Assembly (NCBI GenBank): GCA_028748685.1
Contig: JAJRDU010000137.1
Coordinates: 1-41,767, forward strand
Source of the DNA: Methylococcaceae bacterium
GTDB taxonomy: Bacteria > Pseudomonadota > Gammaproteobacteria > Methylococcales > Methylomonadaceae
Length of the DNA: 41,767 nucleotides
Direction: 5' to 3'
Shown here piece after piece: positions 1 through 41,767 of the stretch. Both the position numbers and the translations under genes were made by a program. Below the pieces are notes generated by a model. The model worked only from the letters and a program-made list of their open reading frames with translations. It did no database searches and was not told the origin of the DNA. Each line of letters starts with the position of its first letter. Position 1 is the first letter of the stretch.

Positions 1-646
1 CCTGGGAAAGATAGACTCTATAGCCTTTACCTTCCTCATCCAGATAACCTATCCAGGTTGAACTGCCGTCCTCATGGGCGACGAGATTATCGTGTTTGAC
101 CTTATATTGGCCGATGGGTAAATCCAATACCAAGTCATCGCCGACCGGAATTTTAGCCAGCTCGGCCATCGGCAATTTGACGTTCAGAACCGATCCGGCT
201 TTAAAATTTTTATATCTTGCGGGGATTTTTTTTGAGAAATCAGGCGCAACCACCACCAGCTCACCTTCCCTGGGCAGGGCGACATTATCCTGGCCACTGC
301 CGTTACGTCCGGTAATCACCACGGTTTTCACGACGCCCTGATCCGACACCGCCGTGTAGTTATAACCCTGCAACAGTTGAGTCAGCACCGCATTCCAATC
401 GTCGCCGGCCAATTTTCGATTAATCACATCGCCTCCGACGGCGGCACTAATCTTAAACGTAATTCCGCTGCGGTTAGCCAGCTGATCGGCTGTTTGTTGT
501 AGGGTTTTATCTTTAACCACATGATAAATATGATGTGGCTGCTCCTTGATCAACGGGCTCACAGCTTCCGCCCAAGTATTACCGGCAAGTACCGCCGAAA
601 TCACCGCGGCAAGAAAGGAGGTTTTTGCACTGATTTTAGCTTTCAT
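1..646 (-). CDS. Partial exported protein with N-terminal STN domain
   Basis: An open frame on the minus strand starts with ATG at 646 and runs off the left edge, so about 215 residues are visible and the C-terminus is missing. AAGGTG lies just upstream of the ATG as a ribosome binding site. The first ~27 residues look like a signal peptide ending in TWA. Residues about 35-105 resemble the small STN domain found in secretins and TonB receptors (VVKDKTLQQTADQLA, then a repeat-like ADD-WNAVLTQLL segment). The last visible part contains HEDGSSTWIGYL, similar to the propeptide region of secreted reprolysin-like metallopeptidases. Function is not known; a secreted enzyme or surface protein is an inference. 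Downstream lolD is on the same strand but 200 bases upstream of this start, so this gene could be read from lolD or from its own promoter. Confidence 0.7.
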   Translation of the reverse strand, partial: MKAKISAKTSFLAAVISAVLAGNTWAEAVSPLIKEQPHHIYHVVKDKTLQQTADQLANRSGITFKISAAVGGDVINRKLAGDDWNAVLTQLLQGYNYTAVSDQGVVKTVVITGRNGSGQDNVALPREGELVVVAPDFSKKIPARYKNFKAGSVLNVKLPMAELAKIPVGDDLVLDLPIGQYKVKHDNLVAHEDGSSTWIGYLDEEGKGYRVYLSQ

Positions 647-741
647 ATTCGGTCACCTTTAAAATACATCTCAGCAAGCAAACCAACCGCCCAGGATTTC
701 ACGGATTTGTACCGTGGTGTCAAGAGCCTCGGACAACGCCG

Positions 742-759
742 CGCGGGAATTATCCCGCG
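742..759. repeat. Perfect short inverted repeat between lolD and the left-edge gene
   Basis: CGCGGGA and TCCCGCG form a perfect 7-bp stem around a 4-base loop. There is no strong T-run on either side, so a classical terminator is doubtful. It lies about 90 bases past the lolD stop and about 100 bases before the start of the left-edge gene, where it might act as an attenuating hairpin or an operator. The rest of the gap shows nothing recognisable. Confidence 0.35.
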
Positions 760-846
760 TTATTAGATCGCCGGAAAAACAGCATTATCCAACATCTTTG
801 CTTTGTAACTTTAGTCAACTTTCAAACCTTACCATTATTAAGCCGC

Positions 847-1536
847 TTATTTATCCAGGCCGACGATCAAGCCATCTTCCATATGCAAGACATGATCCAT
901 GCGCGCCGCCAAATCCGGATCGTGCGTTACCACCAGAAAACTGACTTGCAATTCCTGATTCAGTTCCAACATCAATTGGTAGATTTGTTCGGCGGTCTTG
1001 CTGTCGAGATTGCCGGTCGGCTCATCGGCCAACACGCATTTAGGCTTGTTGATCAAGGCTCGCGCCACCGCCGCCCGCTGCCTTTCGCCCCCGGACAATT
1101 CACCGGGCTTGTGCTGAATTCTATGCCCAAGACCGACTCGTTTTAGCAGTTCGGTCGCTTGTTGTTGGGCATGTTTGATCGGCTTTCTTCCGATCAGCAA
1201 AGGCATCGCTACATTTTCCAATATCGTGAATTCCCCGAGCAAATGATGAAACTGGTAAATAAACCCGAGTGAACTATTGCGCAACTGCCCCAGTTTACCG
1301 GCGCCGACCTTATTCAAGTCGAATCCATCCAGGATCACGCTACCGGAGGTCGGCTTCTCCAACCCTCCCAGCAAATGCATCAAGGTACTCTTACCGGAAC
1401 CCGACGCTCCCATAATGGCAACACGTTGACCGACACGAATATCCAAATCCACGCCTTTTAATACTTCGACATTCAAGTCGCCCTGTTCGTAGCGTTTGGT
1501 GAGCTGCCTGCATTGTAAAACCACGGAATTATTCAT
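847..1536 (-). CDS. lolD: Lipoprotein-releasing ABC transporter, ATP-binding subunit LolD
   Basis: LolD powers release of outer-membrane lipoproteins from the inner membrane to the periplasmic carrier LolA, as part of a LolCDE-type complex. The 229-residue length is normal for the family. Visible motifs are Walker [10 protein letters not shown] (about residues 43-51), a Q-loop FIYQFHHLL (about 93-101), signature LSGGERQ, Walker [10 protein letters not shown] and the switch histidine in VVTHDPD. The start overlaps the last 8 bases of the upstream permease gene (1529-1536), which indicates translational coupling. The family could be confused with MacB-type ATPases, but the adjacent LolC/E permease makes LolD by far the best call. 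Confidence 0.95.
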
Positions 1537-2776
1537 AACGCAGCACCTCGGCGGGATTGATACGCGAAGCCTGCCAGGCCGGATACAAGGTAGCTAGCAA
1601 GGACAGTAAGAACGCCGTGATAGCAATCCAATAGACATCGCCCCAGATCAACTTAGACGGCACTTCGCTGATGTAATAGACATCGGAGGGCATAAAATTT
1701 ACACCAAACGCTTTTTCGATCGCCGGCACTATGGTTTTGACATTTAGGGCCAGCGACACACCACCTATAGTTCCCAACAGTGTGCCCGCGGTACCAATCA
1801 CGCAACCCAACACGATGAAAATCCCCATCACCGACGGATTCGACAAGCCCTGGGTCTTGAGTATGGCTATGTCGCCGCGTTTGTCGGTCACCACCATCAC
1901 CAGAGTCGAAACGATATTAAAGGCGGCAACGACCACAATAAGAAACAAGATGATTGACAGCGCCCGCTTTTCGGTTTGAACCGCTCTAAAAAAATTGCTG
2001 TGCGCCTTGGTCCAGTCGCTGACGCGGTATTCGTCGCCTAGAGTGTCGGCCAACGCCTGAGTGATACGCGGCGCGTTCAATACGTCATCCAGCTTCAAGC
2101 GTAATCCGGTCACGGCTGGCTCAATGCGAAATAGCTTGGCGGCGTCGTCCAGATGGATCATCGCCATATTCCTGTCGTATTCACTCATCCCGACCTGAAA
2201 GATCCCGACCACGGTAAAACGTTTCAGTCTTGGCAGGATGCCGGCTGGCGTGGAATTGATCTGCGGAGTAATAACCGTCACCTTGTCGCCTATCATCACC
2301 CCCAGATAATTGGCCAACTCGACGCCAAGTATGATGCCGAACTCGCCCGGAACCAAGTCATTCATACTGCCGAATTTCATCTTCTCCGAGACTTCGGACA
2401 CCTTGGGCTCGTACTCGGGCAAGACGCCTTGCAACAATGTACCGCTGACCTGCTGGTCGGAATTCACCATCACCTGACCATGAATAAATGGCGCCGCGCC
2501 TTCCACATGCGGCATAGTATGGGTGCGCTCGGCCAATGTCCGCCAATCCTCTAACTGACCAAATCTGCCGGTTACAGTGCTGTGGGCGGTCATGCCCAGA
2601 ATCCGTTCGCGCAACTCGGCTTCGAAACCGTTCATCACCGACAATACGGTAATCAAGGCTGTCACCCCCAGGGCGATGCCTAATACCGAAGTCAGCGTGA
2701 TAAAGGAAATAAATTGGGTACGGCGCTTGGCGCGGGTATAGCGCAAGCCGATATATAGAATGAGTGGTTTGAACAT
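1529..2776 (-). CDS. lolC: Lipoprotein-releasing ABC transporter permease, LolC/LolE family
   Basis: This is the inner-membrane permease that extracts lipoproteins, working with LolD encoded immediately downstream. It has 415 residues with the family layout: one N-terminal membrane helix in [29 protein letters not shown], a periplasmic domain, three C-terminal helices and the closing [11 protein letters not shown]. The ATG at 2776 is chosen because [15 protein letters not shown] aligns with the usual LolC start; an ATG 33 bases upstream would add an untypical leader and overlap fur. No clear ribosome site precedes it. Only one LolC/E gene is present, so the complex may be a homodimer of permeases as in many non-enteric gammaproteobacteria; a second copy outside the window cannot be excluded. 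Assignment to LolC rather than LolE is arbitrary. Confidence 0.92.
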
Positions 2777-2784
2777 GTGGAATT

Positions 2785-3201
2785 TTAGGAAGACTTGCAA
2801 TCGGCGCAATAGCCGTAGAGATAAAGACTGTGATCGGTCAAGGAATAGCCCAGCCGTTCCGCAATCTCTCTCTGACGTTTTTCAATGACTTCGTCGGTAA
2901 ATTCATCGACACGTCCGCATTTCATGCACACCAGATGGTCGTGATGACTGCCCTTGTTCAGCTCAAAAATAGAGTTTCCGCCCTCGAAGTGATGGCGCTC
3001 GACAAGTCCCGCCGCCTCAAACTGAGTCAGCACTCGATAAACGGTCGCCAAGCCGATTTCCTCGCCTTCGCTTAACAGGATTTTATAGACTTTCTCGGCC
3101 GACAAATGCCTGTCATCCTGTTGCTTCTCCAAAATCTCCAAGATCTTAATTCTGGGTAAAGTGACCTTCAACCCAGCGTTACGTAAATCCTGTGTTTCCA
3201 C
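2785..3201 (-). CDS. fur: Ferric uptake regulator Fur
   Basis: Fur is a dimeric Fe(II)-responsive repressor of iron acquisition genes. The protein is 138 residues long with an N-terminal winged helix (GLKVTLPRIKILEIL through IGLATVYRVLTQFEAAGLV) and a C-terminal dimerisation and metal-binding domain. Metal-binding signatures are HHFEGG, the HHDHLVCMKCGRVDEF stretch with its CxxC, and the terminal YGYCADC with a second CxxC. It is divergent from bamE, a very common arrangement in gammaproteobacteria. The lolC start lies only 8 bases past the fur stop, so fur-lolC-lolD probably form one transcript here, which is less usual. Zur or PerR are alternatives, but the sequence and the bamE neighbour fit Fur. 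Confidence 0.95.
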   Translation of the reverse strand: METQDLRNAGLKVTLPRIKILEILEKQQDDRHLSAEKVYKILLSEGEEIGLATVYRVLTQFEAAGLVERHHFEGGNSIFELNKGSHHDHLVCMKCGRVDEFTDEVIEKRQREIAERLGYSLTDHSLYLYGYCADCKSS

Positions 3202-3232
3202 AAGTCGGTCTCCGTTAATCGTGCAATCGGTA

Positions 3233-3238
3233 CATTGT
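3233..3238 (-). promoter_or_regulatory. Candidate fur -10 element
   Basis: On the minus strand TACAAT lies 32 bases before the fur ATG. No good -35 hexamer is visible at 16-18 bases, so this is only a candidate. I see no Fur-box-like palindrome in the fur-bamE gap. Confidence 0.3.
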
Positions 3239-3270
3239 ATCGTTTTTTGCCCTTAGCCGCAGGCGGAATT

Positions 3271-3280
3271 ATGGGATAAT
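3271..3280 (+). promoter_or_regulatory. Candidate extended -10 promoter of bamE
   Basis: ATGGGATAAT carries a TG one base before GATAAT, the pattern of an extended -10 element, 35 bases upstream of the bamE ATG. The -35 region is weak, as is typical for extended -10 promoters. Confidence 0.4.
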
Positions 3281-3314
3281 GGCGGCTGTTTTTTGTCGGT
3301 ATCCGCCACACTCC

Positions 3315-3869
3315 ATGAACAAACCAGCCTTTTTGCTTGCCATCACCGCCAGCCTGACATTCACCGCCTGCTCGACCATCCTGAATAATTTGCCCGGCGT
3401 CTACACGCTGGATATAGAGCAAGGCAACATGATCGATCAAAGCATGATCGATCAGCTCAGACCCAACATGACCAAACGCCAGGTGCTGTACATCATGGGC
3501 TCGCCGATGCTGGCCGATAGCTTTCACGAAAAACGTTGGGATTACCTGTATTCCAAACAAGTTAGCGGCGAAGATCGGGTACAGAAACGGGCTTCGCTGT
3601 TTTTTGACGGCGACAACCTGATGGCCGTCCAAGGCGATTTTCGCCCCAGCTCCCTGCCGGTCATCAAGGAATCCACAGAAACCAGTGTCGATCTTCCAAA
3701 ACGGAATCTGGACAAATCCATGTGGGAAAAAATCACGGGTCTATTCAGCGACGAGCCGGATACCGCGCCCAAAGCCAACAACAGTAGTTCGCCAAAAACC
3801 GAAACCAAGGAAGCATCAAGCTCTTCAAAAGCCGGGCAGTCTATCGTCAATCCCGCCGAGCAGCCTTAG
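3315..3869 (+). CDS. bamE: Outer membrane assembly lipoprotein BamE (SmpA/OmlA)
   Basis: BamE is a small lipoprotein subunit of the BAM machine that folds beta-barrel proteins into the outer membrane. The ATG at 3315 gives a short lipoprotein signal with a lipobox ending at Cys19 (FTAC). The SmpA/OmlA core follows: [52 protein letters not shown], about residues 28-110. At 184 residues it is longer than the ~110-residue enteric protein because of a serine-, lysine- and threonine-rich disordered tail after about residue 115. It is divergent from fur, as in Pseudomonas. The gene converges on cysB with a gap of only 10 bases. An upstream in-frame ATG at 3279 would spoil the signal peptide and was not used. 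Confidence 0.92.
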
Positions 3870-3870
3870 C

Positions 3871-3895
3871 GCTGAAAAATCAATTCCTTTTCAGC
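3871..3895. terminator. Hairpin at the bamE/cysB convergence
   Basis: GCTGAAAA and TTTTCAGC form a perfect 8-bp stem around a 9-base loop. The right arm lies inside the last codons of the cysB-like gene. The A/T part of the stem could act as the T-run in either direction, so a weak bidirectional terminator is plausible. Confidence 0.4.
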
Positions 3896-4779
3896 TCGGC
3901 TTCCTTCAATAATTCCTCGATAAAATAACGGCAGTAGGAAGGTAAATAGAGCTGTTTGAGATAGGCGATCTTGGTCGTCGAGCTTGGAATAAGATGCGAT
4001 AAATTCAAGGCCAACAGGTCGTTATCCTTGGTTGGCTCATATGAGGTACCGGCGATAATACCCACGCCCAACCCCAGCCTGACGTAAGTCTTAATCACAT
4101 CGGAATCAGCCGCCGCCAGGGTGATGTCCAATTCCAATCCAGCCTTACTAAACGTTTTTTCTATCGTCGAGCGGCCGGTAAAGCCCGGCGAGTAAGTCAA
4201 GATCGGCTGCGCGGCCAAACGCTGCAATGTTATTTCACCTTCGGCCAAGGGATGATCCTTGGGTATCACGGCGATGTGATGCCATTCATAGCAAGGCCTG
4301 ACGACCAACTTATCGTCATCCGCCAATTTCTCGGTACAAATCGCAATATCAGCCTGATGCTGATGCAATAAATTGATCAAATTTTCGGGCGACGACTGCA
4401 CCATGTAAATCTTGATGCCTGGATATTTAGTCCGAAACTTCTGCACCGGCACCGGCAACAGATATTTGGCCTGGGTATGCGTGGTGGCGATATGCAACGT
4501 ACCGTTACGGTTATCGAGAAAGTCCTCCGCCAGCAGCTGGATATTTTTCTTGGCCTGATTGATCAAGTCAACTTCTTCCATGATCCTATCGCCCAGAGGC
4601 GTCAGGCCAACCAACTTCTTGCCTTGCCGCTCGAATAAAGGCGAACCCAATTCGATTTCAAACAGCTGCAACTGCCGGCTAACCGCCGACTGCACGACAT
4701 GCATCCTTTCCGCCGCCTTGCTGAGATTGAAACCTGTTTCCTGTAAAACCCGCAGTAGTTCGAGTTGGTTAAGATTCAT
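3880..4779 (-). CDS. cysB: LysR-family regulator, CysB-like
   Basis: CysB activates sulfate assimilation and cysteine biosynthesis genes in response to N-acetylserine or O-acetylserine. The protein has 299 residues with an N-terminal LysR helix-turn-helix (NLSKAAERMHVVQSAVSRQLQLFE) and a C-terminal substrate-binding domain. Segments diagnostic for CysB/Cbl are IATTHTQAKYLLP, PCYEWHHIAVIPKDHPLA, FTGRSTIEKTFSKAGL and DSDVIKTYVRLGLGVGI. The start ATG at 4779 has AGGA and GGCGGA upstream; an ATG 21 bases earlier is possible. E. coli CysB is 324 residues, so this protein is short at the C-terminus. Cbl is an alternative name. It is a single-gene unit convergent with bamE. Confidence 0.88.
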   Translation of the reverse strand: MNLNQLELLRVLQETGFNLSKAAERMHVVQSAVSRQLQLFEIELGSPLFERQGKKLVGLTPLGDRIMEEVDLINQAKKNIQLLAEDFLDNRNGTLHIATTHTQAKYLLPVPVQKFRTKYPGIKIYMVQSSPENLINLLHQHQADIAICTEKLADDDKLVVRPCYEWHHIAVIPKDHPLAEGEITLQRLAAQPILTYSPGFTGRSTIEKTFSKAGLELDITLAAADSDVIKTYVRLGLGVGIIAGTSYEPTKDNDLLALNLSHLIPSSTTKIAYLKQLYLPSYCRYFIEELLKEAELKRN

Positions 4780-5169
4780 TCCGCCATTCCTGAAATGCAA
4801 AAAGACTAGATAGCGATGATGAATAAACGATGCTTGGGAAAACTTTAAATCGATTATTCAGCTATAAAAACACATTATATAGATTTATTTCGAACTACTC
4901 GCCACCCTAGCCGAGGAACAACGGAAAAATACAGGCCTGACACTGCGCTAATCGAGTTGGGGAAATAAAGATATTGCGCTTTAATTTATCAATATATGTA
5001 ACGCCGAACGCTGCTTTCGGGACTAGCCAATCAACGCAACAAATCCATAATGATCTATCTTTTGCAGTTCGTCTGCCGACTGATACATGTTAGAGTTATT
5101 ACCGATGTCGGCAGCGATTTAGCAGGTCTTTTTTCGACTCAAAAAAAGCATATCAACCACGGATAGCCC
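4780..5169. other. 390-base intergenic region with two leader-type inverted repeats
   Basis: The part next to cysB (4810-4900) is AT-rich and may hold its promoter. Two inverted repeats precede the HD-GYP gene. CTGCCGAC at 5073-5080 pairs with GTCGGCAG at 5107-5114 over a 26-base loop. An A/T stem, CTTTTTT at 5128-5134 with AAAAAAG at 5142-5148, ends just before the ribosome site. They could form a structured leader. The sequence does not match the c-di-GMP riboswitch consensus I know. No small gene is evident. Confidence 0.3.
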
Positions 5170-6285
5170 ATGCCGGAGCAAAACCCCAAAACTATATTGA
5201 TCGTCGACGACTCGCCCGAGAACCTCACCGTTCTCAGCGAGTTGCTGCACCCCCTCTATCTGGTGCGCGTAGCCACCTCCGGCCAGAAAGCGTTGCGCAT
5301 CGCCGGCTCCTCACCAGTCCCCGACTTGATTCTGCTGGATGTGATGATGCCCGATATGGACGGTTACCAGGTCTTCGAACAATTGCACATCAACCCCGTC
5401 ACCAGCCGCATCCCGGTGATATTCGTCACGGCCATGGACAGCACGGAAGCCGAATTGCGCGGCCTGGATGTCGGCGCGGTGGACTACATTACCAAGCCTC
5501 TGGTGCCTCCCACCATACTGGCTCGGATCCGCACGCAACTGGAACTAAAACAGGCGCGCGACCAACTGGCCAACCAAAACGCTTGGCTGGAAACCGAAAT
5601 CGCCAAACGCATGGCTGAAAACACCCTGATCCAGGAAGTGGGTATTCGGGCGCTGGCGCATCTGGCGGAAACACGGGATCCTGAAACCGGCAACCACATC
5701 TTACGTACCCAGGGTTATGTTCAGCAATTGGCCTTGACGCTGCAAAACCACCCTCGCTTCGCGGCAACGCTGACGGACCACTATATCGAGTTACTGGCGC
5801 GCTCGGCGCCATTGCACGACATCGGCAAGGTTGGTATTCCCGACGATATTCTGCTCAAGCCCGGCCCGCTGACGGCGGACGAATGGGAAATCATGAAAAC
5901 TCACTCTCACATCGGCGCCGTAGCCATCGAGGAGGCTGAAAAAGATGTGGAAAGACCGGTGGAATTTCTGACTCTGGCCAAGGAAATTGTCCACTGGCAC
6001 CACGAAAAATGGGATGGAACGGGTTATCCGGATGGTCTTTCCGGCGAGGAAATTCCGATTTCGGCTCGCATCATGGCGCTTGCCGACGTATTCGACGCAT
6101 TGATTTCCAGGCGGGTCTATAAAGATGCCATCCCTATTGCGGAAGTCCAGAACATCATCGCCGCCGGGCGAAACCAACATTTTGATCCCGACATGGTCGA
6201 TGCCTTTCTGGCCAATTTTAGTGTGTTTTGCGATATTGCCGATCGTTACCGCGACCCAATTCCCGAAGAAACGCCATGCCCTTAG
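5170..6285 (+). CDS. Response regulator with HD-GYP domain (c-di-GMP phosphodiesterase)
   Basis: The protein is of the RpfG type: an N-terminal receiver (residues 8-125) coupled by a helical linker to an HD-GYP domain that hydrolyses cyclic di-GMP. The phospho-acceptor is Asp57 (LLDVMMPDMDG), with acidic Asp13-Asp14, Thr87 and Lys109 in place. In the catalytic half I see ETRDPETGNHILR (from residue 167), the metal-binding HD pair His216-Asp217 in HDIGKVGIPDDILLKPG, HSHIG, HWHHEKWDGTGYPDG with the GYP triad at 285-287, and ALADVFDALISRRVYK, so the site looks intact. 371 residues is typical. It is the first gene of a same-strand block with a PAS sensor and a hybrid kinase, which are its likely upstream signalling partners. 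Confidence 0.92.
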   Translation: MPEQNPKTILIVDDSPENLTVLSELLHPLYLVRVATSGQKALRIAGSSPVPDLILLDVMMPDMDGYQVFEQLHINPVTSRIPVIFVTAMDSTEAELRGLDVGAVDYITKPLVPPTILARIRTQLELKQARDQLANQNAWLETEIAKRMAENTLIQEVGIRALAHLAETRDPETGNHILRTQGYVQQLALTLQNHPRFAATLTDHYIELLARSAPLHDIGKVGIPDDILLKPGPLTADEWEIMKTHSHIGAVAIEEAEKDVERPVEFLTLAKEIVHWHHEKWDGTGYPDGLSGEEIPISARIMALADVFDALISRRVYKDAIPIAEVQNIIAAGRNQHFDPDMVDAFLANFSVFCDIADRYRDPIPEETPCP

Positions 6286-6454
6286 CCGTTTCCGTGCCAT
6301 TGCGCATCATTGCCCGATATCCGATCGTTTACTGGCGGTACCGAATGCTTGTTTATAGCGAGGGCACCAATAGCGGCAGCTCCCTGTTTATCGCGTTAAG
6401 GGCAATCTTCGGCGAATCCTCCCCGGTTTCCTGACTACCCAAAAATCCAGTCAT

Positions 6455-8677
6455 ATGCCTACCGATCACGACATCAGGCAACCTCAATCAAACCCCTTCG
6501 GCCGCTATAATATTCTGGCCGTGGTTCTGGTGTATGCAATATTCGCCGCCTGCTGGATACTGATGTCGGATAGATGGGTTCAGCTCATTTTTAACAATCC
6601 GGAACAGATCATCCTGGCCAGCATCATTAAAGGCTGGCTGTTCGTCGCCGTCACGTCATGGCTGCTCTACGCCTTGATGCGGCGTTGGGTCGGCGGCAAT
6701 CCACCACCCCAAGCCGACATCGACAATTCCCGCCGACTGAAGCAGCTTTTCGTGCTGCTGGGAACGGGCGTCATCGCGCTGACCCTGGCCGGCATTATTC
6801 ACACTTACAAGAATGTCAAATCGCAGGAAGTCAGCAGGCTGAAGGCAATCGCCAACCTGAAGACCGGACATATCGCCGATTGGCTTCGAGAACGGCAAGG
6901 TAATGCGGACTTCGTCCGGAACAGCGCTTATTTCTCTGAACTATACCGCCACTGGCGGGAATCCGGCGATAAGCTCAGCGGCCTGCGTTTGCAAATAGAG
7001 CTGGAACAATTTCGGAGCAGCCAAGGATTCGACGCCGTGACGCTGCTCACACCCGATGCCGAAAAGCTGTGGGGAAGCGATAAGTCGCCCCAGGCCATCG
7101 CGCCAACACTGCAAGCCGAGGCACGGCGTTGCGCAACGGAACGCCAAGTGCGACATATTGGACCTTACCGCGACCTAGCCGGCCGCGAGCGGCTCGATTT
7201 CATAGCACCTTTGGCGACTGTCCCGGGCTCCGCGCCCTTGGTGGTTCTGCATGTCAATCCTGAAAACTGGTTTTTCCCTACCCTACGAACCTGGCCCGTA
7301 TCTAGCGTCAGCGGCGAGGCCCTGTTATTCCGTCGCGATGGCGACCAGCTACTCTATCTCACCGAATTGCGGCATCGGAAAGCTGCCCCATCCCCGCCGA
7401 GACTGCCAATAGCAACAGAGAATCAGCTTGCCGCCCGCGTGCTGCGCGGCGAAATAACGCCGGGTGAATCCCTTGCGGAAGGAACGGATTATCGCGGCGT
7501 TCAGATCTTGGCCGCGATATATCCCGTCACCGGTAGCGACTGGTTTCTGATGACCAAACTGGACCGTTCCGAGTTATACACCAAAGCTTTCGGAGAGGCG
7601 GACTGGATCAGCTTTACCGGCATGTTGGCACTATTGATGACTGCCGCCGCTTTTTTCCTGTTAAGGCAACGGCAACAACTGGCTTCGATTCAAACGCTGC
7701 AGCGATCCCAGGCCGAACGGCTACGAGCGCTGAGTTTGCTAGAAGCCATTGCCGACTGTTCAAACGATGCGATCTTCGCCAAGGATATTGAGGGCCGTTT
7801 CATCTTGTTCAACCGAGCCGCCGCCAATCTCGTTGGCAAGTCAGCCGATGAGGTGTTGGGCAAGGACGAATATGCCGTTTTTCCGACTGACTTAGCCAAG
7901 GAACTAATGGAGATCGGTCATAGCGTGATTGCCGAAAACCGTATTCATACCCAGGAAGAAATCCTCCGCGTACCCGGCGGCGAACGGGTTTGCCTGACCA
8001 CCAAGGGGCCGCTGCGCGATGCTAATGGCCGGGTCATCGGCCTGTTCGGTATATGCCGCGACATCACCGAACGCAAGCAAGCCGAGCTGGCCAGAATCGA
8101 AAGCGAAAGCCGTTTTCGTGCGCTGGTTGAGCAATCCCTAGCTGGCATCTACATCATTCAAGACAATCGCTTCCGCTATATCAACCCCGCTTTCGCCGCA
8201 ATCTTCGGATACCGCACCCCGAAGGCGCTGATAGACCGTGTGTTGGTGACCGATCTGATCCACCCGAAGGACCGCGAGGAAGCCGCTAATAATATAAAAC
8301 GCCTGATCGCGGGTGAAGTGAATGAAGTCATGCACTACACCTTTGCGGCTTTACGCCGCGATGGCCAATCCATTTACGTGGAAGCGCATGGACGCGTCAT
8401 CGATTACCAAGGACGCCCGGCGGTCATCGGCATGGTTCTCGACATCAGCGCTCGCAAAGCCAGCGAGGAAACCCTGCGCCGCCAGGCCGAAGAGCTTTCC
8501 CAGCGTAACGCGGAACTGGAACGCTTCAATCGCGCAACTGTGGGGCGAGAGTTGGACATGATTACCTTGAAACAGCAGATCAACACGCTATCCGTAAGAC
8601 TCGGGCGGGAACCGCCCTATCCGTTAAGCTTTCTGGAGCCTTCCCCGGATCAAGCGAAACTGGAAGATACCCGATGA
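6455..8677 (+). CDS. Membrane PAS sensor protein lacking an output domain
   Basis: This 740-residue protein has predicted membrane helices near residues 18-40, 52-75, 92-114 and 385-402. The 270-residue stretch between the third and fourth helices (115-384) would form an extracytoplasmic sensing domain. Two PAS domains follow (about 425-545 and 550-668), each closing with the usual DI(T/S)ERK or DISARK motif. After a coiled-coil segment (EETLRRQAEELSQRNAELERF) the protein stops with a short GRELDMITLKQQINTLSVRLGREPPY tail and has no kinase, GGDEF, EAL or methyl-accepting domain. Similar tails occur in PAS proteins of methylotrophs that partner with a separate kinase. The hybrid kinase gene starts 46 bases downstream, so the two probably work as a split receptor. 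The ligand is unknown. Confidence 0.85.
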   Translation: MPTDHDIRQPQSNPFGRYNILAVVLVYAIFAACWILMSDRWVQLIFNNPEQIILASIIKGWLFVAVTSWLLYALMRRWVGGNPPPQADIDNSRRLKQLFVLLGTGVIALTLAGIIHTYKNVKSQEVSRLKAIANLKTGHIADWLRERQGNADFVRNSAYFSELYRHWRESGDKLSGLRLQIELEQFRSSQGFDAVTLLTPDAEKLWGSDKSPQAIAPTLQAEARRCATERQVRHIGPYRDLAGRERLDFIAPLATVPGSAPLVVLHVNPENWFFPTLRTWPVSSVSGEALLFRRDGDQLLYLTELRHRKAAPSPPRLPIATENQLAARVLRGEITPGESLAEGTDYRGVQILAAIYPVTGSDWFLMTKLDRSELYTKAFGEADWISFTGMLALLMTAAAFFLLRQRQQLASIQTLQRSQAERLRALSLLEAIADCSNDAIFAKDIEGRFILFNRAAANLVGKSADEVLGKDEYAVFPTDLAKELMEIGHSVIAENRIHTQEEILRVPGGERVCLTTKGPLRDANGRVIGLFGICRDITERKQAELARIESESRFRALVEQSLAGIYIIQDNRFRYINPAFAAIFGYRTPKALIDRVLVTDLIHPKDREEAANNIKRLIAGEVNEVMHYTFAALRRDGQSIYVEAHGRVIDYQGRPAVIGMVLDISARKASEETLRRQAEELSQRNAELERFNRATVGRELDMITLKQQINTLSVRLGREPPYPLSFLEPSPDQAKLEDTR

Positions 8678-8723
8678 ATGGTATTCTGTTCCCGGCCATG
8701 AAGCTAGTCACAATAAACCCTGC

Positions 8724-11700
8724 ATGAACGCGCCACTAAAACTCCTGGTCATCGAAGACGTCTCCACCGACTTTTTATTATTGGAGCAACACCTGCGCCA
8801 GCAAGACCTGGAAGCCGAATGCCGGCGCATAGACTGCGACGCCGATTTAGCCGATGCGCTGCAAGACGAATGGGATGCCGTGCTGTCGGATTACAACGTG
8901 CCCGGCATGGATTTCCGCCACACCTTGCAACAGATACGGGCCCATCATCCCGCGCCACCCGTCATTCTGGTTTCCGGCAACATCGGCGAGGAAACGGTCG
9001 TGGAACTCTTGCATTTGGGCGTCGGTGATTTTGTGCTCAAGGACAATCTTAACCGTTTACTGCCGGCCATCCGGCGCTGCATGGAAGAGGCTGATGAACG
9101 GCGCAGCCGCGTGGCCGCCGATGCGGCGCTACGCGAGACTCAGACGGACGCCCTGGAAGAACAGCGGCAGGCACGGCTCGCGGCCCTCAATCTGATGGAA
9201 GATGCCCTGGCGGCCAGAGCCGCCGCCGAGGCCGCTAATACCCAGCTACAGGAATCCGAAGCCAAATACCGCCTGTTGGCCGATAGCGCCTCCGAATGCA
9301 TCTACTTGAAGCATCCGGACGGCAGTTTTAAGTACCTGTCGCCCGCCTGCCTGCAAATTTTCGGCCGCACCGCCGAGGAGTTTCAAGCCGATCCTGGCTT
9401 AATGGTCGATATCATTCATCCCGACGACCGTGCGATGTATCGTCAACACCTCAATAACGTCATGGCCGATGAGGATGAACTGGAATTTCGCATCCTGCAC
9501 ACCGATGGCGGCATGCGCTGGATAGGCCACCACTGCAAACCCATCCAGGATCAAAACGGTGAGTTTCTGGGACGGCGCGGTGTGAACCGGGACATCACCA
9601 TCCGCAAGCAAACCGAGCAAGAACTTCGCGATAGCGAGGAACGCTTCCGGATAGCCACGGAAAATATTCGTGATGCCTTCATTCTCATTAACGGCGCGGA
9701 CGGCAAGGTCGTGCTATGGAACCCCGCCGCCGCCGCAATGTTCGGTTACGGCAAGGACGAAGCGCTGGGCCAACCCATCCATGACCTGATTGCGCCGCCC
9801 CGCTTTCGCCAAGAGGCCGAGGTTGGTCTGGCGCATTTCGCTAAAACCGGCGAAGGTCCCGTGATAGCCCGCACCCTGGAACTTCCCGCCCGGCATCGAA
9901 ACGGCAGGGAGTTTCAAGTCGAGTTATCGCTTTCGGCGACTCAACTCGGCGGCCAGTGGCATGCGGCCGGCCTTATTCGCGACATCACTGAACGTAAGCA
10001 AACCGAAGATCAATTACGCAAACTGGCTCAGGTCGTCGAGCAAAGCCCGGAAAGCATTGTCATTACCAACCGCGATGCCAAGATCGAATATGTGAACGAG
10101 GTTTTTCTGCGCAACAGCGGATACAGCCGCGAGGAAGTCATGGGGCAAAATCCGCGCATCCTCAATTCCGGCAAGACGCCGCCGGAAACTCATCAGGCAT
10201 TTTGGGACGCCATGGTTCGCGGCGAAACCTGGAAGGGTGAATTCGTCAACAAGCGCAAGGATGGCAGCGAATACGTGGAATTTGCCATTGTCACCCCGAT
10301 CCGGCAAGTGGATGGCACCATCAGTCACTATGCGGCCGTAAAGGAAGATATTACCGATAGGAAACGCATCGGCGAAGAACTGGACAGGCATCGCCATCAC
10401 CTGGAAGAACTGGTAGCCAGTCGAACCGCTGAACTTGAATCCGCGAGAGCCGCGGCGGATGCCGCCAATCAAGCCAAAAGTTCCTTCCTGGCCAATATGA
10501 GTCACGAGATACGTACACCGATGAATGCGATCATCGGCCTGACTTATCTATTGCGGCAAAGTAGCCTGACGACCGAACAGCGGGAGCGCCTGGATAAAAT
10601 CGACATAGCGGCCGAGCACTTGCTGGCGATCATCAACGACATACTGGACCTGTCGAAAATCGATGCCGGGCGTCTGGAATTGGAACAAACCGATTTTGCG
10701 TTGTCAGCGGTGCTTGACCACATACGCTCCCTAATCGCCGAGAAAGCCCAAGCCAAGGGCCTGAGCATCGAAGTAGACAGTGGCAACGTTCCGCCCTGGC
10801 TACGCGGCGATCCAACGCGGCTGCGGCAGGCCATGCTCAATTATGCCAGCAATGCGGTGAAGTTTACCAAGGCGGGCACCATCCGCTTGCGCGCCAAGTT
10901 ACTGACGGAAACCGACGCCGGTTTGTTGATCCGTTTCGAAGTTCAGGATACCGGCATCGGTATCGCTGCCGAAAAAGTGCCTATGTTGTTCGATGCCTTT
11001 GTACAAGCCGATGCGTCGATCACTCGCCAGTACGGCGGTACCGGCTTGGGCCTGGCGATCACCCGCAATCTGGCAAACATGATGGGAGGCGAAGCCGGCG
11101 TGGATAGCACCATGGGCCAAGGCAGTACTTTCTGGTTTACGGCCAGGTTACAACGGGGCCGAGGCATAACGCCCACCGAGTCGCCCGCGGAAAAACCCGT
11201 GGCCGCCGAGTTGGTGTTGCGCCGCAATTATGCCGGTGCGCGTTTATTGCTGGCCGAAGATAACCCCATCAACCGGGAAGTGGCGCTGGAACTACTGCAC
11301 GGCGTGGGCCTAGCGGTGGATACCGCGGAAAACGGCCGCATCGCGCTGCGGAAAGTGTGTTCCAACACCTACGACCTGGTATTGATGGATGTCCAGATGC
11401 CGGAGATGGACGGCTTGGCCGCTACGCGGGCACTTCGAGCACGCCCCGACTTTGCGCTGTTGCCGATTCTAGCCATGACCGCCAATGCCTTTGACGCCGA
11501 CCGCTATGCATGCCTAGCCGCCGGCATGAACGATTTTGTCGCCAAACCCGTCAACCCGGAGGAACTTTACGCCACCGTGCTGCGCTGGCTATCCACTGCC
11601 GACCATCGACATTTACCGGCGGATTTGGCTGAACCTTTGTCAGCCCCACCCTTTCCGACGCCAACGCCAACGCCGGACATGACAATAATCGCGCTACCGG

Positions 11701-12266
11701 GGGTGGATACCTCGGCGGGACTTACCTTGGTCAGAGGGAATGTCTCGAAATATCGGCAGCTTCTGCGCGTATTCGCCGAAACTCATCGCGAGGACATGGA
11801 ACGGGTGCGGGAATTACTGGCGGAGGACAATGCACTCGAGGCCCATCGGCTGACACACAATTTAAAAGGCGTAGCCGCCACCCTGGGTGCTCGCACTGTC
11901 TCCGAATTGGCGACGCGGCTGGATAACGCCCTGCGCCAAGACACCTCTCTGGCCGAGCGCACGGAATTAGCCAGGTTATGCGATAAAGATCTGAGGCAAC
12001 TGTCGCAAGCCATTTTGGCCCTGCCCGACGAAGTTCCGTCTAGCGATGAGGCTGCCAGCGATGTTACTCCTGAACGCCAACAACAAATCCTCGCTGAATT
12101 GGAAAACCTGCTTGCCGAAAACAACGCCCGCGCCAGCAATCTGGCCAAGGAATCGGCTCATCTGCTACGCGCCAAGCTGGGCGATCGCTATCTCGGATTC
12201 ACCCGCCAAATGGACGTATTCGACTATGAAGCCGCGCTGGAGACATTGCTCGAAGCTAAGCATTAG
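8724..12266 (+). CDS. Soluble hybrid histidine kinase: REC-PAS-PAS-PAS-HisKA-HATPase-REC-HPt
   Basis: The 1180-residue protein has no membrane segment. In order it shows a receiver (residues 5-125, acceptor Asp56), three PAS domains (about 170-295, 300-425 and 427-550), a HisKA domain with phosphorylatable His594 in FLANMSHEIRTPMNAIIGL, an HATPase with DTGIGI and GGTGLGLAI, a second receiver with Asp889 in LMDVQMPEMDG, and a C-terminal HPt domain with His1045 in LTHNLKGVAATLGA. This is the full chemistry for a His-Asp-His phosphorelay, ending in an HPt that could pass phosphate to the HD-GYP regulator encoded two genes upstream. The N-terminal receiver ahead of the PAS domains suggests that another kinase feeds into it. 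The start ATG has no strong ribosome site. Confidence 0.93.
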   Translation: MNAPLKLLVIEDVSTDFLLLEQHLRQQDLEAECRRIDCDADLADALQDEWDAVLSDYNVPGMDFRHTLQQIRAHHPAPPVILVSGNIGEETVVELLHLGVGDFVLKDNLNRLLPAIRRCMEEADERRSRVAADAALRETQTDALEEQRQARLAALNLMEDALAARAAAEAANTQLQESEAKYRLLADSASECIYLKHPDGSFKYLSPACLQIFGRTAEEFQADPGLMVDIIHPDDRAMYRQHLNNVMADEDELEFRILHTDGGMRWIGHHCKPIQDQNGEFLGRRGVNRDITIRKQTEQELRDSEERFRIATENIRDAFILINGADGKVVLWNPAAAAMFGYGKDEALGQPIHDLIAPPRFRQEAEVGLAHFAKTGEGPVIARTLELPARHRNGREFQVELSLSATQLGGQWHAAGLIRDITERKQTEDQLRKLAQVVEQSPESIVITNRDAKIEYVNEVFLRNSGYSREEVMGQNPRILNSGKTPPETHQAFWDAMVRGETWKGEFVNKRKDGSEYVEFAIVTPIRQVDGTISHYAAVKEDITDRKRIGEELDRHRHHLEELVASRTAELESARAAADAANQAKSSFLANMSHEIRTPMNAIIGLTYLLRQSSLTTEQRERLDKIDIAAEHLLAIINDILDLSKIDAGRLELEQTDFALSAVLDHIRSLIAEKAQAKGLSIEVDSGNVPPWLRGDPTRLRQAMLNYASNAVKFTKAGTIRLRAKLLTETDAGLLIRFEVQDTGIGIAAEKVPMLFDAFVQADASITRQYGGTGLGLAITRNLANMMGGEAGVDSTMGQGSTFWFTARLQRGRGITPTESPAEKPVAAELVLRRNYAGARLLLAEDNPINREVALELLHGVGLAVDTAENGRIALRKVCSNTYDLVLMDVQMPEMDGLAATRALRARPDFALLPILAMTANAFDADRYACLAAGMNDFVAKPVNPEELYATVLRWLSTADHRHLPADLAEPLSAPPFPTPTPTPDMTIIALPGVDTSAGLTLVRGNVSKYRQLLRVFAETHREDMERVRELLAEDNALEAHRLTHNLKGVAATLGARTVSELATRLDNALRQDTSLAERTELARLCDKDLRQLSQAILALPDEVPSSDEAASDVTPERQQQILAELENLLAENNARASNLAKESAHLLRAKLGDRYLGFTRQMDVFDYEAALETLLEAKH

Positions 12267-12301
12267 CGAACGCCGCCAATTTAAAATTTAGAGTTTGAAT
12301 C

Positions 12302-12470
12302 ATCCTGAAAAGAGCAGTTGGCGTGTGTTGTAGGCCATTCGTGCTGAGTCAGTCGAAGCAAGCGCGGCCTGCAACACACTCACGCGGAGGGTGCTTCAAA
12401 AATCCCGATCACCCTTCGACAAGCTCAGGACGAACGGGATTTTTCGAGGCTCAACTGCTCTTTTTAGGAT
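12302..12470. repeat. Nested palindromic repeat element (REP/BIME-like)
   Basis: The gap after the hybrid kinase is almost entirely one nested palindrome. The outer arms at 12302-12320 and 12452-12470 match at 18 of 19 bases. Inside, GCGTGTGTTGTAGGCC at 12321-12336 pairs imperfectly with 12366-12385. Two inverted copies of a motif of the form TTCGTGCTGAG...TCGAAG lie at 12338-12358 and 12414-12434. Motifs of this type are dispersed repeats in many proteobacterial genomes. The element could be a mobile REP-type unit carried here as a transcription barrier. Confidence 0.7.
12398..12444 (+). terminator. Hairpin terminator inside the palindromic element
   Basis: AAAAATCCCG at 12398-12407 pairs perfectly with CGGGATTTTT at 12435-12444. 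The run of T at the 3' arm gives a terminator-like structure for the hybrid kinase transcript. By symmetry it may also serve the minus-strand rnm transcript, which ends at 12483. Confidence 0.5.
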
Positions 12471-12482
12471 CATCGGATAGTT

Positions 12483-13313
12483 TCAAAACAATTCCCAAAC
12501 CGGCGACAGGTCGTTGGGTAACTCGGCCAGCCTGCCCAGTTCCAGCCATTGATTCTCCGGATTGTGAAAATCGGAACCAACCGAGGCATAAAGCTGGTGC
12601 TTAACGGAGTATTGGCGGCTGAAACGGATTTCATCGTCACTAGCCCTACCGGTCACCACTTCTATACCCTGCCCACCTGCCTGCTTGAAGGCGGCCAATG
12701 CACGGTTCATGAATTTGGCGGTGAGTTTGTAGCGCATTGGATGCGCCATGACCGCGATGCCGCCCGCCTCTTTGATCCACGCTATGGTTTCCTCCAGACC
12801 GGCCCATATCGTAGGTACATAGCCCGGTTTGCCCTTGCTGAGATAACGGTCGAACGCTTCCTGTTGGGTGGTGACATAACGGTTCGCCAACAGAAAATCG
12901 GCAAAGTGGGAACGGGTAATTTCGCCATTACCCGCCGCGAGGGAGACGGCCTGATAGGCGCCGGGTATCCGCTTCTTTTCCAACTTATCGGCGATTTTCT
13001 TGGCGCGCTCCGCGCGTATCGTCTGCTGCCTGGCAATACCGTTCACCAAGGCCGGATGCCGGGGATCGATATTCAGGCCGACGATGTGCAGACATTGATT
13101 TTGATAGCTTGCCGATAGTTCTATGCCGTCGATCAGCCGCAACCCTACGATAGACGCCGCATGCCGGGCTTCTTCCAAGCCCGAGACGGTATCGTGGTCA
13201 GTCAGCGCTAGTACGGTAACACCTTGTTCATGGGCACGCTGCACCAGTTCGCTCGGTGACAGCGCGCCGTCCGAGGCCGTGGAGTGGCAGTGCAAATCGT
13301 ATATCTCGGCCAC
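12483..13313 (-). CDS. rnm: PHP-domain 5'-3' exoribonuclease / nucleoside 3',5'-bisphosphate phosphatase (RNase AM, TrpH/YciV family)
   Basis: This family trims short RNA 5' ends during 5S/16S/23S rRNA maturation and also hydrolyses pAp-type nucleotides. The 276-residue protein shows the metal-binding PHP motifs in order: DLHCHSTASDG at the N-terminus, ALTDHDTVSG, GIELSA, VMAHPMR and SVGSDFH near the C-terminus. The start codon is GTG at 13313, sharing one base with the TAG stop of the upstream ABC exporter gene (TAGTG), so translation is probably coupled. The order exporter then PHP gene is an operon seen here, not a functional link I can name. Downstream lies the palindromic element. Confidence 0.88.
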   Translation of the reverse strand: MAEIYDLHCHSTASDGALSPSELVQRAHEQGVTVLALTDHDTVSGLEEARHAASIVGLRLIDGIELSASYQNQCLHIVGLNIDPRHPALVNGIARQQTIRAERAKKIADKLEKKRIPGAYQAVSLAAGNGEITRSHFADFLLANRYVTTQQEAFDRYLSKGKPGYVPTIWAGLEETIAWIKEAGGIAVMAHPMRYKLTAKFMNRALAAFKQAGGQGIEVVTGRASDDEIRFSRQYSVKHQLYASVGSDFHNPENQWLELGRLAELPNDLSPVWELF

Positions 13314-15109
13314 TATTGATAGTCCCCGTATAGTTTGGCGTACAGGCCTTTTTGCTGAATCAGCATCTCATGGCTACCCTGTTCGCAAATCTGGCCTTGC
13401 TCGAAAACATAGACATGGTCGGCTTGTTTCACGGCGCTGAGGCGATGGGCGATGATCAGCGTGGTTCTGCCGTTCAGAAATTCATTCAAGGCCTGATGCA
13501 GCTTGTATTCTGTTTCGCTATCGAGCGCCGAGGTGGCTTCATCGAGTATCACCACCGAAGGTTTGCTGATGATCATCCTGGCAATCGCCAAGCGTTGCCG
13601 CTGACCACCGGATAGCCGCATCCCCTGCCGGCCCACCACGGTATCCAAGCCCTTATCCAGTTCCGCGACCGTTGATTTCAATTGAGCCAATTCCAACGCA
13701 TACCATAGTTCGCTATCGCTGATTTCTCGGCCTAGCGTCAGATTGGCGCGTATGGTGTCGTTCAGCAATGCCGGATGTTGCAATACCGTGGCGACGTGTT
13801 CGCGCACCACGTCCAGACCGATGCGATCCAGCGGCACGCCGTCGAAATAAATCATGCCTTGATTCGGTGGATACAAGCCGATCAAAGTTTGCGCCAAGGT
13901 TGATTTACCGCCACCGCTGGCGCCAACCAGCGCAATTTTCTCGCCCGCCGGAATATTCAGGTTGATACCGTTCAGCACCGGCTCGTCCTTGTAGCTGAAA
14001 TGCAAATCCTTGACACTGACCGCGACGGTTTTTTTGTTTGAAAACGGATTTTCGAGATGAGGATAGTAGGGTTCGCGCTGTAATCGAGTCAGTTGATTGA
14101 CCCTTGCCAATGCGCCCTTGGCGGCATAAAACGCCTGTTGAATGCTCAAGATTTCCTGCACCGGCGCCATCATGAACCACAGATAACCGAATACCGCCAG
14201 CATCTCGCCTATGGTCAGGTTGGAATATAAAACCATCAACATCGCGGTGGCGCGAAAGATGTCGAAACCGAACAAAAAGGTCAAAAAACTCAGGCGTACC
14301 GTGGCATCGCTTTTCCAGGCAAATGCGGTCGAATGTTCTTTCACCGCTTGAGCACTGCTTATCAATTGTTGGCAGTAGTGCTGTTCGCGGTTACTAGCAC
14401 GAATCTGGTTGATCGCCTCCAGGGTTTCGCTCAAGGCTTGCTGAAACAAGCCGTAGGCTTTGTTTTCATTGGCCTTGAGATCCTTGATCTTGGAACCTAT
14501 CGCCCTGGCGAGATAAATCACCACGGGATTCAGAAAGATGATGAATAGCCCTAGTTGCCAGTGCATCCATAGCAATATCAACGCCGTGCCGAACACCGTC
14601 AGACAGGCCACCAGCAGCTTGCTGATGGTGGAGCCGATAAAATTGTCCAAGGTATCAAGATCCGTCACCATGTGCGCCGTCACGGTGCCGCTGCCCAGGC
14701 TTTCGTATTCGGACATCGAAATGTGTTGCAAATGCTTGACCAGACTTTCGCGGATGCGAAAAATCACGTCCTTGGCGATATTGGAAAATTGCCGGGTCTG
14801 GATAATGTTTAAAACCAGCGCGAATAGCCTTAGCACTAGGCTGACGATCAATACGCCGGCGATATAGACGATGGGTTGTTGCCACTCGCCCGGTAAAAAC
14901 GGATTGACGTGCTTCAGCACCAGCCCTGGATGATTGAGCAAAACCTCGTCGACCAACAAAGGCATTAACAAAGGTACCGGCACGCTGGCTGCCGTTGCCA
15001 ACACGGCGATGATATGGCCAGTGACCAACTGTTTTTTGTGTTGTAGGGCGATGCGAAAAATATAATGCCAGGAATATTCGGCATGATTGTGCGTGCGCTG
15101 ATTTTTCAA
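13313..15109 (-). CDS. ABC exporter with fused membrane and ATPase domains (MsbA/multidrug type)
   Basis: A 598-residue half-transporter. Six membrane helices span about residues 28-335 and an ATPase domain follows (about 345-598) with Walker A GASGGGKST, Q-loop region TVLQHPALL, signature LSGGQRQR, Walker B VVILDEATSALD and the His switch in IIAHRLS. It should act as a dimer in the inner membrane; the substrate (lipid, peptide or drug) cannot be read from the sequence. The start is a TTG at 15109, because no ATG or GTG gives a complete first helix and the next ATG would remove it; the ribosome site is weak, so the start is uncertain. It is divergent from slt, and overlaps rnm at its 3' end. 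Confidence 0.85.
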   Translation of the reverse strand: MKNQRTHNHAEYSWHYIFRIALQHKKQLVTGHIIAVLATAASVPVPLLMPLLVDEVLLNHPGLVLKHVNPFLPGEWQQPIVYIAGVLIVSLVLRLFALVLNIIQTRQFSNIAKDVIFRIRESLVKHLQHISMSEYESLGSGTVTAHMVTDLDTLDNFIGSTISKLLVACLTVFGTALILLWMHWQLGLFIIFLNPVVIYLARAIGSKIKDLKANENKAYGLFQQALSETLEAINQIRASNREQHYCQQLISSAQAVKEHSTAFAWKSDATVRLSFLTFLFGFDIFRATAMLMVLYSNLTIGEMLAVFGYLWFMMAPVQEILSIQQAFYAAKGALARVNQLTRLQREPYYPHLENPFSNKKTVAVSVKDLHFSYKDEPVLNGINLNIPAGEKIALVGASGGGKSTLAQTLIGLYPPNQGMIYFDGVPLDRIGLDVVREHVATVLQHPALLNDTIRANLTLGREISDSELWYALELAQLKSTVAELDKGLDTVVGRQGMRLSGGQRQRLAIARMIISKPSVVILDEATSALDSETEYKLHQALNEFLNGRTTLIIAHRLSAVKQADHVYVFEQGQICEQGSHEMLIQQKGLYAKLYGDYQ

Positions 15110-15143
15110 TGTATGAATTAAGTTAAGGTATCGGATTAGGCTG

Positions 15144-15160
15144 AGCCCATTATAATGGCT
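15144..15160. promoter_or_regulatory. Palindrome overlapping a TATAAT box between the ABC exporter and slt
   Basis: AGCC-C-ATTATAAT-GGCT is a near-perfect palindrome (one bulged C) that contains TATAAT at 15151-15156 on the plus strand. It sits about 58 bases upstream of the slt ATG and 35 bases upstream of the exporter start. No strong -35 is seen. It could be a shared operator or a bidirectional -10 element. Confidence 0.4.
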
Positions 15161-15213
15161 AATGATTTATGCAAAAACCATCTCGGCTTTGCGCTTTTGT
15201 TTCGGAGATTTGT

Positions 15214-17130
15214 ATGACGTTGGCCGTCAGACTGTTATTGCTTATTACTTTATCGAGTGCCGGCGCCCACAATACCGCCGCCTCCGAACAATCATTAGCC
15301 GAGATGCGCAAGGCTTTTTTACAAGCCGAACAATACATAGACCAAGGCCGCGACAGCGATTATTTTGCGCTGGCCGACACCCTAAAAACTTATCCGCTGT
15401 ATCCCTATTTGCAATACCAGTGGCTGAAAAACCATCTGGATGACGATAACGCGATACAGGCATTCTTGAGGGAGTACGCTCACACCCGCTACGCCTCGCT
15501 ATTGCATCGACTATGGTTATTGCAACTGGGTAAAAACCAACAGTGGCTGACACTGATCAGTCACTACCGGAAGAGCAAGGACGTTGAATTGCAATGCTAC
15601 TACGCCCTGGCTCAGAATCAAATTCACCAGCAACAATCCGCGCTCGATACCGCCCGGCAATTATGGCTGAGCGGCAAGTCGCAACCCGCCGCTTGCGATG
15701 CCTTGTTTACCCTACTTAAAGCCTCGCCTGAATTCAATAGCGATCTGGTATGGCAACGTTTCCGGCTCGCGTTGACCGAAAATAATGGTGGCCTTGCCGC
15801 TCAACTCGTGCCGTTATTGCCTGAGCAGGAACGTGCAACCGCCGAAACTTGGTTACGACTTCATCATAAACCGGAACTGGTTAAGGATGCCGCCGGCTGG
15901 AAACGCGACTACCCACTGGCCGGCAGGCTATTCACTCATGCCGTTGTCCGTTGGCTGGAAACTGACCCGCAAGCGGCACTCAACGTCTGGGACTCGGAAA
16001 AACAAACCTACGCGATACCGACCGATATTGCCGCCGATACCGAAAGACGCCTCGCCTTGGCACTTGCATTCCGGCACGATAGCCGAGCCTATGCGAGATT
16101 ATCACAACTTGCCATCAGCGATAATGCCACACGGGAATGGCGAGTGCGCGCCGCACTGACCCAACAAAATTGGAGCGATGTCAGCACGGCTCTGGCTGCG
16201 CTGAGTGAAGATGAAAAACGCCAAGACAAATGGCAATACTGGCAGGCCAGAGCACTGGCCATCTCCGGACAACAGGCGCAGGCCGACGCCGTTTTTCGGC
16301 AATTAGCCGAAAAACGCAGCTTTTACGGTTTTTTAGCGGCCGATAGATTACGGCAAGACATCGTCTTAACCGACCAACCGATTGCGGTTTCCGGTGAGGA
16401 AATTGATGACTTGAGGCAACAATCGGATTTTCAGGTCGTAGCAGAATTACTCGCCATCGATAGAAAGCCGGAAGCCAAATTGCAATGGTGGCATGCGGTC
16501 TCCGGACTGGATAACCACCGTCTCGCGGTAGCCGCTAAACTGGCTCAGCAATGGCAATGGCCGTCCACGGCCATATTCACCATCGCCAAGGCCAATGACT
16601 GGGGGGACATCGATTTGCGTTTTCCGTTGCAATACCTGAATCAGATTCAAGACAATGCGACCTCGCAGCAACTTGACCCGGCCCTGATTTTTGGCCTGAT
16701 TCGGCAAGAAAGCGCGTTCGATGAATTGGCTGATTCGCCGGCCGGCGCCAAAGGCTTGATGCAAGTGATGCCGAAAACAGGTCAGCAAATCGCCGCCAGC
16801 CTAAAGGATACCTGGACTCACGAGACCAGTCTGTTTAATCCGACTATCAACGTCAAATACGGCAGTTTTTATTATAAAAAATTGCTGAAACAGTTTGGCG
16901 GCCATTATCTGCTGGCCACGGCCGCCTATAATGCCGGAGCAAACAAGATTAAGCGCTGGCTACCGGAAGATAAGGCTCTGCCCGGCGACATCTGGATAGA
17001 AGCCATCCCTTATAAGGAAACGCGTGGCTACGTATCATCGGTTTTGCAGTACGCATTGATTTACCAAAAACGCTTACAAAGAAACACCTTGAAACCGGGA
17101 GATTTGGTACGCGAAGTCATGCCGGGCTAA
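15214..17130 (+). CDS. slt: Soluble lytic murein transglycosylase, Slt70 family
   Basis: The enzyme cleaves peptidoglycan between MurNAc and GlcNAc with formation of a 1,6-anhydro end. The ATG at 15214 has GGAG nine bases upstream and opens a signal peptide (MTLAVRLLLLITLSSAG), so I prefer it to the earlier in-frame ATG at 15169. The 638-residue length fits Slt70. A long alpha-helical superhelix (about residues 30-470) precedes the SLT domain with catalytic Glu499 in FGLIRQESAFDE, then AGAKGLMQVMPKTG and the substrate motif LATAAYNAGANKIKRWL. It is a periplasmic enzyme. The fabA-fabB pair follows on the same strand after 74 bases. Confidence 0.93.
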   Translation: MTLAVRLLLLITLSSAGAHNTAASEQSLAEMRKAFLQAEQYIDQGRDSDYFALADTLKTYPLYPYLQYQWLKNHLDDDNAIQAFLREYAHTRYASLLHRLWLLQLGKNQQWLTLISHYRKSKDVELQCYYALAQNQIHQQQSALDTARQLWLSGKSQPAACDALFTLLKASPEFNSDLVWQRFRLALTENNGGLAAQLVPLLPEQERATAETWLRLHHKPELVKDAAGWKRDYPLAGRLFTHAVVRWLETDPQAALNVWDSEKQTYAIPTDIAADTERRLALALAFRHDSRAYARLSQLAISDNATREWRVRAALTQQNWSDVSTALAALSEDEKRQDKWQYWQARALAISGQQAQADAVFRQLAEKRSFYGFLAADRLRQDIVLTDQPIAVSGEEIDDLRQQSDFQVVAELLAIDRKPEAKLQWWHAVSGLDNHRLAVAAKLAQQWQWPSTAIFTIAKANDWGDIDLRFPLQYLNQIQDNATSQQLDPALIFGLIRQESAFDELADSPAGAKGLMQVMPKTGQQIAASLKDTWTHETSLFNPTINVKYGSFYYKKLLKQFGGHYLLATAAYNAGANKIKRWLPEDKALPGDIWIEAIPYKETRGYVSSVLQYALIYQKRLQRNTLKPGDLVREVMPG

Positions 17131-17160
17131 AATTGAGCTGATTTTTTAAGCCGACTATTG

Positions 17161-17185
17161 GATAATGGTGAGTGTTCTAGCTCAC
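17161..17185 (+). promoter_or_regulatory. Candidate fabA -10 box with adjoining inverted repeat
   Basis: GATAAT at 17161-17166 is a plausible -10 element. Immediately downstream GTGAG at 17168-17172 and CTCAC at 17181-17185 form an inverted repeat over the expected transcription start. Such a position suits a repressor operator. The sequence does not match the FabR or FadR sites I know. No clear -35 is visible. Confidence 0.3.
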
Positions 17186-17204
17186 TTAATCAGGTAAAAA
17201 TTGA

Positions 17205-17720
17205 ATGGAGAAACAGCACAGTTTCACGCGTGAAGAGTTGTTAATGTCGGGCCGTGGCGAATTATATGGCCCAACAAACGCTCAGCTACCGCTCCCTAAC
17301 ATGCTGATGATGGATCGCATCATCCATATTTCCGACGAAGGCGGCAAGTATGGAAAGGGTGAAATTATTGCTGAACTCGACATCAAGCCGGACTTATGGT
17401 TTTTCGATTGCCATTTTCAAGGCGACCCGGTGATGCCTGGCTGCCTGGGGCTTGATGCGATGTGGCAACTGGTCGGTTTTTACCTGTGCTGGATGGGTGG
17501 CCCCGGTAAAGGCCGGGCACTTGGTTGCGGCGAAGTCAAATTTACCGGACAAGTATTGCCCACCGCTAAAAAAGTTACTTACAAAATCGACCTGAAACGC
17601 GTCATTCTGCGTAAACTGGTCATGGGTATCGCCGATGCCACCATGGAAGTGGACGGCAAGCAAATTTACGAGGCCACCGATCTGCGAGTCGGTCTGTTCA
17701 CTTCTACTCAGGATTTTTAA
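17205..17720 (+). CDS. fabA: 3-hydroxydecanoyl-ACP dehydratase/isomerase FabA
   Basis: FabA dehydrates 3-hydroxydecanoyl-ACP and isomerises trans-2- to cis-3-decenoyl-ACP, the branch point to unsaturated fatty acids. The protein has 171 residues, the normal length. Catalytic His70 ([13 protein letters not shown]) and Asp84 ([14 protein letters not shown]) are in the canonical positions, and the family blocks [14 protein letters not shown] and DLRVGLF are present. fabB starts 10 bases after the stop, so the pair is one operon, as in Pseudomonas. It acts in the cytosol as a homodimer. Confidence 0.97.
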
Positions 17721-17730
17721 GGTAAGCATC

Positions 17731-18951
17731 ATGAGACGCGCGGTTGTAACAGGTTTGGGGATTATTTCCAGCATAGGCAATAATCGAGACGAGGTGGTCG
17801 AATCACTGAAAACCGGCCGCTCCGGTATCGTTCATTCCGATGCCTATCGGGAACTAGGTTTCAGGAGCCACGTACACGGTCCCATCAATATCGACCTGGA
17901 CGAGGCCATCGATCGCAAGATCAAACGCTTCATGGGCGACGGCGCCGCTTACAACTATCTCGCCATGCAACAAGCCATCGCCGATTCCGGCCTGGCGGAC
18001 GATCAGGTTTCCAATTTTCGTACCGGCCTGGTGATGGGTTCCGGTGGTCCGTCGACATCGAATCTGGTCGATGCCGCCGACATTTTGCGTTCCAAGGGCG
18101 TGAAAAAAGTCGGCCCTTACATGGTGACGCGCGCCATGTCCAGCACCAACACCGCTTGCCTTGCCACGCCTTTCAAGATCAAGGGTGTCAACTACACCAT
18201 TAGCTCGGCCTGTGCCACCAGCGCTCACTGCATAGGGCATGCGATGGAACTGATCCAGCTCAATAAACAGGACGTGGTGTTCGCGGGCGGCGGCGAAGAA
18301 TTACATTGGACCATGTCGGTATTGTTCGACGCGATGGGCGCCTTATCATCGAAATACAACGAAACGCCGGCGACCGCTTCCAGACCTTATGACGCCAGTC
18401 GCGACGGCTTTGTGATTTCCGGAGGTGGTGGCGTACTGGTCATAGAAGAACTGGAACACGCCAAGGCGCGTGGCGCCAAAATTTATGCCGAACTGATCGG
18501 TTATGGCGCCACCTCGGACGGCTACGACATGGTGCAGCCTTCCGGCGAAGGCGCGGTGCGTTGTATGCAACAGGCCATGACCATGATAGACGGCAAGATC
18601 GACTACATCAACGCCCACGGCACCAGCACGCCGGTCGGCGATACTCGCGAACTGGAAGCCTTGCGCGCGGTATTCGGCAACGACAAGGTACCCCCGGTCA
18701 GTTCGACCAAATCCTTGACTGGCCATGCATTGGGCGCGGCGGGCGTCAACGAGGCGATCTACTCGCTGCTGATGATGGAGGAAAGCTTCCTCAGCGCCTC
18801 GGCCAATATCACCGAGCTCGATCCCGAAGCAGCGGGTATCCCCATCGTGCGCGAATACCAAGAAAACGTGACACTGAACACCGTGATGTCCAACAGCTTC
18901 GGTTTCGGCGGCACCAATGCCACGCTGATTTTCCAACGCTACGACGGCTAG
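17731..18951 (+). CDS. fabB: 3-oxoacyl-ACP synthase I FabB
   Basis: FabB elongates the cis-3-decenoyl-ACP produced by FabA, committing it to unsaturated fatty acids. The ATG at 17731 with AAGGTAA upstream gives 406 residues, exactly the E. coli length. The catalytic triad is visible: Cys161 in [15 protein letters not shown], His296 in [11 protein letters not shown] and His332 in [14 protein letters not shown], with the C-terminal GFGGTN loop. A longer in-frame extension back into fabA is spurious. The gene follows fabA directly and has no extra domains. Confidence 0.97.
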
Positions 18952-19002
18952 TCATTTGCGTCCAAGGCTCTATTTGCCCCGGACGCCCTCTCCCTTCCCT
19001 TT

Positions 19003-19980
19003 ATGTACGACCTAGAACAGAAATCCAGAACCCAGTTCAACAAGCTGCAGAAACGTCTGCGGCGCAACGTCGGCGAGGCGATTGCCGACTACAACATGAT
19101 CGAACAGGACGATAAAGTCATGGTATGCCTGTCCGGCGGCAAGGATTCCTACACGATGCTGGACATCCTGATGAACCTGCAAAAGACCGCGCCGGTCGAT
19201 TTCGAGATCATCGCCGTCAACTTGGACCAAAAACAGCCCGGATTTCCCGAGCATGTATTGCCGGAATATTTGCAATCCATGGGCGTGCCGTATCACATCA
19301 TCGAGCACGACACCTACAGCATCGTCAAGCGCATCATCCCGGAAGGCCAAACCACTTGCAGCCTGTGCTCCAGATTGCGGCGCGGCACCTTGTACGGTTT
19401 CGCCAAGGAACATAATGTCACCAAGATCGCCCTGGGCCATCACCGCGAAGACATCATCGAAACTTTTTTCCTGAACATGTTCCACGGCGGAAAGCTCAAG
19501 GCCATGCCGCCGAAATTGCTCAGCGACGACAAGCAAAACATCGTGATTCGTCCTTTGGCCTACTGCCGTGAAAAGGACATCAATCGCTTCGCCGCCTTCA
19601 AGAAATTTCCCATCATTCCCTGCAATTTGTGCGGCTCGCAGGAAAATCTGCAGCGCAAGGCGATGAAACAGATGCTGTCCGGCTGGGATAAACAGTTTCC
19701 CGGCCGCCTGGAAACCATCTTCGCCAGCTTGCAAAACATCGCACCTTCGCAGATGCTGGACACCGGCTTGTTCGATTTCGCCGGCTTGCGACGCGACCCC
19801 GACTCGACAATGCAGATCATCACTTCAGACGCCTGCATGAATGCCACCACTAAAGGGTGGTCTGCGGACAGCGGTGGGTCAACGAAGGGACGACAATCCG
19901 CTCCTGCGTTTGCTGCATTCAGTACATCCCGTACTTCAGCAGTTGCCGATGAGCCCGGATTGGACATCCTTGAACGCTAA
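19003..19980 (+). CDS. ttcA: tRNA 2-thiocytidine synthetase TtcA with unusual C-terminal tail
   Basis: TtcA thiolates cytidine 32 of certain tRNAs using ATP and an oxygen-sensitive [4Fe-4S] cluster. The PP-loop SGGKDS is at residues 44-49. Cluster cysteines Cys119 and Cys122 (CSLC) and the Cys207/Cys210 pair (CNLC) are present, with [18 protein letters not shown] and [16 protein letters not shown] typical of the family. After residue ~273 (DPDSTMQII) about 50 residues follow that are hydrophilic, low in conserved motifs and unlike the usual C-terminus; they are encoded by a stretch with short inverted repeats (19835-19930). This looks like a small insertion tolerated at the C-terminus. The protein is 325 residues; the E. 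coli protein is 311. Confidence 0.93.
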
Positions 19981-19997
19981 CTTGATGGAAAGTAACA

Positions 19998-21044
19998 ATG
20001 AAAAACACTATCCTGGTGACGGGCGGCGCCGGCTACATCGGTAGCCACACCTGCGTTGAGCTGCTAAACAACGGTTTTGAGGTGATCGTCGTCGACAACC
20101 TCGGCAACAGCAAGATCGAATCCCTGCGCCGAATCGAAAAAATCACGGGGCATTCCGTCAAGTTTTATCAAGCCGACATCTGCGACGAAGCCGCACTCGC
20201 CGGTATTTTCCAGGACAATAAAGTCGATGCTGTGATTCACTTCGCGGGACTCAAGGCCGTCGGCGAATCCTGCCAACAGCCCCTCAATTATTACAGGAAT
20301 AACATCAGCGGCACCCTGGTATTGCTGGAGACCATGGCCGAACACGGCGTCAAGAACCTGGTGTTCAGCTCATCGGCTACCGTCTACGGCGACCCACATG
20401 TGGTACCGATCACGGAGGATTTTCCGCTGCAAGCCACCAATCCCTACGGCCGCACCAAACTGTTCATCGAGGAAATCCTCCGCGACGCCAGCGCCGCCGA
20501 CGCGCTCAACCACGGCGATCAACCCTGGAAAATTGCGATCCTGCGCTATTTCAACCCTATCGGCGCCCATGGCAGCGGCCTGATCGGCGAAGATCCCAAC
20601 GGTATTCCCAATAACCTGATGCCTTACCTGTCGCAAGTCGCCATCGGCAAGCTGGAAATGCTGTCGGTGTTTGGTGACGACTACCCTACCCCTGACGGCA
20701 CCGGCGTGCGCGATTACATCCATGTCGTCGATCTTGCTCAAGGCCACATCAAAGCCTTGCAATATCTGATGAATCAAGAGGAAACGGCCTCGGTTTGCGA
20801 AGCCTTCAATCTGGGTACCGGTACCGGCTACAGCGTGCTGGACATGGTGAAAACCTTCAAGAAAGTCAACGGTTGCGATGTGCCTTACAAAATCACGCCA
20901 CGCCGTCCGGGGGACGTCGCCGCTTGTTACGCCGACCCTGGTTTATCACGGCAAAAATTGGATTGGCAAGCGAAAAGAAATTTGGACGAAATGCTGGTCG
21001 ACGCCTGGCGCTGGCAGAAGAACAATCCTAACGGTTACAGCTGA
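19998..21044 (+). CDS. galE: UDP-glucose 4-epimerase GalE
   Basis: GalE interconverts UDP-glucose and UDP-galactose with bound NAD, supplying galactose for LPS or exopolysaccharide. The 348-residue protein has the Rossmann motif [10 protein letters not shown] at the N-terminus, [11 protein letters not shown] with the catalytic Ser region, the YxxxK pair Tyr150/Lys154 in [18 protein letters not shown] and [20 protein letters not shown] precedes the ATG by a good distance. It follows ttcA by 17 bases on the same strand. Its last 10 bases overlap the 3' end of the convergent cyclase gene, so the two messages are antisense at their ends. Confidence 0.95.
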
Positions 21045-22159
21045 GCTTCTTCAGTCATCGCCAGCACGCCGCTGTTTTCAATCCTATTGCGTCCATTGCG
21101 CTTGGCTTCATATAAAGCCGCATCGGCGGTTTGAATCAAGCGTTCAGCAATCTCCGTGACTGGCCTTTTGATCATTTGGTTGGGTTGATAGGTTGCGGCA
21201 CCGATGGAAATGGTCACGGGAATGAGCTGGCCGGCATATTCAAATCGCAAGCCAGCTATGCTTGAACGAATACGTTCGGCGATTTCACCCGCGCTCTTCT
21301 GATCACTTTGCGACAACAAGGCGACGAACTCTTCGCCGCCGTAGCGCGACAACACATCATTGCTCCGCAATTGCTTTTTAATGACCCCAGCAACCCGCGC
21401 TAACACCTGATCACCGACCGGGTGCCCAAAGCCATCGTTGATACGCTTGAAAAAATCAATATCCAGAAACAAGCACGACAATGGATCGCGGGTGCGCTGA
21501 CTACGATCCAGCTCCTCTTCGATACGTTGCTCAAGGAAACGGCGATTGTTCACGCCCGTCAATGGATCGACCAGACTGGTTCGGCGCATGATCTCGAAAT
21601 TGAGGTTGTTCTCCAGGCAGATACTAATCACAGAAGCAATATGCTCGATGAAATCGGTCGCCATGCCGTGGGTAAAACGATTCTCCTGATAGCTACCGAA
21701 ATTGAGTGATCCCAGACACTTGCCCCTACGCATCAGCGGAGCAATAACCACGGACGCGGGTTTTCTGGTCGGATTCGGAAAAAACCGATCACAACTAGCG
21801 GCTTGATAAATACCCAGAAACGGCCGGACCGGTAAACCAAAACTACTTTGTAGGATTTGATCGTCGCCAATCAGAAAGAGATCCTCCCGGGCTCGATGAT
21901 CATAATTATCAGTGTCGAGATAAGCCGCAATTTCAGCTTTCGGATCCATCAAGCACAAACTGATAATATCCAGATCGAACAACGCCCTGCTTTCGCCCAG
22001 AATAAACTCAATCATCTCGGCTAAAGAACTCAGACTCAACAAGCTCATCTCAAAACGCTGGAGGCGTTTTAGCGTAGTACTATTGTGCTGAACTCGGCTC
22101 AGCATGCCATCCAGATGGCTTTGCAGAACACTCAAACCTGTCGTGATATCCTCTTCCAA
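21035..22159 (-). CDS. GAF-type sensor diguanylate cyclase (GGDEF)
   Basis: The 374-residue soluble protein has an N-terminal GAF or DUF484-like domain (about 35-195) and a C-terminal GGDEF domain. The active site is GGEEF at residues 274-278, with RxxD (Arg265-Asp268) exactly five residues upstream, so it should make c-di-GMP and be product-inhibited through an I-site. [23 protein letters not shown] supplies the metal and substrate contacts. The start is a TTG, since an in-frame stop lies just upstream and no ATG precedes it; an internal ATG at 22105 is the alternative. It converges on galE with a 10-base overlap. Upstream is the decayed integration region. Confidence 0.88.
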
Positions 22160-22333
22160 TCTCTATCTCATCTTGATTCTTGACCGGACTTAAGCCTAGC
22201 AGCTTTCCAGAAAAATGTTTGTCCAGACTGGCATTAGCTCCAATTATTCAACTACCTACAGTAAACTATCATCGCCAGGATTTGCCAAAAATCCATTAAG
22301 TTTTGCAGTTTTGCTGATCGACACAATAACGAT

Positions 22334-22708
22334 GGCGGCCAGCCAATTACCGGTTACGTCTGCAAAACTATCCAGAATCGGCAATCCGGCTTTTATTCGT
22401 CCTTCATTTTGCTTAGCGGATTGTTTGGCTTATTCGGACTGGTTCCGAATGTCCGCGGGATTGTTACCGTTGGCAATTTGGGAGCGGGCTTCTTCGGCTT
22501 TACGGCGGGCATTTTCCAAACTGGCATCGGGATAGGTGCCAAATCCCAAGCGGTTTTGTTTGCCTTCAAAACGGTAAATAAAAATCCATCACTTCGTGCT
22601 GTTGGCTTTTACCAGCAGGGCCAATCCGCCGCCATCGTTGCTGGTGTAGTCTTTTTCTTTGGGTTTCGCGGCTCTATAAACCGCATCCTTATTGAGTTTT
22701 TCAGCCAT
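22334..22708 (-). pseudogene. Decayed tyrosine integrase, N-terminal part (P4-type, DUF4102)
   Basis: Reading the minus strand from ATG at 22708 gives MAEKLNKDAVYRAAKP, then a TGA at codon 40 and a TAA at codon 93 without any frameshift. The frame still reads IFIYRFEGKQNRLGFGTYPDASLENARRK, the hallmark of the N-terminal arm-binding domain of P4-like integrases, and continues to DSFADVTGNWLA, which matches the start of the core-binding domain. After that the similarity ends, so the catalytic domain with its tyrosine has been deleted. The gene points away from the tRNA gene, as integrases next to an attachment site do. No function is expected. Confidence 0.85.
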
Positions 22709-22724
22709 TGTGAACCATCAAAAA

Positions 22725-22790
22725 AGTGACACTGTGAATGTCACTTTAGCTGGTGTCACAATTAATGTCACTACTTTGGCTGAATGTCAC
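22725..22790. repeat. Repeated AATGTCAC motifs upstream of the integrase pseudogene
   Basis: AATGTCAC occurs at 22737-22744, 22764-22771 and 22783-22790, with a variant GGTGTCAC at 22752-22759 and an inverted AGTGACAC at 22725-22732. They lie between the degenerate attachment copy and the integrase start. Arm-type integrase binding sites or regulator operators typically sit here. Confidence 0.55.
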
Positions 22791-22815
22791 TGGTTTTTGC
22801 TGGATTGCTTTGGAC

Positions 22816-22920
22816 ATAAAAAAAATCCGCCAAACCTTATATCTCGCGGGTTTCTGTACTTCTTTGCATCTCTTAAAATGCTTGATTGGTGCTCAGACCT
22901 CAATCGAATTAAGCCTGTAC
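22816..22920 (-). repeat. Degenerate copy of tRNA-Leu 3' end plus terminator (old attachment site)
   Basis: This stretch aligns almost end to end with 23120-23225. It starts with the same A-run and hairpin (22816-22852), has a matching TTGCATCT... spacer, and ends with a copy of the tRNA 3' part beginning TGG at 22887 and followed by TGCTCAGACC and AATCGAA. Small indels and substitutions show long decay. It is best read as the distal attachment site left by an integration into tRNA-Leu. Confidence 0.75.
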
Positions 22921-22921
22921 A

Positions 22922-23002
22922 GGCGCCGTCGTTTAGCCGTTTGTCTTTGTCATCCGGTTTGGCGTTGCGAAGCGTGGCGTCGGTAAGTATATGTTTTGCC
23001 AT
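22922..23002 (-). pseudogene. Second integrase remnant, N-terminal 27 codons
   Basis: From ATG at 23002 the minus strand encodes MAKHILTDATLRNAKPDDKD followed by KRLNDGA, a typical start of a P4-like integrase. The frame then enters the degenerate tRNA copy, so everything else of the integrase and its element has been deleted. A 12-bp perfect palindrome (22913-22924) lies at the junction. The fragment is directly downstream of the tRNA-Leu gene, the normal place for an integrase. Confidence 0.75.
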
Positions 23003-23009
23003 GCAGAAC

Positions 23010-23097
23010 ACCTCGATTTACTGTAACTGCAGTAACTTTTTTCGGTGATTTGCAGTTACTGTAAAACTTACTGCAACTTTTGCAAGCTGTTACTGTA
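23010..23097. repeat. GTTACTG-type repeat cluster upstream of the second integrase remnant
   Basis: Variants of TTACTG/CAGTAA recur at least five times: TTACTGTAACTG, CAGTAAC, CAGTTACTGTAA, CTTACTGCAAC and GTTACTGTA. They occupy the 90 bases before the integrase ATG at 23002, the position of arm-type or regulator sites. The motif differs from the AATGTCAC series beside the other remnant, so the two elements belonged to different families. Confidence 0.5.
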
Positions 23098-23121
23098 TTT
23101 TACCGGACTACGTTGAACAAT

Positions 23122-23156
23122 AAAAAAAACCCGCTAAGCCTTGTAACTTGCGGGTT
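23122..23156 (-). terminator. Terminator downstream of tRNA-Leu
   Basis: On the minus strand AACCCGC pairs with GCGGGTT (arms 23150-23156 and 23128-23134) and is followed by a run of eight T. It lies 35 bases past the tRNA 3' end. A degenerate copy exists at 22816-22852. Confidence 0.8.
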
Positions 23157-23190
23157 TTTGGATTGGGCTGCATCTATTTGGATGCATAAA

Positions 23191-23277
23191 TGGTGCCTCA
23201 GACCGGAATCGAACCGGTACGACCTTTCGGTCGCGAGATTTTAAGTCTCGTGCGTCTACCTATTTCGCCACCGAGGC
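23191..23277 (-). tRNA. tRNA-Leu (anticodon TAA)
   Basis: The 87-base minus-strand gene starts GCCTCGG and ends CTGAGGC-A-CCA, so the CCA is encoded. The anticodon stem-loop has TAA, reading UUA leucine codons. A long variable arm (a GCGACC/GGTCGT-type stem) and the T-loop GGTTCGATTCC are present, as expected of class II tRNA-Leu. The gene has served as an integration site: two integrase remnants and a second copy of its 3' end lie directly downstream. Confidence 0.96.
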
Positions 23278-23302
23278 AATCATATGACCGTAAATTTGGT
23301 GA

Positions 23303-23330
23303 ATTCTATAGAAATGCCGAAATTTGTCAA
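23303..23330 (-). promoter_or_regulatory. Promoter of tRNA-Leu
   Basis: TTGACA (23325-23330) and TAGAAT (23303-23308) are separated by 16 bases on the minus strand. The -10 box is 25 bases before the tRNA 5' end, giving a short leader. This is one of the best sigma-70 matches in the window. Confidence 0.8.
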
Positions 23331-23771
23331 TTGATAATTCTTTTGTCGTGCTCCGCAGAGCTACTCTTTTGATGTAATGATACTTGATAGGCTCAATTTG
23401 CCAGGAATTGCCCAAACCACGTACGAGCCTAACAAAACAATTGCAATCACGAACTACGACTAATCAAACATATTCCTCCGGCCGAACTGAATCCCTACAG
23501 AAACGGTTGGACAACTTCCAGGTTACGCTCTTGTATGATTAACGTTGAGCGATAGGTAGCTCCAAAACCTTGAACAGCGATTCGCAATTATTAACTGGGC
23601 CGCAGATAAAGAAATGCCAGTTGATTTGAAAGAATCCCTTGCTTATCGACACTGCTCTTTTGGCAATTTTGACATCCGATTTAAGCCAAATTTGCCGGGA
23701 TAATTCGCCGAAACAAGGCCATCATAAAAACCGACGGAAAGGGCGTTTTCCACCAATGCACTGAAAAACCC
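23331..23771. other. Non-coding region between tRNA-Leu and the transglycosylase gene
   Basis: About 440 bases with no convincing gene, repeat or RNA. A TTGACA at 23669 has no matching -10 at a normal distance. I see nothing else to report here. Confidence 0.5.
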
Positions 23772-23777
23772 TATAAT
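23772..23777 (+). promoter_or_regulatory. TATAAT only 8 bases before a start codon (possible leaderless promoter)
   Basis: A consensus TATAAT ends 8 bases before the ATG at 23786. If used, transcription would start within a few bases of the start codon and the message would be leaderless. The only -35-like sequence is TTTCCA at a long 19-base spacing. Confidence 0.35.
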
Positions 23778-23785
23778 TGCTTACC

Positions 23786-24883
23786 ATGAACAGGCAAAAA
23801 CCGGCACTCAAACCGCCAATTAATCCCCCTATCCGCGCCGGCAAAACGCCCGGCAAGCGGTCGCCTAAACAAAAATCCACCGGAAAGAAACGTTCGAATA
23901 AACGCGGAAAGTTCAAACAGAACCTGCCCTTTCTGGCGATAGAATGCCTGGGGCTGATCGCCAGCGCCGTGTTGCTGACGATGTCTGTCCTGGGTTATTC
24001 GGCCAATCTATTCTCCGGCTCGGGATTTTTTTCCAACCTGCTGCCCTTTGCCGTCGGCGTCGTCGGCCTGATCATGACTGCAGCGGTGTTGTTGATAGGC
24101 TGGAGTAGATTGCGCAACTGGCTGCTGGACAAGGCGGCTACCGCGCCGGCGATGCTCTCGGGTTTCCTGGCGCTATGCTGCGTGTGGTTTGTGTTCCATG
24201 ACGGCTACACGCCGGTATTCACCCATTTCCGTACCTTGGTCGGCGGCAAACAACAGGCCGCCCGCACCACCCTGGCACATCAGGTATTCGCGGCCTACCG
24301 GCGTTACGGCGAAAGCCAATTGCAGAAAATGATAGACCGCGCCGCAGTCTTTAATTCGGACATCAAGGATGCGGCCGAAAGCTTCGATCTCGATCCCGAC
24401 ATTTTGTTGGGCGTAGCCGCCACGGAATCGTCGTTCATGCCACGCGACAGCAGCGACGGCGGCCGTGGTCTATTTCAGATAACCGCTGTATCGAAATCCA
24501 TCATGGAACAGGCTCGCCGGGAGTTGTCCGTCGACCAATTATCCCTGGACGATCCGCGCCACAACGCCTTTATCGCCGCCGCCACGCTGAAAAATTATCT
24601 GGACGAAATGCACGGCGACCTGTTTATGGGCTTATTGGCTTACAACATCGGCCCGCGCAACGGCGGCTTGAAATTCATCATGCAGCAATATGGCGCCACC
24701 GATTTCATCAGCATGCAGCCTTATATCCAACAACTGCCGCGCGACTATCCGATTCGGGTCTTATCCTATGCGCTGGCCTTCAGGCTCTGGCAACACGACG
24801 GCAAACTGCTGGCCTATCAGGAAGGCGATAATGCCGTTCACATCCAGCGTCTGGGCATTCCCGGCATGGAAACGGTTTTTTGA
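23786..24883 (+). CDS. Membrane-anchored lytic transglycosylase-like protein (SLT domain)
   Basis: A 365-residue protein with a very basic, proline-rich cytoplasmic N-terminus (residues 1-45), two or three hydrophobic helices (about 50-75, 83-105 and 115-135) and a C-terminal SLT domain. The likely catalytic residue is Glu214 in GVAATESSFMP, followed by GGRGLFQIT and the LLAYNIGPRNGG motif, so a murein lyase fold is clear. It probably cleaves peptidoglycan from an inner-membrane anchor. The ATG at 23786 is used; a TTG nine bases earlier is possible. No ribosome site is visible and a TATAAT lies right before the start. It converges on the thioredoxin-fusion gene with a 7-base gap. Confidence 0.82.
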   Translation: MNRQKPALKPPINPPIRAGKTPGKRSPKQKSTGKKRSNKRGKFKQNLPFLAIECLGLIASAVLLTMSVLGYSANLFSGSGFFSNLLPFAVGVVGLIMTAAVLLIGWSRLRNWLLDKAATAPAMLSGFLALCCVWFVFHDGYTPVFTHFRTLVGGKQQAARTTLAHQVFAAYRRYGESQLQKMIDRAAVFNSDIKDAAESFDLDPDILLGVAATESSFMPRDSSDGGRGLFQITAVSKSIMEQARRELSVDQLSLDDPRHNAFIAAATLKNYLDEMHGDLFMGLLAYNIGPRNGGLKFIMQQYGATDFISMQPYIQQLPRDYPIRVLSYALAFRLWQHDGKLLAYQEGDNAVHIQRLGIPGMETVF

Positions 24884-24890
24884 TGGTCCG

Positions 24891-26123
24891 CTAAAACAGC
24901 AGGTAGACGCCCAGGCCCACCATCACCAAACCGCTGATCAGTTTCAAACGGCGGCCTTCCTTTTCCTGCAAGCGCTGCTGGCTGAGGGTAATCACGCCGA
25001 TCGCCAATATCACCACGTCGTCGAACATATAAGCGACGTTATACAGCAGCAGATAAGCGTAATAACTCAGGCTATCCAGTTGCCGCAAGGTCAGAATCCG
25101 GGTGTAAAGTGCCGGAAAGCCCGAAGTACACAGTAACTCGACGACCTGCACCAATACCGCCAATACCACTGCGCCTATCATCGCGCCGGTCAGGTTTTCC
25201 GCCTGCAGGATGCTCCGCATTCGCGCATAGATACCCGGTTTGGCGGAGGCCGGAATCGACAGCGAAATTCCTGAACCAACCCCCCGGAAATCCTTGAGAT
25301 TGATCGCTCCCGCCACAATGGCAATGGCGGCTATCGCCAGCTGGGAGACTCGCGACAAGCCTATCAACAAGAACAGATTCAGCCAGGCCGCCATGAACAC
25401 GAAATAGGCCAAACCCTGCACGGCTACGAATATGCCGGCTACCGCCAGCATCCGTGGCCGGTTTCCCATCGGCGCCAGCATCGAGACCATCAGCAGTAGA
25501 ACCCACATGGAACAGGGATTGAAGCCGTCCAGCAAGCCCATCGCCAGCGTAAACAACGGCAAGCCGACGTCTTCCAGCGTGATATGCTTCCCTAACAGCG
25601 TGACTTCGAAACGCTCAGCCTCGGTTTTTTTCTCCTCGGCGGAATCTGGGCCGCACTCCAGGCTTTGTTCGGCTTCGCAACTACCGGCATCATCCCCACC
25701 GGTCGGCTTAGAATTGAGTTTCGCCGACAACGCCTCACGTATCAGCGTACCGGTGGATGCTTCCTCGGAATAGCCGATGATGAGCTGCCCGCCTACCCAG
25801 AACGCCGGCACCCGCACCCCGTTTTCCTGACGCGTCTCGGCAAGGGTTTTAAGACGATCGAAGGCCAGTACGTCTTCGGTAATATCGCGAATCACGATAT
25901 GCAAGCCGGGCTTTTCAAGTTTTAATGCGGCCAAAAATTGTTCCGCTTCGGCGCAATGCGGACACCCATTCCGAACAAAAACTTCGATGTCGGCCTGCTC
26001 GGCGCCGGCTTGAGTACCGGGTGCCGACATTTGAGTCGCGCTTTCCGCAAAACTAGGCAAGGGCAATGGCGCCAAAATACTCAAAACCAGGGCCATCAGT
26101 AGTTTGAAATGAGCTTTGTTCAC
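24891..26123 (-). CDS. Thioredoxin/glutaredoxin-CcdA-like fusion with three cysteine pairs
   Basis: From a GTG at 26123, preceded by a strong AGGGAGA site, the 410-residue protein begins with a signal peptide (residues 1-27). A thioredoxin-fold domain follows with CPHC at 54-57 and the cis-Pro in VRVPAFWVGG. A polar linker carries Cys149 and Cys157. About six or seven membrane helices complete the protein, with Cys204 in GFNPC and Cys332 in ELLCTSGF, the CcdA/DsbD membrane pair. The three pairs are what DsbD uses to move electrons from the cytoplasm to periplasmic partners, here in a different order. The downstream target may be the PQQ-associated binding protein's pathway or cytochrome c maturation; this is inference. 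The gene lies 56 bases after the binding-protein gene on the same strand. Confidence 0.8.
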   Translation of the reverse strand: MNKAHFKLLMALVLSILAPLPLPSFAESATQMSAPGTQAGAEQADIEVFVRNGCPHCAEAEQFLAALKLEKPGLHIVIRDITEDVLAFDRLKTLAETRQENGVRVPAFWVGGQLIIGYSEEASTGTLIREALSAKLNSKPTGGDDAGSCEAEQSLECGPDSAEEKKTEAERFEVTLLGKHITLEDVGLPLFTLAMGLLDGFNPCSMWVLLLMVSMLAPMGNRPRMLAVAGIFVAVQGLAYFVFMAAWLNLFLLIGLSRVSQLAIAAIAIVAGAINLKDFRGVGSGISLSIPASAKPGIYARMRSILQAENLTGAMIGAVVLAVLVQVVELLCTSGFPALYTRILTLRQLDSLSYYAYLLLYNVAYMFDDVVILAIGVITLSQQRLQEKEGRRLKLISGLVMVGLGVYLLF

Positions 26124-26179
26124 TTGACTCTCCCTTGTAGAAATCAACCGCTTGAATTTTACCAAGCCGAATCTTAAGT

Positions 26180-27352
26180 CTATTTGCAGCCGGTTTCAGG
26201 CTGGTCGTAACCTAGCGTATCCAGTTCGCTTTTCGGATGCAAAAATCCCTCCAGCGGCGCGACATTGACCAGCGAACGCGGCGCGGCCAGCAAAATCGGC
26301 TGACGCAACTGGCCATCCCAGGGTCTGAAAGACAACGGCATGCCTTTGTACCCCTGCAAGGCAAAAGCATCCGAAAACAAATAATCCTTGATCGCCGGTA
26401 TTTGATTGGATTTGCTGCGGACGCTGGCTTCGCCTATCGCCCTGACCGCGAGATAGGCACCATAGTCCACCTCTTCCATCCAGCGCCCGGCTTGTTCCTT
26501 AAAACGATTTTGCAGCTGCACCGCGCCCCATTGCTCGTGTGTCCTGTGCCAGGCGGTGGCAACCAAGCCCTGAGTGCCGATTACCGGACGCGGTATCCAG
26601 GTTCGGTAGTCGAGGTATTCGCCGAACAAACCCTGTTCGTCAGCCACCACCAACACATCGTAATCCACGCCCTGGGTAAACACCGGCACATCGGACTGCG
26701 CCGTGCGCCGAGCGTCATAATCGTTGGTCCAGTTTTTCTCGTCCACCATTTTCATGCCAAAGCGCTTGGCGGCCCATTTAACGGCGGCCGCATACAGCTG
26801 ATCTTTTGCGGTCGGGCCAATCACCAGAAACCATTTCTGCCAACGTTTTTTCAGCATATACTGAGCCAGCGCATCGGCGCGCATCGCCCGACTGGGCAAG
26901 ACATGCACCACATGATGCCGGCATTGGCCATTGCGCAAGTCATCATCGCTGGTGGCGATATCGAATAGTAGTTTTTGATTGGCATTGGGAGCATCGGCCA
27001 GCTTAAGCAACTGCTCGGCGTCGAGATTGACCACTACCAAACCAAGCTCATCGCTGACTTGTTGCTTAAATGCCTGAACGATGTCACCGCCAACCGGCAC
27101 TACGATCTTCTTGAGTTCATAATGCTGCCCGGTAAACTGACCAGTGGTATTGTTATCGGCAATTGCCAACTCGGCGCCGATCAAACCTTTATCCGGAATG
27201 AAGGGATCGAGATTGGATAGAGCCGGAGGCGCTACTTGTTCCTGAGTGAAATAAGCGATCTTTATGACCTGTTTGGCGGCGGCGCTTAATTCCACCGAGA
27301 CCAACAGCATAGCAATGAATAAGTAAATCCCGGAAATATTGGCTATTCGCAT
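26180..27352 (-). CDS. Periplasmic substrate-binding protein of the PQQ-dependent alcohol dehydrogenase-associated ABC family
   Basis: A 390-residue exported protein (signal peptide about residues 1-25 ending ELSAAA) with the two-lobed branched-chain amino-acid-binding fold. The start IKIAYFTQEQ, then DPFIPDKGLIGAELAIADNNTTGQF, and the end CR...VLPSRAMRADALAQYMLKKRWQKWFLVIGP, resemble the family annotated as ABC transporter binding proteins linked to PQQ-dependent alcohol oxidation (TIGR03863 type, from memory). The usual permease, ATPase and dehydrogenase genes are not adjacent here. A two-gene operon with the downstream thioredoxin-CcdA fusion is likely. Cysteines include one in NGQCRHH and one near the end, possible targets of that partner. 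Confidence 0.75.
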   Translation of the reverse strand: MRIANISGIYLFIAMLLVSVELSAAAKQVIKIAYFTQEQVAPPALSNLDPFIPDKGLIGAELAIADNNTTGQFTGQHYELKKIVVPVGGDIVQAFKQQVSDELGLVVVNLDAEQLLKLADAPNANQKLLFDIATSDDDLRNGQCRHHVVHVLPSRAMRADALAQYMLKKRWQKWFLVIGPTAKDQLYAAAVKWAAKRFGMKMVDEKNWTNDYDARRTAQSDVPVFTQGVDYDVLVVADEQGLFGEYLDYRTWIPRPVIGTQGLVATAWHRTHEQWGAVQLQNRFKEQAGRWMEEVDYGAYLAVRAIGEASVRSKSNQIPAIKDYLFSDAFALQGYKGMPLSFRPWDGQLRQPILLAAPRSLVNVAPLEGFLHPKSELDTLGYDQPETGCK

Positions 27353-27495
27353 AAGTCCACAATCATAGAAAACAAAGGTTTGATTTTACCGAAGAATGTA
27401 AATGTTGTAGCGCTCTACTATTCGCGGCATTCGCTATTGAATTTTATCAGCTTAGCGTTAATACTTAACCTCAATTCAAAATTGGCCCATACAAC

Positions 27496-27891
27496 ATGTC
27501 AGAAAACGATTTCCCGGCGGAAATATTCGACGAACTGGATCGAGACATCCCTCTCGATAGTTTGTGGTCCAACAAACGCGTCGCGGTGCGATATCGGCGC
27601 AAGGACATCAAAGCCGTCGTTAAAGTACACAGCCTGCTTTATCCTCGCCTGCTGCCGGTCGCCCTACGCGACATCAGCAGTAGGGGGGCGGCTGTGATGA
27701 GCCCCAAAAAAATCAGTAGAAAAAGCCGGGTTTGCCTGTATTTGCTGTTTGATGACGGCAAACGCTTCGAAATCGAAGCCATCGTGGTTCATGCCTCAAA
27801 CGCGCAAGTATACGGTTTGAAATTCAATAGTTTTCACGAGGCGCTGGCCGACCACCTATTGCACTCCCAAACCGACCTGACATTCAGTTAA
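27496..27891 (+). CDS. PilZ-domain c-di-GMP effector
   Basis: A 131-residue cytosolic protein with a single PilZ domain. The c-di-GMP-binding motifs are RxxxR (Arg28 to Arg32 in KRVAVRYRR) and DxSxxG (Asp59, Ser61, Gly64 in RDISSRGAAV). Such proteins relay c-di-GMP levels to motility, polysaccharide or secretion machinery by protein contacts. Together with the HD-GYP and GGDEF proteins it gives three c-di-GMP genes in this window. A MOSC gene follows 12 bases downstream on the same strand. The target is unknown. Confidence 0.88.
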   Translation: MSENDFPAEIFDELDRDIPLDSLWSNKRVAVRYRRKDIKAVVKVHSLLYPRLLPVALRDISSRGAAVMSPKKISRKSRVCLYLLFDDGKRFEIEAIVVHASNAQVYGLKFNSFHEALADHLLHSQTDLTFS

Positions 27892-27903
27892 ATCAAAACC
27901 CAC

Positions 27904-28722
27904 ATGCCCATCCTGAGCCAAATCTACGTTTATCCCGTCAAATCACTTGCCGGCATCCAGGTCGAGCGATGGCCGGTGGATAAAAACGGGCTGCGCTATG
28001 ACAGGAAATGGATGTTGGTTGACGAGCAAGGCCGGTTCCTTAGTCAGCGCCGTCTGCCAAGAATGGCACTGATCAAAACCCGTATCGCCGACGACCGCTT
28101 GATACTTTCCGCGCCTGGGCAGGACGAGATTACACTGCCGCTGCACAGTGACGAAGGCGACGATCTCGAGGTCGAAATCTGGGAGGATCGTTGTACTGCC
28201 AAAACCACCAATCGGCTGGCAGATGACTGGTTTAGCCGGTTTCTGGAATCTTCATGCCGTCTTGTTTATCATCCCGATGACCAGATACGTAAGGTCGATC
28301 CGGATTATGCGACCGAGTTCGATCAAATCGCTTTTTCCGATGGTTTTCCGTTCCTGGTCGTTTCGGAAGCTTCCCTAATGGCGCTTAACCAGGCCATGAA
28401 CCTCGATCTTCCCATGATTCGCTTTCGTCCCAACCTGGTGGTTGCCGACTGCGACAGTTACGCGGAGGACATATGGCGACAAATCACGATTAACGGCATC
28501 GGCTTCAGACTCCCCAAGCCCTGCTCAAGATGCTCCGTGCCGGCTATCGATCCGGTAACGGCGCTAAGCGACAAAGAGCCCTTGGTAACGCTTGCCCGTC
28601 TGAGAAAATGGCGGAACAAGGTTTATTTTGGCCAAAACGCGCTGCACGACGCTAACGGTACGTTGTCGGTCGGCAACGCGATTGAAATCATTCTAACCGG
28701 TGAAAGCCAGCCGCCTTTATGA
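27904..28722 (+). CDS. MOSC-domain protein (YcbX-like, without ferredoxin)
   Basis: A 272-residue protein with the N-terminal MOSC beta-barrel (ILSQIYVYPVKSLAGIQVERW) and the C-terminal MOSC domain (RFRPNLVVADCDSYAEDIW to NGIGFRLPKPCSRCSVPAIDP). The conserved cysteine in PCSRCSVP should ligate the molybdenum cofactor. YcbX proteins reduce N-hydroxylated bases such as hydroxylaminopurine. The E. coli protein has an added ferredoxin domain that is absent here, so an external electron donor is needed. It is close behind the PilZ gene. Confidence 0.85.
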   Translation: MPILSQIYVYPVKSLAGIQVERWPVDKNGLRYDRKWMLVDEQGRFLSQRRLPRMALIKTRIADDRLILSAPGQDEITLPLHSDEGDDLEVEIWEDRCTAKTTNRLADDWFSRFLESSCRLVYHPDDQIRKVDPDYATEFDQIAFSDGFPFLVVSEASLMALNQAMNLDLPMIRFRPNLVVADCDSYAEDIWRQITINGIGFRLPKPCSRCSVPAIDPVTALSDKEPLVTLARLRKWRNKVYFGQNALHDANGTLSVGNAIEIILTGESQPPL

Positions 28723-28884
28723 AGCGTCAAGACCTGACGAAATTAAGCCAAGTTTAAGCCGGTACTCGGTAAGCTAATTGCGGCTTGCGAAATTTTGCAT
28801 TCAAAACTTTTAACTTAAATAACACTCTGACGGTTGTTATGGCGTGTTGTTAATACTGTTTAACTTTTATCAGAGGACAAAACC

Positions 28885-29796
28885 ATGAACAAGAAAATCA
28901 TACTGATCGGCGTAGGCGCCACCTTACTGGCGGGCTGCGCCACCAACCCCTACACCGGTCAATCCGAAATGGCCAACTGGGGCAAGGGCGCTGGTATCGG
29001 CGCGGCGGTGGGCGCCGGTGCCGGTACGCTATTCGGCGGCAACGACTTGAAAAATGCCGGCCTGGGCGCCTTGGCCGGCGCGGCGGTCGGCGCCGGTATC
29101 GGATATTATATGGATCAACAGCAGCAGGAAATGCAGCAATCGCTGCAGGGTACCGGCATCGAGGTGCAACGCACCGCCGACAATCAGTTGAATCTGAACA
29201 TGCCTAGCACCAGCAATGTCACTTTCGCCTTCGGCAAGGCCGATTTAACGTTTGAAGCACAAAGCGCGCTGGATTCGGTAGCCAAGGTACTGGTCAATTA
29301 TCCAGATTCCACGATCATGGTCAGCGGCCACACCGACGATGTCGGCTCGGACGCCGACAATCAGCGCTTATCCGAAGCGCGCGCCGCCAGTGTTGCCCGC
29401 TATCTGGCCCAACGCGGCGTCAATGCGATCCGTATTTCCCAGCAAGGCATGGGCGAAAGCTCACCTAAGGTACCAAATACCAGCGACGCCAATCGCGCCA
29501 TCAACCGCCGCGTGGAACTGGCTATCAAGGCCAACGAAAATGCCGGCGCCAACCAGCAGCAGCAAGGCGGTTACCCGCAACAGCAGGGTTATCCTCAACA
29601 GCAAGGCTATCCGCAGCAACAAGGTTACCCCCAACAACAGAGTTATCCGCAACAGCAAGGTTACCCTCAGCAGCAGGGCTACCCCCAACAACAGGGTTAT
29701 CCTCAACAACAGGGTTACCCACAGCAAACCTATCCTCAACAACAATATCAACAGCCGTATTACCAGCAGCAACAGGGCTATCCCTACAACCGGTAA
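28885..29796 (+). CDS. OmpA-family lipoprotein with glycine zipper and Pro-Gln repeat tail
   Basis: A 303-residue protein. The lipoprotein signal ends at Cys18 (LLAGC). A glycine-zipper segment (GAGIGAAVGAGAGTLFGG and GLGALAGAAVGAGIGYY, about 34-80) likely inserts in or lies on the membrane. The OmpA peptidoglycan-binding domain follows (about 110-220) with the NVTFAFGKADLT start, GHTDDVGSDADNQRLSEARA and NRRVEL. The last ~80 residues are about ten tandem GYPQQQ units plus degenerate ones. A peptidoglycan-anchoring role is expected from the family; the tail is unusual. AGAGGA precedes the ATG. It stands alone and ends in a strong terminator. Confidence 0.88.
   Translation: MNKKIILIGVGATLLAGCATNPYTGQSEMANWGKGAGIGAAVGAGAGTLFGGNDLKNAGLGALAGAAVGAGIGYYMDQQQQEMQQSLQGTGIEVQRTADNQLNLNMPSTSNVTFAFGKADLTFEAQSALDSVAKVLVNYPDSTIMVSGHTDDVGSDADNQRLSEARAASVARYLAQRGVNAIRISQQGMGESSPKVPNTSDANRAINRRVELAIKANENAGANQQQQGGYPQQQGYPQQQGYPQQQGYPQQQSYPQQQGYPQQQGYPQQQGYPQQQGYPQQTYPQQQYQQPYYQQQQGYPYNR
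29562..29795 (+). repeat. 18-base tandem repeat coding for GYPQQQ
   Basis: The 3' end of the OmpA-family gene has about ten consecutive 18-base units encoding (G/S)YPQQQ, with synonymous codon differences between units (CCG/CCC/CCT/CCA; CAA/CAG). The silent variation suggests that selection keeps the peptide while the DNA has drifted. Confidence 0.9.
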
Positions 29797-29819
29797 GCCT
29801 GCGATTTAATCGAGAATAG

Positions 29820-29851
29820 CGCTTGATCGATGGCTTGCGATCAAGCGTTTT
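29820..29851 (+). terminator. Rho-independent terminator of the OmpA-family gene
   Basis: CGCTTGATCG (29820-29829) pairs perfectly with CGATCAAGCG (29838-29847) over an 8-base loop, followed by TTTT. It lies 24 bases after the stop codon. Confidence 0.85.
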
Positions 29852-29863
29852 CCTTGCCGACAC

Positions 29864-29896
29864 AAAAAAACCGAACTACCTAACGATGGTTCGGTT
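29864..29896 (-). terminator. Minus-strand terminator of the halogenase-like operon
   Basis: AACCGAAC (29869-29876) and GTTCGGTT (29889-29896) form an 8-bp stem. On the minus strand it is followed by seven T. It sits about 200 bases past the FAD enzyme stop and would end the operon that enters from the right. Confidence 0.75.
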
Positions 29897-30093
29897 ATCA
29901 GCCGTTGGGTTAGAAAGTTATCCTCGCCATCATCGAAGGCAAGATCGTGTTCGTCTAGCGTGAATATACCGACCCAACCGGAAAATTTGGACTTGCCGCT
30001 GAAACAGCTCGCTTAGAAATAGCCGATACCGGATTCAGCGGATTATCGCTACGCTTCAACTCCGCCATGCCAACATCCGCCAAAAAATTACCG

Positions 30094-31302
30094 CTATCCA
30101 CTCATGTGCCTTCCAGCCAGCAGGCTTTTCTGCAAGGCATTGTTGTCGACCCATAAATCGCCGGACAAAAGCCTTGCGATCTGGTCTTTCAGCTCGGGAT
30201 CCCGGTCGGCTTCGAAGAACAGGTTGTGGACGATGTTGGATTGATAGAAGCGTTCGACGAACATGCGCATGGTGTTGAAGCCCAGCATATAATCGTCGTC
30301 GTCCACGGCATGCAGTTCGGGATCGGCTTCGCGGCCTTCCAGAAAGCCTTGATGAATGCGGTCGGCGACGCGGGCGGCGCTGGTGAAAGCCAGAAATACG
30401 CCGGAAGAAAACACCGGATCGAGGAAACCGGCGGCATCGCCGCAGCAGGCATAACGTAGGCCGTGGCGCCGTTGATTACTGTAGCTGAAATCCGCTTCGA
30501 CCCTCACCGGCGCAAATTGCTTGGCCCCATCCAGCAAGCGGTTGAGGATGGGCGAATCGGCCAGATAACGCCACAACAATTCCTCCACTTCGCAATCCTT
30601 GGGCCGCTCTTTCTGAACCACTAGGCCCACGCTCAAGCGCCTTCCGGACAAGGGGATGATCCAGATCCAGCCGATGTCCACCACCGGCACGTAGATACTG
30701 CCCGATTCGAACAAGGCGTCCGCCTCTTCGCTGGGTTGAATGTTCTCGTAGTGGGTATAGACCGCGAATTTCCCCAGGTTTTCGATGCGGGCTATGCTCC
30801 TGTCACTCTTACCCATAAGGGCGCTGCGGCCGGACGCATCCACCAGATAACGACAGCGGTATCGGCCTTTATCGGAGACGATGTCCACGCCCTCGGCCCG
30901 GCAATCCACTTCCAGGACTTTTTCTTCCTGGCGAGTTTCCACGCCGTGTTTGGCGGCGTTTTCGAACAATCTTTGGTCGAACGGCCCGCGTTCCAATTGG
31001 TAGGTCTTGCGGTAGACACTTAGTGGAAAATACATGCGCTGGTCGGTGTTTTCGTCGATGAACACCGCCCCGCTCTTGAACTGGTTGCCCTCGCTCCAAT
31101 CGATGCCCAATCGCTGTATCACCGGCTCGCTGAAAGGCAGCATGGATTCGCCGATGTGGAAGCGCGGATGTTTGTCTCGCTCCAGCAGCAAAATTTTGTG
31201 GCCGTGTTGCGCCAACAGGGTCGCCGCCGTGGACCCGGCGGGACCGCCGCCGACCACCACGACGTCGTAGTCAAAACCGTTTTGCATGTCTTCGTTCGTC
31301 AT
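30094..31302 (-). CDS. Flavin-dependent halogenase-like oxidoreductase
   Basis: A 402-residue FAD enzyme from ATG at 31302 (an earlier ATG at 31350 would overlap the upstream lipoprotein gene). The dinucleotide motif GGGPAG is at residues 18-23 and HIGESMLP at 49-56. Lys76 in QFKSGAVF aligns with the lysine that binds hypohalous acid in halogenases, and WIWIIP at 212-217 fits the WxWxIP motif. CGDAAGFLDPVFSSG is the FAD pyrophosphate region. A chlorinating or brominating role on a carrier-bound or free aromatic is plausible; related non-halogenating oxidases share parts of these motifs. It is the last gene of the minus-strand operon. Its neighbours resemble aryl polyene and xanthomonadin clusters, which also carry such enzymes. 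Confidence 0.75.
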   Translation of the reverse strand: MTNEDMQNGFDYDVVVVGGGPAGSTAATLLAQHGHKILLLERDKHPRFHIGESMLPFSEPVIQRLGIDWSEGNQFKSGAVFIDENTDQRMYFPLSVYRKTYQLERGPFDQRLFENAAKHGVETRQEEKVLEVDCRAEGVDIVSDKGRYRCRYLVDASGRSALMGKSDRSIARIENLGKFAVYTHYENIQPSEEADALFESGSIYVPVVDIGWIWIIPLSGRRLSVGLVVQKERPKDCEVEELLWRYLADSPILNRLLDGAKQFAPVRVEADFSYSNQRRHGLRYACCGDAAGFLDPVFSSGVFLAFTSAARVADRIHQGFLEGREADPELHAVDDDDYMLGFNTMRMFVERFYQSNIVHNLFFEADRDPELKDQIARLLSGDLWVDNNALQKSLLAGRHMSG

Positions 31303-31318
31303 TATTGATAGTCCGCGA

Positions 31319-31732
31319 TCATTTGTCCGGATAACCGTCTTCGGCCGCATTATAAACGGCGCGGAACACCGTCCAATGCACGCCGCCTATGCCAGCCCCG
31401 GTGTAAGTGATGCTGCCGACGCCCTTGTAGAATTCATCGGTCCGCATCGTATCAGGGCCAAAATAAAACGGAATAAAGGCTTTGCCGGTTTGGTACATTT
31501 TAGTATCGGTTGGTTGACCGAGGATCTCATGAACCTGACCTTGCGTCATTCCCAGTTTGATTTTTGCAAACGGGCTATTGGCGGGAAAGTTACCCTCAAT
31601 CCGTGACTCCGGCGGCACACTGGATTGGGATGATTGAGCCGAAGGCGGCGCGGCCGGCGTTTTATTGGTGGAAGCGCAACCCGCGATCAGCAGGCAGGCG
31701 GCTAAAAGCGCCAAAGTTTTAGTGTGTTTCAC
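31319..31732 (-). CDS. BamE/SmpA-like small lipoprotein in the biosynthetic locus
   Basis: A GTG at 31732 preceded by AAGGA gives 137 residues with a lipoprotein signal ending at Cys19 (LLIAGC). After a Ser/Pro/Gln-rich spacer there is a small SmpA/OmlA-like fold: FAKIKLGMTQGQVHEILGQPTDTK, the same pattern as in BamE, then FYFGPDTMRTDEFYKGVGSITYTGAG. It lies 16 bases before the FAD enzyme gene and about 100 bases after the MMPL gene. A second, diverged BamE-like lipoprotein beside an exporter and a LolA-like protein suggests a role in placing the product in the outer membrane; this is inference. Confidence 0.75.
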   Translation of the reverse strand: MKHTKTLALLAACLLIAGCASTNKTPAAPPSAQSSQSSVPPESRIEGNFPANSPFAKIKLGMTQGQVHEILGQPTDTKMYQTGKAFIPFYFGPDTMRTDEFYKGVGSITYTGAGIGGVHWTVFRAVYNAAEDGYPDK

Positions 31733-31834
31733 GGCTATCCTTTGAGGTTGGTTCGGAAGTTGACAATAGTAATTCAGTTGACGCAGTTTTTCACCCGCCC
31801 CGTGCATGAGTATAAGCGGGCCGCCCTCTTCCAT

Positions 31835-34171
31835 CTATGCGTTCACCCTACTAGGCTTGAGGCTGATTAACAGCGGACACAGCAGAAATCCCAGCGTGAC
31901 GCCCAGACTCACGGACAATGCCAGGATGGGCAAGGTCGGCGTCTTGCCCAAACCCAAAGCGCCGAAAGACGCCAGCGTGGTCAGCGTCGACGAAGCGATG
32001 GCGTGGTAGGTGACATCGGTATCCTGGCCGCGATTGTCCATGAAAAAGATGCCATAATCCACGCACAGCGACACCGACAACAACAGGCCTATCACATGCA
32101 GGAAGCTCACCTCCTCGCCCATCGCCACCCAAGCGGCGAAGATGAACAATACGGAGGCGAGCGAAGGCAGCAAGGTCAACAATACCTTGCTCATGGAGCG
32201 TTGCTGAAACCCAATGAACAATGCCATCACGGCGATCCCGATGCCCAGCATCTCCAGTGACCGGTCACGGTATTGCCGGGCCAAGTGATCCAGCTGATCT
32301 TTCTGGCTGAAGTAGCGGGTTCCTTCCAAGTCCTTAAGCCCTTCGATCAGCTTCGCGGGATCGTGCTCGCCCAGCCAGAGGGACAAGGCTACGCCGTGTT
32401 GACCCTCTATCATCTGTCCGGCCAGAATATGCCGCACCGGTGATCCCAGCACGGTAACGGAACGTAGCGGCTCGGTTGAAGGAGAAGGCAGATGACCCAA
32501 CTTGTCCAGCGACAAACCGGCCTTGTTCAGTGCCGAGCGCCAGGCATCCTGAAACTCCGAAGTCAAGGCATTGCTGTAAATTTTAGCGTTTTGAGTCTGC
32601 AAGTCCTCGGACACCAGCCAGGGAAACAAGCCGTGATATTCGCTGACGACACCGGCCCGTTTCAACTGCATCAGGCGCCGCTCGGCGGCTTCGGAACGCC
32701 GTAGCGCGGTTTCCATGTCGTCGGCTTGGATCAACACGAAGCGCCCCGGCTCGATACTGGTGAAATGGGCGCGGACAACCTCGTCCTGCCGTTTCATGGT
32801 ATCCATGTCCACCGCCAGCTTCTGCATGTCCTCCATCCAGCGAATGTGCGGCAGGGAAAACCCGGCCAGCAACACGGCGACCGCGAACAGGCTCAACAAG
32901 GCCTTACGGTGGCGCCCGCAAAAATCCACCCAGGCGGCAATGCCCGGCAAATGGGCGACATGAAGGGATGACTGGGCGAGCAATGCGGGCAAGACCCAGC
33001 GAGTCAGCCCCAGGGATGCGACAACGCTGGCAAAGGCAAACACGGCGATTTGCTCGAAGCCCGGAAAGCCCGTCATCCCCAAGGCGCCGTAACCAATGAC
33101 GGTGGTCAAGCCGCCCAGGGCCAGACTGGGCCACAGCAAGCGCACGGCGGATAATGGCGTATGGCGGTGTTTGGCGGAATGCACCATCACATGAATCGGA
33201 TAATCGGAAGAGATGCCGATCAAGCTGGCGCCCAGCGCCAGGGTCAGACTGTGAACATGAGGAAAAACCAAAGCCGTCACTAAGGTGCCAGCCACAAAGG
33301 AAGCGGCCTGCACCATCATTACCCAGTGCAGGGCGGAAAAGGAATGGAACAGCAACAAAAACACCAAGGCGACCGCCACGCTGGAGACGGTCGATACCAG
33401 GGCAACGTCCTGACTAATCTCGCCATGGGCCGCCGTGCTAAAAACCGGCACCCCGGTCATGGACAACTTGAAACGGCCACCGGCGGCCGCATTCAACGCA
33501 TCGAAACGGGCGCGAATGTCATTCTGCAATCGCGATTGAGCATCGGAATCCAAAGCCGGCGGACGGCTTTGCAAAATCAGTGCGCCGCCTTCCGCATTCA
33601 ACTGGGATTGATGCTCGAACTGGCCCTGCATATCCTTGAAGCCGTTCAGGGACAATAGTAAGGGATCCTGCTTGGCAATAGCCTTGACGAAACCGCCCTG
33701 AGGCGAAAGCAACGTCTGCTTGAGCCCTTCTGCCCGAGCATCCAAGCCGGCTGGATCGAACAGTTGGCGTCCATCTTCCTCCGGGTTCAGGCTAAACAAA
33801 CGGGCATGGTAAGGCGCATAGGACTGGATGGCGGCTAGCCAGTCGCGGGGCGGCTCGTTGGCCGGCCAGACCTGTTCCACGCCGTCCAGTCCGGCCAGTT
33901 GGCTAACCAGTCGCGAACTGAACTCGGCCATGGAAAGCGAGGTATCCCGCCGATCAACTCGATCATGCGCCAGATTTTTCTCCACCACCAACATATAACG
34001 CCGCGACAACTCGCCCGATTGCAACAACCCGGACAGCAGCCTTGAATCCTCGTCGTCGGTGGCGGTAAAAAAGGCGTTAAGGTCGGTTTCGACCCGGATT
34101 TGCCAAACCGTCAGCACCGACAACAAGGGCAGCAACAATATGAATAAGCGTTTCCGCCAAACGAAAGACAC
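31835..34171 (-). CDS. MMPL/RND-family exporter
   Basis: A 778-residue transporter with two homologous halves. Each half starts with one membrane helix and a large periplasmic loop (about 35-250 and 430-620), then five helices. Conserved acidic positions in the membrane appear in GISSDYPIHV and SLCVDYGIFFMDN, the likely proton path. Members of this group (COG4258) are found in aryl polyene clusters, where they are thought to move the lipid-linked pigment towards the outer membrane. The start is a GTG at 34171 with GGAG upstream, 3 bases after the LolA-like stop. It is in the operon between the LolA-like and BamE-like genes. Confidence 0.88.
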   Translation of the reverse strand: MSFVWRKRLFILLLPLLSVLTVWQIRVETDLNAFFTATDDEDSRLLSGLLQSGELSRRYMLVVEKNLAHDRVDRRDTSLSMAEFSSRLVSQLAGLDGVEQVWPANEPPRDWLAAIQSYAPYHARLFSLNPEEDGRQLFDPAGLDARAEGLKQTLLSPQGGFVKAIAKQDPLLLSLNGFKDMQGQFEHQSQLNAEGGALILQSRPPALDSDAQSRLQNDIRARFDALNAAAGGRFKLSMTGVPVFSTAAHGEISQDVALVSTVSSVAVALVFLLLFHSFSALHWVMMVQAASFVAGTLVTALVFPHVHSLTLALGASLIGISSDYPIHVMVHSAKHRHTPLSAVRLLWPSLALGGLTTVIGYGALGMTGFPGFEQIAVFAFASVVASLGLTRWVLPALLAQSSLHVAHLPGIAAWVDFCGRHRKALLSLFAVAVLLAGFSLPHIRWMEDMQKLAVDMDTMKRQDEVVRAHFTSIEPGRFVLIQADDMETALRRSEAAERRLMQLKRAGVVSEYHGLFPWLVSEDLQTQNAKIYSNALTSEFQDAWRSALNKAGLSLDKLGHLPSPSTEPLRSVTVLGSPVRHILAGQMIEGQHGVALSLWLGEHDPAKLIEGLKDLEGTRYFSQKDQLDHLARQYRDRSLEMLGIGIAVMALFIGFQQRSMSKVLLTLLPSLASVLFIFAAWVAMGEEVSFLHVIGLLLSVSLCVDYGIFFMDNRGQDTDVTYHAIASSTLTTLASFGALGLGKTPTLPILALSVSLGVTLGFLLCPLLISLKPSRVNA

Positions 34172-34174
34172 CCA

Positions 34175-34801
34175 TCAATCTCCGATGGCTTCTTGCAACA
34201 AGCGCGAAATGGAATAGTTAGCTGCCTGATCTTCCGACGCTTTTACCATCTTGTATTCGGTGGATTCGCCGTCGGACTGGCTAATCAAAATATTCCGCTG
34301 GTTATCGTCATCGTCTCCGGAAATTTTGAGGGATGGCCCATCCTCATGGCCTTGCCCCGGCTTGGGCGTCACGCGCAAGGTCCAGCGCTGGCCCTTTTTT
34401 TCGGACACAAAATCATGAGTCGGCTGCAATGCCTGCGACTGGCCCTGCAAGATGGAACGCAACACCGTAATCTGCTCCGCGCCCGGCCCGCCGGCGCCCA
34501 ATGGCGCGCTATGCCTTTGCTTTTGTTCCGGGTCCCAGTAATACATGCGCTGGTCGGTCAGCGCCATGATGATTCGTTTGGGCTTGAGTTGCAGCTTGAT
34601 CAGGATGCCGTATGCGCCGGACAGCATGTACCCCTCGCCATGCCATGGAGAAGAGGCCAATTCCAGGGTGCGGGTTTCCTGGTAACGGAATTTGGCCTCG
34701 CCGCTATTTTGAATCCGAGCCAGTAATTCCGCCACCCCGCTGTTGTCGGCAAATCCGGCAAAAGGCAGAAACGCCAGCAGCAGACACAGGGCACGCCTCA
34801 C
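34175..34801 (-). CDS. LolA-like periplasmic carrier
   Basis: A 208-residue exported protein (signal peptide about 1-18, FAGFA) with the LolA/LolB-type half-barrel: FRYQETRTLELASSPWHGEGYMLSGAYGILIKLQLKPKRIIMALTDQRMYYW. Proteins like this accompany MMPL exporters in aryl polyene clusters and are thought to carry a hydrophobic product across the periplasm. The GTG start overlaps the stop of the upstream gene by four bases (GTGA), indicating coupling. True LolA for lipoproteins is expected elsewhere in the genome. Confidence 0.82.
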   Translation of the reverse strand: MRRALCLLLAFLPFAGFADNSGVAELLARIQNSGEAKFRYQETRTLELASSPWHGEGYMLSGAYGILIKLQLKPKRIIMALTDQRMYYWDPEQKQRHSAPLGAGGPGAEQITVLRSILQGQSQALQPTHDFVSEKKGQRWTLRVTPKPGQGHEDGPSLKISGDDDDNQRNILISQSDGESTEYKMVKASEDQAANYSISRLLQEAIGD

Positions 34802-35415
34802 GAGCTGATACCCTTGAATACCTTATGCCCGTTCATCGCCATGAATTTGAAAGTCTCCATCGCCGGCGGAATCTCCATATCCGGAAAGCGCTTATGCCGA
34901 TAAAACCATTCCCCTACCCCCAGCAAGCCCATCAACAGGTAGACGACCAAGCCGGTATAGACGGCCCATGCCTGTTGCCCGGCCATGGCCGGCAATACGG
35001 CGCAGACCACCACGTTGACGGCGAAAAACAATGTCCAGGCCCAGGTCACCTCGCGCAGATATTCGGCGATGCCGGGTTGGAAATCCGGATATTGCAGACG
35101 CACCAAGCGTTCGCACAAGGAAGGCGGCGACCACAGGGTATGGCCGAACAAGACCGTCAGCCATAGATAGGCGAAAGATGGCACCAGCCAGATGAAATAG
35201 GCATTGGCGTAATAGGCGCCGGCCAGCAATAAGGCAGTCAACAGCAACGAACCCAGCCGCAAGGCCCATTTCTTAAATTGGAATCCTCGCCACAAGGTCA
35301 GCGCGGCAAATACCACCAACTCCAGGCTGGCAAAGCCTCGCTTGGCCAGATAAGCACTGAGGAATGGGTAGGCGATTAGCAGCAGAGTAATGCCTATTGC
35401 CTTGACTAGACCCAT
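34798..35415 (-). CDS. COG4648-type integral membrane protein of aryl-polyene-like clusters
   Basis: A 205-residue protein with about five hydrophobic helices (roughly 5-22, 27-42, 50-70, 75-92 and 125-165) and a conserved-looking ending EWFYRHKRFPDMEIPPAMETFKFM. It matches the class of small membrane proteins regularly found between the acyl carrier protein and LolA-like genes in aryl polyene clusters. The biochemical role is unknown. It starts 2 bases after the carrier-protein stop and overlaps the LolA-like gene by four bases, so all are tightly coupled. Confidence 0.78.
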   Translation of the reverse strand: MGLVKAIGITLLLIAYPFLSAYLAKRGFASLELVVFAALTLWRGFQFKKWALRLGSLLLTALLLAGAYYANAYFIWLVPSFAYLWLTVLFGHTLWSPPSLCERLVRLQYPDFQPGIAEYLREVTWAWTLFFAVNVVVCAVLPAMAGQQAWAVYTGLVVYLLMGLLGVGEWFYRHKRFPDMEIPPAMETFKFMAMNGHKVFKGISS

Positions 35416-35417
35416 GT

Positions 35418-35681
35418 TTAACGGGTGCGATGCTCGGCGACGAATTCCGCCAATGAGCGTAGTGATGCAAAAATCTGATTGTTGCGTTCGTCGCCGGAAG
35501 TGATTTTGACGCCGTATTGCCTATCCAGCATCACGCCTATCTCCAGCGCGTCAATGGAATCCAGGCCTAGCCCGCCGTCGAACAATGACGCGTCGGGAGA
35601 CACGTCGTCTGGCATAATGTCTTCCAGGCGCAAACCCTCGATGAGCATGGTTTTCAATTGGCTGATCAAGTCATCTGACAT
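35418..35681 (-). CDS. Acyl carrier protein (first carrier, minus-strand operon)
   Basis: An 87-residue carrier protein with the phosphopantetheine site Ser42 in GGLGLDSIDALEIGVML. The GLDSID context is that of acyl carriers in aryl polyene and lipid clusters. It is the first gene of the minus-strand operon and has its own good promoter. It likely holds the growing chain; the ketosynthases that would extend it are not inside this window. Confidence 0.9.
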   Translation of the reverse strand: MSDDLISQLKTMLIEGLRLEDIMPDDVSPDASLFDGGLGLDSIDALEIGVMLDRQYGVKITSGDERNNQIFASLRSLAEFVAEHRTR

Positions 35682-35711
35682 GGCGGGTTAAATTCCTATA
35701 AGAAAACCCAA

Positions 35712-35740
35712 ATTCTACACAATATCCCCGATTGGTTCAA
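35712..35740 (-). promoter_or_regulatory. Promoter of the minus-strand biosynthetic operon
   Basis: TTGAAC (35735-35740) and TAGAAT (35712-35717) are separated by 17 bases on the minus strand, about 31 bases before the carrier-protein ATG. It is a strong sigma-70 match. Confidence 0.75.
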
Positions 35741-35897
35741 AAACGCTTGGTCTGAGCGGCTGGGAGTGCCAAAATTACCGAAACTCGAGGCATTTACCCT
35801 TCCAACCGTTACCTGCATTCTCGGTTAGCTTTCAAAATCATGCGGATTTCTGGTTCCGGCAACCGTTTCCAAAAGGCCGGCCCGACGACGGCAAGCC

Positions 35898-35924
35898 TTG
35901 TGCAGGTTTAGGACTGTGTATAAT
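35898..35924 (+). promoter_or_regulatory. Candidate promoter of the plus-strand biosynthetic operon
   Basis: TATAAT at 35919-35924 has TTGTGC (35898-35903) upstream with a short 15-base spacer. The start codon of the second carrier protein is 84 bases downstream. Confidence 0.45.
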
Positions 35925-35950
35925 TTGCCGCGATGCGCTTATAGTCAGCA

Positions 35951-35973
35951 TAGGGCGAATGAATTCGCCGCTA
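35951..35973. repeat. Small palindromic repeat (REP-like)
   Basis: GGCGAA-TGAA-TTCGCC forms a 6-bp stem, extended by TAG/CTA with one bulge. Palindromes of this kind are dispersed in many bacterial genomes. It lies in the leader of the plus-strand operon. Confidence 0.5.
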
Positions 35974-36007
35974 CAGAACATTTATCACCTTATACCAACT
36001 TGCCCCC

Positions 36008-36241
36008 ATGAAGGAAAAACTCAAAACGTTCATCTTCTCCGAACTCATCTACCATGAAGACCCCTCGTCTTTCGGCGATGACGACGATCTGCTGGAGGCC
36101 GGCTTAGACAGCATGGGCATCATGCGTCTGATCATGTTTGCCGAAAAGGAATTCGGCGTAACCTTGCCGGATACCGAAATCGAACCGGACAACGTCCAGA
36201 GCTTGAACGCGCTGGAAAGATGGATCAAACAAGCGGCATGA
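36008..36241 (+). CDS. Second carrier protein (peptidyl/aryl-type)
   Basis: A 77-residue stand-alone carrier protein with phosphopantetheine site Ser35 in LLEAGLDSMGIMRLIMFAEKEFGVTLP. It is more like the free carrier proteins that pair with stand-alone adenylation enzymes (PltL/RedO or DltC type) than like fatty-acid ACP. Its stop overlaps the next start as ATGA. With the adenylation enzyme and the acyl-CoA dehydrogenase of the same operon it could hold an aminoacyl group, for example proline, during oxidation. Confidence 0.85.
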   Translation: MKEKLKTFIFSELIYHEDPSSFGDDDDLLEAGLDSMGIMRLIMFAEKEFGVTLPDTEIEPDNVQSLNALERWIKQAA

Positions 36242-37524
36242 ACGCGGCTTTTCCCTTCAACCCGGCGGACTATTTCACCTATGTCCTCGACCAGGAAATC
36301 CGCGACGCGGGGATGCCGGGCGGCTATTGCGGCTTGGCCCTGCAACTGGGCGCCGACCCCGACCTGGACAGCCTGCAGCGACGGCTGGACCTATTGGTGG
36401 AACGCTTCCCCAAGGCTTCGGCGCGCATAGAGCAACAAGGCAAACGTTATGCCTGGATACCGACCGGCAATCCCATCCTGTTGGAATGCCATCAAGGCCA
36501 TCCGGATAAAAACAGCGAGGAAGAAACCCGGCGCATCCTGCTGGAGATCTTCAATCGCCCGGAATCCTTGCCACTGACGCTGCACTGGATCGCGACCAGG
36601 CCCGGCGGCACCTTATTGTTGAACTGGAACCATCCGCTGCTGGACGCCCGTGGCGCCAAGATATTGCTGGACTTCCTCGCCTCGGATAAACCCGAAAGTT
36701 TCAAGGAATCCCCTTCCTTGATCAACGCCAAGCTGGCCCAGTGGAGCTTCTGGAAAAAGCTGCAATTGCTGTTCAAGGCCAAGCGCCACAACGACGAAGC
36801 CAACAGCCTGGATAGCTGTTTGCCCACCCAGACCGAGCAAGGTGCGCAAACCCTGAATCTGAAAGTTCGGCGGTTTAATACGGAAGAATCCAAACACATC
36901 GCCGCGTTGGCACGGAAATACACCGGCCTGGCCGGGCGCACCCTGTATTATCTGGGTTGCTTCATGCGGGCCATGGAACAGGTCGGGCCGCCCGCCGCCA
37001 AGGCCGGTTACTGCGTACCCTATGCCTTCAACCTGCGCCGCCAGAACGCGCCCACACCGGTATTTGGCAATCACGTCGGCTGCCTGTTCGCCCGCGCCAC
37101 CCGCGCTCAAGTCAAGAAACGGCACGGATTGTTCGAACATTTGCTGAGCCAACATACCAAGGTAGTGCGGGAGGAACTTGACCTGGCCTATCTGCCGCTG
37201 ATGTGGTTGGGCCAATGGCTGGCGCCGGCCCGCTACGCCCAACTCCTGCGTAAGCAACACAGCGGCGGCGAACTCAGCTCGCTATGGTTTTCCGACATCG
37301 GCGACCTGTCCTGGGGGCAGAAAGGCTTCCTCGGCGCGCCGGTCACCAACCTAACCATGATGTGCTGGATGCCCCTGCCGCCGGGCCTGGCCTTGCTGGT
37401 CGGACAACTGGATGGGAGATTGACCTTGTCCTATAGCTATTTGTCGCCTGCCGTGGACGAGGTTTGGCTAGACAAGGTCATGGCGGGCATGGATGCCGAA
37501 TTATTGGAATTTGGCGAAAGTTGA
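36238..37524 (+). CDS. Condensation-domain-like acyltransferase
   Basis: A 428-residue stand-alone protein. The segment LLLNWNHPLLDARGAKIL contains His132 and Asp136, matching the second His and the Asp of the HHxxxDG signature of NRPS condensation domains and related acyltransferases; the first His is Asn. The C-terminal half shows SSLWFSDIGDLS and LALLVGQLDGRLTLSYSYLS, like the second lobe of this fold. It could transfer the carrier-bound acyl group to another carrier or to an alcohol or amine. The start ATG at 36238 overlaps the carrier-protein stop by four bases. Substrate is unknown. Confidence 0.7.
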   Translation: MNAAFPFNPADYFTYVLDQEIRDAGMPGGYCGLALQLGADPDLDSLQRRLDLLVERFPKASARIEQQGKRYAWIPTGNPILLECHQGHPDKNSEEETRRILLEIFNRPESLPLTLHWIATRPGGTLLLNWNHPLLDARGAKILLDFLASDKPESFKESPSLINAKLAQWSFWKKLQLLFKAKRHNDEANSLDSCLPTQTEQGAQTLNLKVRRFNTEESKHIAALARKYTGLAGRTLYYLGCFMRAMEQVGPPAAKAGYCVPYAFNLRRQNAPTPVFGNHVGCLFARATRAQVKKRHGLFEHLLSQHTKVVREELDLAYLPLMWLGQWLAPARYAQLLRKQHSGGELSSLWFSDIGDLSWGQKGFLGAPVTNLTMMCWMPLPPGLALLVGQLDGRLTLSYSYLSPAVDEVWLDKVMAGMDAELLEFGES

Positions 37525-37527
37525 GCG

Positions 37528-38955
37528 ATGCTGCTTGAACTCTTTCTGCTGCAATGCAGACAACGACCCGATTCATTGGCCTTGTGGGAGCAAGACCGTC
37601 ATCTGACCTACGGCAAGCTAATACGGCAAGCGCATACCGTCGCGGCCAGCTTGCAGGCAAGAAACATCCAGCCCGGCCAGCCTGTCGCCATTCATCTGGA
37701 TCGTGGCATCGACGCCGCCATCGCAATATTCGGCGCATTGCTGGCAGGCGCCTGCTACGTGCCACTGGACTTGAAAAACCCGCCGGCGAGACTAGCCTTC
37801 ATCGTCGCCGACGCTCAAGTCGGCGTAGTGTTGGGTACTGCCAAAGCCCCCGCCTGGCTGGATACCGACCTGTGGCTAGACATCGACAGCTGTCCAGAAG
37901 CGATACCACAACCAATAGAAACGTCCAGCGAATCCTTGGCCGCCATCCTCTATACATCGGGTTCCACCGGCCAGCCGCGCGGCGTCGCGCTAAGCCACGG
38001 CGCCATCGCCGCTTTCGCGAACTGGGCAAGCGGATTGGTAGATTTAAGTCCTGACGACCGCATCGCCAGCAGTACACCCTTTTTCTTCGACCTATCCACC
38101 TTCGATCTGTACGGTGTTTTAGGCGCGGGCGCCAGCCTGCATTTCATTCCTTCTACGCTGACCACGGCCCCCGCCCGCTTAAGCGCCTGGCTCCAGGAAC
38201 AAGCCATCACCGGCTGGTACACCGTGCCATTGCTATTGGCTTTCCTGGCCTATAAGGGCAATCTGGCGCAAACGCCTTTGAACAACCTGCGTTTCCTGCT
38301 GTTCGCCGGCGAAGTATTCCCGACCCCGGCCTTGATGGACCTGGCCGCAAGCCTGCCGCGAACGGCGCTGTACAATTTGTTCGGCCCCACCGAAACCAAC
38401 GTCTGCTGTTACTGGCAGGTACAGCGCGAACGCCTGGTCGCGGATCAAGCCATTCCCATAGGCCTGCCCGCCGCGGGTTGCGAGCTACATATCGAACCCG
38501 AGACAAGCGAACTCTGGGTACGCGGACCGACGCTGGCCAACGGCTACTGGAGCGAAGGCGGTTTGCGCCCTTTTCAAAATGATCAAGGTTGGTATGCCAC
38601 CGGCGACCGCGTCAGCCTGGAGAACGGCGAATACCGCTTCCACGGCCGCCTGGGCCGCATGCTGAAATGCTCCGGCTATCGGGTCGAACCGGCCGAGATC
38701 GAGGCTGCCGTCAACGCGCTGCCCGGCGTCATGGACTGCGCGGTAGTCGGCATGGACGACCCTACCGCCGGCCAGCGTCCGGCCTTGGCTTTAGTGTTTG
38801 AGCCTGAAATGACTATCGCCGAAATCCGCAAGGTTTTGAGCAAACAATTGCCGCCCTACATGCAACCTAGCCGTTATCTGGTGTTGGATGAATTGCCGAG
38901 ATTGGCTAATGGAAAGTTGGATTATCAGAGGTTGCGAACGATACTGGAAGGCTAA
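37528..38955 (+). CDS. Stand-alone amino-acid/aryl adenylation enzyme
   Basis: A 475-residue AMP-forming enzyme that activates a carboxylic acid and loads it on a carrier protein. Motifs in order are YTSGSTGQPRG (142-152), FFFDLSTFDLYGVLGAG, LFGPTETNVCCYW, YATGDRV, GRMLKCSGYRVEPAEIE and the catalytic Lys463 in LANGKLDY. The FDLS(T/V)FD-LY stretch is shared with the free-standing prolyl-loading enzymes of pyrrole pathways (PltF/RedM group), but DltA-like and other enzymes also have it, so the substrate is inferred from the acyl-CoA dehydrogenase neighbour. It starts 3 bases after the condensation-like gene. Confidence 0.85.
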   Translation: MLLELFLLQCRQRPDSLALWEQDRHLTYGKLIRQAHTVAASLQARNIQPGQPVAIHLDRGIDAAIAIFGALLAGACYVPLDLKNPPARLAFIVADAQVGVVLGTAKAPAWLDTDLWLDIDSCPEAIPQPIETSSESLAAILYTSGSTGQPRGVALSHGAIAAFANWASGLVDLSPDDRIASSTPFFFDLSTFDLYGVLGAGASLHFIPSTLTTAPARLSAWLQEQAITGWYTVPLLLAFLAYKGNLAQTPLNNLRFLLFAGEVFPTPALMDLAASLPRTALYNLFGPTETNVCCYWQVQRERLVADQAIPIGLPAAGCELHIEPETSELWVRGPTLANGYWSEGGLRPFQNDQGWYATGDRVSLENGEYRFHGRLGRMLKCSGYRVEPAEIEAAVNALPGVMDCAVVGMDDPTAGQRPALALVFEPEMTIAEIRKVLSKQLPPYMQPSRYLVLDELPRLANGKLDYQRLRTILEG

Positions 38956-39026
38956 ATACAGCCGGAATACGCTGGTTGCATTCATTGCTTGCTTTAGCGT
39001 AATCGGCGATGATGTGCGGAACCAAA

Positions 39027-39032
39027 TATAAT
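39027..39032 (+). promoter_or_regulatory. TATAAT box before the unknown membrane protein gene
   Basis: A consensus TATAAT lies 19 bases before the ATG at 39052. No clear -35 is seen. It suggests that the inserted gene has its own promoter. Confidence 0.4.
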
Positions 39033-39051
39033 CGCTTTTTAGGTTGCAGCC

Positions 39052-39486
39052 ATGGAAACCGCCATTGTCACCTCTCTGATCGCTTTGCTCGGCAGTTTCT
39101 TGGTTGCTGTACTGACATATTGGTCAACCAAGCACAGAGAGCGAGAGGCCGCGTGGAGAAAGGAGAAGTTGGCGTACTACATGGCATTCATTGAGAGTCT
39201 GAGCGGTATTGTCGATGGCGACGCTTCGCCCGAAGGACACAAGGCATACGCAAAGACAAGCAACAACTTACAGCTCTTCGCGCCGCAGGCCGTGATCTTG
39301 GCTCTCAATGAATACAGGAAGGAGAATAGCATTTCAAATGTCAATCGCACCCCGGAAGAACATGATCGATTGCTTGCCAAGCTTTTGCTCGCGATACGCC
39401 GCGACATTGGCGTATCACCACAGGATGAGCCCGATACTTTCAGCCCAATTCTCTGGGCATCAGGTACGAACAGAAATAAAACGTGA
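39052..39486 (+). CDS. Unknown single-helix membrane protein
   Basis: A 144-residue protein not recognised. One N-terminal membrane helix (about 5-25, VTSLIALLGSFLVAVLTYW) is followed by a basic, heptad-like stretch (TKHREREAAWRKEKLAYYMAF) and a mostly helical cytosolic part. Codon use and lower apparent G+C differ from the biosynthetic genes around it. It has its own TATAAT and sits with hicBA between the adenylation gene and the acyl-CoA dehydrogenase gene, so it is probably an insertion and not part of the pathway. Confidence 0.7.
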   Translation: METAIVTSLIALLGSFLVAVLTYWSTKHREREAAWRKEKLAYYMAFIESLSGIVDGDASPEGHKAYAKTSNNLQLFAPQAVILALNEYRKENSISNVNRTPEEHDRLLAKLLLAIRRDIGVSPQDEPDTFSPILWASGTNRNKT

Positions 39487-39610
39487 CACAGTGTCGAAAT
39501 CGGCGCGCAAGGGGAATCCATCAGACACTTTTCTGTAGTTTAGGATTTACATTTAGCAGGATTACCGCATCCTCCACACCTTTTTCAGACAATACCTTTG
39601 GTGCTATATC

Positions 39611-39832
39611 ATGCAAAGACAACTAACAGCTATTATCGAGCGCGAAGGAAACGGCTATGTATCCCTTTGCCCGGAACTTGACATTGCCAGTCAAGGGGAC
39701 ACTGTTCATGAAGCCCGAGAGAATCTTCGCGAGGCGCTCGAATTGTTCTTTGAAACGGCGTCGGCTACCGAGATCAATCAGCGATCTCACGAAGAGGTGT
39801 ACATCACACGTCTGGAGATTGCCGTTGGGTAA
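39611..39832 (+). CDS. hicB: HicB-family antitoxin
   Basis: A 73-residue protein with the HicB half-RNase-H fold: LTAIIEREGNGYVSLCPELDIASQGDTVHEARENLREALELFFE. It should bind and neutralise the HicA toxin. There is no DNA-binding tail as in longer HicB proteins, so autoregulation may need another part. The last bases overlap the start of hicA, giving the order antitoxin then toxin. Together they form an addiction module inside the biosynthetic operon. Confidence 0.88.
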   Translation: MQRQLTAIIEREGNGYVSLCPELDIASQGDTVHEARENLREALELFFETASATEINQRSHEEVYITRLEIAVG

Positions 39833-40046
39833 GCTGCGTATTCTGTCTGACCGGGAGGTTTGCGCCATTCTGGCCTGCCATGGATTCATTCAGGTTCGCC
39901 AACGGGGCAGCCACATGGTTATGCAAAAAAGACTTGCCGACTCGACCATCACTATCCCCGTACCCGATCACGCTGAAATCCGCATCGGCACGCTGCAATC
40001 CATTATCCGCCAATCCGGTATTGCCAAACACGAGTTTGAATCGTGA
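39825..40046 (+). CDS. hicA: HicA-family mRNA interferase toxin
   Basis: A 73-residue protein starting at a TTG (39825) that has GGAG seven bases upstream and overlaps the hicB end by 8 bases. The double-stranded RNA-binding-like HicA fold is visible: REVCAILACHGFIQVRQRGSHMVMQ with catalytic His30 in GSH, then IPVPDHAEIRIGTLQSIIRQSGI. HicA cleaves mRNA and blocks translation when free of HicB. No ATG gives this frame a sensible start. Intact motifs suggest an active toxin. Confidence 0.88.
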   Translation: MGKLRILSDREVCAILACHGFIQVRQRGSHMVMQKRLADSTITIPVPDHAEIRIGTLQSIIRQSGIAKHEFES

Positions 40047-40150
40047 TCGATACGGGTAAGAGAAACGCGCCAGCCCTTTCTACGCTAAATATAAGTAAAC
40101 CGACCTCATTTTGGCGGATCGCCTGACGGCGTCCATCGTAACAATCAACC

Positions 40151-41272
40151 ATGAATAAAACCCACCATATTTCCGACTTAACTCCTAATGCTGGTCCAAC
40201 GGACGAAACCCAAATTCTGGCTCGTTTCCGAGCCGTCGCCGACCAAGGAGTGTTGCGCCATGCCCTCCCCCAACGTTTCGGTGGTTTCGAGGACGACTTT
40301 GCCGCCCTGGTTAAAACGCATCGCCGCCTTGGCGAGGCCAGCCGCGATCCCGGCCTGTTATTGATGGTCAACGCCCATCTTTGGGGATCAATCTTTCCGA
40401 TTCTGCTATACGGCAACGACCGGCAACGAGAAACTTTTCTGCCCAAACTAATATCCGGGCAATGGCTAGGCGGCCACGCCATAACCGAGCCGGGTTGCGG
40501 TTCCGACGTGCAGGCGATGACCTGCCGGGCCGAACAGGCCGGCGAAGGCTTCGTGTTAACCGGCGAAAAACGTTATATCACCAATGTACCGCTGGCCGAC
40601 TGGCTGGTGGTTTACACCAAACTGGACGGCAAGATCACGGCTTTCCTGGTCTCCCTCGAAGATCAGGGGTGTACGTTTAGCAACGAAGGCAGCTTGAATG
40701 CCTGCCGGGGCAGCGCCACCGGCAGCGTGAGGCTGGAAAATTGCCGGCTCGACGCCGACCGTTTGCTGGGCAAAGCGGGTGCCGGAACTCAGATGATCCA
40801 AAAAGCCTTGGAATACGAGCGGGCCTTCGTGTTTGCCGGCATCGCCGGCATCATGGAATGGCAGCTAAATGAAGTCGTCCGCCATAGCCGGGAAAGACGC
40901 TCCGGCGGCGTCCATCTGGGCCGTCACCAGGCCATTAGTCATAGGATCGCCGACATGAAATTGCGGCTGGACACCATAGACCTGTGGCTTAACGAATGCG
41001 CAAGGCTATGCGACGCCGGGCAAAGGCTAACCCTGGCTTCGGCGCAAACCAAACTCTATGCCGCCGAGGCCTTCTTGCAGTCCAGCCTGGATGCGGTGCA
41101 GATCATGGGTGCCTCGGGCTTGGAATCGGGCGGTGCCGTGGCCGAATTGGTACAGGATGCGCTGGCCGGGCGGCTGTTTTCCGGCAGTTCGGAAGTACAG
41201 AAAAACTTGATCGCCGCGCTACTCGGGACCGGCGACGCCTATCGGGGTAACGCTCAAGCCAATCAATCATGA
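40151..41272 (+). CDS. Acyl-CoA dehydrogenase-family oxidase, likely acting on a carrier-bound substrate
   Basis: A 373-residue flavoenzyme with the acyl-CoA dehydrogenase fold: LPQRFGGFEDD, GHAITEPGCGSDVQAMTCRAEQAGEGFVLTGEKRYITN (FAD/substrate loop) and the C-terminal QIMGASGLESGG and GRLFSGSSEVQKNLIA. The usual IYEGTNE catalytic Glu is replaced (LFSGSSE), while LEYERAF supplies a Glu at the place used by isovaleryl-CoA dehydrogenase and by prolyl-carrier oxidases (PltE/RedW). With the adenylation enzyme and carrier protein of the same strand this suggests four-electron oxidation of prolyl-S-carrier to pyrrolyl-S-carrier; that is inference. It overlaps the next gene as ATGA. Confidence 0.85.
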   Translation: MNKTHHISDLTPNAGPTDETQILARFRAVADQGVLRHALPQRFGGFEDDFAALVKTHRRLGEASRDPGLLLMVNAHLWGSIFPILLYGNDRQRETFLPKLISGQWLGGHAITEPGCGSDVQAMTCRAEQAGEGFVLTGEKRYITNVPLADWLVVYTKLDGKITAFLVSLEDQGCTFSNEGSLNACRGSATGSVRLENCRLDADRLLGKAGAGTQMIQKALEYERAFVFAGIAGIMEWQLNEVVRHSRERRSGGVHLGRHQAISHRIADMKLRLDTIDLWLNECARLCDAGQRLTLASAQTKLYAAEAFLQSSLDAVQIMGASGLESGGAVAELVQDALAGRLFSGSSEVQKNLIAALLGTGDAYRGNAQANQS

Positions 41273-41767
41273 ATTTCGCCGATTACCGAAACTGGCGGCC
41301 GACGCCGTTGATGAAGGCGTCGTGCTTGCTGACAATAGCCGCTCCGCTAGCCATCGCGATCCGACCCGACATCTGGCCTTGGGCCTTGGCCGTCGTCGTT
41401 GCCGATAATTTAGTGCTGACCTTCGCCGGGCTTTGGCCACGCTGCTCCTGGGTCGGATCTAACTGGACTTCGCTTCCGCCGGCCTCCGCCAAGCGAGGCG
41501 AAGTCGCCATCACCATCGACGATGGCCCCGATCCAGAAGTGACGCCCGCCGTGCTCGACCTGCTGGATCAGCATAGCGCCAAGGCCACCTTCTTCTGCAT
41601 AGCCGAAAAGGCCCAACGTTACCCGGACTTGTGCCGTGACATCGTCAACCGTGGCCATGCGGTGGAAAACCACAGCATGCACCACAAATACCACTTGCCG
41701 TTTATGTTGCTCGGCGGCTGGTTTGCCGAACTAAATGCCGCTCAGAATGCTCTGACCGTCATTACCG
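41269..41767 (+). CDS. NodB-type polysaccharide deacetylase (partial, runs off the right edge)
   Basis: The ATG at 41269 overlaps the acyl-CoA dehydrogenase stop (ATGA). The visible 166 residues show one or two N-terminal hydrophobic helices (about 15-55) and then the NodB domain: EVAITIDDGPDPEVTPAVLDLLDQHSAKATFFCIA with the metal-binding Asp pair, and HAVENHSMHHKYHLP with the His motif. Such enzymes remove N- or O-acyl groups. Similar genes occur beside flexirubin and aryl polyene clusters. The tight coupling shows that it belongs to the plus-strand operon. The C-terminus is outside the window. Confidence 0.85.
   Translation, partial: MNFADYRNWRPTPLMKASCLLTIAAPLAIAIRPDIWPWALAVVVADNLVLTFAGLWPRCSWVGSNWTSLPPASAKRGEVAITIDDGPDPEVTPAVLDLLDQHSAKATFFCIAEKAQRYPDLCRDIVNRGHAVENHSMHHKYHLPFMLLGGWFAELNAAQNALTVIT

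Follow-up and report, generated by a model that had tools for sequence, protein, structure and literature searches.

A predicted proline-to-pyrrole cassette beside aryl-polyene-type export genes in methanotrophs

The pyrrole genes of the pyoluteorin and prodiginine pathways (PltF-PltL-PltE and PigI-PigG-PigA, respectively) encode a stand-alone proline adenylation enzyme, a carrier protein and an acyl-CoA-dehydrogenase-type enzyme, and their partners are type I PKS or PigH-type enzymes. To our knowledge, the aryl polyenes (APEs) described so far carry aryl heads, and we know of no proline activation in the flexirubin pathway. PMC3992019 presents flexirubin of Chitinophaga pinensis as an APE carboxylic acid that is esterified further and whose starter comes from a tyrosine ammonia lyase; the roles of the E. 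coli ape genes (apeA-R), among them ApeL and ApeM, are taken from PMC8253772.

The window, i.e., the whole stretch of 41,767 nucleotides analysed here, resembles the E. coli cluster in encoding an acyl carrier protein, putative COG4648-type and LolA-type proteins and a probable RND-type exporter, to which relatives add KS/CLF, ApeP, ApeI and others. Unlike apeA-R, the window or its relatives also hold a proline-to-pyrrole cassette, a stand-alone condensation (C) domain, a second KS/CLF pair and a deacetylase. Flavoenzymes of the halogenase family also belong to this group and number as many as three, the full set being present in genome G149. The cassette shares its three pyrrole-forming enzyme types with the pyoluteorin and prodiginine loci and differs from them in its company, namely the C domain together with genes of a type II polyene pathway. 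No description of this gene combination was found among the papers listed by searches of open-licence literature. On sequence grounds, we consider it probable (roughly 0.7) that a pyrrole-forming cassette has been incorporated here into a cluster of the aryl-polyene type (type II PKS-like; Table 1).

Table 1. Positions of the features discussed, in window coordinates, with the basis of each assignment.
Feature	Position	Strand	Basis
FADH2-halogenase-family flavoprotein (FADox)	30094..31350	-	Trp_halogenase PF04820, 90.9 bits
BamE-like lipoprotein	31319..31834	-	PF04355, 24.1 bits (cut-off 23.2)
Site of the relatives' KS/CLF pair, absent in the window	31834..31835	.	Comparison with relatives
MMPL/RND-type exporter, ApeM-like	31835..34171	-	PF03176, 18.7 bits (below cut-off 20.5)
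LolA-like protein, ApeL position	34175..34801	-	Conserved order; without family match
COG4648-type membrane protein, ApeG position	34798..35415	-	Conserved order; without family match
Acyl carrier protein ACP1, ApeE-like	35418..35681	-	NF006617, 99.6 bits (cut-off 70)
Carrier protein ACP2, putatively dedicated to the prolyl/pyrrolyl unit	36008..36241	+	PF00550
Stand-alone condensation-domain-fold protein	36220..37524	+	C-domain fold (superfamily test)
Stand-alone adenylation enzyme, predicted L-proline	37528..38955	+	Pocket code DLFYLALVCK
Insertion within operon: 144-aa orphan and HicB/HicA-like pair	39052..40046	+	No NCBIfam match
Prolyl-carrier dehydrogenase (acyl-CoA dehydrogenase family)	40151..41272	+	RedW/PigA matches, 4irn, tree
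Polysaccharide-deacetylase-like gene, cut by contig end	41269..41767	+	Orthologue in G017: PF01522, 105 bits

The first-pass annotation had read the minus-strand operon as the accessory half of an APE cluster; in relatives, the cassette adjoins KS/CLF, dehydratases and glycosyl-/acyltransferases. Its gene list stands for the FAD enzyme, the lipoprotein (for which a GTG some 100 bases into the called 31319-31834 frame is the probable true start), the MMPL-like exporter and the carrier; the other two proteins are present but have no Pfam or NCBIfam match, and the names LolA and COG4648 are our assumption from length and gene order. The putative ApeG/L/M exporter set fits in its order and in the MMPL protein, which also matches NCBIfam HpnN at 55 bits, below the cut-off. 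Because the source contig stops at 41767, the locus was extended through relatives; they hold the ketosynthase, dehydratases and glycosyl-/acyltransferases, the window's own copy having no KS pair. The statement that no ketosynthase is visible needs amending, since an NCBIfam search brought up FabB (17635-18951) inside the window; it is a housekeeping enzyme, and a KS/CLF pair is indeed absent from the contig. KS, CLF, ApeP and ApeI are present in close relatives; the window's genome (G000) has ApeP on contigs C46 and C79 and KSR on C322, and none of its six PF00109 matches is a KS_a-type gene. The KS pair beside the exporter was presumably lost in this strain or dropped in assembly.

On the plus strand, the genes follow the order carrier protein, stand-alone C domain, stand-alone adenylation enzyme and acyl-CoA dehydrogenase. 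The free adenylation enzyme, carrier and dehydrogenase had been recognised from the start; the C-domain gene between them had been overlooked. The serine of the GLDS-type motif of ACP2 is kept in 59/59 sequences (GLNS in one of them). The C-domain protein has NHxxxDA where the superfamily has HHxxxDG, with the second His, the Asp and the Ala invariant in 41/41 aligned sequences and the first His position variable. Its best structural match is 8s6l, AzeD of Pseudomonas aeruginosa, which the entry names a dehydratase; AzeD belongs to the azetidomonamide cluster, whose gene context is unlike that of the window. Further downstream, the operon contains an insertion with a putative HicB/HicA-like gene pair; the same site is occupied in relatives by other, unrelated genes.

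Substrate prediction for the adenylation enzyme relies on pocket positions placed via GrsA motif anchors. The pocket (LFYLALVC) equals, at 8/8 positions, the consensus for stand-alone L-proline adenylation enzymes, L(L/F)YLALVC, as given in PMC3874040, in line with the prolyl specificity first proposed, and the enzyme is predicted to activate L-proline. Among 47 sequences, seven code variants occur: 25 are the same as in the window and 22 deviate at positions 299, 322 or 331, while D235, L236, F239, Y278, A301, V330 and K517 are invariant. The best stand-alone solved relatives are the L-proline ligases 6o6e and 7thn, and in NCBIfam the best 25 of 105 matches all lie below curated cut-offs. Among the solved structures listed with alignments, LgrA entries take all five places.

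The dehydrogenase matches RedW at 266 bits and PigA at 250, a lead of at least 93 bits over the next family (157), all NCBIfam matches being below curated cut-offs (650 for RedW, 500 for PigA). Its best solved match is the prolyl-ACP dehydrogenase 4irn, with which it groups in a tree, apart from isovaleryl-CoA dehydrogenase, 4irn being the sole named prolyl enzyme included; 6cxt, named butyryl-CoA dehydrogenase, lies on the same side. At 150 bits, 5zw0, a further L-prolyl dehydrogenase of solved structure, ranks under three isovaleryl-CoA dehydrogenases (155-163). The RedW and PigA scores, the 4irn match and the tree agree with a prolyl-type enzyme, and the outcome named beforehand as speaking against it, namely, the adenylation enzyme and dehydrogenase clustering away from prolyl enzymes, did not come true. 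As noted in the first-pass annotation, the C-terminal Glu is absent (FSG at the site; FSG or YSG is common to 4irn and 6cxt) and an alternative Glu, at the helix position, is present, in YERAF, in 41/41 aligned dehydrogenases. One has to keep in mind that isovaleryl-CoA dehydrogenase has the same Glu, which is therefore not diagnostic alone, and we did not retain it as proof of the prolyl type.

Searching the genome collection with the C domain gave 58 loci, 52 of them with methanotroph names and including the cultured strains Methylomonas sp. LW13 and Methylotuvimicrobium buryatense 5G; within the order Methylococcales, it is present in 91/311 genomes. As the cassette recurs in 58 loci, chance is excluded. 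The complete four-gene cassette lies on 41/58 retrieved stretches, with C domains as low as 35% identity. Seven ACP2-C loci lack an adjacent adenylation gene; a cognate one lies elsewhere in five of these genomes and none was found in the other two, and locus L081 has the adenylation gene but no dehydrogenase within 8.5 kb after it. The two operons do co-occur in relatives, as had been anticipated: the exporter gene is found in 16/19 close and 8/39 remoter loci. A KS gene lies on the retrieved stretch in 35/58 loci and some APE-type reference gene in 44/58, the remaining 14 stretches including several short ones. In counts that leave shared ancestry in, cassette and ApeP co-occur: 61/91 cassette genomes have ApeP, versus 69/220 others of the order. 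Neighbours of the cassette in relatives are a KS/CLF pair, ApeP, ApeI, GT2, an acyltransferase, a thioesterase, an AMP ligase and the MMPL exporter.

Judging from families and pocket residues, the adenylation enzyme would activate L-proline and load ACP2, and the dehydrogenase would convert prolyl-ACP2 into pyrrole-2-carboxyl-ACP2. The tethered ring might then be halogenated by the FADox enzyme. The condensation-fold protein would take over the ACP2-bound acyl group and deliver it to an acceptor of the polyene route, where it would either prime the neighbouring KS/CLF pair or cap the completed polyene or lipid. The product may reach the outer membrane via the ApeG/L/M-like proteins, by analogy with the APE family.

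For the halogenation step, chances are about even that FADox is a polyene oxygenase or dehydrogenase rather than a halogenase. The aligned Lys and WxWxIP of FADH2-halogenases are kept in 14/14 covering rows (two truncated rows set aside) and the best solved matches are mostly named halogenases, both of which argue against this alternative; on the other side, similarity does not single out PltA, the closest match of the APE flavoprotein next to it is 3nix, an entry named only flavoprotein/dehydrogenase, and two paralogous flavoenzymes share this Lys together with the greater part of the motif. 5buk (presumably Mpy16) and PltA (5dbj) rank first in a single-sequence search, but the profile search puts 8zop, 5buk, 3e1t and PltA at 194-201 bits and, with ChlB4, within 11 bits; since several FADH2-halogenase types are thus tied, the top matches were not taken as proof of a pyrrole halogenase. 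The enzyme is halogenase-like, as first described, and similarly close to several FADH2-halogenase types. Another flavoenzyme, FADb, occurs in 20/20 cassette genomes of genus g1 versus 0/17 others; it was dropped as cassette-specific, being found elsewhere in the family also in lyase-type genomes.

Deciding how the acyl group is used is less straightforward. Pyrrolyl-ACP2 could prime the exporter-adjacent KS/CLF and replace the coumaroyl/hydroxybenzoyl head, giving a pyrrolyl polyene, a reading we hold tentatively, at somewhat below even odds. In raw genome counts, with shared ancestry left in, aromatic ammonia lyase is found in 3/38 APE genomes with a type-1 cassette (the window's type) versus 53/65 without a cassette, and within genus g1 in 2/19 versus 9/9; this rarity favours such a swap, as does the second KS/CLF pair adjoining the cassette in relatives (KS_a in 16/19 close loci). 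However, the type-1 clusters examined retain an ApeH-like ligase with intact-looking motifs, which leaves room for an aryl starter, and lyase exclusion was rejected as proof of a starter swap. The E. coli APE is predicted, in PMC8253772, to start from UbiC-made 4-hydroxybenzoate, and absence of the lyase therefore need not concern pyrrole. The lack of the KS pair in the window also speaks against priming. So does the fact that the pyrrolyl-PCP to KS transfers known to us need no C domain. Type-1 genomes with PF00221 are G000, G030, G040 and G176; the proteins of G040 and G176 (655.6 and 651.7 bits; most other full-length matches roughly 510-563) are perhaps true histidine lyases, and G000, a bin of 77% completeness in which lyase and ApeP each occur twice, is perhaps a mixture of strains.

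With the same odds, the C-fold protein may instead take pyrrole-2-carboxyl (or, with an alternative cassette, another acyl) off ACP2 and attach it to a hydroxyl or amino group on a polyene lipid that keeps its aryl head. Consistent with this are the presence of ACP2 beside the C domain in 58/58 loci, the retained ligase, the coexistence of type-2 cassette and lyase in 20/23 ApeP genomes, and fold relatives that include the ester-forming PapA5 (1q9j) and wax ester synthase. Where the loading enzyme differs, being an acyl ligase without the amino-acid-binding Asp, one still finds a paralogous ACP-C pair, which fits the C domain taking ACP2 as donor. The altered HHxxxDG and the near-exclusion of lyase in type 1 weigh against a cap. 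It is unlikely that the cassette is just a neighbour of the APE genes with a small-molecule product of its own (e.g., a prolyl or pyrroline lipid): ApeP was not detected in 30/91 cassette genomes and L112 has no other reference gene within 10 kb, but KS or exporter genes lie on 35/58 stretches, divergent families included. Of the halogenated pyrrole- or aryl-capped, exported lipid or polyene first suggested, the predicted pyrrole unit from proline is kept, and it may be a cap or a starter.

The predicted pyrrole-forming cassette in an APE-type cluster suggests a pyrrole-bearing, possibly halogenated, undescribed lipid of methanotrophs. More broadly, and with slightly less than an even chance of being right, type I methanotrophs would make a new class of polyene pigments or lipids of the outer membrane that bear a (halogenated) pyrrole as head or cap, using a type II PKS with interchangeable starter/cap cassettes: proline/pyrrole, ammonia-lyase/aryl, and a third with an acid ligase and a flavin oxidoreductase on the paralogous carrier-C pair. 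If so, this pyrrole variant, found for the most part in methane oxidisers, would represent an additional chemical class, provide a swappable cassette for engineering and possibly serve as a biomarker lipid.

The window is an entire contig, G000:C137, 41,767 bases long, of a source bin that belongs to genus g1 and is 77% complete, with 4.1% contamination; the same genus also includes a genome whose C-domain coordinates are identical to those of Methylomonas sp. LW13. The bin holds two aromatic ammonia lyases, 94% identical, and two ApeP genes (G000:C77, C315, C46, and C79), a doubling that may reflect mixed strains. The two small minus-strand proteins without a family match presumably occupy the positions expected of ApeG (COG4648) and ApeL (LolA). 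In the window, the insertion site between the adenylation and dehydrogenase genes holds an orphan and a gene pair that we take to be HicB/HicA-like; genome G009 has a type I restriction-modification cassette there, and other relatives carry different orphans.

Features of the window and of related loci, with coordinates and strand where reported
Feature	Coordinates	Strand	Content
Minus-strand operon		-	Carrier protein, two small proteins that match no family, MMPL-type protein, BamE-like lipoprotein, halogenase-family flavoprotein (FADox, 30094..31350)
Plus-strand operon		+	Carrier protein (ACP2), 434-aa condensation-fold protein (C domain, 36220..37524) without family match, stand-alone adenylation enzyme (A), inserted orphan and presumed HicB/HicA-like pair, acyl-CoA dehydrogenase, deacetylase start
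Insertion site	window 39052-40046; L038:11502-19651		Variable
OmpA-like lipoprotein	window 28885-29796		YiaD family, C-terminal end with long QQGYP-type repeat
Alternative cassette	L128:6762-12254 (similar in L130, L131, partly L127)		Paralogous carrier and C domain, halogenase-family protein, flavin oxidoreductase, non-amino-acid ligase

The pocket of the adenylation enzyme reads DLFYLALVCK at the GrsA positions, which were set with motif anchors; this code recurs identically in 25 of 47 adenylation sequences, the other 22 carrying six variants that deviate solely at 299, 322, or 331. All eight positions that can be compared (8/8) agree with the consensus of stand-alone proline enzymes, since a passage of PMC3874040 gives the latter as L(L/F)YLALVC. 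The top stand-alone solved relatives are the L-proline ligases 6o6e (243 bits) and 7thn (239 bits), ranked below LgrA chains, which score with two domains, and the large synthetase 8xjz. For the dehydrogenase, the NCBIfam models RedW (266 bits) and PigA (250 bits) lead the next one (157 bits), all below their curated cut-offs; in the PDB, 4irn, named a prolyl-ACP dehydrogenase, comes first (218 bits), followed by 6cxt, named a butyryl-CoA dehydrogenase (186 bits), while another prolyl enzyme, 5zw0 (150 bits), falls below three isovaleryl-CoA dehydrogenases (155–163 bits). In a 30-row tree, which drew long-branch warnings and was midpoint-rooted for drawing only, the methanotroph dehydrogenases group with 4irn, 6cxt, and dehydrogenases adjoining adenylation genes in two other genomes; a 100/100 branch separates this larger group, whose internal order is unsettled, from isovaleryl-CoA dehydrogenase.

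Scanning with two short C-domain patterns yielded 58 loci. The titles of 52 name type I methanotrophs, and the remaining six bear the labels proteobacterium, Gammaproteobacteria, or Thiotrichaceae. Across the order, 91 of 311 genomes carry the C domain (E < 1e-40), and five more have a distant paralogue alone. A class-wide draw of 321 genomes gave 13 that matched at E 1e-50 or better; among these 13, a dehydrogenase of >50% identity occurs only in G000, G233, and G374. The last is placed outside the order, and its contig equals locus L103 in length and in gene positions. The four cassette genes stand together on 41 of the 58 stretches, many others being cut by contig ends. ACP2 and C lack an adjacent A at seven loci where the DNA continues; a cognate A lies elsewhere in five of these seven genomes and was not found in two (L086 and L089 stop at the C gene and lie outside this count). 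L081 has A and no adjacent dehydrogenase.

Nineteen loci count as close, their C domains reaching ≥65% identity (one, L071, spans only 3.1 kb); the exporter gene is present at 16 of them, KS_a likewise at 16, and FADox at 13. Relatives place a ketosynthase/chain-length (KS/CLF) pair between exporter and lipoprotein; the window has none there, its junction is clean, and the six PF00109 matches of its genome include no KS_a-type gene. Downstream, several close relatives carry the aryl polyene (APE) genes GT2, acyltransferase, thioesterase, ApeI, ApeP, KSR, and KS_b. Among the 39 remoter loci (35–43%), a KS gene, often divergent from the cassette, was found on 19 of the stretches. In M. buryatense 5G, the cassette adjoins FADb-KS_b-ApeP-KSR; some 60 kb separate it from the genes for the lyase, the ligase, GT2, and the acyltransferase.

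Among the halogenase-family flavoenzymes, Lys and WxWxIP are present in 14/14 covering rows of the FADox group and in 12/12 rows of its paralogue FADb; another paralogue, FADc, has Lys in 12/12 rows and the final Pro in 3/12. FADb is clearly 3nix-like (473 bits vs. 192 for the next match), and 8zop, 5buk, 3e1t, PltA, and ChlB4 tie as matches of the window's group (190–201 bits). One TAA was counted inside the FADb match in many genomes (G006, G011, G013, G023, G024, G025, G028, G031, G036, and others).

ApeP was found in 130 of the 311 genomes and the lyase in 87. Considering ApeP genomes only, and excluding type-2 and paralogue-only ones, the lyase occurs in 3/38 with a type-1 cassette (that of the window) vs. 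53/65 without any cassette (Fisher 7e-14, kinship ignored); within genus g1, the figures are 2/19 vs. 9/9. Type-2 genomes with ApeP have it in 20/23, the boundary between types (E 1e-170) having been chosen after the values were seen. This exclusion is consistent with a pyrrole starter without proving one, because the aligned ApeH-like ligases of type-1 clusters (one cut by the stretch end) retain their nucleotide-binding motif and because the E. coli APE is predicted, in a passage of PMC8253772, to start from 4-hydroxybenzoate.

Distant C-domain paralogues (22–27% identity) occur in G276, G227, G129, G127, and G055. That of G276 is accompanied by a carrier protein, a halogenase-family protein, a PF12831 flavin oxidoreductase, and an acyl ligase, and similar open frames adjoin those of G227 and G129; G127 is cut by a contig end. 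This alternative cassette, whose gene families were tested in L128 only, adjoins APE genes in L128 and L131; in 4/4 aligned sequences of its ligase, the pocket carries His rather than Asp at position 235. That the C domain is kept while the loading enzymes vary suggests that it uses a carrier-bound acyl group as donor. Both the product of the cassette and the last transfer step are what we infer; as judged from sequence, methanotrophs probably possess a conserved proline-to-pyrrole cassette within their APE-type clusters, of which the matches listed from the open-licence literature include no published description.
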